The notes under the pieces: generated by a model
What the model was told of the DNA's origin: nothing
Databases searched by the model: none
The model's input: only the letters and a program-made list of their open reading frames with translations
Translations under genes and position numbers: made by a program
From: Marinoscillum sp.
GTDB lineage: Bacteria; Bacteroidota; Bacteroidia; Cytophagales; Cyclobacteriaceae
Direction of reading: 5' to 3'
Assembly (NCBI GenBank): GCA_024305105.1
Contig: JAMWZA010000009.1
Span: forward strand, 1 to 64,000
DNA length: 64,000 nt
Shown here: one piece after another, positions 1 to 64,000 of the stretch
Layout: the number at the start of each line of letters is the position of its first letter
Position numbering within the stretch: the first letter of the stretch is position 1

Positions 1-175
1 AAGAGTAAGATTTCTCCTGTGGTCGAAAAGACAGTTTTTGGGCTCTTTTGAATTCATTTTATCAATTGCCTTATAGAACTTAGACTAATATTGTATTTAT
101 TTAATATTAATTTATATTTTAATAACATTTTATGGTGCTTCATGTTTAGTTTGGTATACATCAAAACCGCTAATC

Positions 176-901
176 ATGAAACGCCATTTTTTATTTTTGA
201 GTGTCATCACACTACTTTCTGGCTGTAGTTCGAATAACAAAAACATAGTCACCGACGCTAACGTAACAGTCAGCGATCAGCGAAAACCGAAACCTTCCAA
301 AGCGTATATCCCAAAAACGGGATCAATAGAAACATTGGCTTCTGACACCACCAGCGCATATAAAAGTACTTTTCAAGGTAAATACCTGGTAGCTGACAAA
401 TACGTATTGGATGTGGAAGCCAATGACCGTGAAACCACCATCAACTGGAGCGGATTCGATCAGATTCTCTACCGAAATGAAAAGTGTAGCTTCAAGAACC
501 TCATCTGCTTTTCCTCCTCAAATCCGGAATATGGCAAGTTCTTTATGAATGTTAAATCAGGTAAGCTCTTGCACCAGATTGTCGAAAAACCCGGTGATAC
601 GCTGTATTATGAAGTCAGAGAATTGGAAAAGGAACCGGAATACCCCAGCGATTTTAATGGATACTATTCAATCATAAGCCCCAGGCAAGATTCCATTAAG
701 TTTATGATGAAAGCCCAAAGCCCGTTTCGCTATGAGTATTCGCTGGATACCGGCAAAAAAAGGCTTGTTTACTACCGTGGGCGAGATGAAGTAGGACTTA
801 TGCATTACAGCAATGCCCTCACTATGAACTCCGATCACCTGTCTGGTCTCTATAAATGGAATGACGACTCGAATGGAACGGTGGTGAAGCTGGTGGAGTG
901 A
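176..901 (+). CDS. Lipoprotein of unknown function
   Basis: A 241-residue protein with a short lipoprotein signal: basic MKRH start, hydrophobic stretch, then lipobox LLSGC with Cys17 as the likely lipidated residue, followed by a Ser/Asn-rich stretch. This predicts an exported, membrane-anchored lipoprotein. The mature part is polar and aromatic-rich with no motif I recognise. Residues near 155-165 (DFNGYYSI) and at the C terminus (LSGLYKWNDDSNGTVVKLVE) look like beta-strand segments. It is monocistronic in this window, preceded by an AT-rich stretch (60-140) that probably holds its promoter. The start is fixed by the signal peptide. I do not recognise the family and assign no function. Confidence 0.75.
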   Translation: MKRHFLFLSVITLLSGCSSNNKNIVTDANVTVSDQRKPKPSKAYIPKTGSIETLASDTTSAYKSTFQGKYLVADKYVLDVEANDRETTINWSGFDQILYRNEKCSFKNLICFSSSNPEYGKFFMNVKSGKLLHQIVEKPGDTLYYEVRELEKEPEYPSDFNGYYSIISPRQDSIKFMMKAQSPFRYEYSLDTGKKRLVYYRGRDEVGLMHYSNALTMNSDHLSGLYKWNDDSNGTVVKLVE

Positions 902-1019
902 ATTAGAACGGAAAGCAAGCTTTACTTTAAAAGTTAAGTCAACCTGTTTTAGGTCGGGGTAGATAGCTAAGTCGGCATATAATCGCTAGCACCCGTTAGT
1001 TTCGGTCTCTATTTTCAAT

Positions 1020-1027
1020 TATCTTTG
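1020..1027 (+). promoter_or_regulatory. Putative Bacteroidota -7 promoter element (TAnnTTTG)
   Basis: TATCTTTG is an exact match to the TAnnTTTG -7 consensus of Bacteroidota sigma factors. A weak TTTC sits about 16 bases upstream where TTTG is expected. The element ends only 5 bases before the antitoxin ATG at 1033, so the transcript would be nearly leaderless. A short motif match alone is weak evidence. Confidence 0.3.
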
Positions 1028-1032
1028 ATTTT

Positions 1033-1254
1033 ATGAGTTCAATTGTAATAAATCCGAAAAGCAAAAAGGAGCTTCAATTCATCTCAGAATTGCTTGATAA
1101 GTTAGGCGTTCGCTCGAAAGTCCTATCTGATGCAGAATTGGAAGATCTGGGATTGTCTTTAATGATGAAAGAAGTTGACCGTTCGGATGTTGCCTTAGAA
1201 GACGAGATTATGTCAAAACTTAATGGAGGTAATATTCCTCAAAAAGTTCAGTAA
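1033..1254 (+). CDS. Antitoxin-like small protein (orphaned TA antitoxin)
   Basis: A 73-residue acidic protein. The N-terminal half resembles small Bacteroidota antitoxins of RelE/ParE-type modules (pattern xxIxxxxKSKKELQFISELLDKLGV). The C-terminal half has a conserved-looking LEDLGLSLMMKEVDRSD segment followed by EDEIMSKLNGG. The supporting context is a second reading frame beginning at 1223, inside the last 32 bases of this gene. It starts like a RelE/ParE toxin but stops early, so this looks like the surviving antitoxin of a decayed pair. The family call is by pattern, not by search. It could also be a free-standing regulator. Confidence 0.6.
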   Translation: MSSIVINPKSKKELQFISELLDKLGVRSKVLSDAELEDLGLSLMMKEVDRSDVALEDEIMSKLNGGNIPQKVQ

Positions 1255-1301
1255 GGACCTTGACAAGATCAAAAATTCATAATGAAATAACAAGGTTTTG
1301 A
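1223..1301 (+). pseudogene. Remnant of RelE/ParE-type toxin N terminus
   Basis: From the ATG at 1223 (overlapping the antitoxin gene) translation gives MEVIFLKKFSKDLDKIKNS and then TAA at 1280. The segment xVIFLKKFSKDLDKIKN is typical of the first strand-helix of RelE/ParE toxins. Shifting frame at about 1277 continues with HNEITRF to a TGA at 1299, as if one or more bases were lost. Nothing toxin-like follows, because the tandem-repeat island starts at about 1315. I read this as a truncated, frameshifted toxin. Confidence 0.55.
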
Positions 1302-1314
1302 CACCACAGCGCTA

Positions 1315-1336
1315 ATTCGGATTTGCAATCCCGATG
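1315..1336. repeat. Left palindromic end of repeat island 1
   Basis: An imperfect palindrome (ATTCGGATT-TGC-AATCCCGAT). It nearly matches the perfect 9-bp-stem, 3-nt-loop palindrome at 4130-4150 that opens the second island. It lies directly after the toxin remnant and 45 bases before the 21-bp tandem array. Confidence 0.6.
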
Positions 1337-1380
1337 GGCTACTAAATAACGCTTTGGTTTTCAAAAATTCGCAATCATTC

Positions 1381-1611
1381 CATGATTTTCTTCCCTTAAA
1401 TGATCATTTTCTCATCCCAAGTGGGTATTTTCTAGAGGGAGACGGGCATTTTTTGATTCCGAACGAGCATTTTTTAGTTAGAAATGGTCATTTTTTGATT
1501 TGGGATAGGCATTTTCTTCTCGAAAACGGTCGTTTATTAGCAGCAAATGGTCCTATTTTAATCGGTGTTAGTCATTTTTTAATTCCAGATGGTCATTTTT
1601 GGGCAACGGCA
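1381..1611. repeat. 21-bp degenerate tandem repeat, 11 units
   Basis: Eleven consecutive 21-base units with no length change (1381, 1402, 1423 and so on to 1591). Each is built on nnTCATTTTnTnATnnnnAT. Because 21 is a multiple of 3, one frame stays open (1354-1716, TTG start) and reads heptapeptides of the form xGHFLIP. I treat the open frame as a by-product of the period: there is no ATG or ribosome-binding signal, it runs into the right palindromic end, and the composition is low complexity. The array is flanked by palindromes at 1315 and 1691. Confidence 0.8.
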
Positions 1612-1690
1612 TCTAATGACTACTTAATAAACGGAATCAGGAGACACTCCTTAGCGCAAGCATCAACTTATACTCCAAAACTATCAACTC

Positions 1691-1788
1691 ATTCGAACTT
1701 GCAATCCGAATGGTAGAGTATTGGATTTACAAATCCTGTTAATGATTAAATACTACTAGTGGATTTCAAATCACGAAGAACTGGGCAA
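1691..1788. repeat. Right end module of repeat island 1
   Basis: Three elements in order: an imperfect palindrome ATTCGAACTTGCAATCCGAAT broken here as 1691-1711; GGATTTACAAATCC (1723-1736); and GGATTTCAAATC (1761-1772), ending near CGAAGAACTGGG. The same order of parts, with TAATGATTAA between the second and third, recurs at 4406-4536. This shows the two islands belong to one repeat family. The remaining bases to 1855 show nothing else. Confidence 0.7.
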
Positions 1789-1854
1789 GTTTTAGTTGTA
1801 CAGTTTAGGGTCGCTTATACTCATTGCTTTATGATATCTCGTTTCAAGCAGTAG

Positions 1855-2265
1855 TTATCCTTCATTTTCTTCAAACCACTTGACAATAGCCGGCATATTT
1901 CGTTCAAATCCACCAGGAATAAAGAAATTCAACAAGCCAACTCTCTTATCCGTTTGATTTTTAAAGTCGTGCAATGTTTTGGCAGGTATCCTCAGAAATG
2001 TTCCTTTGTCAGCGGTTAACCATTTATCGCCTACGAGTATTGAGGCCGTTCCTTCTAAAACATAAAACACTTCATCATTATCTTCATGTAGATGAGCCCC
2101 AGGACCATCGGAGCTAGGATCAAGCCACCATTCTGAAATACTATACTGCTCATTTGTTTCGTTCTCGTCAGCTTTAAATATGGCGGTCATAGGACCACAG
2201 TTGTAAACTCGTCCTTGCCCAGCTGGCAGAATCAATGCGTCTGTATGACTTTCCTTATGCTTCAT
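1855..2265 (-). CDS. Cupin domain-containing protein
   Basis: A 136-residue single-domain cupin. Cupin motif 1 is seen as GAHLHEDNDEVFYVLEG (His, His and Glu metal ligands, roughly residues 77-93). Motif 2 is IPAKTLHDFKN with the fourth ligand His. No signal peptide, so cytoplasmic. Small cupins of this type bind a divalent metal and act as dioxygenases, isomerases or ligand sensors. The substrate cannot be read from the sequence. It is in the same orientation as the VOC protein upstream (54-base gap), with which it may be co-transcribed. Start: ATG at 2265 gives MKHKESHTD. Confidence 0.85.
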   Translation of the reverse strand: MKHKESHTDALILPAGQGRVYNCGPMTAIFKADENETNEQYSISEWWLDPSSDGPGAHLHEDNDEVFYVLEGTASILVGDKWLTADKGTFLRIPAKTLHDFKNQTDKRVGLLNFFIPGGFERNMPAIVKWFEENEG

Positions 2266-2319
2266 TATTCACTTGTTTGACCATTAAACACTTGCTTAAC
2301 GAGTATTTATACACAAATT

Positions 2320-2853
2320 CTATTTTTGATATGCTCCAGAAGAATACGTTAATTCATAACTGTGAGTATAGATTTCGAAAACTATGCCAAATGGATCTTC
2401 AACATATACCATTTTATAGGGCTTCTCATTCGGGTAATACTCCCGTATTGGCATTCGTTGTTTTCCGCCATATTCAACTATTCTTTTTGTCAAAGCTTCA
2501 ATGTTTGGGTCCTGAACGCAAAAGTGGAAAAGGCCAGTATTGAAAGGGTTGAACTCTGGAGATTCCTTGATTCCTTGTGGAAAGGAAAACAACTCTATCC
2601 CAATTCCATCAGACGTAGCTAAGTGCGCAATTTCAAATTCTTTCCAGTCTTCCCCAAATACGTCAATGCACATTTGTCCTATTGCCGTATCTCTTTCTTT
2701 AGAAACGTTTGAAGGAGGCATAATTACATACCACCCCATTACTTCTTGATAGAACTCAACTGCCTTCTTTATATCAGGTACGGTAATCCCTATATGTGAA
2801 AATGTTCTTGGGTATTTACTTTCTTTCATATTATTTGATTTAATTGAAGACAA
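2320..2853 (-). CDS. VOC (glyoxalase/dioxygenase fold) family protein
   Basis: A 177-residue protein with one vicinal-oxygen-chelate unit made of two beta-alpha-beta-beta-beta halves. The first starts with FSHIGITVPDIKKAVEFYQEVMGW. The second has FHFCVQDPNIEALTKRIVEYGG and ends with YVEDPFGIVFEIYTHSYE. The metal positions His (SHIG), His (LFHFCV) and Glu (FEIYT) are present as in glyoxalase I-like enzymes. The ATG at 2829 (ninth codon, MKESKYPRTFSHIG) is an equally good start. It probably precedes the cupin in a two-gene unit. The substrate is unknown. Confidence 0.85.
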   Translation of the reverse strand: MSSIKSNNMKESKYPRTFSHIGITVPDIKKAVEFYQEVMGWYVIMPPSNVSKERDTAIGQMCIDVFGEDWKEFEIAHLATSDGIGIELFSFPQGIKESPEFNPFNTGLFHFCVQDPNIEALTKRIVEYGGKQRMPIREYYPNEKPYKMVYVEDPFGIVFEIYTHSYELTYSSGAYQK

Positions 2854-3164
2854 TGACTAGATATAACAGTTCCAGAGTAAAGAATACTTACATCTCCTGG
2901 ATTTACAGTTATTGCAGAGCGCAAATGCCTATTATTTCCCATTAAGCTAAACCTTCCGGAATAACTTTTTTCTTAATCAATAGGGAATCTAAGCATTTTT
3001 ATTCTGCGTTTTCCTTCTCTTTGATTTTGCTTTGAAGTTCAGTTTGACAGGTCTCACGATCATCTCTAATTCAGCTTCCGGTTCCAATCTAAAATCTGCG
3101 AAGGTCATGTCCTCAAGTTGCGCAATTGAGCATAAGGCTCAACTAAAATGAGTATGCGCCACAG
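2854..3164. other. Intergenic stretch with no clear gene except one weak small ORF
   Basis: A 311-base gap between the VOC gene and the HigA-like gene. Apart from the 39-codon minus-strand frame listed separately (2989-3108), I see no RNA gene, repeat or strong hairpin. It may contain decayed accessory DNA. Confidence 0.5.
2989..3108 (-). CDS. Possible 39-residue small protein or gene remnant
   Basis: An ATG-started minus-strand frame reading MTFADFRLEPEAELEMIVRP and continuing with a very basic tail (KAKSKRRKTQNKNA). It lies downstream of the antitoxin gene in the same direction. The acidic-then-basic layout looks protein-like rather than random, but there is no recognised family and no clear ribosome-binding site. 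It could be the 3' end of a lost gene of the accessory region. Confidence 0.25.
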   Translation of the reverse strand: MTFADFRLEPEAELEMIVRPVKLNFKAKSKRRKTQNKNA

Positions 3165-3476
3165 TTAAGCAATGTCAAGTTCGTTATTTAGAAGTTCAAC
3201 TTTGAAGTTGACTTTTGCCTTTAAAGCTTCGAAAACCTTCAGAATGGTTTCAATGGTTACGTTTTTAGCGTTGTTCTCAAGCTTTGAAATCTGTGATTTT
3301 CTCACACCAATTAGCTCTCCAAGTTGCTCTTGAGTTAAGTGGCGTTCCTTGCGAGCAGTCTTGATCATATCTCCAATGAGTTCAAGTTTGAGCTCAAATT
3401 CATATTGATCTCTTCGAGGAGTTCCAATCTTACCGATTAGCAAATCCTGGGCTTCATCTAAAGTGTATGATTTCAT
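3165..3476 (-). CDS. XRE-family HTH antitoxin (HigA-like)
   Basis: A 103-residue protein with a helix-turn-helix at about residues 33-88: IKTARKERHLTQEQLGELIG-VRKSQISKLENNAKNVTIETILKVFEAL. This is the classic XRE/HigA arrangement. The N-terminal 30 residues resemble the linker of antitoxins paired with Gp49-type toxins. Its ATG overlaps the last 4 bases of the toxin gene (ATGA), so translation is coupled. In this family the antitoxin follows the toxin and represses the operon while neutralising the toxin. Both parts of the pair look intact. Confidence 0.85.
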   Translation of the reverse strand: MKSYTLDEAQDLLIGKIGTPRRDQYEFELKLELIGDMIKTARKERHLTQEQLGELIGVRKSQISKLENNAKNVTIETILKVFEALKAKVNFKVELLNNELDIA

Positions 3477-3841
3477 TTTCGTTTCTTTTTTCGTTCAAAG
3501 CCTGCCTGCCGGTAGGCAAGGTATTCAGTCCTTATTTGTTCGGCTTTCTCAATCTCTTTCGGACTAATCTTGTCCGTTTTCTTGACAAAACCATGAGTTC
3601 CACAAACCAGTGTCATTTGGTTGTTCTCCTTGTCCCAAAAAGCAAGAACCCTATACTGAAGTCCTGCGTACTTGGTTCGGAATTCCCAAATGTTCTGATT
3701 TAGCTTTTTGAAAAGCTTGGGGTCATTCAACACTTGAGCTTTTCGAATATTGTAGAGTATCTTGTTTTGAACTTTATCATTTTGGCTCTTGATAAATCCG
3801 AATGCCTCTTCCAATAATTTGATCTCAAACTTTTTCTCCAC
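3473..3841 (-). CDS. RelE/ParE superfamily toxin (HigB/Gp49-like)
   Basis: A 122-residue basic protein of the phage-derived Gp49-like/HigB group: KLFKKLNQNIWEFRTKYAGLQYRVLAFWDKENNQMTLVCGTHGFVKKTDKISPKEIEKAEQIR, given here in order rather than as one block, spans about residues 43-106. The pattern WEFR...YRVLAFWD...HGFVKKT is diagnostic for the toxin fold, a ribosome-dependent or free mRNase. Toxin-first order and a 4-base overlap with the XRE gene fit HigBA. The start is GTG at 3841. The last 15 or so residues (AYRQAGFERKKKRK) are encoded partly by a palindromic repeat, so the C terminus may have been altered by its insertion. Confidence 0.85.
   Translation of the reverse strand: MEKKFEIKLLEEAFGFIKSQNDKVQNKILYNIRKAQVLNDPKLFKKLNQNIWEFRTKYAGLQYRVLAFWDKENNQMTLVCGTHGFVKKTDKISPKEIEKAEQIRTEYLAYRQAGFERKKKRK
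3504..3517. repeat. Palindromic GCCTGCCGGTAGGC element inside toxin gene
   Basis: A near-perfect palindrome with central CCGG, preceded by a CCTG direct repeat (CCTGCCTGCCGG). I know similar CTACCGGCAGGCAGG-type sequences as dispersed short repeats in Bacteroidota. Here it lies within the 3' coding end of the toxin, so it either inserted there or is tolerated as coding sequence. Confidence 0.4.
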
Positions 3842-4129
3842 TAAATCAACATTATAGAATACAAGACAAAGTTAGATAAAGTTTCAATAAAGGGAAACCT
3901 TAATCCATGAATGATTTCCGGTGTTCAGAAGATCTTCCGGTGCGTAATAAGTTGTCGCTGTATTGAAGGCTAGAATCTGTTGCTGTGAACCTAGATAAAA
4001 GCAAGTTCACATATGCGTTCCATACATATTATTAAGTTGCGTTTAGGTTTCTGTCCGCTTTGATAGTTCGTTCGATTGCTTGAATGTCCGTTCGAAGAGT
4101 TAAACCGCCGGTTACAGAGTCTAATGCTC
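3842..4129. other. Gene-free stretch leading into repeat island 2
   Basis: No coding frame I believe. Short GTCCG/GTTCGTTCGA look-alikes at about 4050-4100 may be a decayed further tandem array with a roughly 20-base spacing. TTCCGGTG occurs twice (about 3916 and 3938). The open minus-strand frame at 3991-4233 is explained by the repeats. Confidence 0.4.
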
Positions 4130-4150
4130 ATTCGGATTTGCAATCCGAAT
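4130..4150. repeat. Left palindromic end of repeat island 2
   Basis: A perfect palindrome: ATTCGGATT, loop TGC, AATCCGAAT. It is followed at 4161-4175 by TTGGATTGACAACCC, a degenerate form of the GGATTTACAAATCC motif. It matches the left end of island 1 (1315) and, less closely, the right-end palindromes at 1691 and 4406. Hairpins of this kind resemble REP-type elements, but no transposase lies nearby. Confidence 0.7.
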
Positions 4151-4183
4151 GGTAGCGTATTGGATTGACAACCCGAAGAGCTC

Positions 4184-4388
4184 GGCTCAAAACTGCAGTT
4201 TTGGTGTTTTCTAATCTTCCGGATAGCCCACAACTCCAGGTCTGGGCATTCTTACACCTCCAGAAAGCAGAAAACTCCAGTTTTGGGCATTCCTGAATTT
4301 CCGGAAGGTAGCCAACTCCAGTTTTGAACGTTCCTACGCCACGGGAGACGTAAAATCTCCAGTTTTGATCAAAGTCAATAAGCTAGAA
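4184..4388. repeat. 41-bp degenerate tandem repeat, 5 units
   Basis: Five consecutive 41-base units (4184, 4225, 4266, 4307, 4348) sharing AACTCCAGTTTTG at positions 9-21 of the unit and TTCCGGAA-like ends. No length variation is seen. The array is not coding: it has stop codons in most frames, and the minus frame across it has no start context. It sits in the same position relative to the end palindromes as the 21-bp array of island 1. Confidence 0.75.
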
Positions 4389-4405
4389 GGACTGTAGTCA
4401 AGCTT

Positions 4406-4536
4406 ATTCGAACTTGCGAACCGAATTGAAGAGTTCTGTTGGATTTACAAATCCCACTAATGATTAATTACTTCAAAAGGATTTCAAATCCTCACTCTCT
4501 TTTGCTTCGTGATTTCAAATCCCGAGGAGCTGGGGG
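4406..4536. repeat. Right end module of repeat island 2
   Basis: The same order of parts as at 1691-1788: palindrome ATTCGAACTTGCGAACCGAAT split here as 4406-4426; GGATTTACAAATCC at 4441-4454; TAATGATTAA; GGATTTCAAATCC at 4479-4491; then an extra GATTTCAAATC at 4511-4521; and a CGAGGAGCTGGG end. The extra copy makes this module about 30 bases longer than in island 1. It ends 12 bases before the mod stop codon. Confidence 0.7.
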
Positions 4537-4547
4537 TCTTGGTGGCA

Positions 4548-6557
4548 TTATTCAAACAATTTTATGGTTTCGTCACCGCTAATGTTTCTAATTTTCAGTC
4601 TTAGCGGTTTTTTGTCTGCTGAAATTTTACTGTCCCAAAAGTCTTTCGTTTTCTGTCCGTTTAATGAAATGTAACCAAGTTTGTCAATCTTGATTTCTGA
4701 ACTGCTTGTCCAAACGCCTTCTGCATTTTCGCAATCGAGAGAAAGGTATTCTATCAGTTCCAAGCCTTCTTCACTAATGGTAATGGGCGAAAACTTTTTG
4801 CCTTTGTTAATCGCTTGAAGATTTCCTTTCTCGTTAAAATCATTGATTTTCTGATTGAGACGGTCACTCACGAATTTGATAATTTCAACTTCAAAGCCTT
4901 CTTTGGTTTGGGTAGTTTGGGTTTCTACTTCATCTTCAACTACAATGGCGTGAAGGATTTCTTTTAAATCCTTTAGCTCAATAGCAGTTTGCGTTGCGTT
5001 GTTGTCTTTGATAAATTTTTCCAACTCTTTGCGGTTATCCACATCTACATAATAGACAATGGCTTTTTGAGCATTGATTTCTAATTTTTGAATTTCTTCA
5101 TTGATGATTCTGTTTACAGCAGGAATATCCAAAACTTTTTCAGAGCCGTCTATTAAGTTTGGAACGTAAACGGGAACTGTACCTAACTTACTGTCTTGCA
5201 AAGCACCAAACCAAAATTTTCCAACGCCTGGTACTTTTTGTTGCAAGCCTGGAATGAGTTTAGCCAACTTGTCCATAGTTTGCTGTGGATTGCGAAACAA
5301 GCTAACACCGTCTTTGATTTCTAAAATCTGAAAACTGGCACCTGATTCCACTAAACGGTCTCTTACAGTCAAGATACTGTTAAGACCTATATCTGCATGT
5401 ATAAATTTCCTACCCAAATCATGTGCAACTTTGGCAGTAACTCCACTGCCGCCAAAAAAATCAGCGACAACCATTTCTTCATTAGAACTAGATTCAATTA
5501 CCCTTTTTAGTAATGACTCAGGTTTTTGTGTTGCATAATCAACCCTTTCGTTCGATGTAGGCGAAACTCTCCATACATCATTCCACATATCGGTAACTGA
5601 TTTTCCAGGAGCTTCATCCAAGTATATAATTTGGCTTAAGCTTTTACCAGTACTGCTTTTAACAACTTTTCCTTCATCAAATAATTTTTGCATCTTTTCT
5701 TTAGAAAAGCGCCAATATCCCTTAATACCTTCAAATTCGTAATAAGGATTACCTTTTGAAGCACCGCCAGGGCCGTCAACTGGTGCTAAACGATACTTTC
5801 TACCTTCTTTTGTTTCATATTTATAATCACGTTTAATAGTTGTTTCTGAATATGGAGTATGTAACGGATTCCATACTGCACCCTCACCTATTCGGTAGTA
5901 AAAAATCATATCTACAACTCTCCCAAAATGACTTGATCCTTGGCCTGAATCACCATGAGCATGTGACCGCATCCATGAAATGTGATTTATAAAGTTGTCA
6001 TCACCAAATACCTCATCCATTAAAACTTTACCATAATGACCAATATGTGAGTCTAAGTGAAGAAAAATTGAAGCATTTTCTTTCATTATTGATTTTATAG
6101 CGCTTAAATTCTCATACAACCAATTTAGATAGAGCTCCTTTTGCCAAATATCGCCATACATAGTTTCTTCAAAGAATCTAAATTCATCGTCTCCTAATTC
6201 TTCTTTAGCAACTTTAATTTTTTCTGCTAGTTTCGGATTACGTCTAATGAAAACTTTTTTGGCATAATCTGCACCGCTTGCAAAAGGTGGGTCTATGTAA
6301 ACCAAATCCACTTTAATGCCTTGCTCCTTCAGATATGCGCAAGCAGATAGGCACTCGCCACGTATCACCAAGTTTTCACTTTCTTCACCTACTTGTTCTT
6401 GTTTTTCCACTTCGTAGTAAGGCATTCCACGCATGATTTTAGAAATCACCTTGTCGTTATCACGGTAACGCAATACACGTTGGGTGCGGCTAATGTTGTT
6501 TAGCACAGCCTGACCTTCTACGGTATTGGGCACGTATGGTGTGTATTTTATTGGCAT
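4548..6557 (-). CDS. mod: Type III restriction-modification DNA methyltransferase (Mod)
   Basis: A 669-residue N6-adenine methyltransferase of beta-class motif order. The catalytic motif IV DPPF lies at residues 89-92 (VYIDPPFASGADYA). The AdoMet-binding FFGGSG is at 367-372, preceded by the motif X-like TQKPESLLKRVIE. The target-recognition region lies between. The C-terminal 250 residues are a Mod-specific extension. It would methylate adenine in a specific site and act with Res as a type III complex. It is the last gene of the xre-res-mod operon, starting 3 bases after the res stop. I looked for simple-sequence tracts as seen in phase-variable mod genes and saw none. Confidence 0.92.
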   Translation of the reverse strand: MPIKYTPYVPNTVEGQAVLNNISRTQRVLRYRDNDKVISKIMRGMPYYEVEKQEQVGEESENLVIRGECLSACAYLKEQGIKVDLVYIDPPFASGADYAKKVFIRRNPKLAEKIKVAKEELGDDEFRFFEETMYGDIWQKELYLNWLYENLSAIKSIMKENASIFLHLDSHIGHYGKVLMDEVFGDDNFINHISWMRSHAHGDSGQGSSHFGRVVDMIFYYRIGEGAVWNPLHTPYSETTIKRDYKYETKEGRKYRLAPVDGPGGASKGNPYYEFEGIKGYWRFSKEKMQKLFDEGKVVKSSTGKSLSQIIYLDEAPGKSVTDMWNDVWRVSPTSNERVDYATQKPESLLKRVIESSSNEEMVVADFFGGSGVTAKVAHDLGRKFIHADIGLNSILTVRDRLVESGASFQILEIKDGVSLFRNPQQTMDKLAKLIPGLQQKVPGVGKFWFGALQDSKLGTVPVYVPNLIDGSEKVLDIPAVNRIINEEIQKLEINAQKAIVYYVDVDNRKELEKFIKDNNATQTAIELKDLKEILHAIVVEDEVETQTTQTKEGFEVEIIKFVSDRLNQKINDFNEKGNLQAINKGKKFSPITISEEGLELIEYLSLDCENAEGVWTSSSEIKIDKLGYISLNGQKTKDFWDSKISADKKPLRLKIRNISGDETIKLFE

Positions 6558-6560
6558 ATC

Positions 6561-9452
6561 TTATTCTTTGAAAAATTCGTCAATCTTCTTGTTTATCGTT
6601 ACAATGTTGTTGGCTATATCGGTTCCGTCTTCCAAATACAGGAAGTCAAAACGCTGATAACCAAACTTGTTATTGTTTTGCTTTAAAAACTCTGTTTCAA
6701 CAAAGCTTTTCTTTTGAAGAAACGCAGGGTCGTTTTTAAAACCTTCGCCTTTAGTTTCCACCAAAAGGGCTTTGTGTATAGCTTTTTCCTTGCGCTGGAT
6801 AATGAGAAAGTCGGTAGTGTAGCGACCAATGTTTTTCCAATTTTTCCCGTTTTTGGCAAAGCAGTTAATCACAAATTCGGTCAAACCTCTTTCTCCGTTG
6901 TAATAAACTTCCAAGCCATTTTCTTTGAAGCTGTCGAGCTGCAAGGTTTTTTGTAAAATGTCTTTCTCAAATCCACTTTGTACAAAGTTGTACGGCAAGT
7001 AATGAAAAGTTTTGTCTTTGGAACGTACCGCAAGAGAATGGTCGTACTTCTTTTGAAAATCTTCCCAAGATGACATCATGTGACCCATTCCTGCATCTTC
7101 CAAAGTTTTCAAGGCTTTGTCGTAATCTACTCTTGCCTTGGTCAAGTCAATTTCTATGTCCTCACCTGATTCATCTACCGCCAAAATTTTATTTACATCC
7201 GCTTTTTCAGGGTAGAGTTTATCATTCTTCTCTACTGAACCAAGCTTATCAACCAACAGTAAATTAGCATTTTCAGGGATTACTTCACTTTCGGTTTTTA
7301 AGTCTCGCTTAATACTAAAAGCCAATCTTATTTTGCTGTTGATGGTGTATATGTCAAAGAGTTCATTCCAAAAAAGGATGTTGTTTTCTTTATAGGTTAC
7401 TTTTTTGAAAATGCTTTGCAGTTCGGTATCGTGTGCGTGTAATTCTTTTGTTTTGATTAGACCATAACTTTCTTTTGAGATTTGATGCACCCATAAATTG
7501 AAATTGGCAGCATCAAAACCTGTTTGTTTCATAATGGCTATGTCGCCTTCACCCAAATTGCTTATTTCAGCAGTTGTAACCAATGCAGCTGCTTTGTATT
7601 GGTCTATGTTTTTGACCAATTCCTGAAGTTTGGTTTTGGTGTGAGCTTCTGTTTCTTCATCAATGGATTGGTATTTTACCCTGAGTTGGTAAAAATCTAC
7701 TAAAGGTAAGTCCAAAAGTTCTATTCTTGAAAAACGCTCAACCCATTCAATTTTACTGTCTTTCTTTATTTTGTTGATTTCTTCAATGGAAGTTTGTTGT
7801 TCCTTTTTAAGTTGGTCGTTCAGCGTTTTGGCATTGTAGTCATTAAGCCAAATGAGAGCCGTTTCATCCTGTTCAGGGTCCACCTGCCTTAAGCAACGGC
7901 AACTGGTTTGTAGCACCATGTTTTTTGGGCTATCTCCTTTTTGAGACAGAATGACGCTCGTCAAACTTGGGCAATCCCAACCTTCCTTTCCTACCTGAAC
8001 AAGTAGTATGTATCGTTTTTTTGAAATAGGCAAATCCAACGAGCGAAACTCTAATTCACTTCCTTCTGGTTGTGGATACTCCTTGTTTCCCTTGTGAAAT
8101 TTTAGAATTTCAGCAGGGTTGATTTTTAATTCCCCTGTTAAGAACGGATAAACTTCTGTCTCCAACACTTCAATGTTGGTGCAATAAATCGCAATCTTGG
8201 CAATAGTTCCATTCTTGTATTTCTTATCGCCATAAGTTGCTTGGAAATCTTCAACACCTTTTCGGATGATTTGAAAGCGGTCAAGGTTTTGTCCGATTTT
8301 CACCTTTGGCGTTTTCAGAAAACTCTTGATAGCCGTTACAAGCGGATAATAATAAACCGTGTTGGTGATTTGAGAGAACTTAAAAAAAGTCTCTTCGTTT
8401 ACCTGAATTTTATCTGCACTTGACAAATAAGGTGTTCCTGAAAATCCTAAAACTGTGGTGATATTCCCTTTTGCTTGCCACTTGTTGACTACCTGTCTAA
8501 GTTTAATATCATCCGTTGCAGCATGATGTACTTCATCAATAAGAATGGAAAGGTTTGGGATTTTTCCGATTAGATTTCGCAGTTCATTAGCCTTCTTATC
8601 CTGTTCATCTTCCGTTTTTTCATATACTTCTAGCTGATTTGTAACTTCTAATCGATCAAGAATTACTTTCTCCGCATTTACCACAAAAACACGTCCAAAT
8701 GGATTTGGTAAACATGCATTAACCTTTCCTGCATTGGGGTTTACAACACGATTACTTTTCTTGGTAGAACGTGACTCATCCAAAATTTCAAACTTTAACA
8801 TGCGTTTCAGTTCGCTTGCAGCTGGGTCGGGTATTACCCAAGTCGGGTCGAAATTCTCAATCGTTCTTAAACTTGGTACAATTGAAGATTTTAATCCTGA
8901 AGGAATTAACACCAAGAAATTATGAGCAAAGGTTTTGTTCTCTGGTTCGTTGTGAGCAAAATACAAGTCAATATAAATGAAAGCTGCCATCAAATAGGTC
9001 TTTCCTGCTCCCATTGGCAAACTCATCAAATAATCCGCATAGTCCACATTGTAAAAAATGTTCTTGATGATTTGCTCGTAATCTAATTCGGTCGGTTTAT
9101 TAATGATAAGTTTTTCAAGTTCAGGCAATAGGGTAGTACTTCCTCCATTCTTTTGACGTGTAAAATCATAAAGTGCATGAGCAGCTTTATTACCGTTCAA
9201 AAAATCTCTGGCTCCCTGGTTTATATTTAGCTTGGTTAAATCTGTTCCGTTTGTAAAGAAACCTTCAGAAAATAGTTTCCAAAGTGGTTTATTCTGTCCT
9301 TCGATTTTCAGGAACAAATAAGTTTCAACAGCTTCAATTTGGGTATCTCTCAAGTTGCCCTTTTCTTTCATGTAAAGAACAAGGTCTTTCACAGGGCAAT
9401 CATTGGATTGAAGCCATTCCTTTTTTTTATGTTCGATAATATTATTCAGCAT
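6561..9452 (-). CDS. res: Type III restriction enzyme Res subunit (helicase-nuclease)
   Basis: A 963-residue SF2 helicase-endonuclease. Walker A is PMGAGKT at 146-152, the DEVH box is at 306-309 and motif III SGTP is at 338-341. A helicase C region contains VGKEGWDCPSLTSVILSQ and CRCLRQVDPEQDETALIW. The C-terminal nuclease has a PD-(D/E)xK signature: Asp881 in TTDFLI and Glu899-x-Lys901 in VETKGEG. ATP-driven translocation and cleavage near the Mod-recognised site is the known role of this family. It overlaps the upstream XRE gene by 11 bases and is followed by mod, so res precedes mod here. All key motifs are intact. Confidence 0.92.
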   Translation of the reverse strand: MLNNIIEHKKKEWLQSNDCPVKDLVLYMKEKGNLRDTQIEAVETYLFLKIEGQNKPLWKLFSEGFFTNGTDLTKLNINQGARDFLNGNKAAHALYDFTRQKNGGSTTLLPELEKLIINKPTELDYEQIIKNIFYNVDYADYLMSLPMGAGKTYLMAAFIYIDLYFAHNEPENKTFAHNFLVLIPSGLKSSIVPSLRTIENFDPTWVIPDPAASELKRMLKFEILDESRSTKKSNRVVNPNAGKVNACLPNPFGRVFVVNAEKVILDRLEVTNQLEVYEKTEDEQDKKANELRNLIGKIPNLSILIDEVHHAATDDIKLRQVVNKWQAKGNITTVLGFSGTPYLSSADKIQVNEETFFKFSQITNTVYYYPLVTAIKSFLKTPKVKIGQNLDRFQIIRKGVEDFQATYGDKKYKNGTIAKIAIYCTNIEVLETEVYPFLTGELKINPAEILKFHKGNKEYPQPEGSELEFRSLDLPISKKRYILLVQVGKEGWDCPSLTSVILSQKGDSPKNMVLQTSCRCLRQVDPEQDETALIWLNDYNAKTLNDQLKKEQQTSIEEINKIKKDSKIEWVERFSRIELLDLPLVDFYQLRVKYQSIDEETEAHTKTKLQELVKNIDQYKAAALVTTAEISNLGEGDIAIMKQTGFDAANFNLWVHQISKESYGLIKTKELHAHDTELQSIFKKVTYKENNILFWNELFDIYTINSKIRLAFSIKRDLKTESEVIPENANLLLVDKLGSVEKNDKLYPEKADVNKILAVDESGEDIEIDLTKARVDYDKALKTLEDAGMGHMMSSWEDFQKKYDHSLAVRSKDKTFHYLPYNFVQSGFEKDILQKTLQLDSFKENGLEVYYNGERGLTEFVINCFAKNGKNWKNIGRYTTDFLIIQRKEKAIHKALLVETKGEGFKNDPAFLQKKSFVETEFLKQNNNKFGYQRFDFLYLEDGTDIANNIVTINKKIDEFFKE

Positions 9453-9645
9453 CCTTATTCTTATCTACAAGCAGTTCTTTTACAGATATCCCCAAGATTT
9501 CGGCAATCTTGTACAAGTCCTCTAAACTTGGTTGTCTTCTGTTTTGGGCGTAAGAGTTTACCATGTTGTAGCTCTTTCCCAACTGTTCAGCAAGCCAAAT
9601 TTGCTTAATTCCTTTCTGTTCTAAAACCTCTTTAATACGGTTCAT
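9442..9645 (-). CDS. XRE-family regulator of the R-M operon (C-protein-like)
   Basis: A 67-residue protein that is almost only a helix-turn-helix: KGIKQIWLAEQLGKSYNMVNSYAQNRRQPSLEDLYKIAEILGISVKELL, given as the span of residues 12-60. Size and position match controller proteins that time restriction after entry into a new host. Its 3' end overlaps the res start by 11 bases, which suggests one transcript and coupled translation. The large inverted repeat at 9746-9810 and the palindrome at 9857-9879 upstream are possible operators. Confidence 0.85.
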   Translation of the reverse strand: MNRIKEVLEQKGIKQIWLAEQLGKSYNMVNSYAQNRRQPSLEDLYKIAEILGISVKELLVDKNKDAE

Positions 9646-9745
9646 TTTTGAATGTTTAATTCAGTCAGCCAAAATAAGGATAATATTTGATTATCTCATT
9701 CAGTGAGTATAAAAATCAATATGCAGTCTGGGTGGCGGTGGGGAG

Positions 9746-9810
9746 ATTTTAGCTCTTTTGGTTTTTTTGGGTTGGCTTTGTGCGTTCGCAAAAACCAAAT
9801 GTGCTAAAAT
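9746..9810. repeat. Long imperfect inverted repeat upstream of the R-M operon
   Basis: The arms are ATTTTAGC-TCT-TTTGGTTTTT (9746-9766) and AAAAACCAAA-TGT-GCTAAAAT (9790-9810): 18 paired bases with a 3-base internal loop and a 23-base loop rich in TTGGGTTGGC. G-rich stretches flank it (GGTGGCGGTGGGG at about 9731; GTGCGGTGGG at 9811). It is unlike the surrounding sequence. It could be a regulatory hairpin, a protein-binding operator or a mobile-cassette boundary. Confidence 0.7.
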
Positions 9811-9856
9811 GTGCGGTGGGTTTTTCTACGTCACAGCATAAAACCTAACATAGTTG

Positions 9857-9879
9857 TAACATGACCAAAGGTCATGTTA
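9857..9879. repeat. Palindrome TAACATGACC-AAA-GGTCATGTTA
   Basis: Perfect 10-bp arms with a 3-nt loop, followed by ATTTTAT. It could be an operator, or a weak terminator for transcripts reading rightward. It lies about 210 bases upstream of the XRE start. From 9880 to 9984 I see nothing else. Confidence 0.5.
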
Positions 9880-9984
9880 TTTTATCTATACTTATCACTA
9901 GCCATTTTTTAAACGTTTATATACGGCTAGTCCTTAAATATCCATCCAAATTAACGCAATTATTTACACCAGTCAACCCCCAAC

Positions 9985-10013
9985 AAAAAAGGCCAGCAAG
10001 TGCCGGCCTTTTT
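9985..10013 (-). terminator. Intrinsic terminator of the amidohydrolase operon
   Basis: AAAAAAGGCC and GGCCTTTTT surround AGCAAGTGCC, giving a GC-rich hairpin with A/T tails on both sides. It lies 19 bases past the stop of the minus-strand amidohydrolase. It is symmetrical, so it could also stop rightward transcripts. Confidence 0.75.
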
Positions 10014-10031
10014 ATCATCTCATATGATGTT

Positions 10032-11345
10032 CTAGTCGTTCATCTGGCTCTCGTACTTTTCTTTAAACTTCTCATACAGACGCTGCTGCATGGCGTGTAG
10101 GGTCACTTCCCTACCTTGTATGTAAGAGTTCAGAATGATGTTGCCATTCATGTCCAGGATATCGCCTCCAGAGATGACGATATTGGCATCCTTACCTGTT
10201 TCGAGCGTTCCTGTCTTGTCATCAATGTTCAGAATTTTGGCCGTGTTACTGGTTACCAGCTTCAAGGCCTCCTCTTTGCTGATGTCTCCATAAGCCGCGG
10301 CAGTTCCCGCAAAGAATGGCAGGTTTCTGTTGTTGGCCAGCATCCCATTTTCATGTGTCAACCCAACAAGGATTCCTTCTTTGTGAAGTAATGCAGGAAG
10401 CTTGTATGGCAAGTCATAATCCTCCGAGTTTCTACCTGGCACTCGGTGCACATTGGTTAGCAATACGGGAATGTTCTTTTCCTTAATCAGGTCTTTCACA
10501 TACCACACATCACTAGCTCCGGTCAGCACAATGTTCGGAATCTCCATGTCCGTCAGCGTCTGCACAGCTTCTACAATAGACTTAGCTTGCTCTGCTCGTA
10601 CATATAGGTTGCTTTCTCCCTTTAGTACTGGCAGCATGGCTTCCAGCTTCAGGTTCTTCTCTGATGGATTCAGCTCCATATACGACTTGGCATCCTTTAG
10701 CAGTTGGGTGATTTCCGCAACCTGCTCATCGTACTCGTCATTGGGTCTGCGCTCTGTCTCGCCTCTCCACCATCGTGGGCCGTATGACAAGGCTGGCCAG
10801 GAGATGTGCACACCATCGTCTTCCAGGTAAAGTGCATCTTCCCAGTTCCAGGCGTCTAACTGCATCACGCTGCTGGTACCCGACACGCGTCCTCCCTGCG
10901 GAGTGGTCTGTGCCAGCTGTATGCCGGTAAACCGCATGGTTGGAATCAGCTCTGAATCTGTGTTGTAAGCAATGGCTGACCGTACATTTGGGTTGACCCC
11001 TCCTACTTCATCATCATCCACTGTAGCTCGTACTGCCGCTATTTCCTCCAGACCAAGGTTGGTCAATGGCAAAATCAGTCCCGGATACACGTGCTTTCCT
11101 TTGGCATCTACCTGCTTGTAGCCTGTCAGGTCTACTCTCACTTTGGTCGCATCTGCTACCAACTTGATCTTACCGTTTTCGAATGTAACAATCGAGTTTT
11201 CGATCACCTCACCATTTCCCAGGTGAGCGGTTCCGTTCATAATGGCGATTGGCTCACTCTGAGCAGAAGCAGGTGCTGGCACCTGAGCCCACGCAGTAGA
11301 CAATCCCATCAAGGCTATGATATAGGTTATTAATTGCTTTTTCAT
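10032..11345 (-). CDS. Exported amidohydrolase-like protein, probably catalytically degenerate
   Basis: I choose the ATG at 11345. It gives the signal peptide MKKQLITYIIALMGLSTAWA-Q and leaves 5 bases after the upstream stop; an ATG at 11393 would only add 16 residues ahead of the signal. The 437-residue product has the imidazolonepropionase-like amidohydrolase layout (GKHVYPGLILPLTNLG, then ITxTLETGKDANIVI near the end). The usual HxH metal motif after the PG turn is missing (LPLTN). A periplasmic, perhaps non-catalytic partner of the next gene is likely. It is the last gene of a two-gene operon, ended by the terminator at 9985. Confidence 0.8.
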   Translation of the reverse strand: MKKQLITYIIALMGLSTAWAQVPAPASAQSEPIAIMNGTAHLGNGEVIENSIVTFENGKIKLVADATKVRVDLTGYKQVDAKGKHVYPGLILPLTNLGLEEIAAVRATVDDDEVGGVNPNVRSAIAYNTDSELIPTMRFTGIQLAQTTPQGGRVSGTSSVMQLDAWNWEDALYLEDDGVHISWPALSYGPRWWRGETERRPNDEYDEQVAEITQLLKDAKSYMELNPSEKNLKLEAMLPVLKGESNLYVRAEQAKSIVEAVQTLTDMEIPNIVLTGASDVWYVKDLIKEKNIPVLLTNVHRVPGRNSEDYDLPYKLPALLHKEGILVGLTHENGMLANNRNLPFFAGTAAAYGDISKEEALKLVTSNTAKILNIDDKTGTLETGKDANIVISGGDILDMNGNIILNSYIQGREVTLHAMQQRLYEKFKEKYESQMND

Positions 11346-11350
11346 GATCA

Positions 11351-14300
11351 TTAGTCTTTTAGCGTGTAATCTTCCACCATCAAATCCTCGCACTCAAAAT
11401 AGTGCTTCTGTTTCTTTCTAGGTTTCTGCGTTTTCGCTCCACCCTCTTTTGCGTCGAGCATCTTATTGATCAAACGAGTACGCTCATTAGCTACCCATTC
11501 GCGCATCTCCTGGTCTTTTTCCAGACTGAAATAGACCACTCCATCAACCAACGTCATTTCTGGCTTGGCATAGATACTCAGCGGGTGCTTGTTCCAAAGA
11601 ACAACATCCGCATCCTTACCTACTTTCAAACTCCCCATTTGATCATCCAAATGAAGCAATTTGGCTGGATTTAGTGTCACCAATTTCATGGCATTGAGTT
11701 CGTCCATATTTCCATACTTCATGGATTTGGCCGCTTCCTGATTCAATCTTCTGGCCATCTCGCCATCATCCGAGTTAATCGCTACGGTTACACCAGTCAT
11801 CGTCATTAGAGAAGCATTGTAAGGAATCGCTTCCGCAACTTCGGCTTTGTATGCCCACCAGTCGCTAAAGGTAGATCCGCCTACACCATGTTCAGCCATT
11901 TTATCGGCCACTTTATACCCTTCCAAAATATGCGTAAACGTATTGACACGGAAGTCGAAACTCTCCGCCACGTTCATCAGCATGTTGATCTCCGATTGTA
12001 CATACGAGTGACACGTAATGAATCGTTCTTTATTCAATATCTCCAGAAGTGTTTCCAACTGAAGGTCTTTTCTTGGTGCAGGAGTTGAAGCTTTCGCCTT
12101 CTTGCTCAGCCCATTGTATTTGGCTTTAGCCGCTCCATATTCTCTGGCTCTGGTAAATCCATCCACATAGACTTGCTCCACTCCCATTCGGGTCTGTGGG
12201 AATCTAATAGTGTTGTCCTCACCCCAGTTTGACTGCTTCACATTCTCACCGAGCGCAAATTTGATGTAACCATCGGCACCTTTGATCTTAAGGCCTTCAG
12301 GACTCGCTCCCCATCGGTATTTCACCAATGCCGACTGTCCTCCAACCGGGTTGGCCGAACCATGTAGAAGCTGAGCAGCTGTAACACCCCCCGCCAAATG
12401 TCTATAAATATCAAGATCTTCAGAGTTTAGCGCATCATACATGCGCACTTCGGCTGTAATGGCATGGCTGCCTTCGTTTACCGATGATAGTGCAATGTGT
12501 GAGTGCTCATCAATGATTCCCGGGGTAACGTGTTTGCCGGTCGCATCCACAACTCTCGCTCCGGAAGCAGAAAGGTCCTTTCCTACCTGCGCAATCTTAC
12601 CATCTTTCACCAATACGTCTCCGCCTTCAATCTTACCATCACCTTCCAATGTCCACACGGTAGCATTTTTGAAAAGGATGGTCTCTTGTGTCGGCTTTTC
12701 TTTCCAGCCATAGGCGACAAACGGATAGATCATGTCGCCAAACTCTGGCACAGTCTCTTCTTCTTCCTCTGCCTTATCAGCTTCTTTGGCTTCCAGATCT
12801 CCAGTTCGTGCTGCTGACCACTCCACCCAGGAGCCATCTGCTAGCTGACCGTTTCCACCAAAAGAAGAGGCATTCACCCAACCAGAAAGTCTGGTGGAAG
12901 CTTCATCGTCCTCGTTGGTGAAAGACAAGGCAACCGTCTTATTCTTGATAGCAAGCTTCACTTTTACATCAGTGGAATCATTGATGACCAGTTTCGCTGA
13001 ATGCTTGCCGGCATCTCCAGAGATCTCCATTGCGTAGCTACTGTCTCCAACTTTCAGATCGTAGTTGCCTGCATAATCTTTTGGATCCAGCTCCGCAATT
13101 TCATACTTCTGACCTTGCACCCAGGTTTGGTGAATCTTCGCTTTTTTATCAAATATGTTGTCCGATGAAATAAAGAAGTTGGCAGACATGCCTTTCTTCA
13201 ACGCTCCCACGCTACCAGACATGTTGTAATACTTTGCCGGGGTATAAGTCACTGCTTTCAATGCTTGTGACTCAGTCAAGCCGTATTTCACCGTCTTTCT
13301 CAAAGCGTCCCAATACTCGTCAGACTTCTTTAATCCTGAAGTGGTGAATGCAAACTCCACACCAGCATCAGCCAGCATTTTCGCATTGGCAGGAGCCATC
13401 TCCCAATGCTTCATATCAGCCAGAGAAACATCCAAAGCAGCTACCGGATCTTCCACATCGTACGCATCTGGAAAATTGACTGGTAAAATCAATGGCACAT
13501 TGGCCGCCTTGATCTCGTTGAGTCTTTGGTACTCATCGCCATTGCCTTTTACAATGTATTGCGCACCAAATTCATCAGCAATCTGATCAGCAAGAAGCAC
13601 TCTAAGCTTACCTCCATTGGCTTCAAAAACCTGCGGCAACGACTGTACATCGTTCCAGGCTTTCAGAGAAAGGTTGGTTTGATCGTCTTGCGTTTTGTAC
13701 CACTGACCGTCTATGTATGTCTGGCGCAAGAGCGCTACTACACCCATAATGGAACTTGGATACTGCTGACCTGAACTTCCTTTATCAAAGGAGTAATGAG
13801 CTGCAGCTTGCTCACTGGCCACGCTTTCCTGAACTGGAAGATCCGACAAATGCGTGAACAATGAAGTTCCTCTCATGATCCCGTCGTTCTTAAACGTATT
13901 TACAGCTCCCACTCCGATTTTTCGCATCGATGCAGCCGCTTTACTGTCTTTCTTGAATTCATCTACCGCATTGTAAGTAGACTTGATGGCATCATTCCAG
14001 CCATAGGGCCCATCCAGTTTGCTGTCATACTGTGGCTTTCCACCCCAACCTTGCGCACGCTTAGGTTCAGGTAAGCCATAGTTGGCATAAGGCTCCACAA
14101 TAGCCGGATAGATGAATTTACCGTCAAGATCCATCACGATAGCTCCTGCAGGTACGCTCACACTTTGGCCAACGGAAACAACCTTCCCGTCTTTTATAAC
14201 CAGTGTCGCATCTGTAATCTTTGTTTGATAGTCCACGTAGATCGTGGCGTTTGTCAGTGCATAAAGTCCTGGGCGATCATCCACCACACCATTGACAGGA

Positions 14301-14365
14301 AAACCTTCCTGTGCATGTGAAAAATGAGCCATCAGAACCGCACATAGTAGAATTATCCTCTTCAT
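11351..14365 (-). CDS. Exported tandem amidohydrolase (two domains)
   Basis: 1004 residues. Signal peptide MKRIILLCAVLMAHFSHA. Domain 1 (about 25-425) is amidohydrolase-like but its metal motif is replaced (YPAIVEPYANYG). A beta-rich middle segment (about 425-530) ends in an acidic EEEEE-like run. Domain 2 (about 550-985) keeps the ligands: HSH in TPGIIDEHSHIA, His in ITCHSYVQ, His in FTHILEGY and Asp in INSDDGEM. This predicts a periplasmic metal-dependent hydrolase of the imidazolonepropionase-like group, with substrate unknown (peptide or cyclic amide possible). The C-terminal tail is Lys-rich. It is co-transcribed with the 437-residue protein 5 bases downstream and divergent from the permease at 14501. 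Confidence 0.85.
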   Translation of the reverse strand: MKRIILLCAVLMAHFSHAQEGFPVNGVVDDRPGLYALTNATIYVDYQTKITDATLVIKDGKVVSVGQSVSVPAGAIVMDLDGKFIYPAIVEPYANYGLPEPKRAQGWGGKPQYDSKLDGPYGWNDAIKSTYNAVDEFKKDSKAAASMRKIGVGAVNTFKNDGIMRGTSLFTHLSDLPVQESVASEQAAAHYSFDKGSSGQQYPSSIMGVVALLRQTYIDGQWYKTQDDQTNLSLKAWNDVQSLPQVFEANGGKLRVLLADQIADEFGAQYIVKGNGDEYQRLNEIKAANVPLILPVNFPDAYDVEDPVAALDVSLADMKHWEMAPANAKMLADAGVEFAFTTSGLKKSDEYWDALRKTVKYGLTESQALKAVTYTPAKYYNMSGSVGALKKGMSANFFISSDNIFDKKAKIHQTWVQGQKYEIAELDPKDYAGNYDLKVGDSSYAMEISGDAGKHSAKLVINDSTDVKVKLAIKNKTVALSFTNEDDEASTRLSGWVNASSFGGNGQLADGSWVEWSAARTGDLEAKEADKAEEEEETVPEFGDMIYPFVAYGWKEKPTQETILFKNATVWTLEGDGKIEGGDVLVKDGKIAQVGKDLSASGARVVDATGKHVTPGIIDEHSHIALSSVNEGSHAITAEVRMYDALNSEDLDIYRHLAGGVTAAQLLHGSANPVGGQSALVKYRWGASPEGLKIKGADGYIKFALGENVKQSNWGEDNTIRFPQTRMGVEQVYVDGFTRAREYGAAKAKYNGLSKKAKASTPAPRKDLQLETLLEILNKERFITCHSYVQSEINMLMNVAESFDFRVNTFTHILEGYKVADKMAEHGVGGSTFSDWWAYKAEVAEAIPYNASLMTMTGVTVAINSDDGEMARRLNQEAAKSMKYGNMDELNAMKLVTLNPAKLLHLDDQMGSLKVGKDADVVLWNKHPLSIYAKPEMTLVDGVVYFSLEKDQEMREWVANERTRLINKMLDAKEGGAKTQKPRKKQKHYFECEDLMVEDYTLKD

Positions 14366-14500
14366 TTAGGTACGTTCATTTGAATTTAACAAGCTGAATT
14401 TTAATCAATAATTGATGAAATGCTTAATTGTTTTACATCAGCGGTTGAACACGTGATTCATAAATTCGTATCTTCATTTTCAGGATCAATCTAACTCATC

Positions 14501-15970
14501 ATGCTAAAGAACTATATCTTATCCTCCATCCGGAGTTTGAAGAAGAAGCTGGGTTTCACTCTAGTCAACATTATCGGACTAGCTCTGGGAATGTCCACCT
14601 GTCTGATTATATACCTTTATGTGGATAGGGATTTGTCTTACGACGACTTTCAAAAAGACAATGTCTACCGAATTGCATTAGATCGCATTTACCCTGAGCG
14701 TCATGTGGAATACGCATTCATCCCACATTCTATAGGTCCGCAAATGGTGCTTGACTTCCCCGAAGTAAGCAACCAATCACGGTTTTTCAAAGCGTTCACA
14801 ACTACGACGGTTCGATACGAAGAAGACAACTACTCTGAAGAAAATGTGGTATTTGCAGATAGCACCATTTTCGATGTGATGAGCGTTAGGATGATACAAG
14901 GTGATGCCAATACGGCGCTAAGAGATCCAAACTCGGTCGTTATTAATGAACATACGGCCAAAAAGATTTTCGGCTCAGCAGAAGAGGCAATGGGCAAATT
15001 CCTGACAATCGGCAATGGGGCACCAGCTGAAGTTACCGGTGTAACCAAAGACTATCCGGAAACCTCTCATTTTGAGTTCGATTACCTCACGCCACTCCAT
15101 GCCCTTGATTTCTTTAACCAACCCAACTGGCTGGGCTTCTCGGCGCTCACCTATATTCAAATAGAAGGTGAAGTGAATGAAGCTGCTTTCGAAGAGCGGA
15201 TCCAGCAAATGATCCAGCAATACGCCGAAGGGCAGATGCAGGCAAGAAATGGCATTTCTTATGATGAATACATTGCAGCCGGCAATGGATATGATTATTT
15301 CTTACAGCCCATAAAAGACATTCACTTACACTCCCATCTGGAAGGTGAGATGAAGGCGAACGGCAACATCACCTATATTTATATTTTCTCCATTGTAGCT
15401 GTTTTCATCCTGATTATCGCTTGCATCAATTTCATGAATCTCTCTACCGCTCGCTCCACCGAACGGGGAAAAGAAGTGGGCATTCGCAAGGTTTTGGGTT
15501 CCGCTAAAGAACAATTAATCGGACAATTTCTGACAGAATCTGTGATCATCACCATCATCAGTGCAGCTGTGGCACTAACACTGACTTTTTTCTGTCTACC
15601 CTTCTTTAATGATGTCACGGGATCACCACTGAGCATGATCCAACTACTGAATCCAATAGCACTTGGTGCGATTGCTTTGATCATATTGGTCATTGGTTTC
15701 CTGGCAGGTGCGTACCCTGCATTCGTTATTTCATCGTACAAACCCGTGGCAGTACTAAAAGGCAAGTTGAAAACCTCCAGTAAAGGTGTTGGTTTACGAA
15801 ATGTACTGGTGGTCTTACAGTTTACCATCTCCATCGCATTGATCAGCGCCACCATGATCGTCTTCAACCAGATGAGCTTTATGCTCAATAAGCCTCTTGG
15901 GTTTGAGGAAAACAACATCGTGGTGATTGAAAATGCTTTTGCCATAAACAACTTGGTGCGATTGCTTTGA
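14501..15970 (+). CDS. ABC transporter permease (FtsX/MacB type), N-terminal part, frameshifted
   Basis: 489 residues. TM1 is at about 18-40 (GFTLVNIIGLALGMSTCLIIYLY). It is followed by a MacB_PCD periplasmic domain and then the first FtsX domain with three TM helices (about 290-420; conserved ERGKEVGIRKVLGSAKEQLI). The second half begins normally (NVLVVLQFTISIALISATMI), but the frame breaks at 15951 where a 290-bp unit is repeated, and it ends at TGA 15968-15970. Removing one repeat copy joins this frame to the next one into an 814-residue permease, a normal length for this Bacteroidota family. No ATPase gene is adjacent. Confidence 0.85.
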   Translation: MLKNYILSSIRSLKKKLGFTLVNIIGLALGMSTCLIIYLYVDRDLSYDDFQKDNVYRIALDRIYPERHVEYAFIPHSIGPQMVLDFPEVSNQSRFFKAFTTTTVRYEEDNYSEENVVFADSTIFDVMSVRMIQGDANTALRDPNSVVINEHTAKKIFGSAEEAMGKFLTIGNGAPAEVTGVTKDYPETSHFEFDYLTPLHALDFFNQPNWLGFSALTYIQIEGEVNEAAFEERIQQMIQQYAEGQMQARNGISYDEYIAAGNGYDYFLQPIKDIHLHSHLEGEMKANGNITYIYIFSIVAVFILIIACINFMNLSTARSTERGKEVGIRKVLGSAKEQLIGQFLTESVIITIISAAVALTLTFFCLPFFNDVTGSPLSMIQLLNPIALGAIALIILVIGFLAGAYPAFVISSYKPVAVLKGKLKTSSKGVGLRNVLVVLQFTISIALISATMIVFNQMSFMLNKPLGFEENNIVVIENAFAINNLVRLL

Positions 15971-16240
15971 TCATATTGGTCATTGGTTTCCTGGCAGGTG
16001 CGTACCCTGCATTCGTTATTTCATCGTACAAACCCGTGGCAGTACTAAAAGGCAAGTTGAAAACCTCCAGTAAAGGTGTTGGTTTACGAAATGTACTGGT
16101 GGTCTTACAGTTTACCATCTCCATCGCATTGATCAGCGCCACCATGATCGTCTTCAACCAGATGAGCTTTATGCTCAATAAGCCTCTTGGGTTTGAGGAA
16201 AACAACATCGTGGTGATTGAAAATGCTTTTGCCATAAACA
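15661..16240 (+). repeat. Perfect 290-bp direct tandem duplication within permease gene
   Basis: Copy 1 is 15661-15950 and copy 2 is 15951-16240. I compared them block by block and found no difference. Copy 1 starts with ACTTGG, and AC also follows copy 2, so there is a 2-base microhomology at the junction. 290 is not a multiple of 3, so the duplication shifts the frame. Both copies are full coding sequence for the end of FtsX domain 1 and the start of the second half. Identity implies a very recent event or an assembly error. Confidence 0.95.
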
Positions 16241-17235
16241 ACACAACCAATGAAGTTAACTGGGAACGATATGAAACGTTTAAAAATGAATTAAACAGGC
16301 TACCAAACATCGAGTCAAGTGCGTTAACCACTGCAATGCCGGGCGATATACTTCCAGGTTATATTGTCAGAGTTCCGGGCGATACAGAGAAAGAGAGCAT
16401 GGTAACCAGAAACCTCAGCTTCGATGACGATATCGTGGAAACATTGGGCCTGAAGCTACAAGAGGGTCGTTTTTTCTCCAGTGAGTACAATGACAGCTTA
16501 TCTACGATCCTAAACGCTTCGGCGATAGCAAAGCTTGGTATCAATGATCCGATAGGCAAGAAAATCATCAATGTAAATAACAACAATGAGTCTGTGGAAT
16601 ACACGATCATCGGAGTGGTAGAGGATTTTCATTTTCAATCGCTACATGTAGAAATGGAGCCTGTAGCGATTACCAGCATGCAATCACAGAATGCGTTTCC
16701 AGCGAAAATAGTTATGAAGATTGCTGCTAACAATACGAAAAACACCCTTGCATCTATCGAAAACAAGTGGAATGAATTCGCACCACAAGCTTCATTTCAG
16801 TCGTACTTTTTAGATACGGATTTGGAGACATTCTATGAGTCTGAAAAAACGACCGGCAGAATTTTTGGAATATTTACATTCCTGGCCATCGTTATTGCGT
16901 GCGTGGGTTTACTGGGCCTTTCCGCATTCATCATCAATCAGCGGGTAAAAGAGATTGGTGTACGCAAAGTACTGGGAGCCTCCACTCCATCTATTGTATT
17001 GCTTTTATCCAAAGACTTCACTAAACTGATTTTGATCTCCGCCATAATTGCCATTCCAATCTCGTATTACTACATGAACCAGTGGGTCGAAGGATTTGCG
17101 TATGCATCAAGCATTAGCTGGTTAACATTCCTGGTGGCTGGAGTCATTGCGCTAAGCATTGGACTCATTACCATTAGCTTCCAATCGGTCAAAGCAGCAC
17201 TCATGAATCCGGTCAATGCACTGAAGGATGAATAA
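15967..17235 (+). CDS. ABC transporter permease (FtsX/MacB type), C-terminal part
   Basis: 422 residues if started at TTG 15967, which overlaps the stop of the upstream part as TTGA and could allow termination-reinitiation. The frame reads the second copy of the duplicated segment (GFLAGAYPAFVISSYKPVAVLKGKLK), then the second MacB_PCD domain, then the last FtsX domain with three TM helices and the family signature (FIINQRVKEIGVRKVLGAS). It ends with the typical SFQSVKAALMNPVNALKDE tail. There is no good ribosome-binding site of its own, so expression without coupling is doubtful. It belongs with 14501-15970 as one broken gene. Confidence 0.8.
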   Translation: MIILVIGFLAGAYPAFVISSYKPVAVLKGKLKTSSKGVGLRNVLVVLQFTISIALISATMIVFNQMSFMLNKPLGFEENNIVVIENAFAINNTTNEVNWERYETFKNELNRLPNIESSALTTAMPGDILPGYIVRVPGDTEKESMVTRNLSFDDDIVETLGLKLQEGRFFSSEYNDSLSTILNASAIAKLGINDPIGKKIINVNNNNESVEYTIIGVVEDFHFQSLHVEMEPVAITSMQSQNAFPAKIVMKIAANNTKNTLASIENKWNEFAPQASFQSYFLDTDLETFYESEKTTGRIFGIFTFLAIVIACVGLLGLSAFIINQRVKEIGVRKVLGASTPSIVLLLSKDFTKLILISAIIAIPISYYYMNQWVEGFAYASSISWLTFLVAGVIALSIGLITISFQSVKAALMNPVNALKDE

Positions 17236-17374
17236 GAAAAAAGGCCGTTTTAACAAGGTAATCATTACATTCATCCCATAATTAAATACGATTGTTATTT
17301 AGGATATGAAATGCATATCAAAAAAGCCCTTGGGTATATGAACTGTATCACTTGCTTCATTGATGCGAATAATT

Positions 17375-17407
17375 GAATTCTTTTTCCAGGGTAATACAAA
17401 AGAATTC
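17375..17407 (-). terminator. AT-rich inverted repeat past protease gene
   Basis: GAATTCTTTT and AAAAGAATTC, 10-bp arms with a 13-base loop, lie just beyond the minus-strand protease stop (17417). The low G+C of the stem makes this a weak terminator candidate. Confidence 0.3.
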
Positions 17408-17416
17408 CGCCAACAA

Positions 17417-19282
17417 CTATTTTACAATCAATCTCGCTGCCTGGTAGTAATCCTTACCGCTTATCAAAACCATAAATAAGCCTGAAGACATTTTTGACAC
17501 ATCTATAGTCATTCCCTTTTTATGGATCACTCCTTGGTATTTGCACTCCAAAGTTTGATTCATGACCTCTATTTTCAAGACTTCATCATGAGAATTAAAA
17601 TACTCAATCATCTCATCAGTATCTTCAAAAGCAATGGTTATTTCGCTTTGAGCTGGATTAGGTGACACGAGAAAGGCAAATACCCCCTTTCCCCCACCGC
17701 ATAGTTGAGCACTGGATTTTGTCTGGAATGTAACAAAGGCCGCACTACCCGCTCCGCATTGATTTGTGGCTGCCAAACTAAACGTATATGTTTGATTCAA
17801 GGAAGTAGTAGATGTAGTAGTCATATCCACCCTTAATCTATTTGGATCATAATTAAAGGACACCCCCGTGGGACTGCTTCCAAACACCCAGGATGTAGTC
17901 ATACCACTTGCTCCTACGTCTGAAAAATAAGTAGGCCATGGCTCTACAAAATACTGAACAGTCGATGGTACGACTACACAGGACGGCCCAACAATATTAT
18001 CAGGGGATAGACCGGTAGGTCGTCCAACCCAAACATTCTTTTGCAAAGTAATATTGCCACAATCTCCGCTTATGGTGGCTGTGAGTATTCCCTGACCACT
18101 GGATGTGGAACTAGTCGCTCTCGTAGTAAAACTACTCCCTGTACCTGTGTCCACAGCAAAAAGGTTAGCAGGGGAAACTGACCAGGACACAGAGACTCCA
18201 GTGGGTAGGTTTTGTAGGGTGAAGGCTTGGTTGGTGGTACAGAGAAGGGAGGGGCCCACTACAGCAGGAGGAATATTACATACCTGAGCAATCAAATCAC
18301 AATTAACAAAACTTTCACGTACTCCACCGGGCGCAAAAAGAGCTTGCATGCGTGTTGCTTGACCTTGAGTAAAAATATTCATACAATCATCATCGACATA
18401 GTCCATGTAATTCATGAACATATCATTTGACCCACAAGAAGAATGTGGATGAGATGGGCAGTCCACATTTGGACTATCCTGGGTAGGAGTGTCTCCAACA
18501 AAATCATTACCACAATTAGCATCTCCCCAAATGTGTCGCAGATTAAGCCAATGCCCTACTTCATGAGTTGCTGTCCTGCCTTCATCAAAAGGGTCATCTA
18601 CATTTCCAGTACGTCCGAATGAAGTGGTGCGGATCACCACTCCATCTGTTTCTGGTTGAGTGACAAGCATATCTGGAAATTGAGCATAGCCAAGGAGTTC
18701 TTGACCTATTCCATTTTCTATTTCACCAGCAACCCACATATTCAGATATCTATCGGATGGCCAGGCATTGCTACCTCCGTTATTGTTAAATTTTACGTTG
18801 TCTAAATCTGAGCGAAAAGTATTTACATTGGTCAGAACTCTTACGATTCCATTTGTTGGGTTACTATTTGGATCCAAACAAGCCAATACAAATTCAAACT
18901 CCGAGTCTGCCGCTACTCCTTGGAAAGCTGAAGGCGTATTGGAAGCATCTGCATTGAGTAGACGAAAGTCTTCATTGAGCACATCTATCTGTGACTGGAT
19001 TTGCGCCATGCTGATGTTTAGCCCTGAGCCCACGGACTGACCCGTATGCAACACATGGACGACTACTGGGATGGTAATTACGTTGCTTTGTGACAACATA
19101 CTTAAGTTTCTTTGGTTGGCAAAGTTTGCAACCTGTTGATCTATCTGCATGATGCGCTGGTAGCGCTCCGGGTCATTTTGCTGAATAGCCAGTAAATCTA
19201 ACTGCGAGCCGCAGGTTCGCTGAGCAGAAGTCTCTGTGGTAAGTAATAATATTAAGTAGGCGAGTGATAGTATAAATTTCAT
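17417..19282 (-). CDS. Secreted M43-type zinc metalloprotease with T9SS sorting domain
   Basis: 621 residues. The signal peptide ends at about residue 20 (TSAQ). The catalytic domain (about 70-330) carries HEVGHWLNLRH at 240-250, the extended metzincin motif HExxHxxxxxH followed by IWGD, and a Met-turn region FMNYMDYVDDDCMNIF, as in the cytophagalysin/pappalysin (M43) family. It is followed by Ig/PKD-like beta domains (about 340-530). The C-terminal part (VSPNPAQSEITI ... ASGLF/SSGLFMVLISG ... ARLIVK) is a type A T9SS sorting domain. It is therefore predicted to cross the outer membrane through the type IX system and be anchored or released. It overlaps by 4 bases the upstream lipoprotein gene and is probably its operon partner. 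Confidence 0.92.
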   Translation of the reverse strand: MKFILSLAYLILLLTTETSAQRTCGSQLDLLAIQQNDPERYQRIMQIDQQVANFANQRNLSMLSQSNVITIPVVVHVLHTGQSVGSGLNISMAQIQSQIDVLNEDFRLLNADASNTPSAFQGVAADSEFEFVLACLDPNSNPTNGIVRVLTNVNTFRSDLDNVKFNNNGGSNAWPSDRYLNMWVAGEIENGIGQELLGYAQFPDMLVTQPETDGVVIRTTSFGRTGNVDDPFDEGRTATHEVGHWLNLRHIWGDANCGNDFVGDTPTQDSPNVDCPSHPHSSCGSNDMFMNYMDYVDDDCMNIFTQGQATRMQALFAPGGVRESFVNCDLIAQVCNIPPAVVGPSLLCTTNQAFTLQNLPTGVSVSWSVSPANLFAVDTGTGSSFTTRATSSTSSGQGILTATISGDCGNITLQKNVWVGRPTGLSPDNIVGPSCVVVPSTVQYFVEPWPTYFSDVGASGMTTSWVFGSSPTGVSFNYDPNRLRVDMTTTSTTSLNQTYTFSLAATNQCGAGSAAFVTFQTKSSAQLCGGGKGVFAFLVSPNPAQSEITIAFEDTDEMIEYFNSHDEVLKIEVMNQTLECKYQGVIHKKGMTIDVSKMSSGLFMVLISGKDYYQAARLIVK

Positions 19283-19659
19283 TTTGAATTATCGGTTAGT
19301 TGTTCTATAGAAGAAATTTCAAACTTGCAACCGAAGGAAGTTCTTAGGGTTGGAAGTGTTAACTGATCACAACAACTAGTCTTATTTCCTGAGATAATCA
19401 CAATTCTCTCATCAATTTGTAGATTTTTAGGTATGAATCCACAAGGAACAAGGATATTGTTAGAGCCAATTCTATATCCTGGATTTATCAGTGATGTAGA
19501 ATCAGTTGTCAGAACAAATTGACCATTAAAATCAATTACTTTGGCTTTAACATTAGATAAGTGACCCACGATCTGCATATTTCTACAATCGTCTTCGTCT
19601 TCACAACCTGTACTCATTATCAAAAGAAACAAGATGCTTAAGTACACTAGCTTTTCCAT
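19279..19659 (-). CDS. Small Cys-rich lipoprotein next to protease (paralogue A)
   Basis: 126 residues. Lipoprotein signal MEKLVYLSILFLLIMSTGC with Cys19 as the likely lipidated residue, then an acidic EDEDD stretch. The C-terminal third reads CCDQLTLPTLRTSFGCKFEI followed by SSIEQL. It shares the CC..LT.P..RTSFGCKFEI.SIE pattern with the next gene upstream. Its last 4 bases overlap the protease start, so translation is probably coupled. The family is unknown to me. An inhibitor, chaperone or anchoring partner of the protease is a guess from position only. Confidence 0.75.
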   Translation of the reverse strand: MEKLVYLSILFLLIMSTGCEDEDDCRNMQIVGHLSNVKAKVIDFNGQFVLTTDSTSLINPGYRIGSNNILVPCGFIPKNLQIDERIVIISGNKTSCCDQLTLPTLRTSFGCKFEISSIEQLTDNSK

Positions 19660-19695
19660 CGTTGTATTCTTAAGTTTAAAGATTTTCTTTTCATT

Positions 19696-20130
19696 TTACT
19701 TATCAGATAGCAATTCAATCGAAGTAATTTCAAATTTGCAGCCAAAGGAAGTTCGGACATTAGGTTGTGTCAGTAAATTGCAACACGCAATTCTCGTACC
19801 CGAGAAGGTTACCGCAATACTATCATCCATGAAACTACCCAATAGATTTTGGCAAGGTATTAATAGTTCATTATCTTTTGCTAAGATTACAAACAAGCTA
19901 TATGGTTCAACTTTCCCAGAAGGATTCTCAGGAATAAAATCATAGGATTCACCGTTGGGGTTGTGACCAATTACGAGTTCCCTTATTACCCCAGACTCAT
20001 TACTATAGATTTCTTTTGTTTCTTCATCTTCACATGTTACCTCTAAACATTCAATATGACTCTCGTCTTTCTCGCATCCTGTGTTTATCATTACAATAAA
20101 TAGGATTACTAGTCGTATTGATCTTTCCAT
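19696..20130 (-). CDS. Small Cys-rich lipoprotein (paralogue B)
   Basis: 144 residues. Signal MERSIRLVILFIVMINTGC, lipidated Cys expected at 19, then an acidic stretch with two more Cys. The C terminus ACCNLLTQPNVRTSFGCKFE-ITSIELLSDK is nearly the same as in the neighbouring 126-residue lipoprotein, showing a tandem gene duplication with divergent N-terminal halves. First gene of the lipoprotein-lipoprotein-protease unit on the minus strand. No known family recognised. Confidence 0.75.
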   Translation of the reverse strand: MERSIRLVILFIVMINTGCEKDESHIECLEVTCEDEETKEIYSNESGVIRELVIGHNPNGESYDFIPENPSGKVEPYSLFVILAKDNELLIPCQNLLGSFMDDSIAVTFSGTRIACCNLLTQPNVRTSFGCKFEITSIELLSDK

Positions 20131-20254
20131 AATTGTCTCATTCTGATATTAAAATTTTCATTTTATTCTACAATTTTAGAATAGAACCTGTTAATCGAAT
20201 ATACTAACAAGACCCATAATTACAAATAATGGTTGGGAATTCCGTTCACTCTTT

Positions 20255-20398
20255 ATGCAAATGATCCATCATGAAGGTACGGACTACAACCTACCACCGG
20301 TAGAAGACTGGAAGTATTCGACAGAATTTCTGGAGACGCTGAATAAAATCAAAACAGGCGAAATTGACGATCCACATAACTGGATTCACAAGATATAA
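20255..20398 (+). CDS. Possible 47-residue small protein or gene remnant
   Basis: ATG at 20255 to TAA at 20396-20398 reads MQMIHHEGTDYNLPPVEDW and ends in EIDDPHNWIHKI. The same frame stays open and protein-like upstream to about 20195 (NNGWEFRSLF before the Met) without a start, which suggests the 3' end of a lost gene. It is followed directly by a strong terminator (20405), as a real gene end would be. No family recognised. Confidence 0.35.
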   Translation: MQMIHHEGTDYNLPPVEDWKYSTEFLETLNKIKTGEIDDPHNWIHKI

Positions 20399-20404
20399 GG
20401 ATGA

Positions 20405-20441
20405 AAAAAGGCCGTTTCAAGTAGTTTGAAACGGCCTTTTT
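20405..20441. terminator. Bidirectional intrinsic terminator
   Basis: A 16-bp perfect stem (AAAAAGGCCGTTTCAA / TTGAAACGGCCTTTTT) with a 5-base loop. It serves the minus-strand acyl-CoA dehydrogenase gene ending at 20464 and, on the other side, the small remnant ending at 20398. Confidence 0.85.
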
Positions 20442-20463
20442 GATCATAATTCAATTGAATTTC

Positions 20464-21687
20464 TTAACTAAAAGCAGGAATACCGGTAATCTCGTGACCT
20501 AGTATCAACAAATGGATGTCGTGTGTACCTTCATAGGTCACCACCGACTCCAGGTTCATCATGTGGCGCATCATCGGGTACTCACCAGTAATTCCCATAC
20601 CGCCATGAATTTGACGAGCTTCCCTGGCCACATCCAATGCCAGCGCCACGTTGTTTCTTTTGGCTAGTGAGATCTGTGCAGTTGTTGCTTTCCCCTCATC
20701 CATTAGCTTACCCAGTCGCCAATTGACGAGCTGAGCTTTGGTAATCTCCGTCAGCATCTCTGCCAGTTTTTTCTGAACGAGTTGAAATGAACCAATCGGC
20801 TTACCAAACTGAATACGTTCTGCAGCGTACTTTCGAGCAGACTCATAGCAATCCATCGCTGCTCCTATCACACCCCAGGCAATGCCATAGCGTGCTTTAT
20901 CCAAACAACCAAGCGGCGCTCCAAGTCCGTCCTTATTCGGTAAAATATTTTCTTTCGGAATCTTCACATCACTAAACACCAGCTCACCCGTGCAAGATGC
21001 TCTCAGCGACCATTTACCGTGCGTTTCTGGCGTGGTAAACCCTTCCATTCCGCGCTCAACAATTACTCCTTTGATCCGGCCTTCTTCATTCTTGGCCCAC
21101 ACCACAGCCACATCCGCTTTTGGTGAATTGGATATCCACATTTTCGCTCCATTCAGCAAATAGTGATCTCCCATGTCTTTAAGATGTGTTTCCATCCCGC
21201 CAGGATTAGAGCCGTGATTGGGCTCTGTCAACCCAAAACAACCCAGCATTTCACCTGAAGCTAGCTTAGGTAGGTATTTCTTTTTTTGCTCTTCACTTCC
21301 GTAAGCATAAATCGGATACATCACGAGTGATCCCTGTACAGAAGCTGTTGATCGCATTCCAGAGTCTCCACGCTCGATTTCCTGCATGATCAATCCATAC
21401 GAGGTATAGTCGAGACCTCCTCCGCCATACTCTTCAGATACTGTCGGGCCGAAGGCTCCGATCTCTCCGAATTTCTTAACGATCTCATAAGGGAAGTGAT
21501 TTTTCTCTGCCCAACCTTCAATAAACGGGGTAATTTCCTTTTTGACAAAGTCTCTAATGGAAGAGCGGATCAACTTGTGTTCATCCGTGAGCAAATCATC
21601 AATCTGGTAAAAGTCCGGCGACTCAAAGTCATCTACGAAATTGCGCTTTGCAGCCTGACCATTTGGGGTTAACGTGTCAGTTGACAT
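20464..21687 (-). CDS. gcdH: Acyl-CoA dehydrogenase, probably glutaryl-CoA dehydrogenase
   Basis: 407 residues spanning the complete acyl-CoA dehydrogenase fold. FAD/substrate segments include EMLGCFGLTEPNHGSNPGGM and ASCTGELVFSDVKIP. The catalytic Glu lies in TYEGTHDIHLLILGHEITG near the C terminus. The run RYGIAWGVIGAAMDCYESAR and the QKKLAEMLTEIT helix match my memory of glutaryl-CoA dehydrogenases better than straight-chain ACADs. It would oxidise and decarboxylate glutaryl-CoA to crotonyl-CoA in lysine/tryptophan breakdown. It is divergent from tryptophan 2,3-dioxygenase (61-base gap), which supports that role. No signal peptide; terminator at 20405. Confidence 0.88.
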   Translation of the reverse strand: MSTDTLTPNGQAAKRNFVDDFESPDFYQIDDLLTDEHKLIRSSIRDFVKKEITPFIEGWAEKNHFPYEIVKKFGEIGAFGPTVSEEYGGGGLDYTSYGLIMQEIERGDSGMRSTASVQGSLVMYPIYAYGSEEQKKKYLPKLASGEMLGCFGLTEPNHGSNPGGMETHLKDMGDHYLLNGAKMWISNSPKADVAVVWAKNEEGRIKGVIVERGMEGFTTPETHGKWSLRASCTGELVFSDVKIPKENILPNKDGLGAPLGCLDKARYGIAWGVIGAAMDCYESARKYAAERIQFGKPIGSFQLVQKKLAEMLTEITKAQLVNWRLGKLMDEGKATTAQISLAKRNNVALALDVAREARQIHGGMGITGEYPMMRHMMNLESVVTYEGTHDIHLLILGHEITGIPAFS

Positions 21688-21748
21688 ACAGTTCTTTTTG
21701 GTTTATCAGTTTAATTGGATCAAATTTACAACAAAGAATATGTAAAGA

Positions 21749-22690
21749 ATGGGAAACAATCATTTTAGTGAAGAGGTGCTCACTCAATTGGAAAAACTGG
21801 AGAAAAAGTATGATGCCATGGGACAGGATTTGTCCGCTTACCTGGACGGATTACTCCACTCTGATTACCTCACGTATTGGGATTACATCCAGATAGACAC
21901 ACTATTGAGTCTTCAAACACCCCGCACTAGTTTCCCGGACGAGAAGATTTTCATTCTATACCATCAGATCACTGAACTGTACTTCAAACTCATTCTCAAC
22001 GAGCAGGAACAGCTGATACTTTCTGAAGAATCGCCCAATCATGACACTTACCTGAAACGTGTTAAGCGCATGAATCGCTATTTCGAGCATTTGATTGATT
22101 CGTTTGATGTGATGATTGACGGCATGGACCCGGAGCAGTTCCTTAATTTCAGAATGTCGCTTCTTCCCGCATCTGGATTTCAATCGGGCCAGTTTAGAAT
22201 CATCGAGATTGGTAGCACGGATTTCCATTTATTGACGTCCAGTGAAGCACGTAAAGATTTGAAAACAGACGCATCGGTAGAAGATATCTACGATCAACTA
22301 TACTGGAAAAAGGGAGCCACGGAATTGGCCACCGGCAAAAAGACGTTGACGCTACGACAGTTCGAAAACAAGTACTCCACTAAATTTATTCACCGTGCCA
22401 GACAGGTGAAGGAAACCAACCTTAGAAGACTTTACCTGGATCATTTTGAAGGGGATGAGGAAATCATCGAAGCGCTGCGTGATTTGGATTACAAAGCCAA
22501 TGTGCAATGGCCATTAATGCATTACAAGTCAGCTGTTCGCTATTTGCAAAAGGATCCTAATGTGATCAAGGCTACTGGCGGTACCAACTGGCAAAAATAC
22601 CTTCCCCCAAGACGGCAGATGATTACGTATTATCCTGAATTGTGGAGTGCTGACGAAATTGCGAACTGGGGATCGCGGGAAAAAATATGA
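21749..22690 (+). CDS. kynA: Tryptophan 2,3-dioxygenase family protein
   Basis: 313 residues, all-helical haem dioxygenase. Characteristic segments: DYLTYWDYIQIDTLLSLQTP and HQITELYFKLILNEQEQL near the N terminus; SGFQSGQFRIIEI in the middle; and MHYKSAVRYLQKDP (candidate proximal haem His) with ATGGTNWQKYLPP near the C terminus. It converts tryptophan to N-formylkynurenine, the first step of the kynurenine route. The start ATG 21749 follows a short leader shared with the divergent gcdH. The gene downstream starts 20 bases later but is unrelated in function. Confidence 0.92.
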   Translation: MGNNHFSEEVLTQLEKLEKKYDAMGQDLSAYLDGLLHSDYLTYWDYIQIDTLLSLQTPRTSFPDEKIFILYHQITELYFKLILNEQEQLILSEESPNHDTYLKRVKRMNRYFEHLIDSFDVMIDGMDPEQFLNFRMSLLPASGFQSGQFRIIEIGSTDFHLLTSSEARKDLKTDASVEDIYDQLYWKKGATELATGKKTLTLRQFENKYSTKFIHRARQVKETNLRRLYLDHFEGDEEIIEALRDLDYKANVQWPLMHYKSAVRYLQKDPNVIKATGGTNWQKYLPPRRQMITYYPELWSADEIANWGSREKI

Positions 22691-22710
22691 TTCGATGATC
22701 ATTCGAAACA

Positions 22711-24552
22711 ATGCGCAGGCTATGCATGACCATATCGTTTGCCCTTTTGGCGTTTTCCACAATCGCTCAGAAGACCTTTGTTAAGAAAACATTCTACGAC
22801 GAGGAAGAGACCCAACTTAAAGAAATCATCACGCTTCTTAAAAGTGACTCCTCTCTTCATGGCAAGTATCAATCGCTGTATTTGAATGGATCCTTATCCA
22901 TTTCCGGGTATTATAACCACAATCTATCTGATAGCACGTGGATTTATTACTTCGAAAATGGAAGGAAGAAAATGGAAGGATCGTATCATCTCGGCAAACA
23001 GGATGGCAAATGGTCTTACTATTTCGAAAGTGGTGAACTCAAAGCCACAGGCATTTATGACAAAGACATTCGGAATGGCTACTGGACCTACTACTTTGAA
23101 AATGGTCAGGAAAAAAGTAGTGGCATCTACTACAAAGACATCAAAGAGGGCATTTGGAATTACTCCTATGAAGAGGGTTCACTCAAAGCTCAGGCTTACT
23201 TCAACTCAGGAGTAGGTGCTTATAAAGAATTTTACCCCAATGGAAAGCTCAAAACCGAGGGCACCAATGCACACGGTCAAAGTGAAGGGAATTGGACCTA
23301 TTACTATGAATCCGGTGAAGTGGAAGCCAAGGGTGCCTTCAAGTCTGGATTAAGAGAAGGTCAATGGATCTACTACCATAAGAATGGACAAGTCTCTGCG
23401 AAAGGTGAATTTGAGGCTGGCGAAAAGGCTGGCGTTTGGAAGTATTACTTTCCGGACGGCTCAGTGAGTAGCGAAGGCCAAATGAGTAAAGATCAGAAAG
23501 ATGGTTATTGGAAATTGTATTACCAGACTGGTGAAGTAAAAGGCGAAGGACGTTATGATGAAGGAGCTGGAGAATACATTGAATATTATGCGAGTGGCAA
23601 ACAAAAAGCCAGAGGCAAGGTACTCAATGGTCACAAAGAAGGTAAGTGGATCTACTTTAACGAAGAAGGTCTGGAAGACGGTACGGCTACTTTTGATGAA
23701 GGAAAAGGTGATTATATAGGGTATTACCCAAATGGCGTCATAAAGATGCAAGGCACCATAGAGGACAACAGACGTGTTGATCAGTGGACGTTATACAATC
23801 CGGATGGATCACTGGCAGGCACCTACAGACCGGTCTATGAAGAACAAAAACCAATCTTTCGAACAAGTGAGGAAGTGGGGCCAGAAGCCCATAGGGATAA
23901 AAAAGACAAACCGGAATACAAGTATAAAAACAAGAGGCTTCGGTATTTCGAACCACGGATCAACGAATACAATGGGATCATTGTCGGGACCAACCCGGCC
24001 TGGACACTTATCGGCAGGCTGCCACTGGCTGTTGAGTATTACATACAAGAACGCCTGGGTTTCGAAGCAGAATTGACTTTACTTAGAAAACCATTTTTTA
24101 CCTATGACAACAAAAAAATCAATCAAACCAAAAGCATTGGCAGCAACATTGCCATAAGGCAGAAGTTTTATCATGACGACACCCGATTGGGCATGTTTTA
24201 CTTTGGGCACCAAATACATGGTGGGTTTTCGCAGCACCATTCATATGTACTGGACAGTATCTCCTCCTTTCCAGCTACATTCGAACGAAAACTAAAAGCT
24301 TCAGAAAAACACATCGCCTATGGACTGTTTATTGGAAACCGATGGATGCAACGCGCGGAAGATTCCGGGTTTACCGTAGACATGAACATCGGTGTGGCCA
24401 TTGGCAGAAGGTTTTTCAACACAGACTTTGAGCCGGAGGATGAATTTGATGCACGGTTTAATGAACTAAATCAAGATGAAATCTATTTACCAATCATATT
24501 GACGATCAATATTGGGTTTACCGGACCAAAACGAAGAACCGTAAGTTTTTAA
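22711..24552 (+). CDS. Exported YwqK/MORN-like repeat protein
   Basis: 613 residues. Signal peptide MRRLCMTISFALLAFSTIA-Q. Residues about 55-370 hold some 14 repeats of roughly 23 residues with the pattern GxWxYYxxxGxxxxxGxYxxGxxxG (for example GKWSYYFESGELKATGIY). These are toxin-antitoxin YwqK-type/MORN-variant repeats, which form an extended beta structure. Residues about 400-613 form a different, beta-rich domain (RLPLAVEYYIQERLGFEAEL, IAIRQKFYHDD, HIAYGLFIGNRW) that looks like a small outer-membrane beta-barrel of the DUF3575 type. Likely outer-membrane or periplasmic; function unknown. It directly abuts the next gene. Confidence 0.8.
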   Translation: MRRLCMTISFALLAFSTIAQKTFVKKTFYDEEETQLKEIITLLKSDSSLHGKYQSLYLNGSLSISGYYNHNLSDSTWIYYFENGRKKMEGSYHLGKQDGKWSYYFESGELKATGIYDKDIRNGYWTYYFENGQEKSSGIYYKDIKEGIWNYSYEEGSLKAQAYFNSGVGAYKEFYPNGKLKTEGTNAHGQSEGNWTYYYESGEVEAKGAFKSGLREGQWIYYHKNGQVSAKGEFEAGEKAGVWKYYFPDGSVSSEGQMSKDQKDGYWKLYYQTGEVKGEGRYDEGAGEYIEYYASGKQKARGKVLNGHKEGKWIYFNEEGLEDGTATFDEGKGDYIGYYPNGVIKMQGTIEDNRRVDQWTLYNPDGSLAGTYRPVYEEQKPIFRTSEEVGPEAHRDKKDKPEYKYKNKRLRYFEPRINEYNGIIVGTNPAWTLIGRLPLAVEYYIQERLGFEAELTLLRKPFFTYDNKKINQTKSIGSNIAIRQKFYHDDTRLGMFYFGHQIHGGFSQHHSYVLDSISSFPATFERKLKASEKHIAYGLFIGNRWMQRAEDSGFTVDMNIGVAIGRRFFNTDFEPEDEFDARFNELNQDEIYLPIILTINIGFTGPKRRTVSF

Positions 24553-24921
24553 ATGAGCAAGAAAACAGTCATCATAGGTGCCACCACCAACCCCAACCGG
24601 TACGCGTACTTTGCTGCTGGTCGCTTAAAGGCCAACAATCACCCGATAGTACCTGTGGGTATTAAAAAAGGTGAAGTGTACGATGAAGAGATTTTGGACC
24701 TGAGATCTAAGCCAGATATCGATGAAGTGGATACGGTAACCATGTACATTGGCCCTCAAAACCAACCGGAATGGGAAGATTACATCGTCAGTCTGAAACC
24801 CAAAAGGATCATTTTCAACCCCGGCACAGAAAACCTCTCACTAGTTGATAAAGCTCAGAAAAAGGGAATAGCAACGGAAAACGCGTGTACACTCGTGATG
24901 CTGAGTGCCAACACGTACTAG
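24553..24921 (+). CDS. CoA-binding Rossmann-fold protein (YccU-like)
   Basis: 122 residues with a CoA_binding_2 fold: KKTVIIGATTNPNRYAYFAA (nucleotide-binding start), HPIVPVGIKKGEVYDEEIL, DTVTMYIGPQNQPEW and RIIFNPGTENLSL, ending in ENACTLVMLS. These stand-alone domains bind CoA; the physiological role is poorly known. Its ATG follows the stop of the YwqK-repeat gene without a gap, so the two are co-translated. It overlaps the convergent LRR gene by 4 bases. Confidence 0.85.
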   Translation: MSKKTVIIGATTNPNRYAYFAAGRLKANNHPIVPVGIKKGEVYDEEILDLRSKPDIDEVDTVTMYIGPQNQPEWEDYIVSLKPKRIIFNPGTENLSLVDKAQKKGIATENACTLVMLSANTY

Positions 24922-26315
24922 TCTTGGGAATTAGCACTTACCTCCTCTTTATAAATCCGGGGAACACAGGTCACTCCCCTATTGAGCATCCGGATAATCA
25001 TTGGTGAAATGAATTCATTTTCCTTTGACGAGAAGTCTATCGGATTCTTCTGGTAACTAAAGAGCTCCAATGATGGAAGCTTCTCCACGGATGGATGCAA
25101 AGTTGTTAGTTGATTGTTGGAAACATCCATATCAACCAGATTCTTCAAATCTAATAGTTGAGTGGGAAATTCCGTAAGATAGTTGTCATTGACTCTTGCC
25201 ACACGAAGTTCAGATAGGTTGCCTAGCGTAGATGGCAAGACACTTAGTCGATTATGATGTGCATAAAACTCTTTCAGATGAATCAGCTGACCAATACTCT
25301 TCGGCAATGAGTAAATACGGTTGTGAGCCAAAAACAACACTTCTAATGCCGTAAAATTGCCGATAGACTCAGGAATCACCTCCAACTTATTGTAGTAAAG
25401 GTCGATCACCTGAAGATCCATTTCAAATAAATCATCAGGAAGGCTAACCAACTGGTTTTTATAGAATGACAATTTCTTCAAATTTTTCAGATTAGAAATT
25501 CCTGGCGTAATTGTTTCCAGGTGATTCTCCTGCAATTGCAATTCCTTTAATCCAGCCATTTGATAAAACGTCGGATTCAAAGTTTCTATTCCAGATTTGT
25601 TCACTTTAAACACTTCAATAAAGTCAAGTTTAGAATAGTCACCCGAACCAATCGACAAGTCATGAGATTTATTGAATGAAACCGTCTTAATAGTCTTCGC
25701 CTTTGATAACCGATTGATGGGTATTTCTCCCAGAAAGTTCTCATCAACCACCAGTTCTTCCAGTTCCTTTAGGTTTTTAACGCCCATAGGCAACCTGGTT
25801 AGCAGATTGTTGCTGATATCAAGCTTCTCAATTCCTTTCATTTGCTGTATGCGTATCCACCAATAGGTATCCAGCTTGTTAGCTCGCCAGTAGATACGCT
25901 TGAGATTAGGTAATGAACCCAGTTCCTTTGGCAACTTCTTGATGTCGTTATAATCCAATATCAAAACTTCCAAGGCAGTAGCAGAGTAGACAAACTCAGG
26001 GATTTCTGTCAATCCAGCGTGGCTCAGATTTAACTCCTTTAGCGTGTCCAGCCGATCATGGAATTGATAGTCTTTCAATCGCTTAGTGCCATTGACCAGT
26101 TGCTCACTTTTCTTTGCTGTAATCACCGAATCAATGGCCTCATAGGGATTATCCTGATACATATGATCGTATATTTTTCGCTGCTTTTCCCACACCTTCA
26201 TTCTAGCTTCCATCACCTTCCGGATGCTGTCATGGTCATGCTTGAGTTGGGCCGTTTGTGACCAGCCTTTCAATGAGGATATGGATATTAAAATAATAAG
26301 AAACGATCTTTTCAT
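24918..26315 (-). CDS. Exported leucine-rich-repeat protein
   Basis: 465 residues. Signal peptide MKRSFLIILISISSLKGWS-Q, then a charged helix (about 25-90). About 14 leucine-rich repeats of 22-24 residues follow, of the form LxxLxxLxLxxNxLxxLPxxI (for example LEVLFLAHNRIYSLPKSIGQ) across about 95-440. No transmembrane or sorting domain is seen at the C terminus, so it is probably periplasmic or surface-exposed. Such LRRs mediate protein binding; the partner is unknown. Divergent from gyrB with a 100-base gap. Confidence 0.85.
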   Translation of the reverse strand: MKRSFLIILISISSLKGWSQTAQLKHDHDSIRKVMEARMKVWEKQRKIYDHMYQDNPYEAIDSVITAKKSEQLVNGTKRLKDYQFHDRLDTLKELNLSHAGLTEIPEFVYSATALEVLILDYNDIKKLPKELGSLPNLKRIYWRANKLDTYWWIRIQQMKGIEKLDISNNLLTRLPMGVKNLKELEELVVDENFLGEIPINRLSKAKTIKTVSFNKSHDLSIGSGDYSKLDFIEVFKVNKSGIETLNPTFYQMAGLKELQLQENHLETITPGISNLKNLKKLSFYKNQLVSLPDDLFEMDLQVIDLYYNKLEVIPESIGNFTALEVLFLAHNRIYSLPKSIGQLIHLKEFYAHHNRLSVLPSTLGNLSELRVARVNDNYLTEFPTQLLDLKNLVDMDVSNNQLTTLHPSVEKLPSLELFSYQKNPIDFSSKENEFISPMIIRMLNRGVTCVPRIYKEEVSANSQD

Positions 26316-26412
26316 AACTAAATCTTTAGTTGATCAAAACTAATACACCAAAAGTCCAAATACAAGTCGTCGGAGAAGCATATTTTATATATTTTTGAGG
26401 CTTAATAATTAA

Positions 26413-28374
<1,962 letters not shown>

Positions 28375-28377
28375 AAT

Positions 28378-28518
28378 CTAGTAGCGTTCTGATCTAAATG
28401 TGCCGATGATTAATTGGAAAATTGCCTGTGCAAACTTCCAAATCATAGCAAATGAAAATAAGATCGCTGATCCTAATGCCAACACAATAAGCATAATCAA
28501 TTCAAATATTTTATCCAT
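28378..28518 (-). CDS. Small single-pass membrane protein
   Basis: I choose the ATG at 28518, giving MDKIFELIMLIVLALGSAIL and about 46 residues with one long hydrophobic helix (residues 5-30) and a basic end (TFRSERY). An ATG at 28560 would add 14 residues. It lies tail-to-tail with gyrB (3-base gap). The amino-acid pattern is protein-like, but the family is unknown. Confidence 0.5.
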   Translation of the reverse strand: MDKIFELIMLIVLALGSAILFSFAMIWKFAQAIFQLIIGTFRSERY

Positions 28519-28592
28519 TGTGTTTTTAGTTTCTTTATAAATAAAGCATATAAAGTCCATATAGTTTTAATATTCGTATAAAAGTTATCCAC

Positions 28593-30476
28593 ATGAAATA
28601 TTATTTTGTCAAATTGATAATTACAAGTGGTTTACTACTGTTTTATGCTAATAATGCGGAAGGTCATGATTACTGGCAACAACGAGTAGTGTACGACATG
28701 AATGTGAATTTCGATGTAAAAAACCATCAATTCACTGGAGATCAAACCCTTCAGTACTACAACAACTCTCCAGATACACTATACAACATATATTATCATT
28801 TGTACTTCAATGCATTCCAGCCAAATAGTATGATGGATGTTAGGTCAAGAACGATAGCCGATCCTGACGGAAGAGTAGGGAGTCGTATCGCTGGACTTCA
28901 GCCAGATGAAATCGGCTATTTAAAAGTAGATGAGTTGATGCAGGAAGATGCCCAACTTAGCTATGAAATATCTGAGACGATACTGGAAGTATCACTAGCC
29001 GAACCGCTACCTCCGGGAACCAGCACAACCTTTAAAATGAAGTTTAATGGTCAGGTTCCTGTACAGATTAGAAGAAGTGGGCGAGATAATCTTGGTGGAG
29101 TGGATTATTCCATGGCACAGTGGTTTCCGAAATTGGCCGAGTATGATGAAATGGGCTGGCATACTACTCCCTATGTAGGTCGGGAGTTTCACGCTCCATG
29201 GGGTGACTATGATGTTAAAATAACGATTGATAAAGATTATGTAATTGCCGGCACTGGGATTCTTCAAAACCCGAACGAAATTGGTTACGGTTATGAAGAT
29301 GAGGGAGTAAAGGTTAAGCGAAAAGGCAAAAACATTACATATCATTTCAAGGCACAAAACGTCCACGATTTTGTATGGGCTGCAGATCCAGACTACACAC
29401 AGCTTACAGCACAAGTCCCAAACGGACCAATTTTAAGGTTCTTCTATATCCCTGGAGAGGAAACAAAGCTTTGGGAACAACTACCAGCCTATACGGTCAA
29501 AGCCTTCGAATACGCTCAGAAGAAATTTGGAACGTATGGATGGAGCCAATACAGCGTCATTCAGGGTGGTGATGGAGGAATGGAGTACCCGATGGCTACA
29601 TTAATTGCTAATAAGAAACTTAGCGGAGTTAGATCGCTTCAGTCCCTTATTGGAGTGACCTTGCATGAGATGATGCATAGCTGGTATCAAGGCATGATGG
29701 CAACCAATGAAAGTTTTTACCCATGGATGGATGAAGGCTATACTTCATTCGCTGAAAGTTACACGTCCAATGCCATTCTTGATGAGAACAAAGAAAACCC
29801 AATTGCTGGAAGCTACCGCAGTTACATCAACTGGGCAAAATCAGGAAAAGAGGAGCCCATTTCCACACACGCAGATCATTTTACCACGAATAGAGCCTAT
29901 TCTATAGGTTCTTATGTGAAAGGAGCGGTTTCGCTGGAGCAACTAAGCTACATCATAGGTACAGATGCCAGAGACAAAGGATTACTACGCTATCATCAGG
30001 AATGGTCATTTAAACACCCTGACCTTAATGACTTCATCCGAGTGATGGAAAAGCAAAGTGGAATCGAGCTCGACTGGTATTATGAATATTGGGTAAACAC
30101 CACTAAAACCATAGACTATGGCATCCAGGCAGTTGTCGCTGAAGGAGGAGATCAGACAAAGGTCACGCTAGAGCGAATTGGTCTTATGCCAATGCCTGTA
30201 GACCTGTATATCACTAAAAAGGATGGTAGCCAGGTGATCTATTACCTGCCACTCACCATCATGCGCGGAGAGAAACCAAATGAAACGGATTTGAAACGCG
30301 TCACTCTTGCCGATTGGCCGTGGACACACCCAACCAACAGCTTTAGTATTGACATTCCATTATCGGATATTGCCACATTGGAAATAGATCCAAAAGGCAG
30401 AATGGCTGATATAGAGCGATCAAACAATCGCTATGAATTAGATGAAGTTACAATCGAAGAAAAGGAAAACAAGTAA
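28593..30476 (+). CDS. M1-family metallopeptidase (exported)
   Basis: 627 residues with a signal peptide (LIITSGLLLFYANNAEG). The gluzincin motif HEMMHSWYQG at about residue 356 is followed 18 residues later by the third zinc ligand Glu in WMDEGYTSFAE. The exopeptidase-type GGMEYP motif (GGDGGMEYPMAT) lies about 25 residues earlier. The N-terminal beta domain has VNFDVKNHQFTGDQTLQYYNNSPDTLYNIYYHLY, cited as its span. Predicted periplasmic aminopeptidase that releases N-terminal residues from peptides. Monocistronic, ending at the terminator at 30483. Confidence 0.92.
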   Translation: MKYYFVKLIITSGLLLFYANNAEGHDYWQQRVVYDMNVNFDVKNHQFTGDQTLQYYNNSPDTLYNIYYHLYFNAFQPNSMMDVRSRTIADPDGRVGSRIAGLQPDEIGYLKVDELMQEDAQLSYEISETILEVSLAEPLPPGTSTTFKMKFNGQVPVQIRRSGRDNLGGVDYSMAQWFPKLAEYDEMGWHTTPYVGREFHAPWGDYDVKITIDKDYVIAGTGILQNPNEIGYGYEDEGVKVKRKGKNITYHFKAQNVHDFVWAADPDYTQLTAQVPNGPILRFFYIPGEETKLWEQLPAYTVKAFEYAQKKFGTYGWSQYSVIQGGDGGMEYPMATLIANKKLSGVRSLQSLIGVTLHEMMHSWYQGMMATNESFYPWMDEGYTSFAESYTSNAILDENKENPIAGSYRSYINWAKSGKEEPISTHADHFTTNRAYSIGSYVKGAVSLEQLSYIIGTDARDKGLLRYHQEWSFKHPDLNDFIRVMEKQSGIELDWYYEYWVNTTKTIDYGIQAVVAEGGDQTKVTLERIGLMPMPVDLYITKKDGSQVIYYLPLTIMRGEKPNETDLKRVTLADWPWTHPTNSFSIDIPLSDIATLEIDPKGRMADIERSNNRYELDEVTIEEKENK

Positions 30477-30482
30477 AACAGG

Positions 30483-30509
30483 AAAAGGCGGTCAATTGGA
30501 TCGCCTTTT
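30483..30509. terminator. Bidirectional intrinsic terminator
   Basis: AAAAGGCGGTC and GATCGCCTTTT pair (11 bp with one G-T) around AATTG. It lies in the 40-base space between the convergent M1 peptidase and DUF1573 genes and has U-runs on both strands. Confidence 0.8.
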
Positions 30510-30516
30510 TATTTTA

Positions 30517-31608
30517 TTACTCCTCCTGAATATCGGCTTTGATACTAATCATTTGACTTGGGGCTGACGGATCGTTACTGAATACTGTCACCGTCTTGTA
30601 TTGCCTGCCTCTTCGACCTGATGTATCCAATATCACTTCGAGTTTTTTGGTTTCACCCGGGGCAATACTTTCACTTTCAATTTTAGAGACCGTACACCCA
30701 CAATTCGATTTTGTTTTTCGAATCAACAGAGGTGTTTGCCCTTTATTGGTGACCTCAAACTCTGTGACCACCGTGTTACCCACATTCACTTTCCCAAAAT
30801 CATGCTGCGTTCTATCAAACACCAATCTTGGAGCTTTCGCCAACTCCTCTTCCGTCATCTCAGGAAAATATTCCTGAATGGTTGCAATCACATTAAAGGA
30901 CAGATCTGAATCTTCTTGATTGCTGGCGAAAAGAACCACATTGTCTGACACAAATCCCAAATCATCTTTCTCTTTTGGGTTGTAAGTCAGCACGATTGCA
31001 CCGAGCTCTTGTGTCTGTAAGGTATCGGGCTCGTATCTCACGTTGACATGCTTGGGGCCAACGACTGAATCACTCCAAATCACCACAGAATCTCCATGGT
31101 TATAAACATCAAAACGCTTGACAATCTCTTCCTTGGTAGTTATTCGCCCTATATTAAATGTCTTATACTTCACGCGTAAGTCTCCAATGACCGTTGGCAA
31201 CTCATCTTCAATAGTTGTCGGCTTAGGCTTTACTTCTCCTTCAATATAAAGCGTACTGGTGTTTGTAGACTCTCCCACATTATACCCAACCACGAGTGAT
31301 TTATTGAATTTACCAGGTCGGTTTAGCGGATTATACGCTGCAGTAATAAGTCCAGAATCTCCTGGCTGTACCAGTTCCTTGGTCCATTGTGGTGTAGTAC
31401 AACCACACGAAGCATTGACGGCTGTAATCCGAACTGCCTCATCAGCAGTGTTGACAAAAGAAAAGGTATAAGAAACAGGACCATCCTCCTCCTTCACTTC
31501 CCCAAAATCATAACTCCCAACTTCAAACTTCAGGTCCTGAGCATTTAAACTCACGATTGTAATCAAACCGAAAAGGATGGACAAGTAGATAACCCTCATT
31601 AATTCCAA
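30517..31608 (-). CDS. Exported DUF1573 protein
   Basis: 363 residues; the ATG at 31599 (MRVIYLSILFGLITIVSLNA-Q) is a better start for the signal peptide. Two clear DUF1573 Ig-like domains: about 28-110 with ASCGCTTPQW and about 262-360 with SNCGCTVSKI. A middle domain of similar fold lacks the Cys motif. Such ASH/DUF1573 proteins are common exported proteins of Bacteroidota with no defined biochemical role. The Cys pairs in CGCT could bind a metal or form disulfides. Monocistronic, divergent from trpS. Confidence 0.85.
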   Translation of the reverse strand: MELMRVIYLSILFGLITIVSLNAQDLKFEVGSYDFGEVKEEDGPVSYTFSFVNTADEAVRITAVNASCGCTTPQWTKELVQPGDSGLITAAYNPLNRPGKFNKSLVVGYNVGESTNTSTLYIEGEVKPKPTTIEDELPTVIGDLRVKYKTFNIGRITTKEEIVKRFDVYNHGDSVVIWSDSVVGPKHVNVRYEPDTLQTQELGAIVLTYNPKEKDDLGFVSDNVVLFASNQEDSDLSFNVIATIQEYFPEMTEEELAKAPRLVFDRTQHDFGKVNVGNTVVTEFEVTNKGQTPLLIRKTKSNCGCTVSKIESESIAPGETKKLEVILDTSGRRGRQYKTVTVFSNDPSAPSQMISIKADIQEE

Positions 31609-31660
31609 TATTTTAATTTAATAGTCAACAACGTAAACGCTGACAAAGATTCAAATTATT

Positions 31661-31668
31661 TAGGTTTG
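31661..31668 (+). promoter_or_regulatory. Putative -7 promoter element of trpS
   Basis: TAGGTTTG, an exact TAnnTTTG match, lies 15 bases before the chosen trpS ATG (31684). No convincing TTTG -33 box is seen. It implies a very short leader. Confidence 0.4.
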
Positions 31669-31683
31669 CACAAAAATTTTGGA

Positions 31684-32652
31684 ATGGCTAGAATATTAAC
31701 TGGAATTCAAAGTTCGGGTAAACCCCATCTCGGTAATCTATTAGGGGCTATAATACCTGCAATAGAGCTTTCAAAAAATGAAAAGAACGAATCATTCTTT
31801 TTCATAGCTGACCTGCATTCCTTAACCACTATTAAGGATGCTCAAACCCGTATTGACAATATTCACTCCGTAGCAGCGGCCTGGATTGCCTGTGGTTTTG
31901 ATACGGAAAAAAACCTTTTCTACCGGCAGTCCAAAGTACCTGCCGTCTGCGAGTTAGCATGGTACCTCAACTGTTACACACCATTCCCGATGCTCGCCAA
32001 TGCGCATTCCTTCAAGGATAAATCAGAAAAGCTAGCTGATGTTAATGCTGGCCTTTTTACGTATCCGGTGTTAATGGCAGCAGATATTTTATTGTATGAT
32101 GCTAATACTGTCCCGGTAGGTAAAGATCAAAAGCAACACCTGGAAATGGCTCGAGATATCGCTTCCAGTTTCAACCATCAATATGGAGACACATTCATAC
32201 TCCCTGATGCCAAAATAGATGAGAACATCATGACCATCCCAGGTACCGATGGTCAGAAAATGAGCAAATCTTACGGAAATACGATAGACATCTTCCAAAC
32301 AGATAAGAAGTTGCGTAAAAACGTCATGCAGATCATAACTGACAGCAAACCTCTGGAGGAGCCGAAAGACCCGGATACATGCAATGTTTTTGCGATCTAC
32401 AAAATATTAGGTAGTGACACCCAGGTTGCTGATATGAGAAACAACTATGAAGGTGGAAACTATGGTTATGGTCACGCAAAACAAGCGCTTTACGAACTCA
32501 TTGTTGAAAAATTCGCAGATGTTCGTGAAAAATATGACTTCTACATTAACAACATTCCAGAGCTGGAGTCAAAACTCCAGGCTGGAGAATCAAGAGCAGC
32601 AGAAATTGCCAATAGCGTCTTAAATAGAGTAAGAAGTAAGATTGGTTATTAA
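31684..32652 (+). CDS. trpS: Tryptophanyl-tRNA synthetase
   Basis: The ATG at 31684 starts MARILTGIQSSGKPHLGNLLGAI, matching the conserved N terminus; a TTG at 31666 would add 6 residues from the promoter region. 322 residues. The class I signature is KPHLGNLLG (HIGH box) and the KMSKS loop is present exactly in DGQKMSKSYGN. ADILLYDANTVPVGKDQKQHLE is the Trp-AMP site region, cited as a span. It charges tRNA(Trp). It is of normal length with all motifs intact. It overlaps the convergent hypothetical gene by 4 bases. Confidence 0.95.
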   Translation: MARILTGIQSSGKPHLGNLLGAIIPAIELSKNEKNESFFFIADLHSLTTIKDAQTRIDNIHSVAAAWIACGFDTEKNLFYRQSKVPAVCELAWYLNCYTPFPMLANAHSFKDKSEKLADVNAGLFTYPVLMAADILLYDANTVPVGKDQKQHLEMARDIASSFNHQYGDTFILPDAKIDENIMTIPGTDGQKMSKSYGNTIDIFQTDKKLRKNVMQIITDSKPLEEPKDPDTCNVFAIYKILGSDTQVADMRNNYEGGNYGYGHAKQALYELIVEKFADVREKYDFYINNIPELESKLQAGESRAAEIANSVLNRVRSKIGY

Positions 32653-33068
32653 TTCTCGTTCGCTACCCATACCGTTTCTTTAAATGGCACGGTCTGGCCC
32701 TGAAGTACCAGTCTCGTAGGGCCGGGAACCAATACTAAGCGGGCGTTGATTCCCGGAAAATCATCGGCTTCTACAGCAATACCTTCATCAGGAGCTACAT
32801 CATAAAGATCTCTGTCACCTCCTGTGGTATATGCACTCGCTATGTAAGACCTGGGTTTCAACACCTCATTGTCTGGGCAGAACTCATCATGCACGTTAAA
32901 TAACGCCTCTTCAATATAAGCTCCATATGCATACTGAAACTCTTCTTCAAGCTGCGCAAGCTCCTCATTTAGAGAATCATACATTTCGTCTGATTTTTTG
33001 CACTGAAACAGCCTGTTTTTCTTTTCTGCAATTTCGATGAATGCCTGATTAAGATTACTTATATTCAT
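32649..33068 (-). CDS. Conserved-looking hypothetical protein
   Basis: 139 residues, acidic and cytoplasmic. The N-terminal half is helical and coiled-coil-like (KSDEMYDSLNEELAQLEEEF). The C-terminal half is beta-rich, with GGDRDLYDVAPDEGIAVEAD and ARLVLVPGPTRLVLQGQTVP. No signal peptide, no membrane segment and no motif I know. Codon usage and clean ATG start context fit a real gene. Convergent with trpS, 4-base overlap. Confidence 0.65.
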   Translation of the reverse strand: MNISNLNQAFIEIAEKKNRLFQCKKSDEMYDSLNEELAQLEEEFQYAYGAYIEEALFNVHDEFCPDNEVLKPRSYIASAYTTGGDRDLYDVAPDEGIAVEADDFPGINARLVLVPGPTRLVLQGQTVPFKETVWVANEN

Positions 33069-33212
33069 ACCCTCTTAATGTTTTGTAGCAAAAACAATAA
33101 TTATTTACGCTGCAAATTTTAAGATATTATAAATAAATACCATAATAATTTATTAATATTCAATTAAGGAAGTTCTAAAAGGCCTTAATATTGTCAAACT
33201 GTTAATTGAAGA

Positions 33213-34937
33213 ATGGAGATAGTAGAAAAAGCAAAAAAGTGGTTAGACAGCCAGAAAGTGGATCAAGAAACAAAGAATGCGATCCAAACGATGATCAATT
33301 CAGATGATCAATCTGAATTAACCGAATGCTTTTATAAGGACCTGGAGTTTGGTACAGGTGGGTTAAGAGGAATCATGGGACATGGATCTAACCGAATTAA
33401 CAAATACACTGTAGGCATGGCCACTCAAGGTCTGGCCAACTACCTCAATGAAAACTTTGCTGGCGAGGAGATTAGTGTGGCTATTGCTCATGACAGCAGA
33501 AACAATAGTCGTTTCTTTGCTGAAACTACTGCTGCCGTCTTTTCCGGTAATGGAATCAAAGTTTTTCTATTTGAAGACCTAAGACCTACACCTGAGCTCT
33601 CATTTGCTATAAGACATCTTGGCTGCAAGAGTGGCGTTGTTCTTACGGCATCACATAACCCGAAAGAATACAATGGGTATAAAGCCTACTGGGACGATGG
33701 CGCTCAAATCGTACCACCTCATGATAAAAACGTAATCACTGAGGTTGGCAATATTCAGTCAATCGATGAGGTCAAGTTTGAAGGTAACAAAGACTTGATT
33801 CAGCCAATAGGCAAAGAAATTGATGAAGTCTATCTGGAAATGATCAAATCACTTTCGCTTTCTCAAGACGCTATTGAGAAAGAAAAGGATTTAAAAATTG
33901 TATTTAGTGGCATTCATGGAACAGGCTCTACCCTAGTTCCTCCTGTTCTGAAAAAGTTTGGCTTTGAAAATGTTACTCAAGTCGAAGAACAAGTAGAACC
34001 AGATGGAAACTTCCCAACTGTCGTTTACCCTAACCCTGAAGAGGCAGAAGCTTTAAGTCTTGCCCTCAAAAAAGCGGAAGAAATTGATGCCGATCTGGTA
34101 ATGGCCACAGATCCTGATTCCGACCGAGTAGGAATAGCTGTTAAAAATGACAAAGGTGCATTTCAATTGATGAATGGCAACCAGACAGGTTCGCTACTGC
34201 TGTACTACCTCCTACGCAAGTGGCAGGAAAACGGAAAACTTACTGGGAAGGAGTATGTGGTTAAAACCATAGTGACCACAGACTTGATTAGCAGAATAGC
34301 CGAGAAGTATGATGTAACACTTTACAACACCCTTACAGGCTTTAAATACATCGCTGAAGTCATAAGAGATCTTGAAGGTAAAGAACAATTCATTGGTGGT
34401 GGTGAAGAAAGCTATGGGTACCTAATCGGCGATTCCGTAAGAGATAAAGACGCCATCGCCTCATGTGCCATGATCGCCGAAATGGCCGCTTGGGCGAAAT
34501 CTGAAAACACAAGTCTTTATGACCTTCTCAAGCAAATTCATGGTGAATTTGGCTTATTCCAGGAATCCTTAAAGTCTCTGACTAAAACAGGAAAGTCTGG
34601 AGCCGAAGAGATCAATGAATTGATGGTCAAGTTTCGAAATGATCCACCTTCTAGCCTTGGTGGATCGAAAGTTAAAACACTGATTGACTATAAATCTTGT
34701 GAAGAAAAAGACCTGGTCAGTGGAGTTTCATCGAAAATAAACTTCCCATCATCGAATGTTTTGCAGTTTATTACCGAAGATGGAAGTAAAATTTCAGTAA
34801 GACCATCTGGCACAGAACCGAAAATAAAATTCTATTTCTCAGTAAATAGCGCGGTTAATGATCTAGAATCATATGACCAAACGGTTGAGAAATTGCAAGG
34901 CAAGACAAATAAAATCATGGAAGAGCTTGGTTTATAA
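33213..34937 (+). CDS. Phospho-sugar mutase (phosphoglucomutase type)
   Basis: 574 residues, the long PGM2/PgcA-like class of alpha-D-phosphohexomutases. It has the phosphoserine loop TASHNPKEYNGYK at about residue 148, the Mg loop DPDSDRVGIA, the sugar-binding loop GGEESYGYL and the C-terminal phosphate-binding RPSGTEPKIKFYF. It interconverts glucose-1-P and glucose-6-P and possibly mannose phosphates. Cytoplasmic. The N terminus has TGGLRGIMGHGSNRIN, as expected. The ATG start follows a long AT-rich leader (33070-33212) that must hold the promoter. pgi lies two genes downstream. Confidence 0.92.
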   Translation: MEIVEKAKKWLDSQKVDQETKNAIQTMINSDDQSELTECFYKDLEFGTGGLRGIMGHGSNRINKYTVGMATQGLANYLNENFAGEEISVAIAHDSRNNSRFFAETTAAVFSGNGIKVFLFEDLRPTPELSFAIRHLGCKSGVVLTASHNPKEYNGYKAYWDDGAQIVPPHDKNVITEVGNIQSIDEVKFEGNKDLIQPIGKEIDEVYLEMIKSLSLSQDAIEKEKDLKIVFSGIHGTGSTLVPPVLKKFGFENVTQVEEQVEPDGNFPTVVYPNPEEAEALSLALKKAEEIDADLVMATDPDSDRVGIAVKNDKGAFQLMNGNQTGSLLLYYLLRKWQENGKLTGKEYVVKTIVTTDLISRIAEKYDVTLYNTLTGFKYIAEVIRDLEGKEQFIGGGEESYGYLIGDSVRDKDAIASCAMIAEMAAWAKSENTSLYDLLKQIHGEFGLFQESLKSLTKTGKSGAEEINELMVKFRNDPPSSLGGSKVKTLIDYKSCEEKDLVSGVSSKINFPSSNVLQFITEDGSKISVRPSGTEPKIKFYFSVNSAVNDLESYDQTVEKLQGKTNKIMEELGL

Positions 34938-35047
34938 CTTTTTAGACCATGTTGCTTAAATCTTTTGATCTACTTATCTTGCATGGAATTTTATCAAACG
35001 TTCTGATTAAATTTATATTTTAACAACCGATCTAACCTGGAACCGCC

Positions 35048-36070
35048 TTGACAGTATTTGTTAATATAATACTAGTAGTAGTTGGATTTGTGCTCTTGAT
35101 CAAGGGCGCAGACTTTTTGGTAAATGGCGCTAGTTCATTAGCCAAAAGATTCAATGTATCTGATATCGCCATTGGCCTCACTGTGGTCGCAATGGGAACC
35201 TCAGCCCCAGAGCTTGTGGTCAACATAATCTCTGGATCTGTACCGAATGAAGGTCCAGATGGAGTGATGACTCACGATATCGTATTTGGAAACATTATCG
35301 GATCCAATATTTTCAACATCTTCCTTATTCTAGGTGTAGCCAGTGTTATTTACCCGCTCACTGTCCAGAGAAATGCTCTTTGGAAAGAAATTCCGTATTC
35401 GTTAATTGCCACATTCATATTTTTCTTCCTTGTGAATGATGTCATGTTCCTTGGAGCTGAGAAGAATGAACTAACGGTAATCGATGCAGCTGTTCTCATT
35501 GTCATGTTTGGTGGATTCCTGACATACATTTTCATGAACCTCACTCGCAACCCCGAGGAGAGCGATTTGGTTGAGGACATTGTCATATTCAGCAGTGTTA
35601 AGACGACTGTAATGATCGTCCTTGGAATTGCAGGGTTGATATTTGGTGGTCAAATGATCGTAGAAAATGCCGTAGAGATTGCTAAGATTTTTGATGTCAG
35701 TGAAAAACTGATTGGGTTAACGATCCTGGCAGCTGGTACTTCCCTTCCAGAATTGGCTACTTCTGCCGTGGCAGCATTTCAAAAGAAATCAGATTTGGCC
35801 GTTGGAAACATCGTTGGGTCAAACATCTTCAATTTGTTACTGGTAATTGGTGCAACAGGGTTTGTTCATGCTCCTTTAGGCTTTCCTACTTCCCTAAACC
35901 TTGACCTCTATTTCGTGATGGGTGGTACGTTTATGTTGTTCCTGTTCATGTTCACTTTCGCTAAATACAAGCTGGATCGATCTGAAGGTGTGATCTATTT
36001 AACTGGTTTTGTGTTTTACATGTACATCCTTTTCGAACGAGAAGGTCTTGGTTACGGCATATTCTTTTAA
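35048..36070 (+). CDS. Calcium/sodium antiporter (CaCA family, YrbG-like)
   Basis: 340 residues with about 10 TM helices in two inverted halves. The alpha-repeat motifs are present in both: VVAMGTSAPELVVN in the first and ILAAGTSLPELATS ... VGNIVGSNIFN in the second. A charged cytoplasmic loop lies between. It exchanges Na+ or H+ for Ca2+ at the inner membrane. Start is TTG 35048; the first residues (TVFVNIILVVVGFVLL) already form TM1, so a later start is not possible. Codons and length are normal. Confidence 0.9.
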   Translation: MTVFVNIILVVVGFVLLIKGADFLVNGASSLAKRFNVSDIAIGLTVVAMGTSAPELVVNIISGSVPNEGPDGVMTHDIVFGNIIGSNIFNIFLILGVASVIYPLTVQRNALWKEIPYSLIATFIFFFLVNDVMFLGAEKNELTVIDAAVLIVMFGGFLTYIFMNLTRNPEESDLVEDIVIFSSVKTTVMIVLGIAGLIFGGQMIVENAVEIAKIFDVSEKLIGLTILAAGTSLPELATSAVAAFQKKSDLAVGNIVGSNIFNLLLVIGATGFVHAPLGFPTSLNLDLYFVMGGTFMLFLFMFTFAKYKLDRSEGVIYLTGFVFYMYILFEREGLGYGIFF

Positions 36071-36154
36071 AACATAATACACATCTTCTGTATTTGGTGA
36101 TCAGGTTTATTGTAAATCTTAGGGTTTATTGCAATGTTTGCAACAAATTAAGAG

Positions 36155-37816
36155 ATGCACATGCTACCAAATATAAATCCAACAACCACTGACGCCTGGA
36201 AACAGTTAGAAGAGCATTACAAATCGATCAAAGAGGTCGAAATGAAAGACCTCTTCGCTAATGATCCAGAGCGATTTAATACCTACTCTGTTGCGTTCGA
36301 AGATATCCTGTTAGATTTCTCAAAGAACAGAATTGATCAAACAACAATTGATCTCCTACTCAAATTAGCCAGCGAAATCAATCTAGATGAAGCCAAAACT
36401 CAAATGTTTGGTGGATCGCACATCAATGTCACCGAAGATCGTGCAGTCCTCCACGTTGCTTTAAGGAACCTCACAGGCAAAACACTTCATGTGGACGGTC
36501 AGGACATTACTGCGGATGTTGAATCCGTGCTAAGCCGTATAAAATCATTCGTAAGCAAGCTTCACTCGGGCGAACAAGCGGGATATACTGGTAAGAGAAT
36601 AACAGATGTTGTAAATATTGGAATTGGTGGTTCTGACCTGGGGCCGTTTATGGTCACTGAATGTCTAAAACCCTATCAGGTGTATGGCATCACATCACAC
36701 TTCGTATCCAATGTGGATGGGACTCACATTGTGGAGACACTATCTAAAGTGAATCCCGAAACCACATTGTTCATTATCGCATCGAAGACATTCACCACGC
36801 AAGAAACCATGACCAATGCGCTCACTGCGAAAGACTGGTTCCTCGAAGTTGCGAAAGATGAGGCTTTTGTTAAAAATCATTTCATTGCGCTATCTACCAA
36901 CAAAGAAGCTGTTTCCGATTTCGGCATTGACACAGCCAACATGTTTGAATTTTGGGACTGGGTTGGTGGCCGCTATTCGTTGTGGTCGGCTATCGGAATG
37001 TCCATCGCTTGTGCGATTGGCTATGATCACTTTGAGGATTTACTCAAAGGGGCTGAAGCTATGGATAATCATTTCCTTGAAACGCCAAGCGAAAAGAATT
37101 TACCGACCATATTGGCATTGCTTGGGGTTTGGTACAATAACTTTTTTGGTGCAGAAACACACGGAATTTTACCATACGATCAGTACATGCATGCCTTTGC
37201 TCCTTACCTCCAGCAAGGAGACATGGAAAGCAATGGCAAGTATGTGAGTCGCTCTGGAGAGAAAGTTGGCTATCAAACGGGACCCATCATCTGGGGAGAA
37301 CCAGGAACGAACGGGCAGCACGCATTTTACCAATTAATCCATCAGGGAACCAAACTAATCCCTTGTGACTTTTTAGCTCCGGCACAGAGTCAAAACCCTA
37401 TTGGTGATCATCATGAGAAATTGTTAGCCAACTTTTTTGCCCAAACAGAAGCACTGATGATGGGTAAAACAAGGGAAGATGTTGTTGCAGAATTTAAAGC
37501 AGCCGGCGTATCAGACGAGCAAATTGAGCTTCTGGCTGACTATAAAGTATTTGAAGGCAATAGACCGACTAATAGCATTCTCTTTAAGAAACTAACTCCG
37601 AGAACGCTAGGATCTCTCATTGCCATGTATGAGCACAAAATTTTTGTACAGGGCATTATCTGGAACATTTACAGTTTCGATCAGTGGGGAGTGGAGCTCG
37701 GAAAGCAGCTTGCCAAGAAGATTCTCCCCAAGCTAAGTTCAGAAGACAAGGTGACAGATCATGATGGCTCTACTTCCGGGTTGATCAATGCCTACAAAGA
37801 GCTTAGGAAAGATTAA
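36155..37816 (+). CDS. pgi: Glucose-6-phosphate isomerase
   Basis: 553 residues with both Pgi signatures: [19 protein letters not shown], then [20 protein letters not shown], and [20 protein letters not shown]. The catalytic Glu lies in the [15 protein letters not shown] area and the Lys in [20 protein letters not shown]. It interconverts glucose-6-P and fructose-6-P. The start is ATG 36155; MLPNIN at codon 3 is an equal choice. The 3' end overlaps the convergent RNA methyltransferase by 14 bases. Confidence 0.96.
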
Positions 37817-38546
37817 ATCTCATGTGGTGGCAGAGAATCCCAGTGGCAATAGCCACATTTAGAGACTCTGTCGCCCCTACTTTAGGTATCGTCACCCTTC
37901 CGGATAGTACATCATGGACCTCCCGACTAAGGCCGTGTGATTCGCTACCCATAACGAGCATTGTAGGCTTAACGGCCTTCCATTGATCCAATGGCGTACC
38001 GTTCAGGTCAGCTCCGTAAGCTTCCATTGGAGAGTCCTTAATTGTATCAACAATGTTTGCATAGTTGACATGCATTCGTGCAAAAGAGCCCATGGTTGCA
38101 TTGATCACTTTGGGATTATAGAAATCAGTAGTGTCTTTAGAGCAAATGAGCTGATTAAACCCAAACCAGTCCATGGTACGAATGATTGTTCCGAGATTGC
38201 CTGGATCACTTACTCCATCCAATAAAACGATGTGCTGGCTGTGATCTAATGGCTGATTAATCACAGGAATTTCGAAAACAGCCAGACAATCATTGTTCGT
38301 AGTAAATGTTCCTAAATCAGTTAATTCAGTATTTGTGCACTCAATTAGTTGAGACTCAACAATGGATAGGTCTTGTTTGTTATCTTTAACGAATTCAGAA
38401 GTTGCCAAAAGATATTTTACCTTCAGTCCATTTGCTAATCCTTCAAGGACATTTTTACGTCCTTCGGCGAGGAAACACATTTCCTTGGACCTGTACTTTT
38501 TTATCTTCAGCGATTTAATGAATTTTGACTGTTTGTTAGAAACCAT
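37803..38546 (-). CDS. TrmH/SpoU-family RNA 2'-O-methyltransferase
   Basis: The ATG at 38546 ([20 protein letters not shown]) is chosen; extending to 38621 would add a hydrophobic 25-residue stretch read from inside the divergent gene. 247 residues. The N-terminal SpoU_sub_bind-like domain has [17 protein letters not shown]. The C-terminal SPOUT domain carries the trefoil-knot motifs: [22 protein letters not shown] (motif 1), [13 protein letters not shown] (motif 2) and [20 protein letters not shown] (motif 3), given as spans. It methylates rRNA or tRNA ribose with AdoMet. The target (RlmB-like G2251 or another) cannot be decided. Confidence 0.88.
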
Positions 38547-38554
38547 ATGGTGAG

Positions 38555-40999
38555 TTGGAGTTGAGAGTAAGAACTGTATTATTGCTATTACCCATAGTCC
38601 TATCGTCTTGTTTGGGCACAAAGTACCTAAAAAAGGATGAATCAGTTCTGAAAAATCAGAAAATTCATACCTCGGGAAAAGTATCTAAAGAAGCTCTGAG
38701 AGGTCAGCTTACACAATCCCCCAACACGCGACTAGGGATCTTCCCGATTGCGCACCTTTTCCATGTCCGTAAATTTGGAGAGACTTTTTACGATTCATCA
38801 CGAATCGCCGATAATCGTGAAAAGATTGATAGAAAATACCGTCAAAAGATCAATAAAGCCAACACTTCCAAACGGAAATCGAAACTCAATACGAAACGCA
38901 TTCAAAAACTTGATAAAAAGGACAAAAAATTAAGTGAAGGTAATCTGTTGATGAGATGGGGAGAAGAGCTTGCTGTTTTTGATAGTTCAAAAATTGAGGG
39001 TTCGGCTTTCAACATTCAAAACTACTTGTTTGCGCACGGCTATTTTAATGCTTCTCTCGAGCATTCTGTCAAGTCGAAAAACAAAAAAAAAATCATCAAC
39101 TATACCATCAATGAAAACGATGTTTACACAATTGATTCTTTGATTTACTCAATCAAAGATTCGAAAATTGAAGAAATTTTTATGAATGATATAGCTGAGC
39201 ATAAATTGATCGATCAGCAATACAATCAGGACCTCTTCGCGAAAGAACGAGATCGAGTATACGATCTAATGAGCAATAATGGTTTCTATAATTTTAAAAG
39301 ACAATACGTCCTATTTGAGGTTGATTCAACTATTCTAGACAATAATCAGCTTGTAATCCGACAATCCATTGTAAACCCACCGGATAAAAAGAGTCACCGC
39401 TCTTATCGTCTTGACTCCATCATTTTCTCAGCAGAGCAGACTGGGGTGAACCGCTATTTAAAACCTGTAGAATACAATAGTGTCACTTACAACTTTAAGG
39501 GCAGCAGGTATTCTGAGCGGTTAATAAGTCGTCGTGTTTTCTTGAAGGAGGATAGTTTGTATAGCAAAAAACTTACGCTGGAAACACAGAGACAACTCTC
39601 CTATCTAGATATATTCAAATTTGTCAACGTAAACTACGATACCACTGGAGGTCAATTCATAGCCAGTATTTTTACCAGTCCATTAAAAAAGTACCAAACA
39701 TCTACTGAAACAGGACTCAGCGTATTTGAAGATCAAGGATTTCCGGGACCGTTTTTTAATCTAACAGTCAAGGGAAGAAATATTTTTGGCGGATTGGAGA
39801 TTGTACAGTTTGATGGAAATGCGAGTATTCAGGGAATCCAGGGAGTAACTGATGATGGATCTGATGACGTAAATAATTTTAATTATTCTCGGTTGCAATA
39901 CGGTGCTACACTTACATTCACATTCCCTCAATTCATCTTTCCATTAAATGAGAGACTCAGAAATCACATGGGAAGGTTCAACCCTCGAACAAAGATCATT
40001 GGTGGGATTAACTTTGAAAACCGAATACAAGAGTATGAGCGAAATACGGTCAACACCAGCATGTCTTATATCTGGCAGGTGGAAGATGAAGCGCAGTATA
40101 CTTTTACCCCTTTTGATGCCAGTTATATTTTTTCCGATCCGCTCGAGTCATTCAAAGAGGACCTCATTGCTACTGGAAATCAATCGTTGATTGCATTATT
40201 CAACCCTTCTTTCGTGGTATTCTCATCATTTTCTGCCCGGTTCAATCATGGGAATTATGGAGTTAGTAATAATAATTCACACTTTATACAAGCGTCGTTG
40301 GAATCAGGAGGAAACCTGTTAAATGCATTTAATAATTTACCTGCATTTCAAGATCTGGAAAACTACAAGTACCTAAAAGCAACGTTCGAATTCCGACAAA
40401 ACATAAAACTCACGTCCAGATCATCATTTGCATATAAAGCAAAGGTTGGGGCAGCTTACTCCTATGGCGACAATAACAATGGCAGCCTACCTTATGAAAA
40501 ATACTTCTTTGCTGGTGGCAGTAATAGTATCCGTGCCTGGCAACCTCGACGCCTGGGCCCTGGGGCATATGCACAGATTGACTCTACAGAAACTTCCGGT
40601 ATCGCTCTTGATTATAAAACAGAACGTACAGGAGATATTTTACTAGAAACAAGTGCTGAATTTCGATCGAGTCTTGTTGGATTTATTGACTATGCACTTT
40701 TTATCGATGCGGGCAACATGTGGCTTTGGAATAGCCCTAAATTGAAAGGTGATGCCTTTGGAGAGGATAATGGGTCCTTCAGACTCAATGAGGTTGCAAG
40801 AGAACTTGCTGTAGGTTCAGGTTTTGGTCTTCGCTTTGATTTCTCTTTCCTTGTACTACGGCTTGATCTGGCGTATAAGATTGTCGACCCAGGCTATCCA
40901 AAAGGTGAACGATTTTTATTGAATGATTACAAGTTGAATGACCTGTGGGACTTTAGAAACCACGCAAGTCTCAATATCGGAATTGGGTACCCTTTTTAA
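38555..40999 (+). CDS. tamL: BamA/TamA-family outer-membrane lipoprotein (TamL type)
   Basis: 814 residues. A short lipoprotein signal LLLLPIVLSSCLG predicts a lipidated N terminus, the feature that separates TamL from TamA in Bacteroidota. A basic linker follows (about 95-125), then POTRA-like repeats (about 150-390, EDSLYSKKLTLETQRQLSYLDIFKFVNVNY as a span). The C-terminal 16-strand barrel includes the loop-6 region SNSIRAWQPRRLGPG (equivalent of VRGF) and ends in Phe (IGIGYPF), the usual barrel signal. Start is TTG 38555, or TTG 38561; the only near ATG (38547) is out of frame. Role: outer-membrane protein insertion, probably with a TamB elsewhere. Confidence 0.88.
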   Translation: MELRVRTVLLLLPIVLSSCLGTKYLKKDESVLKNQKIHTSGKVSKEALRGQLTQSPNTRLGIFPIAHLFHVRKFGETFYDSSRIADNREKIDRKYRQKINKANTSKRKSKLNTKRIQKLDKKDKKLSEGNLLMRWGEELAVFDSSKIEGSAFNIQNYLFAHGYFNASLEHSVKSKNKKKIINYTINENDVYTIDSLIYSIKDSKIEEIFMNDIAEHKLIDQQYNQDLFAKERDRVYDLMSNNGFYNFKRQYVLFEVDSTILDNNQLVIRQSIVNPPDKKSHRSYRLDSIIFSAEQTGVNRYLKPVEYNSVTYNFKGSRYSERLISRRVFLKEDSLYSKKLTLETQRQLSYLDIFKFVNVNYDTTGGQFIASIFTSPLKKYQTSTETGLSVFEDQGFPGPFFNLTVKGRNIFGGLEIVQFDGNASIQGIQGVTDDGSDDVNNFNYSRLQYGATLTFTFPQFIFPLNERLRNHMGRFNPRTKIIGGINFENRIQEYERNTVNTSMSYIWQVEDEAQYTFTPFDASYIFSDPLESFKEDLIATGNQSLIALFNPSFVVFSSFSARFNHGNYGVSNNNSHFIQASLESGGNLLNAFNNLPAFQDLENYKYLKATFEFRQNIKLTSRSSFAYKAKVGAAYSYGDNNNGSLPYEKYFFAGGSNSIRAWQPRRLGPGAYAQIDSTETSGIALDYKTERTGDILLETSAEFRSSLVGFIDYALFIDAGNMWLWNSPKLKGDAFGEDNGSFRLNEVARELAVGSGFGLRFDFSFLVLRLDLAYKIVDPGYPKGERFLLNDYKLNDLWDFRNHASLNIGIGYPF

Positions 41000-41001
41000 T
41001 T

Positions 41002-41922
41002 ATGAGAAATAAAGAAACGATAACGGACTGGTTTAAAAACCTGCAAGACGAGATTTGCCTGAGTCTTGAAAAACTCGATGGCGCTTCTAAATTCAAAGAG
41101 GACAATTGGACAAGGCAAGAAGGTGGCGGAGGTCGTTCCAGAGTGATACTTAACGGGGGTTTAATTGAGAAGGGTGGCGTGAATTTCTCTGCCGTTCATG
41201 GAACCTTGCCAGAAAAAATACAAAAAGCCTTAGGCTTCTCTGAATCAACATTCTATGCCACAGGCGTTTCTATTGTCTTACACCCAAAGAATCCATGGGT
41301 ACCTATTATTCATATGAATGTCAGGTACTTCGAAACGGAAAGCATTAACAACAACCAATCCACTTACTGGTTTGGAGGAGGTATCGATTTGACCCCTCAT
41401 TATGTGGATAGCAGCTCCGGTCAGTTCATCCATCAATCACTTAAAAGAGTATGTGATGATGCCAGTCCTGATTATTACCCTCGATTCAAGAAATGGGCAG
41501 ATGACTACTTCTATATCAAACATAGAAATGAAACTCGCGGCGTTGGTGGTATCTTCTACGATCACCTAAACGAAAAAAAGGAAGGCCTGAGTTTTGCGCA
41601 ATTATGGTCCTTCCAGCAAAATGTGGGTCAATCATTCATTCCTATTTACACACACTATGCCAATCAGTCCAGAGACAAAGCTTATACAGATGAAAACCTC
41701 CATTGGCAGAAAATGCGCAGAGGTAGGTATGTAGAGTTCAACCTCGTATGGGATCGAGGCACAAAATTTGGTTTAGACACCAATGGGAGAACCGAGTCTA
41801 TACTCATGAGTATGCCCCCTCAAGCCAATTGGGAATACGATCACCAACCCGCTGAAGGTACTGCTGAGGCTGAATCACTTAAATGGCTAAAAAAGGACCT
41901 CAATTGGATAGATAATGCTTGA
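41002..41922 (+). CDS. hemF: Oxygen-dependent coproporphyrinogen III oxidase
   Basis: 306 residues. Conserved HemF blocks: WTRQEGGGGRSRVI near residue 35, VSIVLHPKNPWVPIIHMNVRYFE, WFGGGIDLTPHY, the HRNETRGVGGIFYDHL region and MRRGRYVEFNLVWDRGTKFGL, given as separate spans. It converts coproporphyrinogen III to protoporphyrinogen IX using O2 in haem synthesis. It starts 2 bases after the tamL stop and overlaps the PAP2 gene by 8 bases, so the three are probably co-transcribed. It implies aerobic life. Confidence 0.96.
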   Translation: MRNKETITDWFKNLQDEICLSLEKLDGASKFKEDNWTRQEGGGGRSRVILNGGLIEKGGVNFSAVHGTLPEKIQKALGFSESTFYATGVSIVLHPKNPWVPIIHMNVRYFETESINNNQSTYWFGGGIDLTPHYVDSSSGQFIHQSLKRVCDDASPDYYPRFKKWADDYFYIKHRNETRGVGGIFYDHLNEKKEGLSFAQLWSFQQNVGQSFIPIYTHYANQSRDKAYTDENLHWQKMRRGRYVEFNLVWDRGTKFGLDTNGRTESILMSMPPQANWEYDHQPAEGTAEAESLKWLKKDLNWIDNA

Positions 41923-42484
41923 GTGGCTGAAAGACCTGGATAAGAACCTCTTCCTGTTTTTGAATGGGCTTGGAAGTCCCTACCTGGACTCGTTCATGAT
42001 ATTTATGTCCGACAAATACGTCTGGATACCACTCTACCTTGTACTGATTTTCTTCCTGGCCAAAACCTATGGTAGGCACGTTTATCAGCCTCTGCTCGTC
42101 ATCGGACTTATAATCCTTTGTACCGACCAAACAACTGCATCCTTTATGAAGCCATTTTTCGAGCGTTTCAGACCATGCAAAGATCCGGAGCTTGAGGGTT
42201 TGGTACACATCGTTGATAAATGTCGTGGACTTTATGGCTTTGCCTCTGGCCATTCCGCCAACTCTTTTGCTGTCGCCGGATTTTTCTTTTTTACTGAACG
42301 TTCCAAAAAAGGAATCCTGCTATTGGTTTGGGCAGGAATCATTGCCTACAGTCGTGTATACCTTGGCGTACACTATCCAGGTGATATTTTAGTCGGAGCA
42401 GGAATTGGTCTACTCTTCAGCTATGGCTGGGTAACAGTTTACCAGTATCTAGCGAGTAAATCAGAGCATATTCACTTTCTCTAA
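41915..42484 (+). CDS. PAP2-family membrane phosphatase
   Basis: 189 residues with about five TM helices. All three PAP2 motifs are present: KPFFERFRPCKD (KxxxxxxRP), YGFASGHSANSFA (xSGH) and SRVYLGVHYPGDILVGA (SRxxxxxHxxxD). It dephosphorylates lipid phosphates such as undecaprenyl-PP or phosphatidic acid; the exact substrate is unknown. Translation is coupled to hemF (8-base overlap). It overlaps the convergent LytTR gene by 24 bases. Confidence 0.92.
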   Translation: MLEWLKDLDKNLFLFLNGLGSPYLDSFMIFMSDKYVWIPLYLVLIFFLAKTYGRHVYQPLLVIGLIILCTDQTTASFMKPFFERFRPCKDPELEGLVHIVDKCRGLYGFASGHSANSFAVAGFFFFTERSKKGILLLVWAGIIAYSRVYLGVHYPGDILVGAGIGLLFSYGWVTVYQYLASKSEHIHFL

Positions 42485-43162
42485 GAAAGCTTCTTTGTAC
42501 GATGCCCCAATCGGAATAACTTTATCACTAATGGCAATATTGAAATCCTCAATGTGATTGATTCGATTTCTATTCACGATATATGACCGGTGAACCCTGC
42601 TGAATATACTTACTGGTAGCCTCTTTTCAATTCCTTTCATCGTGTGATGGACGATGTACTTCCCTTTCACGGTGTTGAAAATCACGTAATCAGCTAAAGC
42701 TTCGACAAAGTACAACTCTTCGTATGGTATACGTACGAACTTAGAGCCTGATTTCACAAAGAGATGATCCTCCTTTTCCGCATACTTCAGCTCTTTATCG
42801 CGTTGCTCTTTAGCTTTTACAGCCGACTTTAGAAACCGGCTATACTCAAATGGTTTTACCAAATAATCCAGCACATTATCTTCAAATGCCTCAATGGCGT
42901 ACTCCTTTTTAGAAGTGATGAAAATAATCGGATAGGTGTTTTTCAAAGATTTGGCAAGATCAAGACCCGTCATTTCCGGCATCTCCACATCGAGAAATAC
43001 CAGATCAACATCGTTGTTCTTTTCATCGATGAGAATATTGGACGCTTCTATCGTGTTATCTAACACGTGAGTTAGGTTTAGAAAGTCGGTTTGCTCAACG
43101 AATTTACTTACGAGAAGACGAGACATTTCATCATCGTCAACAATCATACAGTTAAGGATCAT
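42461..43162 (-). CDS. LytTR-type response regulator
   Basis: 233 residues. Receiver domain at 1-120 with acidic DDDEMSR at 9-14, phospho-acceptor Asp58 in VFLDVEMPEMTG, Thr/Ser in FITSKKEY and Lys in YLVKPFEYS. LytTR DNA-binding domain at about 135-232 with VKSGSKFVRIPYEELYFVEA and RVHRSYIVNRNRI, as spans. It regulates transcription after phosphorylation. No histidine kinase is adjacent, so the partner is elsewhere. It overlaps the riboflavin synthase gene upstream by 4 bases (probable operon). Confidence 0.93.
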   Translation of the reverse strand: MILNCMIVDDDEMSRLLVSKFVEQTDFLNLTHVLDNTIEASNILIDEKNNDVDLVFLDVEMPEMTGLDLAKSLKNTYPIIFITSKKEYAIEAFEDNVLDYLVKPFEYSRFLKSAVKAKEQRDKELKYAEKEDHLFVKSGSKFVRIPYEELYFVEALADYVIFNTVKGKYIVHHTMKGIEKRLPVSIFSRVHRSYIVNRNRINHIEDFNIAISDKVIPIGASYKEAFLEKVNML

Positions 43163-43755
43163 AGTGGACTAGCTGTATTAAGACTGGTTAATTTTTGTAT
43201 GTATTTACCTACAATATCGAATTCAACATTAACAATACTACTTTTTTGGAGATTTATAAAATTTGTGTGCTCAAAAGTGTAAGGAATAATTGCAACACGG
43301 AACATATTGTCCTTCACATCATAGCATGTAAGGCTCGTTCCATTTATGCAAACACTCCCTTTCTCCACCATTAAACCCGGATTATTCAACTGAAAAGTAA
43401 ATACCCAGGAGCCATCTTCATCCTCTACTTGTTTGACCTCAGCAGTAGTGTCTACATGTCCCTGAACAATGTGACCATCAAGCCGACCATTCATTTGGAC
43501 ACATCGCTCTAGATTAATTAAATCTCCTTCAACTAATTGACCAATATTAGATTTTCGCAATGTTTCATCTACTGCTGTCACCCAATGCTTACCATCGCTA
43601 ACGCTTGTCACGGTAAGACACACTCCATTGTGGCTCACACTCTGATCTACCTTCAATTCGTGACTGATGTCAGAAGAAATTTCGAGATGCAAATTACTAC
43701 CTTCTCTTTTTGTTTGAGTAAGATTGCCGAGTGATTCAATGATGCCGGTAAACAT
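43159..43755 (-). CDS. ribE: Riboflavin synthase, alpha subunit
   Basis: The ATG at 43755 gives the canonical start MFTGIIESLGNL; an ATG at 43809 would add 18 unrelated residues. 198 residues with two lumazine-binding beta-barrel repeats: SVSHNGVCLTVTSV in the first half and GSVCINGTSLTCYDV in the second, and RCVQMNGRLDGHIVQGHVD between. It makes riboflavin from two 6,7-dimethyl-8-ribityllumazine molecules. It is in an operon with the LytTR regulator. No FMN riboswitch is visible upstream. Confidence 0.93.
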   Translation of the reverse strand: MFTGIIESLGNLTQTKREGSNLHLEISSDISHELKVDQSVSHNGVCLTVTSVSDGKHWVTAVDETLRKSNIGQLVEGDLINLERCVQMNGRLDGHIVQGHVDTTAEVKQVEDEDGSWVFTFQLNNPGLMVEKGSVCINGTSLTCYDVKDNMFRVAIIPYTFEHTNFINLQKSSIVNVEFDIVGKYIQKLTSLNTASPL

Positions 43756-43819
43756 GAATTTTTTTGAGTTCAGTGGCTGGTTAATAGTACCTAGTGCAAT
43801 AATAGACAATCAAAAATAA

Positions 43820-44467
43820 TTGAAAGACACCTACAAGCATAAAGGAATGCGAAAGCTACTAATTAAAGAGGTAGCATCTAAAGGAATCAAAGACCAACGG
43901 GTATTGGATGCAATGCTTAAACTACCCAGACACTTTTTCTTTGATGACATATTCGTTACTCATGCTTATGAAGACAAGGCATTTCCCATTGGTCAGGGAC
44001 AAACGATCTCACAACCCTACACGGTCGCTTTTCAATCTGAATTATTAGAAATAAAACCCGGAGATAAAATTCTGGAAATAGGTACAGGATCAGGCTATCA
44101 GGCGGCCATCCTTTTAGAGTTAGGAGCTGATGTCTATACCATCGAGTATAACAAAGTACTGTACCAAAAGACAAAGACGTTCCTACCACAGCTTGGTTAC
44201 CGTCCCCGGTTTTTCCATGGGGATGGCTCCAAAGGATTAACTGAACATGCTCCTTACGATGGCATCATCGTTACAGCAGGAGCGCCTACCCTTCCCCAGG
44301 ACCTGGTAAAACAGCTGAAAGTCGGCGGTAAACTCATTATACCAGTTGGGAATGACAAGAGCCAGGTGATGTATCGCTTGAAGAAAGTTGGAGAAAACAA
44401 AATTTCTAAAAAAGCATTTAGCAACTTCAGCTTCGTACCTTTGCGGGGTGAAAAAGGATGGAAATAA
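43820..44467 (+). CDS. pcm: Protein-L-isoaspartate O-methyltransferase
   Basis: 215 residues. PCMT signature regions: RVLDAMLKLPRHFFF, GQGQTISQPYTVAFQSELL, AdoMet-binding ILEIGTGSGYQAAIL and the later VTAGAPTLPQDLVKQLKVGGKLIIPVG, as spans. It repairs isoaspartyl residues in damaged proteins. Start codon TTG 43820 or ATG 43846 (MRKLLIKEVASKG); the latter is the more usual N terminus for this family. A gap of 1 base to the thioesterase suggests an operon of pcm, thioesterase and the 168-residue protein. Confidence 0.92.
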   Translation: MKDTYKHKGMRKLLIKEVASKGIKDQRVLDAMLKLPRHFFFDDIFVTHAYEDKAFPIGQGQTISQPYTVAFQSELLEIKPGDKILEIGTGSGYQAAILLELGADVYTIEYNKVLYQKTKTFLPQLGYRPRFFHGDGSKGLTEHAPYDGIIVTAGAPTLPQDLVKQLKVGGKLIIPVGNDKSQVMYRLKKVGENKISKKAFSNFSFVPLRGEKGWK

Positions 44468-44468
44468 G

Positions 44469-44990
44469 ATGCCAAAAAAAGCAAAAAATTGCAAGGAGTC
44501 ATTCGTAACAATGACCGAAATGGTGCTCCCAAATGATACCAACACACTCAACAATCTAATGGGAGGACGGCTGATGCACTGGATGGATATCGTCTCAGCT
44601 ATAGCTGCTCAGCGTCACAGCAATCGGATCGTAGTGACGGCCTCAGTTGATAACATCTCCTTTTCCAAACCAATCCAATTGGGCAATGTGGTGACTTTAA
44701 CTGCGTTCGTAACACGTTCATTTAGCTCTTCTATGGAAGTTTACATTGAGGTGACTGCAGAGGATGTTCCATCAGGAAGAAAAATAGAATCAAATAGAGC
44801 ATTTTTCACCTTTGTGGCTGTAGATCAAATAGGCCGACCCATCGATGTTCCAGATGTGGCCCCTGAAACTGATTTAGAAAAAGAACTTTATGAAGGAGCT
44901 TTGAGAAGAAGACAGCTACGCTTAGTTTTAGGTAAACGAATGAACCCGGAGGATGCTGTAGAGCTGAAATCCATATTCAAGATGAAATAA
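44469..44990 (+). CDS. Acyl-CoA thioesterase (hotdog fold)
   Basis: ATG 44469, 1 base after the pcm stop, gives 173 residues; an upstream in-frame ATG at 44388 lies inside pcm. Hotdog motif: PNDTNTLNNLMGGRLMHWMD, where Asn, Gly and Asp are the conserved active-site residues of YciA/YkhA-like acyl-CoA hydrolases, then VTASVDNISFSKPIQLG. It hydrolyses acyl-CoA esters in the cytoplasm; chain-length preference is unknown. Its stop abuts the start of the next gene. Confidence 0.9.
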   Translation: MPKKAKNCKESFVTMTEMVLPNDTNTLNNLMGGRLMHWMDIVSAIAAQRHSNRIVVTASVDNISFSKPIQLGNVVTLTAFVTRSFSSSMEVYIEVTAEDVPSGRKIESNRAFFTFVAVDQIGRPIDVPDVAPETDLEKELYEGALRRRQLRLVLGKRMNPEDAVELKSIFKMK

Positions 44991-45497
44991 ATGGACGACA
45001 ATTACCTTCCTTTATTTATCACAGAACCCATCTACATTGTAGATGAACCAACCGTCAGTGCAACCGATGAAAAAACTGCACTTGAGTCAGAAGATCATTC
45101 GGTTTCTAAAGTAGAAGAACCAGCTCCTCAACCGATGGTATCCGTACCAGAGCCTAAGCAAGAGGAACCTAAGACTCACGAACTGGCTATTTGGACTCCT
45201 CCACTCACATCCCAAGACAAAGAGCTGCTGATCAAGATTCTTCAGGCCATCAAAAAAGACTTCCACACAGCCCATATCATGGAAGAAATAGCTAGCTATT
45301 CGCCACATTACAAAAACTTATTATGCTTTGGGTATGGCAAAGAGTTGGAGTTGAAAGTAGGTCAGCAAATCCCCCTATTTGAGCCGACACATCATGCTTC
45401 GCAGCACATTTTGACTTCAGTGGCCCCAGCAGATTTGCATGGCGATCCGGCACAAAAAAAGCGCCTTTGGGAGGCGCTTCAGAAAATGTTCTTATAG
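44991..45497 (+). CDS. Hypothetical protein, possible DNA polymerase III psi (HolD)-like
   Basis: 168 residues. A short conserved-looking N terminus (NYLPLFITEPIYIVDE), an acidic Pro/Glu-rich linker (about 20-65), then a compact C-terminal domain: DKELLIKILQAIKKD, NLLCFGYG and ASQHILTSVAPADLHGDPAQ ending with KKRLWEALQKMF. The last part (V/L-S-P-x-L-x-x-x-xDP-xxKRxLW) resembles the end of HolD, the psi subunit of the clamp loader. This is by memory only. The 3' end also encodes the minus-strand terminator at 45454. Last gene of the pcm operon. Confidence 0.7.
   Translation: MDDNYLPLFITEPIYIVDEPTVSATDEKTALESEDHSVSKVEEPAPQPMVSVPEPKQEEPKTHELAIWTPPLTSQDKELLIKILQAIKKDFHTAHIMEEIASYSPHYKNLLCFGYGKELELKVGQQIPLFEPTHHASQHILTSVAPADLHGDPAQKKRLWEALQKMFL
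45454..45479 (-). terminator. Intrinsic terminator embedded in the convergent gene
   Basis: On the minus strand AAGCGCC, a 7-base loop, GGCGCTT and then seven T form a typical terminator for the TlpA gene, whose stop is at 45509. It lies wholly within the last 15 codons of the plus-strand gene. Confidence 0.8.
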
Positions 45498-45508
45498 TGG
45501 AGGCTTTA

Positions 45509-46636
45509 TCAGCCAAATATCTCTTTCAACTTAGCTTCCAGGCTAGGTCCTCGTAAATTCTTAGCAATAATCTTACCATCAGGATCAATCAAGTAAGTGG
45601 CGGGAATCGCAGAAATCTGATACTTCTGAGCAGCTTCTGAGTTAAAGTACTTCAAGTCACTTACATGTTTCCATGGAAGACCATCTTGCTTAATTGCCTT
45701 TACCCATGCTTCACGAGTACGATCCAATGAGACACCTAAAATCTCAAAATTCTCGCCTCCGTACTGCTCATACACTCTAACCACATTTGGGTTTTCTGCT
45801 CGACATGGCTTACACCATGCTGCCCAAAAATCGATCAGTACGTACTTCCCTTTTAACGAAGAAAGTGTGATGGTTTCTCCATCTGGGTTGGGTAATGAAA
45901 TCTCTGGTGCGTCTGCGCCAATGGCCAGTTCACGTGCTCCATCTACTTTGTTAATCAATCCTTTTACAAAGAAGTTTTTAACTAGTAAACTGTCTTTGCG
46001 CATTTCTTGAGATACGCTATCATAAAACGTAAAATGTTCATTAATCGGCAAGGACTCTAGCCCATAAATAACTGCCAGTGATGGCGTGATACTCCAGAGA
46101 TACTCTTTGAATTCTTGCTGTCTGACACGCATCAAATCATAATATTCGTTAGTTATACGTTCCATCGCATCACCATCCTTACTGGCACGAGCTTCGATCG
46201 CCTGATTATTTAAGTCCTGAACGTCGGATTGTTGATCACGCATCAAACCTTCTATCTGCTTCACATACTTACTATGCTTAGAGCCTGTGATAGACACTTC
46301 TCCCTGCGGATTATCCCCTTCAATTAGAATTTCGACTTCCTTTTCCTTGCCATCAAACACCATATTCAATTGCTGACGGTTGTAGAAATTCAGTTTATAA
46401 AAAGTGGGGTAGTCCACGTCGATAGAAAAATTGAATTCACCAGACTTGGCAACTTCAATCGTATCAATTGGGGTCAACCCCGTTTCTTTAAACTCGTTGA
46501 GCACCACCAATTCACCGTCAATTGGGTTTTCAACTTTACCGCTGATTGGCACACCTTTTCGACCTGATTGTTCTGAACAACCCCAGGTGAAGATTATAAG
46601 AATGAGTACTGGTATTACGTTTTTCATCATTTTCAT
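45509..46636 (-). CDS. TlpA-family thiol-disulfide lipoprotein with DUF4369
   Basis: 375 residues. Lipoprotein signal ILIIFTWGC (Cys22 or nearby; an alternative start two codons later). N-terminal DUF4369 domain (about 30-130, ISGKVENPIDGELVVLNEF). A helical linker with QQSDVQDLNNQAIEA. C-terminal thioredoxin-like domain (about 235-375) with active site AAWCKPCRAENP and cis-Pro loop ISAIPATYLIDPDG. It reduces or isomerises disulfides in the periplasm, membrane-anchored. It is downstream of gatB with a 1-base gap and on the same strand, and has its own terminator (45454). Confidence 0.92.
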   Translation of the reverse strand: MKMMKNVIPVLILIIFTWGCSEQSGRKGVPISGKVENPIDGELVVLNEFKETGLTPIDTIEVAKSGEFNFSIDVDYPTFYKLNFYNRQQLNMVFDGKEKEVEILIEGDNPQGEVSITGSKHSKYVKQIEGLMRDQQSDVQDLNNQAIEARASKDGDAMERITNEYYDLMRVRQQEFKEYLWSITPSLAVIYGLESLPINEHFTFYDSVSQEMRKDSLLVKNFFVKGLINKVDGARELAIGADAPEISLPNPDGETITLSSLKGKYVLIDFWAAWCKPCRAENPNVVRVYEQYGGENFEILGVSLDRTREAWVKAIKQDGLPWKHVSDLKYFNSEAAQKYQISAIPATYLIDPDGKIIAKNLRGPSLEAKLKEIFG

Positions 46637-46637
46637 A

Positions 46638-48098
46638 TTACAATTCTAATGAATCTCTTAATAGCTTGTTAGCGACTTTCGGATCAACTTTTCCCTGTGT
46701 TTTCTTCATTACCTCTCCCATGAACATCCCTATCAACCCTTTTTTGCCATTCCTATAGGCTTTTACCTTATCCGGATTTTCAGCAATCACCACGTCGATA
46801 ATCGGCTGGATGGATCCTGAGTCTGAATCCTGAAGGATATTCAAGGACTTAGCTGCTTCTGAAGCCACTACATGTGGATGTTCAAATAAGTACGGCAGTA
46901 GCTGCTGGCTAGCTGCCGAGAAACTAACGGTATTTTGATCGACAAGATCAATTACCTCAGCCAAGCGACTTACTCCAATCTCTAACTGATCGATTTCTTT
47001 GCCATGCTCGTTTAGATAAGACTTAATGGGACCCATGGTCCAGTTTGCAGCTGCTTTATAATTTGAGGTATGCTCACAAAATGTATCAAAGAAATAGGCA
47101 AGCTCCTTCTTGTCTGTCAACACTTCTGCATCATACAAGCTCAGACCAAATTCCTCCTGAAATTTTCTTCTAAACTGAGCGGGTAGTGTAGGTTGTGTAT
47201 CTCTAATCTCATGTAACCAGGCTTCAGTCACATGAATCGGACTCAAATCTGGCTCAGGAAAATATCGGTAATCATTTAGCTCCTCTTTGGTACGCATTCC
47301 TGATGACCGACCTGTGTTCACATCGAATGTCCTGGTCTCAGACAAGATTTCTTCTCCATCTTCTATCAGGTCAATTTGTCTTTCCATCTCGTGCTCAATC
47401 GCTCGGATGACACTCTTTATGGAATTCATGTTTTTCAACTCCACTTTTTTCCCAAGCTCTTCTGTCGTCTTTAACCGTACAGATACGTTGGCATCACATC
47501 GCAACGATCCCTCCTCCATATTACCATCGCAGATACCAAGATACCGGACAATGCGGCGAACTTCTGCTAGAAAGGCTCCTGCTTCCTCCGCTGAGTGGAT
47601 AACTGGTTCGGTCACAATTTCTATCAGTGGGACACCCGCCCTATTCAGGTCTATTAGCGTATCCTTTTCACCTTCGAGGTGTATGGATTTACCAGCATCT
47701 TCTTCCAGATGAATTCTGTTCAGAATCACTTTAGAGTGAACATTATCTCCAAAGTATACGGGCACCTCTCCTCCTACACAAATTGGAGTTTTATCCTGAG
47801 TCACCTGATACCCTTTGGGTAAATCGGGGTAGAAGTAATTCTTTCTATCAAAAAACTGGTACTCACTTATTTCACAATTGCAGGCCAATCCCATCCGAAC
47901 AGCAAACTCTACAGCTCTTTTATTCAGCTTAGGCATTACTCCCGGGTGCCCGAGAGAAATAACGCTCACGTTTGTATTTGGAGCATCTCCAAATGAGTTG
48001 CTGTCCCCAGAAAAAATCTTCGACTCTGTATGCAGTTGTGCATGTACTTCCAGGCCAATCACTAGTTGGTACTTCTCTTTCACTTCTGGTGAAATCAT
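46638..48098 (-). CDS. gatB: Asp/Glu-tRNA amidotransferase subunit B
   Basis: 486 residues. GatB catalytic blocks: [65 protein letters not shown] and [12 protein letters not shown]. The C-terminal GatB/YqeY domain ends with [21 protein letters not shown]. With GatA and GatC it converts mischarged Glu-tRNA(Gln) and/or Asp-tRNA(Asn). It overlaps alaS by 4 bases, so translation is coupled. gatA and gatC are not in the window. Confidence 0.96.
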
Positions 48099-50734
48099 TT
48101 AATCTCAGTGTTCAGTTTGTCATTCAATAATTGAATCCCCACCTCCAGAGCTTTTGGCAATCCAGCCACATCTTTTCCACCTGCGGTGGCATAGAATGGC
48201 TGTCCGCCTCCGCCTCCTTTGATTTCTTTAGCCATACCTCGAACCATTTCACCAGCGTTAAGACCATGTTCTTTCACAAGGCTGTCATCCATTATGACAC
48301 TTAACATTGGTTTTTCGTTCATGTTGGCAGCCAAAACCGCTACGAGATTAGGAACTTCATTTTTGAGTTCAAATGAAAGTTGCTTAAGTACATTGGCATC
48401 AGGCACGTTGATTACCTGGGTGATTACCTTGACGCCATTTATTTCCCGAACTGATTTGATTAGGTCAGCCTTCAGGGCACTTCCCTGTTGCTGATTCAGC
48501 TCATCTATTCTCTTTTGTAATTCATTCTTTTCATCCAATAGTGACTGAATAGCCTTCTTTGGATCTTTAGGGCTTTTTAATAGCTCTTTGATCTGAGCAA
48601 GCAAATCCAATTCCTCATCCACATACTGCTCTGCTCTATCTGCTGTGATCGCTTCAATTCTACGAACTCCAGCAGCCACTGAACTTTCACTGACAATTTT
48701 CAACAAACCGATGTTACCAGTAGCTGGAACATGCGTACCTCCACATAGTTCTACTGAGTAGTTTTTATCAAAAGTAACTACTCGGACAAAATCGCCATAC
48801 TTCTCCCCAAATAGCGCCATCGCACCCATTGACTTTGCTTCTTCAATCGGTACATTCCTTTTTTCATCCAGAGAAATGTTTTCTCGTATCTTTCGATTCA
48901 CAATCGTCTCTACCTGTGACAATTCCTCATCGGTCACTTTAGCAAAATGGGAGAAATCAAACCGTAAAGCTTTTTCATTAACCAACGATCCTTTTTGCTG
49001 GACATGATCTCCTAGCACATCACGTAGGGCCGCATGAAGCAAATGAGTCGCTGAGTGGTTGTTTTCGGTCAAAAGCCTTTTTTCAGCCTTCACCTTTGCG
49101 GTAAATGTTACCTCCAGATTCTTAGGCAGCTCATTGGCATAGTGTACGATCAGGTCATTTTCCTTTTTCGTATCAAAGACAGCTACCTGCTCTCCTTCCC
49201 CTATCAAAACTCCTGTATCACCCACCTGTCCACCACTTTCGGCATAAAATGGTGTCTGATCCAACACGATCTGGTAAAAAGACTTATTCTTTTGCTTGAC
49301 TTCTCTATATCTGGTTATTCGGGCTGCTGACTCTAGCTGCTCGTAACCTAAAAAAACTGGCATATCTGCATCTTGCAGCACGTTCCAATCTCCGGTGGAC
49401 TGCTGCGCAGCACTTTTTGATCGTTCTTTCTGTTTGGTCATCTCTGCCTGAAAACCACTTTCATCAACAGAAAGTCCATTCTCGCGTGCAATCAGTGACG
49501 TTAGGTCCAAAGGAAAACCATAAGTATCGTATAGTTCAAAAACCACTTTCCCATCGATAACCTTACCGGAAGTTTCTGCCTTAATGGTCTCAAATCTCTT
49601 CAAGCCTTTGTCTAACGTTCTCAGAAAAGCCACTTCTTCCTCTTTAATGACTTTACCAACAAAAGCGCGTTGCGCATCGAGTTCAGGGAAGACTTCTTTG
49701 AACTGATCGGCCAGCAGCGGCACAAGCTCCGTTAAAAATGGCTCTTTAAAATTCAGGAAAGTATATCCATACCGAACAGCCCTTCTCAGGATTCTTCGGA
49801 TCACATAGCCTGCTTTGGCATTTCCTGGCAATTGTCCATCAGCAATGGTGAACGAAATAGCGCGAATGTGGTCGGAGATAACGCGAATCGCAATGTCTAT
49901 CTTTTCATCTTTCCCATAATCAACACCTGCTTTCTTAGCAATTGCCTGAATAGTAGGTTGGAAAACATCGGTATCGTAATTGGACTGCTTTTTCTGAACA
50001 GCCATAGCTAATCGCTCAAAGCCCATTCCTGTGTCCACATGCTGCTGCGGTAAGTTTTTTAACGAACCGTTCGCCTGGCGGTTAAACTGCATGAAAACCA
50101 AATTCCATATTTCCACAACTAGAGGGTGGTCCTGATTGACCAGATCTCTTCCAGAGGATTTAGCCACTTCTTCATCTGACCTTAAGTCGATGTGAATTTC
50201 GGAGCATGGACCACAGGGGCCAATATCTCCCATTTCCCAAAAATTATCCTTCTTATTACCGTTGAGGATTCTGCTTTCTGGGATTAATGACTTCCAAAAT
50301 GACCTTGCTTCTTCATCGGATTCAAGGTTTTCACTTGCATCACCTTCAAATACTGTTGCATACATTCGGTCAGCTGGCAACTCACATACTTCTGTTAAAA
50401 ACTCCCAGGCCCACTCAATCGCTTCTTGTTTGAAATAATCACCGAATGACCAGTTTCCCAACATCTCAAACATGGTATGATGGTATGTGTCCAGCCCTAC
50501 CTCTTCCAGGTCATTATGCTTCCCGGATACGCGAAGACACTTTTGTGTATCTGCAACTCTATTTGAATCAGGGGTCTTATTTCCCAAAAAATAATCTTTG
50601 AACTGATTCATCCCTGCGTTTGTAAACATTAGGGTAGGATCATTCTGCACTACAATTGGTGCCGATGAAACGATTTTATGTGCTTTGGAATTAAAAAACT
50701 CTAGAAATTTGGCTCTGATGACCTTTGAATCCAT
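48095..50734 (-). CDS. alaS: Alanyl-tRNA synthetase
   Basis: 879 residues, full length. Class II core at 1-250 ([43 protein letters not shown]). Editing domain with [14 protein letters not shown] (HxxxH) and [12 protein letters not shown] (CxxxH). C-terminal DHHA1 domain with [17 protein letters not shown]. It charges and proofreads tRNA(Ala). First gene of the alaS-gatB-tlpA minus-strand unit. The 130-base gap to the divergent M23 gene is AT-rich and holds both promoters. Confidence 0.97.
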
Positions 50735-50807
50735 GTAACTAACTGATCATTAATGAGTTATAGTTAATAATTTGGTTTTAATCAATTAAAAACCGTAATT
50801 TGCTGGT

Positions 50808-50815
50808 TAGTTTTG
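50808..50815 (+). promoter_or_regulatory. Putative -7 promoter element of the M23 gene
   Basis: TAGTTTTG matches TAnnTTTG exactly and lies 49 bases before the M23 ATG in the divergent alaS/M23 gap. No good TTTG -33 box is seen at the right distance. Confidence 0.3.
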
Positions 50816-50864
50816 GTTTATCCAGCTAAGCAAAACTAGTTGAAAATAATATTAACATCGACCA

Positions 50865-51848
50865 ATGGCTAGAATTAAGTATTATTATGACACTGAGTCA
50901 TGTAGATACGAGCGAATAAGGGTTTCCACATGGGATATCATATGGAATTCGCTAGGATTCTTAACCTTAGCATTGTTGCTTGCAGCAGGCATTGTATTCG
51001 TGTACATCACGTACTTTGAATCACCTGAAGAGGCATTGTTGAGAAAAGAAAATGAGGAGTTGAAGATCTACTATGACCTTCTCAGCACAGAGGTGGAGAA
51101 TGCGAATAACATGCTCTCCAACCTTCAGGAGCGTGATGACAATATCTACCGAGTGATCATGGGTGCCGAGCCAATTCCTGAAGAAGTTAGAAAAGCGGGA
51201 TTTGGGGGAGCCAACCGATACAAGGATCTTTTAGAAGAAGGTTTGGAAAGAGAAGATCTGGTAATGGAGAATTACCAGCGACTAGATCAGCTCAAAAAGC
51301 AAATGTACATTCAAACCAAGTCTTATGATGAAATCATGGATTTGGCGTTGAATAAAGAAGAAATGCTGGCATCTCTTCCGGCTATTCAGCCTGTAGCCAA
51401 AGAGCACATTAGAAGACTATCCAGTGGTTTTGGCTATCGAATGGATCCAATTCTGAAAGTACGAAGGCCACATCATGGTGTAGACTGGTCGTTACCCAAG
51501 GGAACTCCAATTTACGCAACCGGAGATGGAACAATCCGATATACGCGTAGAAGTCTTACAGGATACGGAAATCAAATAGAAATTGATCATGGGTTTGGCT
51601 ACATCACCAAATATGCCCACATGAGCGAGTTTAAAGTAAAAAGTGGTCAGAAAGTAAAACGTGGCGAGCTAATCGGATACTCTGGAAACTCCGGTAAATC
51701 TACCGCTCCACACCTTCATTACGAAGTAAAGATGGAAGGTGTAGCTCAGAATCCGGTGCATTATTTCTACAAGGACATTAATGCTGAAGAATATGAGGAA
51801 GTGCTACGGCTTGCTTCTCTAGAAAATCAAGCAATGGGATCCTATTAA
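50865..51848 (+). CDS. M23-family metallopeptidase, membrane-anchored
   Basis: 327 residues. A short cytoplasmic N terminus (MARIKYYYDTESCRYE), one TM helix (about 27-50), and a coiled-coil region (about 58-165). The LytM/M23 domain (about 185-300) carries HHGVDWSLPKGTPIY (first His/Asp ligands), YAHMSEF and HLHYEVK (HxH). It cleaves peptidoglycan cross-links or activates other hydrolases at the cell envelope. All zinc ligands are present. The same N terminus plus coiled coil is typical of Bacteroidota members next to alaS. Ends at the terminator at 51871. Confidence 0.93.
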   Translation: MARIKYYYDTESCRYERIRVSTWDIIWNSLGFLTLALLLAAGIVFVYITYFESPEEALLRKENEELKIYYDLLSTEVENANNMLSNLQERDDNIYRVIMGAEPIPEEVRKAGFGGANRYKDLLEEGLEREDLVMENYQRLDQLKKQMYIQTKSYDEIMDLALNKEEMLASLPAIQPVAKEHIRRLSSGFGYRMDPILKVRRPHHGVDWSLPKGTPIYATGDGTIRYTRRSLTGYGNQIEIDHGFGYITKYAHMSEFKVKSGQKVKRGELIGYSGNSGKSTAPHLHYEVKMEGVAQNPVHYFYKDINAEEYEEVLRLASLENQAMGSY

Positions 51849-51870
51849 TCACAAAGATCAGAAGATTCTA

Positions 51871-51907
51871 AAGCCATCCCGACTTAAAGTTGGGATGGCT
51901 TTTTTTA
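51871..51907 (+). terminator. Intrinsic terminator after the M23 gene
   Basis: AAGCCATCCC and GGGATGGCTT pair (10 bp) around a short loop and are followed by T7. It lies 22 bases past the stop. Confidence 0.85.
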
Positions 51908-51969
51908 CTTCAAGTTGTGATTGTCTAAAAGTTGTGGAAAACTCAAGAGCTCAGTTAGTTCTGCTCATG

Positions 51970-51977
51970 TATTTTTG
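51970..51977 (+). promoter_or_regulatory. Putative -7 promoter element of the capA-like gene
   Basis: TATTTTTG matches TAnnTTTG exactly, 18 bases before the start codon at 51996 and downstream of the terminator at 51871, so a new transcription unit is expected here. Confidence 0.4.
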
Positions 51978-51995
51978 TAGGCTAATAAAAAATGA

Positions 51996-53195
51996 ATGCG
52001 CCACATCAATCACGGATTACTTTGGATCATCATAATCCTTGTACTTACGAACTGTAAGACATCATCCGTCGTAAGCACCACCTCCTCCAAGTCTCCTGTT
52101 GACACATTGCACTTTGACAGCATCCCTAAACCAACAACTTACTTAATCACACAAAAAGGTGACACACTTGATTCGCTTTTTGCAGAGGTTGACATTGCTA
52201 TTAAACGCTTGATTCCTGATACGGTCAGACTGATGGCTGTAGGAGACATCATGATGGGCACTAAATTCCCAAACGAAAGCTACCTACCTGGTGGCAATGG
52301 AGCGTATCTATGGGATGACACCAGAGAGTTGTTATCACATGCTGACATCACTTTTGGAAATCTGGAAGGCACTGTCCTTGATGGTGAAGGAGATCAGAAA
52401 ACCTGCTCCAACCCAAAGGCCTGCTATTTATTCAAAATGCCAACCAGACTTACATCAAACCTGGTAGAAGCTGGGTTCGATTTGATTTCATTGGCCAATA
52501 ATCATGCGAATGACTTTGGTACGCCTGGTCGAATTAGTACACAAAGGACTTTGGACTCACTAGGTTTGGTTTACTCAGGTGCTATTGAGCAACCCTATAC
52601 TATGGCGAAAATCGGGCATTTAAAAGTTGGGTTTGTCTCCTTTGCTCCTAACAGGGGCACTCTTACTTTTTACGATGAAGATCGGGCAATCGAGATCATC
52701 CAGAAACTCGATTCCATTTCAGATATCGTGGTGGTATCGGTGCATGGTGGAGCCGAGGGATCAAAAAACATGCACGTAACCCGGAAACGGGAATATTACT
52801 ATGGCGAAGACCGGGGCAATATCTATGCATTTAGTCACAAGCTGATTGATTACGGCGCTGACATCATTATCGGACATGGGCCACATGTAGTTCGTGGCTT
52901 AGAAGTATATAAGAACAAATTAATCGCCTACTCACTCGGCAATTTTCTCACTTATGGTCGTTTCAACTTACGTGGAGTAAGTGGAGAAGCTCCGTTATTG
53001 GATGTGAAATTAGATCCTAAAGGAAATTTCCTGACTGGCCAAATTCATTCCTTTTACCAGAGCTATAGTTTAGGTCCCAGAGCCGACGCTCAAAATCGTG
53101 CATTGGGATCGATTAAGAAATTAACAGAGGAAGATTTTCCCGAAAACCAGATAATCATTGACGATAATGGGATTATTACCTATATTCAAAACTGA
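51996..53195 (+). CDS. CapA-family (PGA_cap) lipoprotein
   Basis: 399 residues. Signal with lipobox VLTNC (Cys20) and a Ser/Thr-rich linker. The CapA metallophosphatase-like domain (about 75-335) has VGDIMMGTKF, FGNLEGTVLDG, ISLANNHANDFG, VSVHGGAEG, IIGHGPHVVRGLEVY and SLGNFLTYG. These proteins are linked to poly-gamma-glutamate or capsule handling, but most have no proven function. ATG 51996 is used; ATG 51992 is out of frame. Predicted envelope lipoprotein. The MerR and dprA genes follow closely. Confidence 0.9.
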   Translation: MRHINHGLLWIIIILVLTNCKTSSVVSTTSSKSPVDTLHFDSIPKPTTYLITQKGDTLDSLFAEVDIAIKRLIPDTVRLMAVGDIMMGTKFPNESYLPGGNGAYLWDDTRELLSHADITFGNLEGTVLDGEGDQKTCSNPKACYLFKMPTRLTSNLVEAGFDLISLANNHANDFGTPGRISTQRTLDSLGLVYSGAIEQPYTMAKIGHLKVGFVSFAPNRGTLTFYDEDRAIEIIQKLDSISDIVVVSVHGGAEGSKNMHVTRKREYYYGEDRGNIYAFSHKLIDYGADIIIGHGPHVVRGLEVYKNKLIAYSLGNFLTYGRFNLRGVSGEAPLLDVKLDPKGNFLTGQIHSFYQSYSLGPRADAQNRALGSIKKLTEEDFPENQIIIDDNGIITYIQN

Positions 53196-53206
53196 AATTT
53201 TTCACC

Positions 53207-53545
53207 GTGCCTTATAAGGAAAAAGAAATAGAAAAAAAGTACTTCACCATCGGTGAAGTTGCGGACGAATTAGGGGTAGCAACCTCTCTCATTCGGTTTT
53301 GGGAAGGTGAATTTGATATCATCAAACCTAAGAAAAACCGCAAAGGCAACCGGCAGTTTACCAAAGAAGACATCAAAAATGTCAAGCTTATCTACTATTT
53401 GGTAAAAGAGAAAGGCTTTACGCTACAAGGTGCTCGTGATTTCATTAAAAATGATGTAGACGCAGCCACTAATAAAGTAGAGCTCATCGAATCCCTCAAA
53501 AAGGTGAAAAACTTCCTCGAAACGTTAAAAAAAGAGCTGGATTGA
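53207..53545 (+). CDS. MerR-family transcriptional regulator
   Basis: 112 residues; GTG start at 53207. Winged-helix MerR DNA-binding domain: YFTIGEVADELGVATSLIRFWE, then RKGNRQFTKEDIKNVKLIYYLVKEKGFTLQGA, cited as spans. The C-terminal helix (KVELIESLKKVKNFLETLKKEL) is the dimerisation coiled coil. No Cys-rich effector loop, so it is not a metal sensor of the classical kind. It lies 3 bases before dprA and 11 bases after the CapA gene. Confidence 0.9.
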   Translation: MPYKEKEIEKKYFTIGEVADELGVATSLIRFWEGEFDIIKPKKNRKGNRQFTKEDIKNVKLIYYLVKEKGFTLQGARDFIKNDVDAATNKVELIESLKKVKNFLETLKKELD

Positions 53546-53548
53546 TAA

Positions 53549-54640
53549 ATGAGTGAAAAAATTTATCAGTTAGCCCTGGAGCTAATTCCAGGCATTGGGG
53601 ATGTGAACGCAAAAAATTTAATTGCATACTGCGGTTCTGCATCCAATATTTTCAAAGCCACATCTAAGAATCTGGAAAAAATCCCAGGTATTGGCCCTGA
53701 AAAAATACAGATCATTAAATCTTCAAAGTACCTAAAGGAATCTGAGCTCATCATCGATCAATGTACAAAGAAAGGCATTGATATTCATCACTTTACAGAC
53801 AGCTCCTACCCTACCAAACTCAAACAAGCAGTAGATGCTCCAAACATAATCTACTCCAAGGGAAAGATAAATGAGTGGCAGCGTGTACTAGCCATTGTAG
53901 GAACCCGAAATTCCACGGAATACGGTGAAGCTGTTGCCTCCAAAATTGTAGAAGATTGTAAAAGTCTGGATGTGGTTATCGTTAGTGGATTGGCCTATGG
54001 TATTGACATCACTTCTCACAGAGCAGCTCTAAGGAATAACATCCCGACCATTGGGGTACTGGCAGGCGGCTTAGATAAAATCTACCCTTCTATCCATAGA
54101 AAACAGGCAGAAGAAATGATCGAATCTGGAGGTTTAATTTCTGAAAATCCACCAGGAACTAAGCCCGAAGCACACTACTTCCCAGCACGAAATCGGATCA
54201 TAGCAGGAATGAGTGATGCAGTGATTGTAGTGGAAGCGGCCAAAAAGGGTGGTGCTCTAATTACTGCTAACATTGCTGATTCTTATAATAAACTCGTGTT
54301 TGCCATTCCCGGAGATTTGAGCAATAAGTATTCAGAGGGGTGCAATTACCTTATCAGAAACCAGAAAGCCCTCCTTTACACTGGAGTTAATGACCTGAAG
54401 TACCACCTCAACTGGGACGATGAACCGATGCCTGGGAATGAAAAACCAGACTATAGTGCTCTTTCTGAAGAAGATCAAAAAATTGCGTCTATCCTTTCCG
54501 AACACAAAACGGGTATTCCTATTGACGAACTGTCGTGGCGCACACAAATACCGGTCAACACATTGGCCAGTAACCTCTTAAATTTGGAGTTTCAGGGTTT
54601 AGTTAAATCCCTACCTGGTAAGAAATACAAACTACTTTAA
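53549..54640 (+). CDS. dprA: DNA processing protein DprA
   Basis: 363 residues. An N-terminal helix-hairpin-helix-like region (LIPGIGDVNAKNLIAYCGS, ...KIPGIGPEKIQIIK). The Rossmann-like DprA core (about 75-290) has AIVGTRNSTEYGEAVA, IVSGLAYGIDITSHRAAL, GVLAGGLDKIYPSIH, LISENPPGTKPEAHYFPARNRIIAGMS and GGALITANIADSYNK, as spans. C-terminal winged helix (about 300-363). It loads RecA on incoming single-stranded DNA during natural transformation. Overlaps the convergent SLC13 gene by 4 bases. Confidence 0.95.
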   Translation: MSEKIYQLALELIPGIGDVNAKNLIAYCGSASNIFKATSKNLEKIPGIGPEKIQIIKSSKYLKESELIIDQCTKKGIDIHHFTDSSYPTKLKQAVDAPNIIYSKGKINEWQRVLAIVGTRNSTEYGEAVASKIVEDCKSLDVVIVSGLAYGIDITSHRAALRNNIPTIGVLAGGLDKIYPSIHRKQAEEMIESGGLISENPPGTKPEAHYFPARNRIIAGMSDAVIVVEAAKKGGALITANIADSYNKLVFAIPGDLSNKYSEGCNYLIRNQKALLYTGVNDLKYHLNWDDEPMPGNEKPDYSALSEEDQKIASILSEHKTGIPIDELSWRTQIPVNTLASNLLNLEFQGLVKSLPGKKYKLL

Positions 54641-56433
54641 AAAGGATATAAAACTGGGATCAACAAAGTTGCCAAAATCCAAAAAAGAAGATTTAAACCA
54701 AACCCCACTTTAAAGAAATCCCCAAACTTGTATTGACCAGCACTATAAACCATAGTGTTCGTTTGATATCCAATAGGAGTCATAAAACTCGCAGAAGCTG
54801 CGATCATCACCGCAATCATAAATGGATATGGACTCAACTCCATCTCAGATGCAGTGGTAATTGCAATTGGCGTAAGTAGTGCGGCAGAAGCATTATTACT
54901 CATCACTTCAGTAAGCAGTGAAGTAAGCAAATAGAGGCCCGAAAGTATCACCACTGGACCAAACTGCCCGAGATTACTTAACAGACCATCTGCAACCATC
55001 GCTGCAAGCCCACTTCGATCCATAGCTATGCCAAGACTGAGCGCTCCCGCTAATAAAAAAATAATTTTCCATTCAATCGACTCATGGACTTCACGCATGG
55101 TAATTGTCTTTGACAAAACAAGAACAACCGTACCCAACAAGGTGGCTATTGGAATTGAAAGCAGATTAAATGAAGAAATTAAGATTACTCCGATAATCAC
55201 TGATAATACTGTGAGAAACTTTTTCTTGTTAAAATCAATCAACCCTTCTTCGGACAAGACGATAAAAGGACTCCTTTGGGTCATCTCTTGTCTCTTTAGG
55301 TTGTTCAGCCGATGAGTTTTGATCTCGGTTAACAGAATATCACCCGCGTTGAGCTTAACCTCATGTAGGTCTTCGTGAACCACGTTTTCATGATGCATTA
55401 TTGCTAAAGGAATCGCACGGTATCTTCTTCTAAAGTCCATTTCACGCAGATTCTTACCTTCAAATTCTGATCCCGAAGTGATGACCAACTCCAATATGGA
55501 CGTATCGCCACGCTGAATTTCACTTTGATTTAATCGAACCGCATCTGTATTAAAGTTTACTTTTAGTCTGTCACGTAGCGCTTTCATTTTCTCCACATCA
55601 CATCTAAGCTTTAAGGTATCTCCAGATCTGATCACAAAATCACCAGCTGGCAAAGTAAATAGATTGCCATTCCTACGAATTTCAATCACATCAATTGAAA
55701 GCTCCGTCACTAAAATAGAATCCATTATGCGTTGACCAACAAACTCTGATTCCGTCAAGACTTCTATTTCTGAGATATAATCTCGCATCCCAAACTTTTG
55801 ATTCAAATCTGAATTAGAAATCCGGTCTGGCAACAGTTTTTTTCCAAATAGAAATATGTAAACAGCTCCGACGACTACAAATACCAACCCAATTGGTGCG
55901 CTTAAGAAAAGAGGAAATTCTTCCATTCCATTCTCCATCGCTATACCATTAACTAACATATTAGTAGAAGTACCAATCATGGTGCACATTCCCCCAAAAA
56001 TGGAGGCATAGGACAAAGGAATTAACAGCTTTGATGGACTATATCCTGATAAATTGGCAACACTAATCATCACAGGGATAAACATCGCCACAATTGGCGT
56101 ATTATTAATAAATGCCGAAACCAACCCAACAAATACCATCATAATCAGAATCCCCAAATTGAAATTCTTCTTAAAAATAGGACCTAAATAAGGACCAATC
56201 CGCTGTAATGAGCCGGTTTTGAGTAATGAATAACTCAATACAAACATGAATGCCACGGTAATTGCAGCAGGATTACTGAACCCAGACAAACCCTCTTCTG
56301 GAGAGATCACTCCAGTAGCTGTCAATGAAACCAGGATTAAAATTCCCACGAGATCTATGGAAAGCCATTCGGTTGCAAAGAGAATCAATGCACCAATTAT
56401 GACGGCAAGAACTATGATCTGATCAACACTCAT
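54637..56433 (-). CDS. SLC13/DASS-family transporter with two TrkA-C domains
   Basis: 598 residues. Membrane halves (about 1-195 and 395-598) hold about 12 TM helices. The helix-hairpin motif MIGTSTNMLVNG is seen in the first half and LTEVMSNNASAALLTPIA in the second, as in the CitMHS/DASS group. Two RCK_C (TrkA-C) domains lie between (about 215-385; SDLNQKFGMRDYISEIEVL, GSEFEGKNLREMDFRRRY). It imports anions such as sulfate or dicarboxylates with Na+; the substrate cannot be told. It directly follows the HMG-CoA lyase-like gene with no gap. Confidence 0.9.
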   Translation of the reverse strand: MSVDQIIVLAVIIGALILFATEWLSIDLVGILILVSLTATGVISPEEGLSGFSNPAAITVAFMFVLSYSLLKTGSLQRIGPYLGPIFKKNFNLGILIMMVFVGLVSAFINNTPIVAMFIPVMISVANLSGYSPSKLLIPLSYASIFGGMCTMIGTSTNMLVNGIAMENGMEEFPLFLSAPIGLVFVVVGAVYIFLFGKKLLPDRISNSDLNQKFGMRDYISEIEVLTESEFVGQRIMDSILVTELSIDVIEIRRNGNLFTLPAGDFVIRSGDTLKLRCDVEKMKALRDRLKVNFNTDAVRLNQSEIQRGDTSILELVITSGSEFEGKNLREMDFRRRYRAIPLAIMHHENVVHEDLHEVKLNAGDILLTEIKTHRLNNLKRQEMTQRSPFIVLSEEGLIDFNKKKFLTVLSVIIGVILISSFNLLSIPIATLLGTVVLVLSKTITMREVHESIEWKIIFLLAGALSLGIAMDRSGLAAMVADGLLSNLGQFGPVVILSGLYLLTSLLTEVMSNNASAALLTPIAITTASEMELSPYPFMIAVMIAASASFMTPIGYQTNTMVYSAGQYKFGDFFKVGFGLNLLFWILATLLIPVLYPF

Positions 56434-57282
56434 CTAATTCAGAAATATTTTATTCGAAAGTACGAGACACGCGTCAAACTGCTCTTCATCTATTGTTAAC
56501 TCTACTCCCAGACCTTTAATTGTCTCAAGGATAGTTTCTGTAGCCATATTACCAACAAGCTCATCTTTGGCCATTGGACAACCCCCATACCCTCGAATGG
56601 CTCCATCTATTCTTCTACAGCCTCCACCCATTGCAGCCTTTACTTTCTCAGCAGCTGAATTGGGATTGGAATGCAGATGAGCACCAAACTCAATGTGTGG
56701 GAATTTAGGAATCAGCGTTTGGAACAGTGGCGTAATGAGCTCCGCAGTAGAAACGCCTATAGTATCTGAAAGCGACACCACATCGATTTCCATTTGATCT
56801 AGTCGATCCACAAACTGACCAACATAATCCAACTCGTACGGATCACCATAAGGATTTCCAAAACCCATGGACAAGTATACAACTAATGTCTTATCATCTG
56901 ATTGACAGATGTCTTGAATTTCAGCCAGATTATCAAAAGCAACCTCAATAGAGCGATTTGTATTCCTCTGCTGGAAGGTCTCCGACAATGATAACGGATA
57001 ACCCAGGTATTGAATCTCCGAAAAATCAGAAGCTATTTCAGCTCCTTTCACATTGGCGACAATAGCCAGTAGTTTTGAGTTAGTGCTCCCCAGCTCCAAT
57101 CCATCCAATACTTCAGCAGTATCTCTCATCTGTGGAATGGCTTTGGGTGATACGAAACTCCCAAAATCAATGGTATCAAACCCAACTTTGAGTAATTGGT
57201 TGATGTATTCCACCTTCAATTCTGTGGGTACAAAATCATGCAAACCTTGCATCGCATCTCTTGGGCACTCGATTATCTTCAT
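56434..57282 (-). CDS. Hydroxymethylglutaryl-CoA lyase family protein
   Basis: 282 residues, HMGL-like TIM barrel. The N-terminal motif ECPRDAMQGLHDFVP supplies the conserved Arg-Asp. HLHSNPNSAAEKV carries the metal-binding HxH. The C-terminal signature region GCRRIDGAIRGYGGCPMAKDELVGN includes the catalytic Cys loop GGCPMA, cited as a span. It cleaves HMG-CoA to acetoacetate and acetyl-CoA in leucine breakdown. The first motif reads ECPRDAMQG rather than VGPRDGLQN, so another member of the family is possible. First gene of a pair with the SLC13 transporter. Confidence 0.88.
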   Translation of the reverse strand: MKIIECPRDAMQGLHDFVPTELKVEYINQLLKVGFDTIDFGSFVSPKAIPQMRDTAEVLDGLELGSTNSKLLAIVANVKGAEIASDFSEIQYLGYPLSLSETFQQRNTNRSIEVAFDNLAEIQDICQSDDKTLVVYLSMGFGNPYGDPYELDYVGQFVDRLDQMEIDVVSLSDTIGVSTAELITPLFQTLIPKFPHIEFGAHLHSNPNSAAEKVKAAMGGGCRRIDGAIRGYGGCPMAKDELVGNMATETILETIKGLGVELTIDEEQFDACLVLSNKIFLN

Positions 57283-57397
57283 CTCCTTAATGTTGTTGAA
57301 ACAAGCTTCATACGATCAATATTGATCCTAGATATTTCTCAATAATTACATGGAGCATCAAGCTCATCTCATGGGGCTACAGTTTGCCACAAATATA

Positions 57398-58354
57398 TCA
57401 GAAAAGAGCTTTAGCAATACGTTGTACTGAATCGGATTTACCCATTGAGTAATAATGCAAAACTGGCACGCCAGCTTCCATCAGTTCTTTGGATTGCTGA
57501 ATGCCCCACTCGATCCCCACTTCCTTCACCGCCTTGTTGTTTTCACACTTCACTATCTCATTGTACAACGCATCGGGAATATCGATATGAAAAATACTCG
57601 GCAAGATAGTCATGTGATTTTTGGTAGTTATTGGTTTCAAACCCGGGATGATTGGCACATTGATACCCGCTTGCTTACACTTCTCTACGAATTCAAAGTA
57701 TTTGGAATTATCAAAAAACATCTGCGTAACAATGTATTCGGCACCACGATCAACTTTTTGCTTCAAATATTTTAAATCAGACATTAAGTTAGGAGCTTCA
57801 AAATGCTTTTCCGGATATCCAGCCACTCCAATACAGAAATTTGTAGGAACTGCATTTTGCAACTCTTCATCCAGGTATCCACCTTCATTCATACCCATCA
57901 CCTGATTGACCAAATCAATGGCATACGCATTGCCATCTGGTTCCGGCTTGAAGGTTTTCTCTTCAGCGATACTATCACCTCTTAATACCAACACATTGTC
58001 GATACCCAAAAAATTAAGATCAATCAACGCGTTTTCCGTTTCCTCTTTGGTAAACCCACCACAAATAATGTGTGGTACCGGATCTACTTCATACCTGTTT
58101 TTGATAGCCGCACAAATACCGACAGTCCCAGGTCGTTTACGAATCGTTTTCTTCTCCAACAACCCATTGCCACGATTCTTGTAAACATACTCTTCCCGGT
58201 GATAAGTCACGTCAATAAATGGTGGCTTAAACTCCATTAATGGATCTATATGTCCAAATAGCGAATCAATACTGTCACCCTTTTTTGGAGGAATAATCTC
58301 CAGTGAAAATAACGTATTACCCTTGGCTGCTTTTATATGTTCAGTAACTCTCAT
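57398..58354 (-). CDS. metF: Methylenetetrahydrofolate reductase
   Basis: 318 residues. FAD-binding TIM barrel: SLEIIPPKKGDSIDSLF (catalytic Glu), FIDVTYHREEYVYK, RKRPGTVGICAAIKNRYEVDPVPHIICGGF and NVLVLRGDS, VTQMFFDN and IIPGLKPITTKNHM, as spans. It makes 5-methyl-THF, the methyl donor for MetH encoded just upstream (45-base gap). It is the last gene of the SAM-I-controlled methionine operon. Confidence 0.96.
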   Translation of the reverse strand: MRVTEHIKAAKGNTLFSLEIIPPKKGDSIDSLFGHIDPLMEFKPPFIDVTYHREEYVYKNRGNGLLEKKTIRKRPGTVGICAAIKNRYEVDPVPHIICGGFTKEETENALIDLNFLGIDNVLVLRGDSIAEEKTFKPEPDGNAYAIDLVNQVMGMNEGGYLDEELQNAVPTNFCIGVAGYPEKHFEAPNLMSDLKYLKQKVDRGAEYIVTQMFFDNSKYFEFVEKCKQAGINVPIIPGLKPITTKNHMTILPSIFHIDIPDALYNEIVKCENNKAVKEVGIEWGIQQSKELMEAGVPVLHYYSMGKSDSVQRIAKALF

Positions 58355-58399
58355 TTTTCAATTTTCGATAAGCGTGTGATGGGTCTATTGTTGTCTTTG

Positions 58400-61096
58400 T
58401 TAATAACCGAGGTTTGGGGCCAACCACTTTTCAATTGATTTAATATCCAGTTGTTTCCTTTTGGCATAGTCTTCTATCTGATCCTTATAAACTTTTCCTA
58501 AACCAAAATATTTGGACTCAGGATGCGAAAAGTAAAAACCACTGACAGAAGAAGCTGGATACATCGCCATGCTTTCGGTCAGCTCCACACCGATATGTTC
58601 TTTTGCTTGTAAAAGGTTAAACAATATCGGCTTTTCGGTGTGATCAGGACATGCCGGATAACCCGGAGCGGGTCTTATGCCTCGATACTTTTCCTTGATC
58701 AAGTCATCGTTGCCCAGGGTTTCTTCGTTTGCATACCCCCATAGTTCCTTTCGGACCTTTTCATGCATCATTTCAGCCAGTGCCTCAGCAAATCGGTCAG
58801 CAATTGCTTTTACCAGGATGGAATTGTAATCATCATGCTCTTCTTCAAACTTCCTGGCCAGCTCTTGCGCTCCGAAAACTGATACGGCAAACCCTCCCAA
58901 ATGATCTTGTTTTCCAGAATCTGCTGGAGCAACAAAATCGGACAAATTCAAATTAGGTAAGCCACTTCCTTTTTTACCTTGCTGTCTTAAGAAACAGAAT
59001 TTGGTCCCATCTGCTAACACTACATCTTCGCCATCGGCATTTGCTGGCCATATTCCCACTACCGCCTTAGCTTGAAGCATATTTTGCGCTATCATCTTAT
59101 CGATCATCGCATTTGCTTCATCATAGAGTTTCTTTGCCTCTGCTCCAATGGTTGGGTTTTCAAATATCCGAGGATACTTCCCTTTAAGCATCCAGGTAGA
59201 AAAGAATGGCGTCCAGTCGATATAGTCTCTGAGCTCGCTCAATGATACTTTATCGAACACTTCTACCCCAGTCATTTGGGGGGCAGGCGGAGTGTACTTC
59301 GCCCAATCGATCTTGACTTTATTTGATTTGGCAAGAGCCAACGAAACATGCGCCTTTTCCGACCTTCGGTTTTGGTGATTATCCCGTAGCTCTATATACT
59401 CCTCCGTTATTCTGGAAAGAAGTGCATCTTTCCTGGTGCCCAGCAGATCCGAAGAAACACCCACGCTTTTAGAGGCATCCAGTACGTGAATGACTGGCCC
59501 CTCATATTTAGGTGCTATTTTAACGGCAGTGTGAACTCTGCTCGTAGTAGCACCACCAATCAATAAAGGCGTCTTTAGTTCTCGTCGCTGCATTTCTTCG
59601 GCCACATGAACCATCTCATCCAATGAAGGCGTAATCAATCCGCTCAAACCAATGATGTCCGCTTTCTCCTTCTCTGCCTCCTCCAATATTTTTTCTGCCG
59701 GGACCATTACGCCAAGATCCACTATATCGTAGTTGTTACATGCCAGCACTACGCCAACGATATTTTTCCCGATATCGTGAACATCTCCTTTTACGGTCGC
59801 TAGCAATATCTTTCCCTTACTGCTTTTGGTATCCCCAGACCTCCTTTTCTCTTCCTCCAAAAATGGAATGAGATAAGCCACGGATTTTTTCATTACCCGG
59901 GCACTCTTCACCACTTGCGGTAAGAACATTTTTCCTGAGCCAAATAAATCGCCTACCACGTTCATTCCATCCATTAATGGTCCTTCAATCACGTGAAGTG
60001 GTTTATCGTATTGTTGACGTGCCTCCTCTGTATCATCTTCTATATGGTCTACTATGCCTTTGACCAGTGCGTGCCTCAATCGCTCCTCTACAGTACCTTT
60101 ACGCCATTCGTTGTCTTCTACCTTGACTTTCCCTTTGCTTTTTACATTTTCCGCCAGTGCCAGGAGTCGCTCGGTTGCATCACTCCTGCGATTGAGCAAC
60201 ACGTCCTCTACATGCTCTAATAAATCTTTTGGAATTTCATCATACACTTCGATCATCCCGGCATTGACAATCCCCATGTCCATTCCGGACTGAATGCCAT
60301 GATACAAAAATGCAGAGTGCATTGCCTCGCGAACTGCATTGTTTCCTCTAAAAGAGAAAGACACATTGCTTACTCCACCGCTGACTTTTGCTCCGGGAAG
60401 GTTTTCCTTAATCCACTTAGTGGCTTTGAAGAAGTCAACGGCATAGTTGTCATGGTCGCTGATACCCGTAGCTACTGGAAAAATATTCGGGTCAAAAATG
60501 ATGTCTCCCGGATTGAATCCCACTTGCTTTACCAGCAAATCGTAAGACCGCTTACAAATACTGATTCTTCGCTCATACGTATCTGCCTGTCCATCTTCAT
60601 CAAAGGCCATCACCACTACAGCAGCCCCATATTGACGTACTTTATTGGCTTGATATAAAAATGGCTCCTCTCCTTCCTTCAATGAGATCGAGTTGACCAC
60701 ACCTTTTCCTTGAATGCACTGCAGTCCAGCCTCAATGATCTCCCATTTCGAGGAATCGATCATGATAGGAATACGAGCAATTTCCGGCTCTGAAGCAATG
60801 AGATGCAAAAACTTCACCATTGCAGCCTTACCGTCCAACATGCCTTCATCCATATTGACATCCAGAATCTGGGCACCACTTCTTACCTGGTCCAGCGCTA
60901 CTTCTAAGGCTGTATCATATTGCTCCTCCAGTATCAACCGCTTAAACCTGGCAGATCCCGTCACGTTGGTCCGCTCACCCACATTGACAAAATTGGTCTC
61001 ACGAGTTACCACCAGTGGCTCAAGACCAGAGAGCTTTAGGGTATAGTCGACAGTTAATTGTCGACGGTCAATAGCTGATTTTGCTTTTTCACTCAT
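58400..61096 (-). CDS. metH: Methionine synthase, C-terminal part (pterin, B12 and activation domains)
   Basis: 898 residues, equivalent to E. coli MetH from about residue 335 on. Pterin-binding domain from about 20 ([19 protein letters not shown]). Cap and cobalamin-binding domain with [19 protein letters not shown] (His ligand of B12) at about 437. AdoMet-binding activation domain from about 600 with [18 protein letters not shown]. The first 18 residues ([14 protein letters not shown]) are partly coded by a 7-bp-periodic repeat that flanks the upstream four-helix-bundle gene. The homocysteine domain is in a separate gene (61449-62480); together they total 1241 residues, full MetH length. 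Overlaps the four-helix gene by 4 bases. Confidence 0.93.
61042..61079. repeat. 7-bp-periodic flank, left side of the four-helix-bundle element
   Basis: AGTCGAC, AGTTAAT, TGTCGAC, GGTCAAT and AGCTGAT run in steps of 7 from 61045. An inverted counterpart lies at 61461-61492. It encodes the N-terminal residues of the C-terminal MetH part. Confidence 0.6.
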
Positions 61097-61446
61097 TTCA
61101 AACTATTCCTTAAGGCCTGAATCATTTTAATAATTTCTTCTAGCTCGTTGTACATTCTTAAAAAATCTTCCTCAGGGACAATCCCCCTTTTCTTACCTAT
61201 ATGCAAACATCCAACTACCTCTATTCCAGAACGCAGCGAAATTCCTAAAAATCGCGCGAACTCCTTATTGCTTTGCCCTGTAGAACCTTCGGCTATATTA
61301 AGCGAAATAGAATCACCTGCTCTTTTCATTTGTGATGACAAGGCAAACTTCTCATTGTCTGGAAATTTTTTAATGAGTCTGTCAATTTCCAAAGTAAATT
61401 CCAGTGAGCGTTGCCACACTTTAAGATTTTCAAATTTGAATGCCAT
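61093..61446 (-). CDS. Four-helix-bundle protein (S23/IVS type)
   Basis: 117 residues. A TIGR02436/S23-like protein: [61 protein letters not shown] and [17 protein letters not shown] mark the four helices. First described as encoded in 23S rRNA intervening sequences; widespread in Bacteroidota as small stand-alone genes with no proven role. Here it sits between the two metH parts, 2 bases after one and overlapping the other by 4 bases, so it must be co-transcribed with them. The repeats on both sides suggest insertion as a unit. Confidence 0.92.
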
Positions 61447-61448
61447 CT

Positions 61449-62480
61449 TTAAAAATTCTCGTCTATGGACTGTGGACTATCGACTAATAACTGCCGAGGC
61501 GCATATCGCCGAGTCCGCTCCGCAATCTCCTTAATATGCTCTGGTGTAGTTCCGCAGCAGCCTCCCAATATGTTGATATAATTTTGTTTTAGGTATTCTT
61601 CCACCTCATCACCCATTTGTTCTGGTGTCTGATCATACTCACCAAATTCATTTGGCAGTCCGGCATTGGGGTGTGCACTTACCAAAAAGTTTGCTTTTTC
61701 AGAGAGTGTCTGCAAGTACGGTCTGAGCTGACTGGCTCCCAGCGCACAGTTAAGACCTACGCTCAGTAGTGGCATGTGTGAAATGGAAATCAAAAATGCT
61801 TCCGTGGTTTGACCAGAAAGGGTTCTTCCAGAAGCATCTGTGATCGTTCCTGAAACCATGATGGGCACATTCACTCCACGTTCGGCACATTCCTCATCCA
61901 CAGCCATGAGTGCAGCCTTAGCATTCAGTGTATCAAAAACAGTCTCCACAAGTAGGATATCAGAACCTCCATCCAACAACGCCCTGACCTGTAGTCGATA
62001 GGCATCTTTGAGCTGCTCAAAAGTCACCGCTCGAAATCCCGGGTCATTGACATCAGGAGATAAGCTTGCCGTACGGTTGGTTGGCCCAATAGATCCCGCC
62101 ACAAACCTGGGTTTATCTGGTTCTTTTGCGGTGAATTCGTCCGCTACTTCTTTCGCGATTTTGGCAGAATCAAAATTGATTTTATATACCCAATATTCTG
62201 TATTCAGGCCATAGTCTGCCTGTGCAATGGTGGTACCGCTAAAGGTATTGGTCTCTACGATATCTGCCCCAGCCGCAAAATACTCGGCATGGATTTCCTT
62301 AATAATATCTGGTCGTGTAATCGAGAGTAAATCATTGTTCCCCTTCAGTGGAGATTCATGATCCTTCAGTTCGTCGTTTCGAAAATCTTCTTCCGTAAGC
62401 TTATGCCGCTGAATCATGGTACCCATGGCACCATCCAAAATCAATACTCTTTCCCTGGCTATTTCTAATAGCTTGCTCAT
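61449..62480 (-). CDS. metH: Methionine synthase, homocysteine S-methyltransferase part
   Basis: 343 residues, the N-terminal zinc/homocysteine domain of Met[23 protein letters not shown] starts the barrel; VETNTFSGT follows. The zinc Cys ligands are in GLNCALGA and in [13 protein letters not shown] near the end. The natural domain ends at about TRRYAPRQ; the last 15 residues ([13 protein letters not shown]) are encoded by the 7-bp-periodic repeat next to the four-helix-bundle gene. First gene of the operon. The SAM-I riboswitch ends 55 bases upstream. Confidence 0.93.
61461..61492. repeat. 7-bp-periodic flank, right side of the four-helix-bundle element
   Basis: On the minus strand AGTTATT, AGTCGAT, AGTCCAC, AGTCCAT run in steps of 7. 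It is the inverted counterpart of 61042-61079. It encodes the last residues of the N-terminal MetH part. Confidence 0.6.
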
Positions 62481-62534
62481 CTCTATTCTTCGTTAAGCAC
62501 ATTTTAGGGAGAAAGGTATCTGTAGAGTGGATTA

Positions 62535-62672
62535 CTTATCTCTTCATGACACTTACCGAAGCTGAGATCAGCAAAAGCAGGTCACGATGGGAAGTGGCAC
62601 CGAAATTCTGACATGGTCAGAAAAGGTTGCCAAGGCTTCAAAGGGCCCAATCCCTCAGCCTTTCTCGATAAA
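62535..62672 (-). ncRNA. SAM-I (S-box) riboswitch
   Basis: On the minus strand the leader reads TTTATCGAGAAAGGCTGAGG, then GATTGGGCCC, TTTGAAGCCTTGGCAACC, a hairpin TTCTGACCATGTCAGAA, then GGTGCCACTTCC, a short stem-loop (TGATCTCAGCTTCGG region) and AGAGATAAG. The core AxAGGxxGAGGGAxxGGCCC / GAAxCCxxGGCAACC / GGTGCxAxTTCC and the closing P1 (TTATC with GATAAG) match the SAM-I consensus as I know it. It should turn off the metH-metF operon when S-adenosylmethionine is plentiful. No strong terminator stem is obvious after P1, so control may act on translation or a weak attenuator. Confidence 0.9.
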
Positions 62673-62759
62673 TGTGGATGCAAATATACACGCCAATTCA
62701 TAGAATAAAAATCAACTTTTATCAGTTCCCGTGTTCTTAAAAATTTAATTTTACAAGGA

Positions 62760-63665
62760 ATGAGACTTGCCGCAATCGATATTGGCTCTAACGCCATCCG
62801 TCTACAGATTACCAAAGTGATCGAATACGATAAGTTGATCACTTTCAAGAAATTACAATATGTCCGATTCCCCTTGCGACTGGGGCAGGATGTGTTTGCC
62901 AATAAACAGATCAGCGAATACAATCAGGAACGATTCATTAAACTCATGAGCGCTTACAAAACACTCCTGGACCTCTACCAGGTGGATCACTACTATGGCT
63001 GTGCCACCTCTGCCATGCGTGAATCAAAAAATGGTAAGGAACTCGCACAACGCGCCTGGGATGAGTTGGGATTGAAAATCAACATTATTACAGGAATGAA
63101 AGAGGCTGAGATGATCAACTCAGTGATTAGCCTGGACCTGGATGACAAAATCTATCTGCATGTGGATGTGGGTGGTGGAAGTACCGAGCTCAATTTTTAT
63201 TACAAGCAAAAAAAAGTCGCCTCGAAATCATTCAAAATAGGGTCGGTCCGAAGGTTGGAACATCATGATTCTCCCAAAGTATGGAGCGAAATAGAAAAGT
63301 GGGTAAAAGGAGAGCTCAAGGGTCACAAAGAAAAAGTAACAGCTATTGGCACCGGAGGTAACATCAACAAAATCTATGAATTATCGCCACGTGCCCGAAA
63401 GCGAAAAATCAGTCTGGAAAACATCATGCGTGTGCAAGATTATCTGAGAAACCTCACCATGGACGAGCTACTCAATAGACTCCAACTGAACCCTGACCGG
63501 GCGGATGTGATCGTGCCCGCTTCGGAAATATATGTGCATGCGATGATGGCCGCTAAAGCTAAAACCATGATGGTACCGGATGTGGGACTAAAAGACGGAA
63601 TCAACTATTTCTTGTTTGAGAAGTATTATAAAAACAGAGGTAAAATCTTTGTGAAGAATAGCTAA
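62760..63665 (+). CDS. Ppx/GppA-family phosphatase
   Basis: 301 residues, ASKHA fold. Phosphate-1 loop AAIDIGSNAIRLQI at the N terminus, YYGCATSAMRESKNG, catalytic-Glu region GMKEAEMINSVI, and the second phosphate loop VDVGGGSTELNF, then IGTGGNINKIYEL. It hydrolyses polyphosphate or (p)ppGpp. It lacks the C-terminal HD domain of longer enzymes. ATG 62760. Divergent from the methionine operon. Confidence 0.93.
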   Translation: MRLAAIDIGSNAIRLQITKVIEYDKLITFKKLQYVRFPLRLGQDVFANKQISEYNQERFIKLMSAYKTLLDLYQVDHYYGCATSAMRESKNGKELAQRAWDELGLKINIITGMKEAEMINSVISLDLDDKIYLHVDVGGGSTELNFYYKQKKVASKSFKIGSVRRLEHHDSPKVWSEIEKWVKGELKGHKEKVTAIGTGGNINKIYELSPRARKRKISLENIMRVQDYLRNLTMDELLNRLQLNPDRADVIVPASEIYVHAMMAAKAKTMMVPDVGLKDGINYFLFEKYYKNRGKIFVKNS

Positions 63666-63762
63666 TGTATCTGATGGCACTCCTATTCATTTAATCACTC
63701 ACCATGATCTAATTAATTCGACTAAAAACGGCCTACACATTTTCAAAACCTATTTTTACAAT

Positions 63763-63996
63763 ATGGACCTAATAGAAATCGTCGGCTGGTGCGGAGCAGC
63801 TTTGCTGCTACTTGGCTTCTCCCTAAATGTCTTTCATGTCATTACGGCCAAATCTCGGCTGTATCTGATGCTAAATCTCATTTCATCAGCCATGCTGCTG
63901 TATAATGCGTACATGAATGGCATTTTCCCATTCGTGGTAGTGAATTCGGTGTGGGTACTATTTAGTGGGTATCAGCTAATCAGAAGACCTGGATGA
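63763..63996 (+). CDS. Small membrane protein (CBU_0592-like)
   Basis: 77 residues with three hydrophobic helices: IVGWCGAALLLLGFSLNVF, LYLMLNLISSAMLLYNAYM and FPFVVVNSVWVLFSGYQLI. The pattern resembles the CBU_0592 small membrane protein family, whose role is unknown. The gene is complete; its stop lies 4 bases from the window end. A 97-base gap separates it from ppx. Confidence 0.75.
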   Translation: MDLIEIVGWCGAALLLLGFSLNVFHVITAKSRLYLMLNLISSAMLLYNAYMNGIFPFVVVNSVWVLFSGYQLIRRPG

Positions 63997-64000
63997 TTTT

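Follow-up and report, generated by a model that had tools for sequence, protein, structure and literature searches.

A perfect 290-bp tandem duplication breaks an ADOP-like permease gene in a draft genome of Marinoscillum sp.

Phase variation through spontaneous duplications inside pneumococcal capsule genes (the type 3 locus, cap8E/wchA and tts) is said to have been described by Waite et al. in 2001 and 2003, to go by the titles of these works. The available part of PMC4022640 presents a tandem duplication within an open reading frame as inactivating a pneumococcal capsule gene and as able to revert, and the tandem repeats discussed there measure up to 9 bp. In B. pertussis, the gene of the manganese exporter BP3410 is silenced by a perfect 30-bp tandem duplication and restored by its loss; almost 98% of the sequenced strains are reported to carry the duplication and congeneric species to lack it, and the text available from this source gives a frequency of about 1e-6 for survivors lacking it under selection and no regain in dozens of clones (PMC8546581). 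As to mechanism, RecA-dependent and RecA-independent routes of repeat loss, the latter including slippage and annealing, are described in the available part of a work devoted to Deinococcus and its spaced repeats, which also comments on E. coli tandem repeats (PMC4627823). PMC13410964, in the part available, concerns homopolymer slippage and IS elements, not a duplication, and a literature search found, by title and the beginning of the abstract, no report of a reverting internal tandem duplication in a Bacteroidetes permease among the records listed.

The window, a 64,000-nt stretch of contig JAMWZA010000009.1 of Marinoscillum sp., carries two predicted genes, ORF1 and ORF2 (Table 1), which are one FtsX/MacB-type (ADOP-like) permease gene of 814 codons broken by a duplication. 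The profile of the ADOP family duplicated permease of the MacB/FtsX superfamily, TIGR03434 (803 positions), is covered by ORF1 from 8 to 463 and by ORF2 from 374 to 803, and a MacB_PCD and an FtsX domain are found in each half, both halves being collinear with the profile. Unlike the one-chain form, the window gene is spread over two frames, and the halves, which were scored separately, reach 158.2 (ORF1) and 191.9 (ORF2) bits against a curated cut-off of 622.3 bits set for the whole protein. With one copy taken out, the 2735 nt become 2445 nt, that is, 814 codons plus the stop, and no internal stop interrupts the three pieces (386, 97 and 331 aa) that make up this frame. The duplicated unit spans TM4, the linker and TM5, and its length of 290 bp is not divisible by three (remainder 2), which shifts the frame at the junction and results in the two frames, overlapping as TTGA. 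Hydropathy places TM1-5 in ORF1 and, in ORF2, a shortened TM4 followed by TM5-8 (overlapping TM5 peaks counted once), while the intact relative G004 gives eight peaks. ORF1 has 67 matches in its own genome, often two per gene, so the permease is one of many related ones there. Nothing above shuffled sequences was found in the promoter and terminator scan.

Table 1 Features of the broken permease gene in the window
Feature	Position	Strand
ORF1, 489 aa: ADOP-like permease, first half with MacB_PCD and FtsX, and TM5; 5-residue frameshifted tail, TGA	14501..15970	+
Perfect tandem duplication, first 290-bp copy (region of TM4, linker and TM5)	15661..15950	+
Perfect tandem duplication, second 290-bp copy	15951..16240	+
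ORF2, 422 aa, TTG start: shortened TM4, TM5, second MacB_PCD and FtsX	15967..17235	+
AC following the second copy; both copies begin with the same AC (2-bp microhomology)	16241..16242	+

The two copies are 100% identical, with 0 differences in 290 nt, and Tandem Repeats Finder reports 15661-16242 with a period of 290 and 100% matches. The exact self-match is 292 nt long with the AC included, and since the bases preceding the copies are unlike (c at 15660, a at 15950), the microhomology at the junction is 2 bp. An exact match of this length would be expected by chance in the window at about 1e-163, which is negligible, whereas 17% of the random junctions in the same window have a microhomology of at least 2 bp; the AC is thus within chance and uninformative on whether a real event or an artefact is seen. 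The preliminary description was accurate as to the perfect duplication, the AC microhomology, the TTGA overlap, the 814-codon gene obtained with one copy and the broken FtsX/MacB permease, although the microhomology and the TTGA overlap carry less evidential weight than was given to them there. Unlike the confirmed Salmonella duplications of PMC3411829, which had at least 11 bp of junction homology, the window junction has 2 bp; as that source, in its available part, states that its filter excluded junctions shorter than 7-9 bp and that events under 5 kb were classed as deletions, this weighs little against a 290-bp event. Adjacent direct copies, perfect or nearly so, inside a coding sequence are expected of an unstable intragenic tandem duplication and are seen here, and the window contains no N. 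Elsewhere in the window, a tandem repeat with a 41-bp unit (3.3 copies, 70% matches) is located at 4191-4326.

The locus resembles the pneumococcal capsule genes of PMC4022640 in having a tandem duplication within the open reading frame that would inactivate the gene, but in the pneumococcal case phase variation was reported in culture, while the gene described here codes for a permease and is known from one draft genome sequence. Like BP3410, as far as the available text of PMC8546581 describes it, it is a transporter gene with a perfect tandem duplication absent in the three closest relatives among the matches listed; unlike the 30-bp duplication of BP3410, the length of which is a multiple of three, the one in the window has 290 bp, shifts the frame and was found in one draft genome.

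The search covered 59 genomes including the own one, at least 57 of which had a match. The closest matches listed outside the own genome are in G004 (77-79% amino acid identity) and in G003 and G032 (56-62%), the genome search giving 79%, 57% and 57%, respectively. Each lies in one uninterrupted open frame, which has 828 codons in G004 (an ORF of 827 aa), 842 in G003 and 911 in G032. The part common to ORF1 and ORF2 maps to one and the same 273-nt stretch in each of these three closest orthologues among the matches listed, meaning that the segment is present there once, and the comparison with close relatives proposed earlier therefore gave a single copy in one long frame in three cases out of three. 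In G004, as in the window, the gene has two amidohydrolase genes to one side and, to the other, genes for an acyl-CoA dehydrogenase and a tryptophan-dioxygenase-like protein, with the neighbours compared as translations by eye and the window genes named by Pfam. In the window, an M43-type peptidase gene (with a sub-threshold match to a secretion tail) and two short ORFs at 17417-20130 separate the permease gene from that of the acyl-CoA dehydrogenase; G004 lacks them at the syntenic position, its flanking genes being 52 bp apart. Five further loci from named genomes, including Bacteroidales, Roseivirga and Cyclobacteriaceae records, show 36-40% identity, which is too distant for certain orthology, and all five are free of perfect tandems.

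The four gene pieces that were compared with G004 all lack stops, with dN of 0.12-0.16, and differences amount to 54-60% at third codon positions vs 6-10% at second ones. No decay was found elsewhere in the permease gene. Differences located mainly at third codon positions together with the lack of stops indicate that the break is either recent or artefactual, and the gene appears to have been under constraint until recently, or may still be. The dS values against G004 were beyond computation, which was read as saturation, so the break carries no date.

Fourteen permease loci of relatives with short frames or stops (L126-L139) were also analysed, and no diverged two-frame relative was seen among them. 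The sole lookalike is L126 (G007:C307), where two permease-like stretches meet at NN (3675-3676) and mimic a broken, partly duplicated permease; it was rejected since the stretches are 43% identical over 97 aa and the junction holds the NN. L129-L132, L135, L136 and L138 turned out to be at contig edges, L133 and L134 are single-half permeases, and L137 gave no match. ADOP-like permeases cut by frame breaks are found at L127 (G011:C68) and L128 (G040:C1), and at L139 (G010:C172) the frame of an ADOP-like permease is ended by a stop, one TAG, so broken members of this large family may be not rare. The scan of L126-L139 for perfect tandems gave only a repeat with an 8-bp unit near one end of L127.

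The own genome was scanned for tandem copies in 77 stretches, the window included, comprising 1,350,015 non-N bases out of 5,764,637 (23%), with exact words of 20 and a spacing of up to 3 kb, which covers perfect copies lying whole within a stretch. Besides the 290-bp unit, one 14-bp unit and no other perfect tandem was found there. A control scan of six stretches from G032, six from G034, five from G016 and three from G004 (399,957 non-N bases) gave one large-unit perfect array, in G032, and one 14-bp unit, in G034. The array consists of several exact tandem copies of a 642-bp unit at L142:16954-20000 (G032:C1) in a relative assembled as a single contig, showing that large perfect tandems are not unheard of in this family. 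An exact 803-bp direct repeat, with copies 3143 bp apart at L071:12572 and 15715 (G000:C1), was observed in the own genome.

The explanation we regard as the most probable, with some reserve, is a single recent illegitimate tandem duplication in an intact permease gene, that is, an unstable mutation and not an evolved switch. The other candidate of some weight, possible but clearly less likely, is that the segment occurs once in the genome and a 290-bp overlap was written twice by the assembler or a gap filler. The assembly is a draft of 296 contigs, and two gaps of 98-99 N in the sampled stretches lie at repeat-flanked places, which suggests that repeats were hard for the assembler; the perfect identity of the copies, the chance-level microhomology and the single copy in all three closest orthologues among the matches listed are compatible with such a slip, and the NN junction in G007, interpreted as two paralogues joined by scaffolding, indicates that such artefacts occur in this gene family. 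What speaks against it is a clean junction without N inside a contig of 68,190 bp and the fact that only one such event was met in the 23% of the genome sampled. As the 290-bp event stands alone above the 14-bp unit in 1.35 Mb, a systematic assembly fault is unlikely, a single slip being still compatible with this result. In addition, a de Bruijn assembler writes a junction only from reads across it, which would count against the slip provided that an assembler of this type was used. No second version of the permease locus is present on other contigs of the own genome. Taken together, this suggests that the duplication is real; by judgement and not by calculation, a real mutation is favoured over an assembly slip by about two to one.

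The remaining readings accept the duplication but ascribe a role to it. In the preliminary description an on/off state of the transporter was suggested, and an evolved phase variation in which the 290-bp copy is gained and lost could draw on the pneumococcal capsule genes, on the measurable rates at which perfect tandem repeats are lost and on the B. pertussis cells without the 30-bp duplication, which arose at about 1e-6 (PMC8546581). This suggestion was not supported, since no comparable perfect duplication was found in the scanned permease loci of relatives and of the own genome or in the other sampled own-genome stretches. The sample of loci scanned for recurrence was L002-L069 and L126-L139 (L002, L032 and L056 represent the window locus itself; of the 67 own-genome matches, 30 were covered as loci), and it contains no other perfect tandem of comparable unit; all three closest orthologues among the matches listed have a single copy. 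Moreover, with ends sharing 2 bp, regain of the same duplication should be rare and its loss one-way, and in B. pertussis too no regain is reported in dozens of clones in the available text of PMC8546581. The scans point neither to a systematic artefact nor to an evolved switch, and we consider the latter very improbable. Gene fission, with both overlapping frames translated, coupled through the TTGA and giving a two-subunit permease, seems equally improbable. Each half does retain its MacB_PCD and FtsX domains and a set of putative TM segments, and two-subunit members of the MacB/FtsX superfamily such as LolC/LolE exist. A 290-bp duplication simulated in the intact G004 gene, however, produced an NTGA stop/start overlap at 937 of 2074 placements, so the TTGA is no sign of coupling and was dropped as evidence; the TTG lies within former coding sequence, the copies are identical with no trace of adaptation, and a diverged two-frame structure was seen in no relative among the loci analysed. 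Still less probable is the idea that the split form, a two-subunit permease with TM4-TM5 in both halves, is favoured by selection, or that the split and one-chain forms alternate through copy loss; if this were true, one locus would give two architectures of one transporter.

Under the preferred explanation of a single recent duplication, a 290-bp illegitimate event with ends having only AC in common would have arisen within an intact 814-codon gene of an ADOP-like two-half permease, and owing to the frame shift at the junction the full-length permease would not be made. Loss of function in this isolate is most likely, judging by the reading frames of the gene, although the split products may have some function as each half retains both domains. 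The copies are perfect and adjacent, so one of them could be lost, and it is reasonable to suggest from the published behaviour of perfect tandem repeats that the duplication is reversible: loss of a copy through replication slippage, strand annealing or RecA recombination would leave some cells with a restored gene.

For annotation this means that the two predicted genes should be treated as one permease broken by a perfect duplication and not as two permeases, and that the gene should not be labelled a settled pseudogene before a read check. The kind of event is already known from the reverting intragenic tandem duplications of pneumococcal capsule genes and of B. pertussis BP3410. The duplication is seen in one draft genome and, if real, would represent one more natural transporter gene silenced by a self-undoing lesion.
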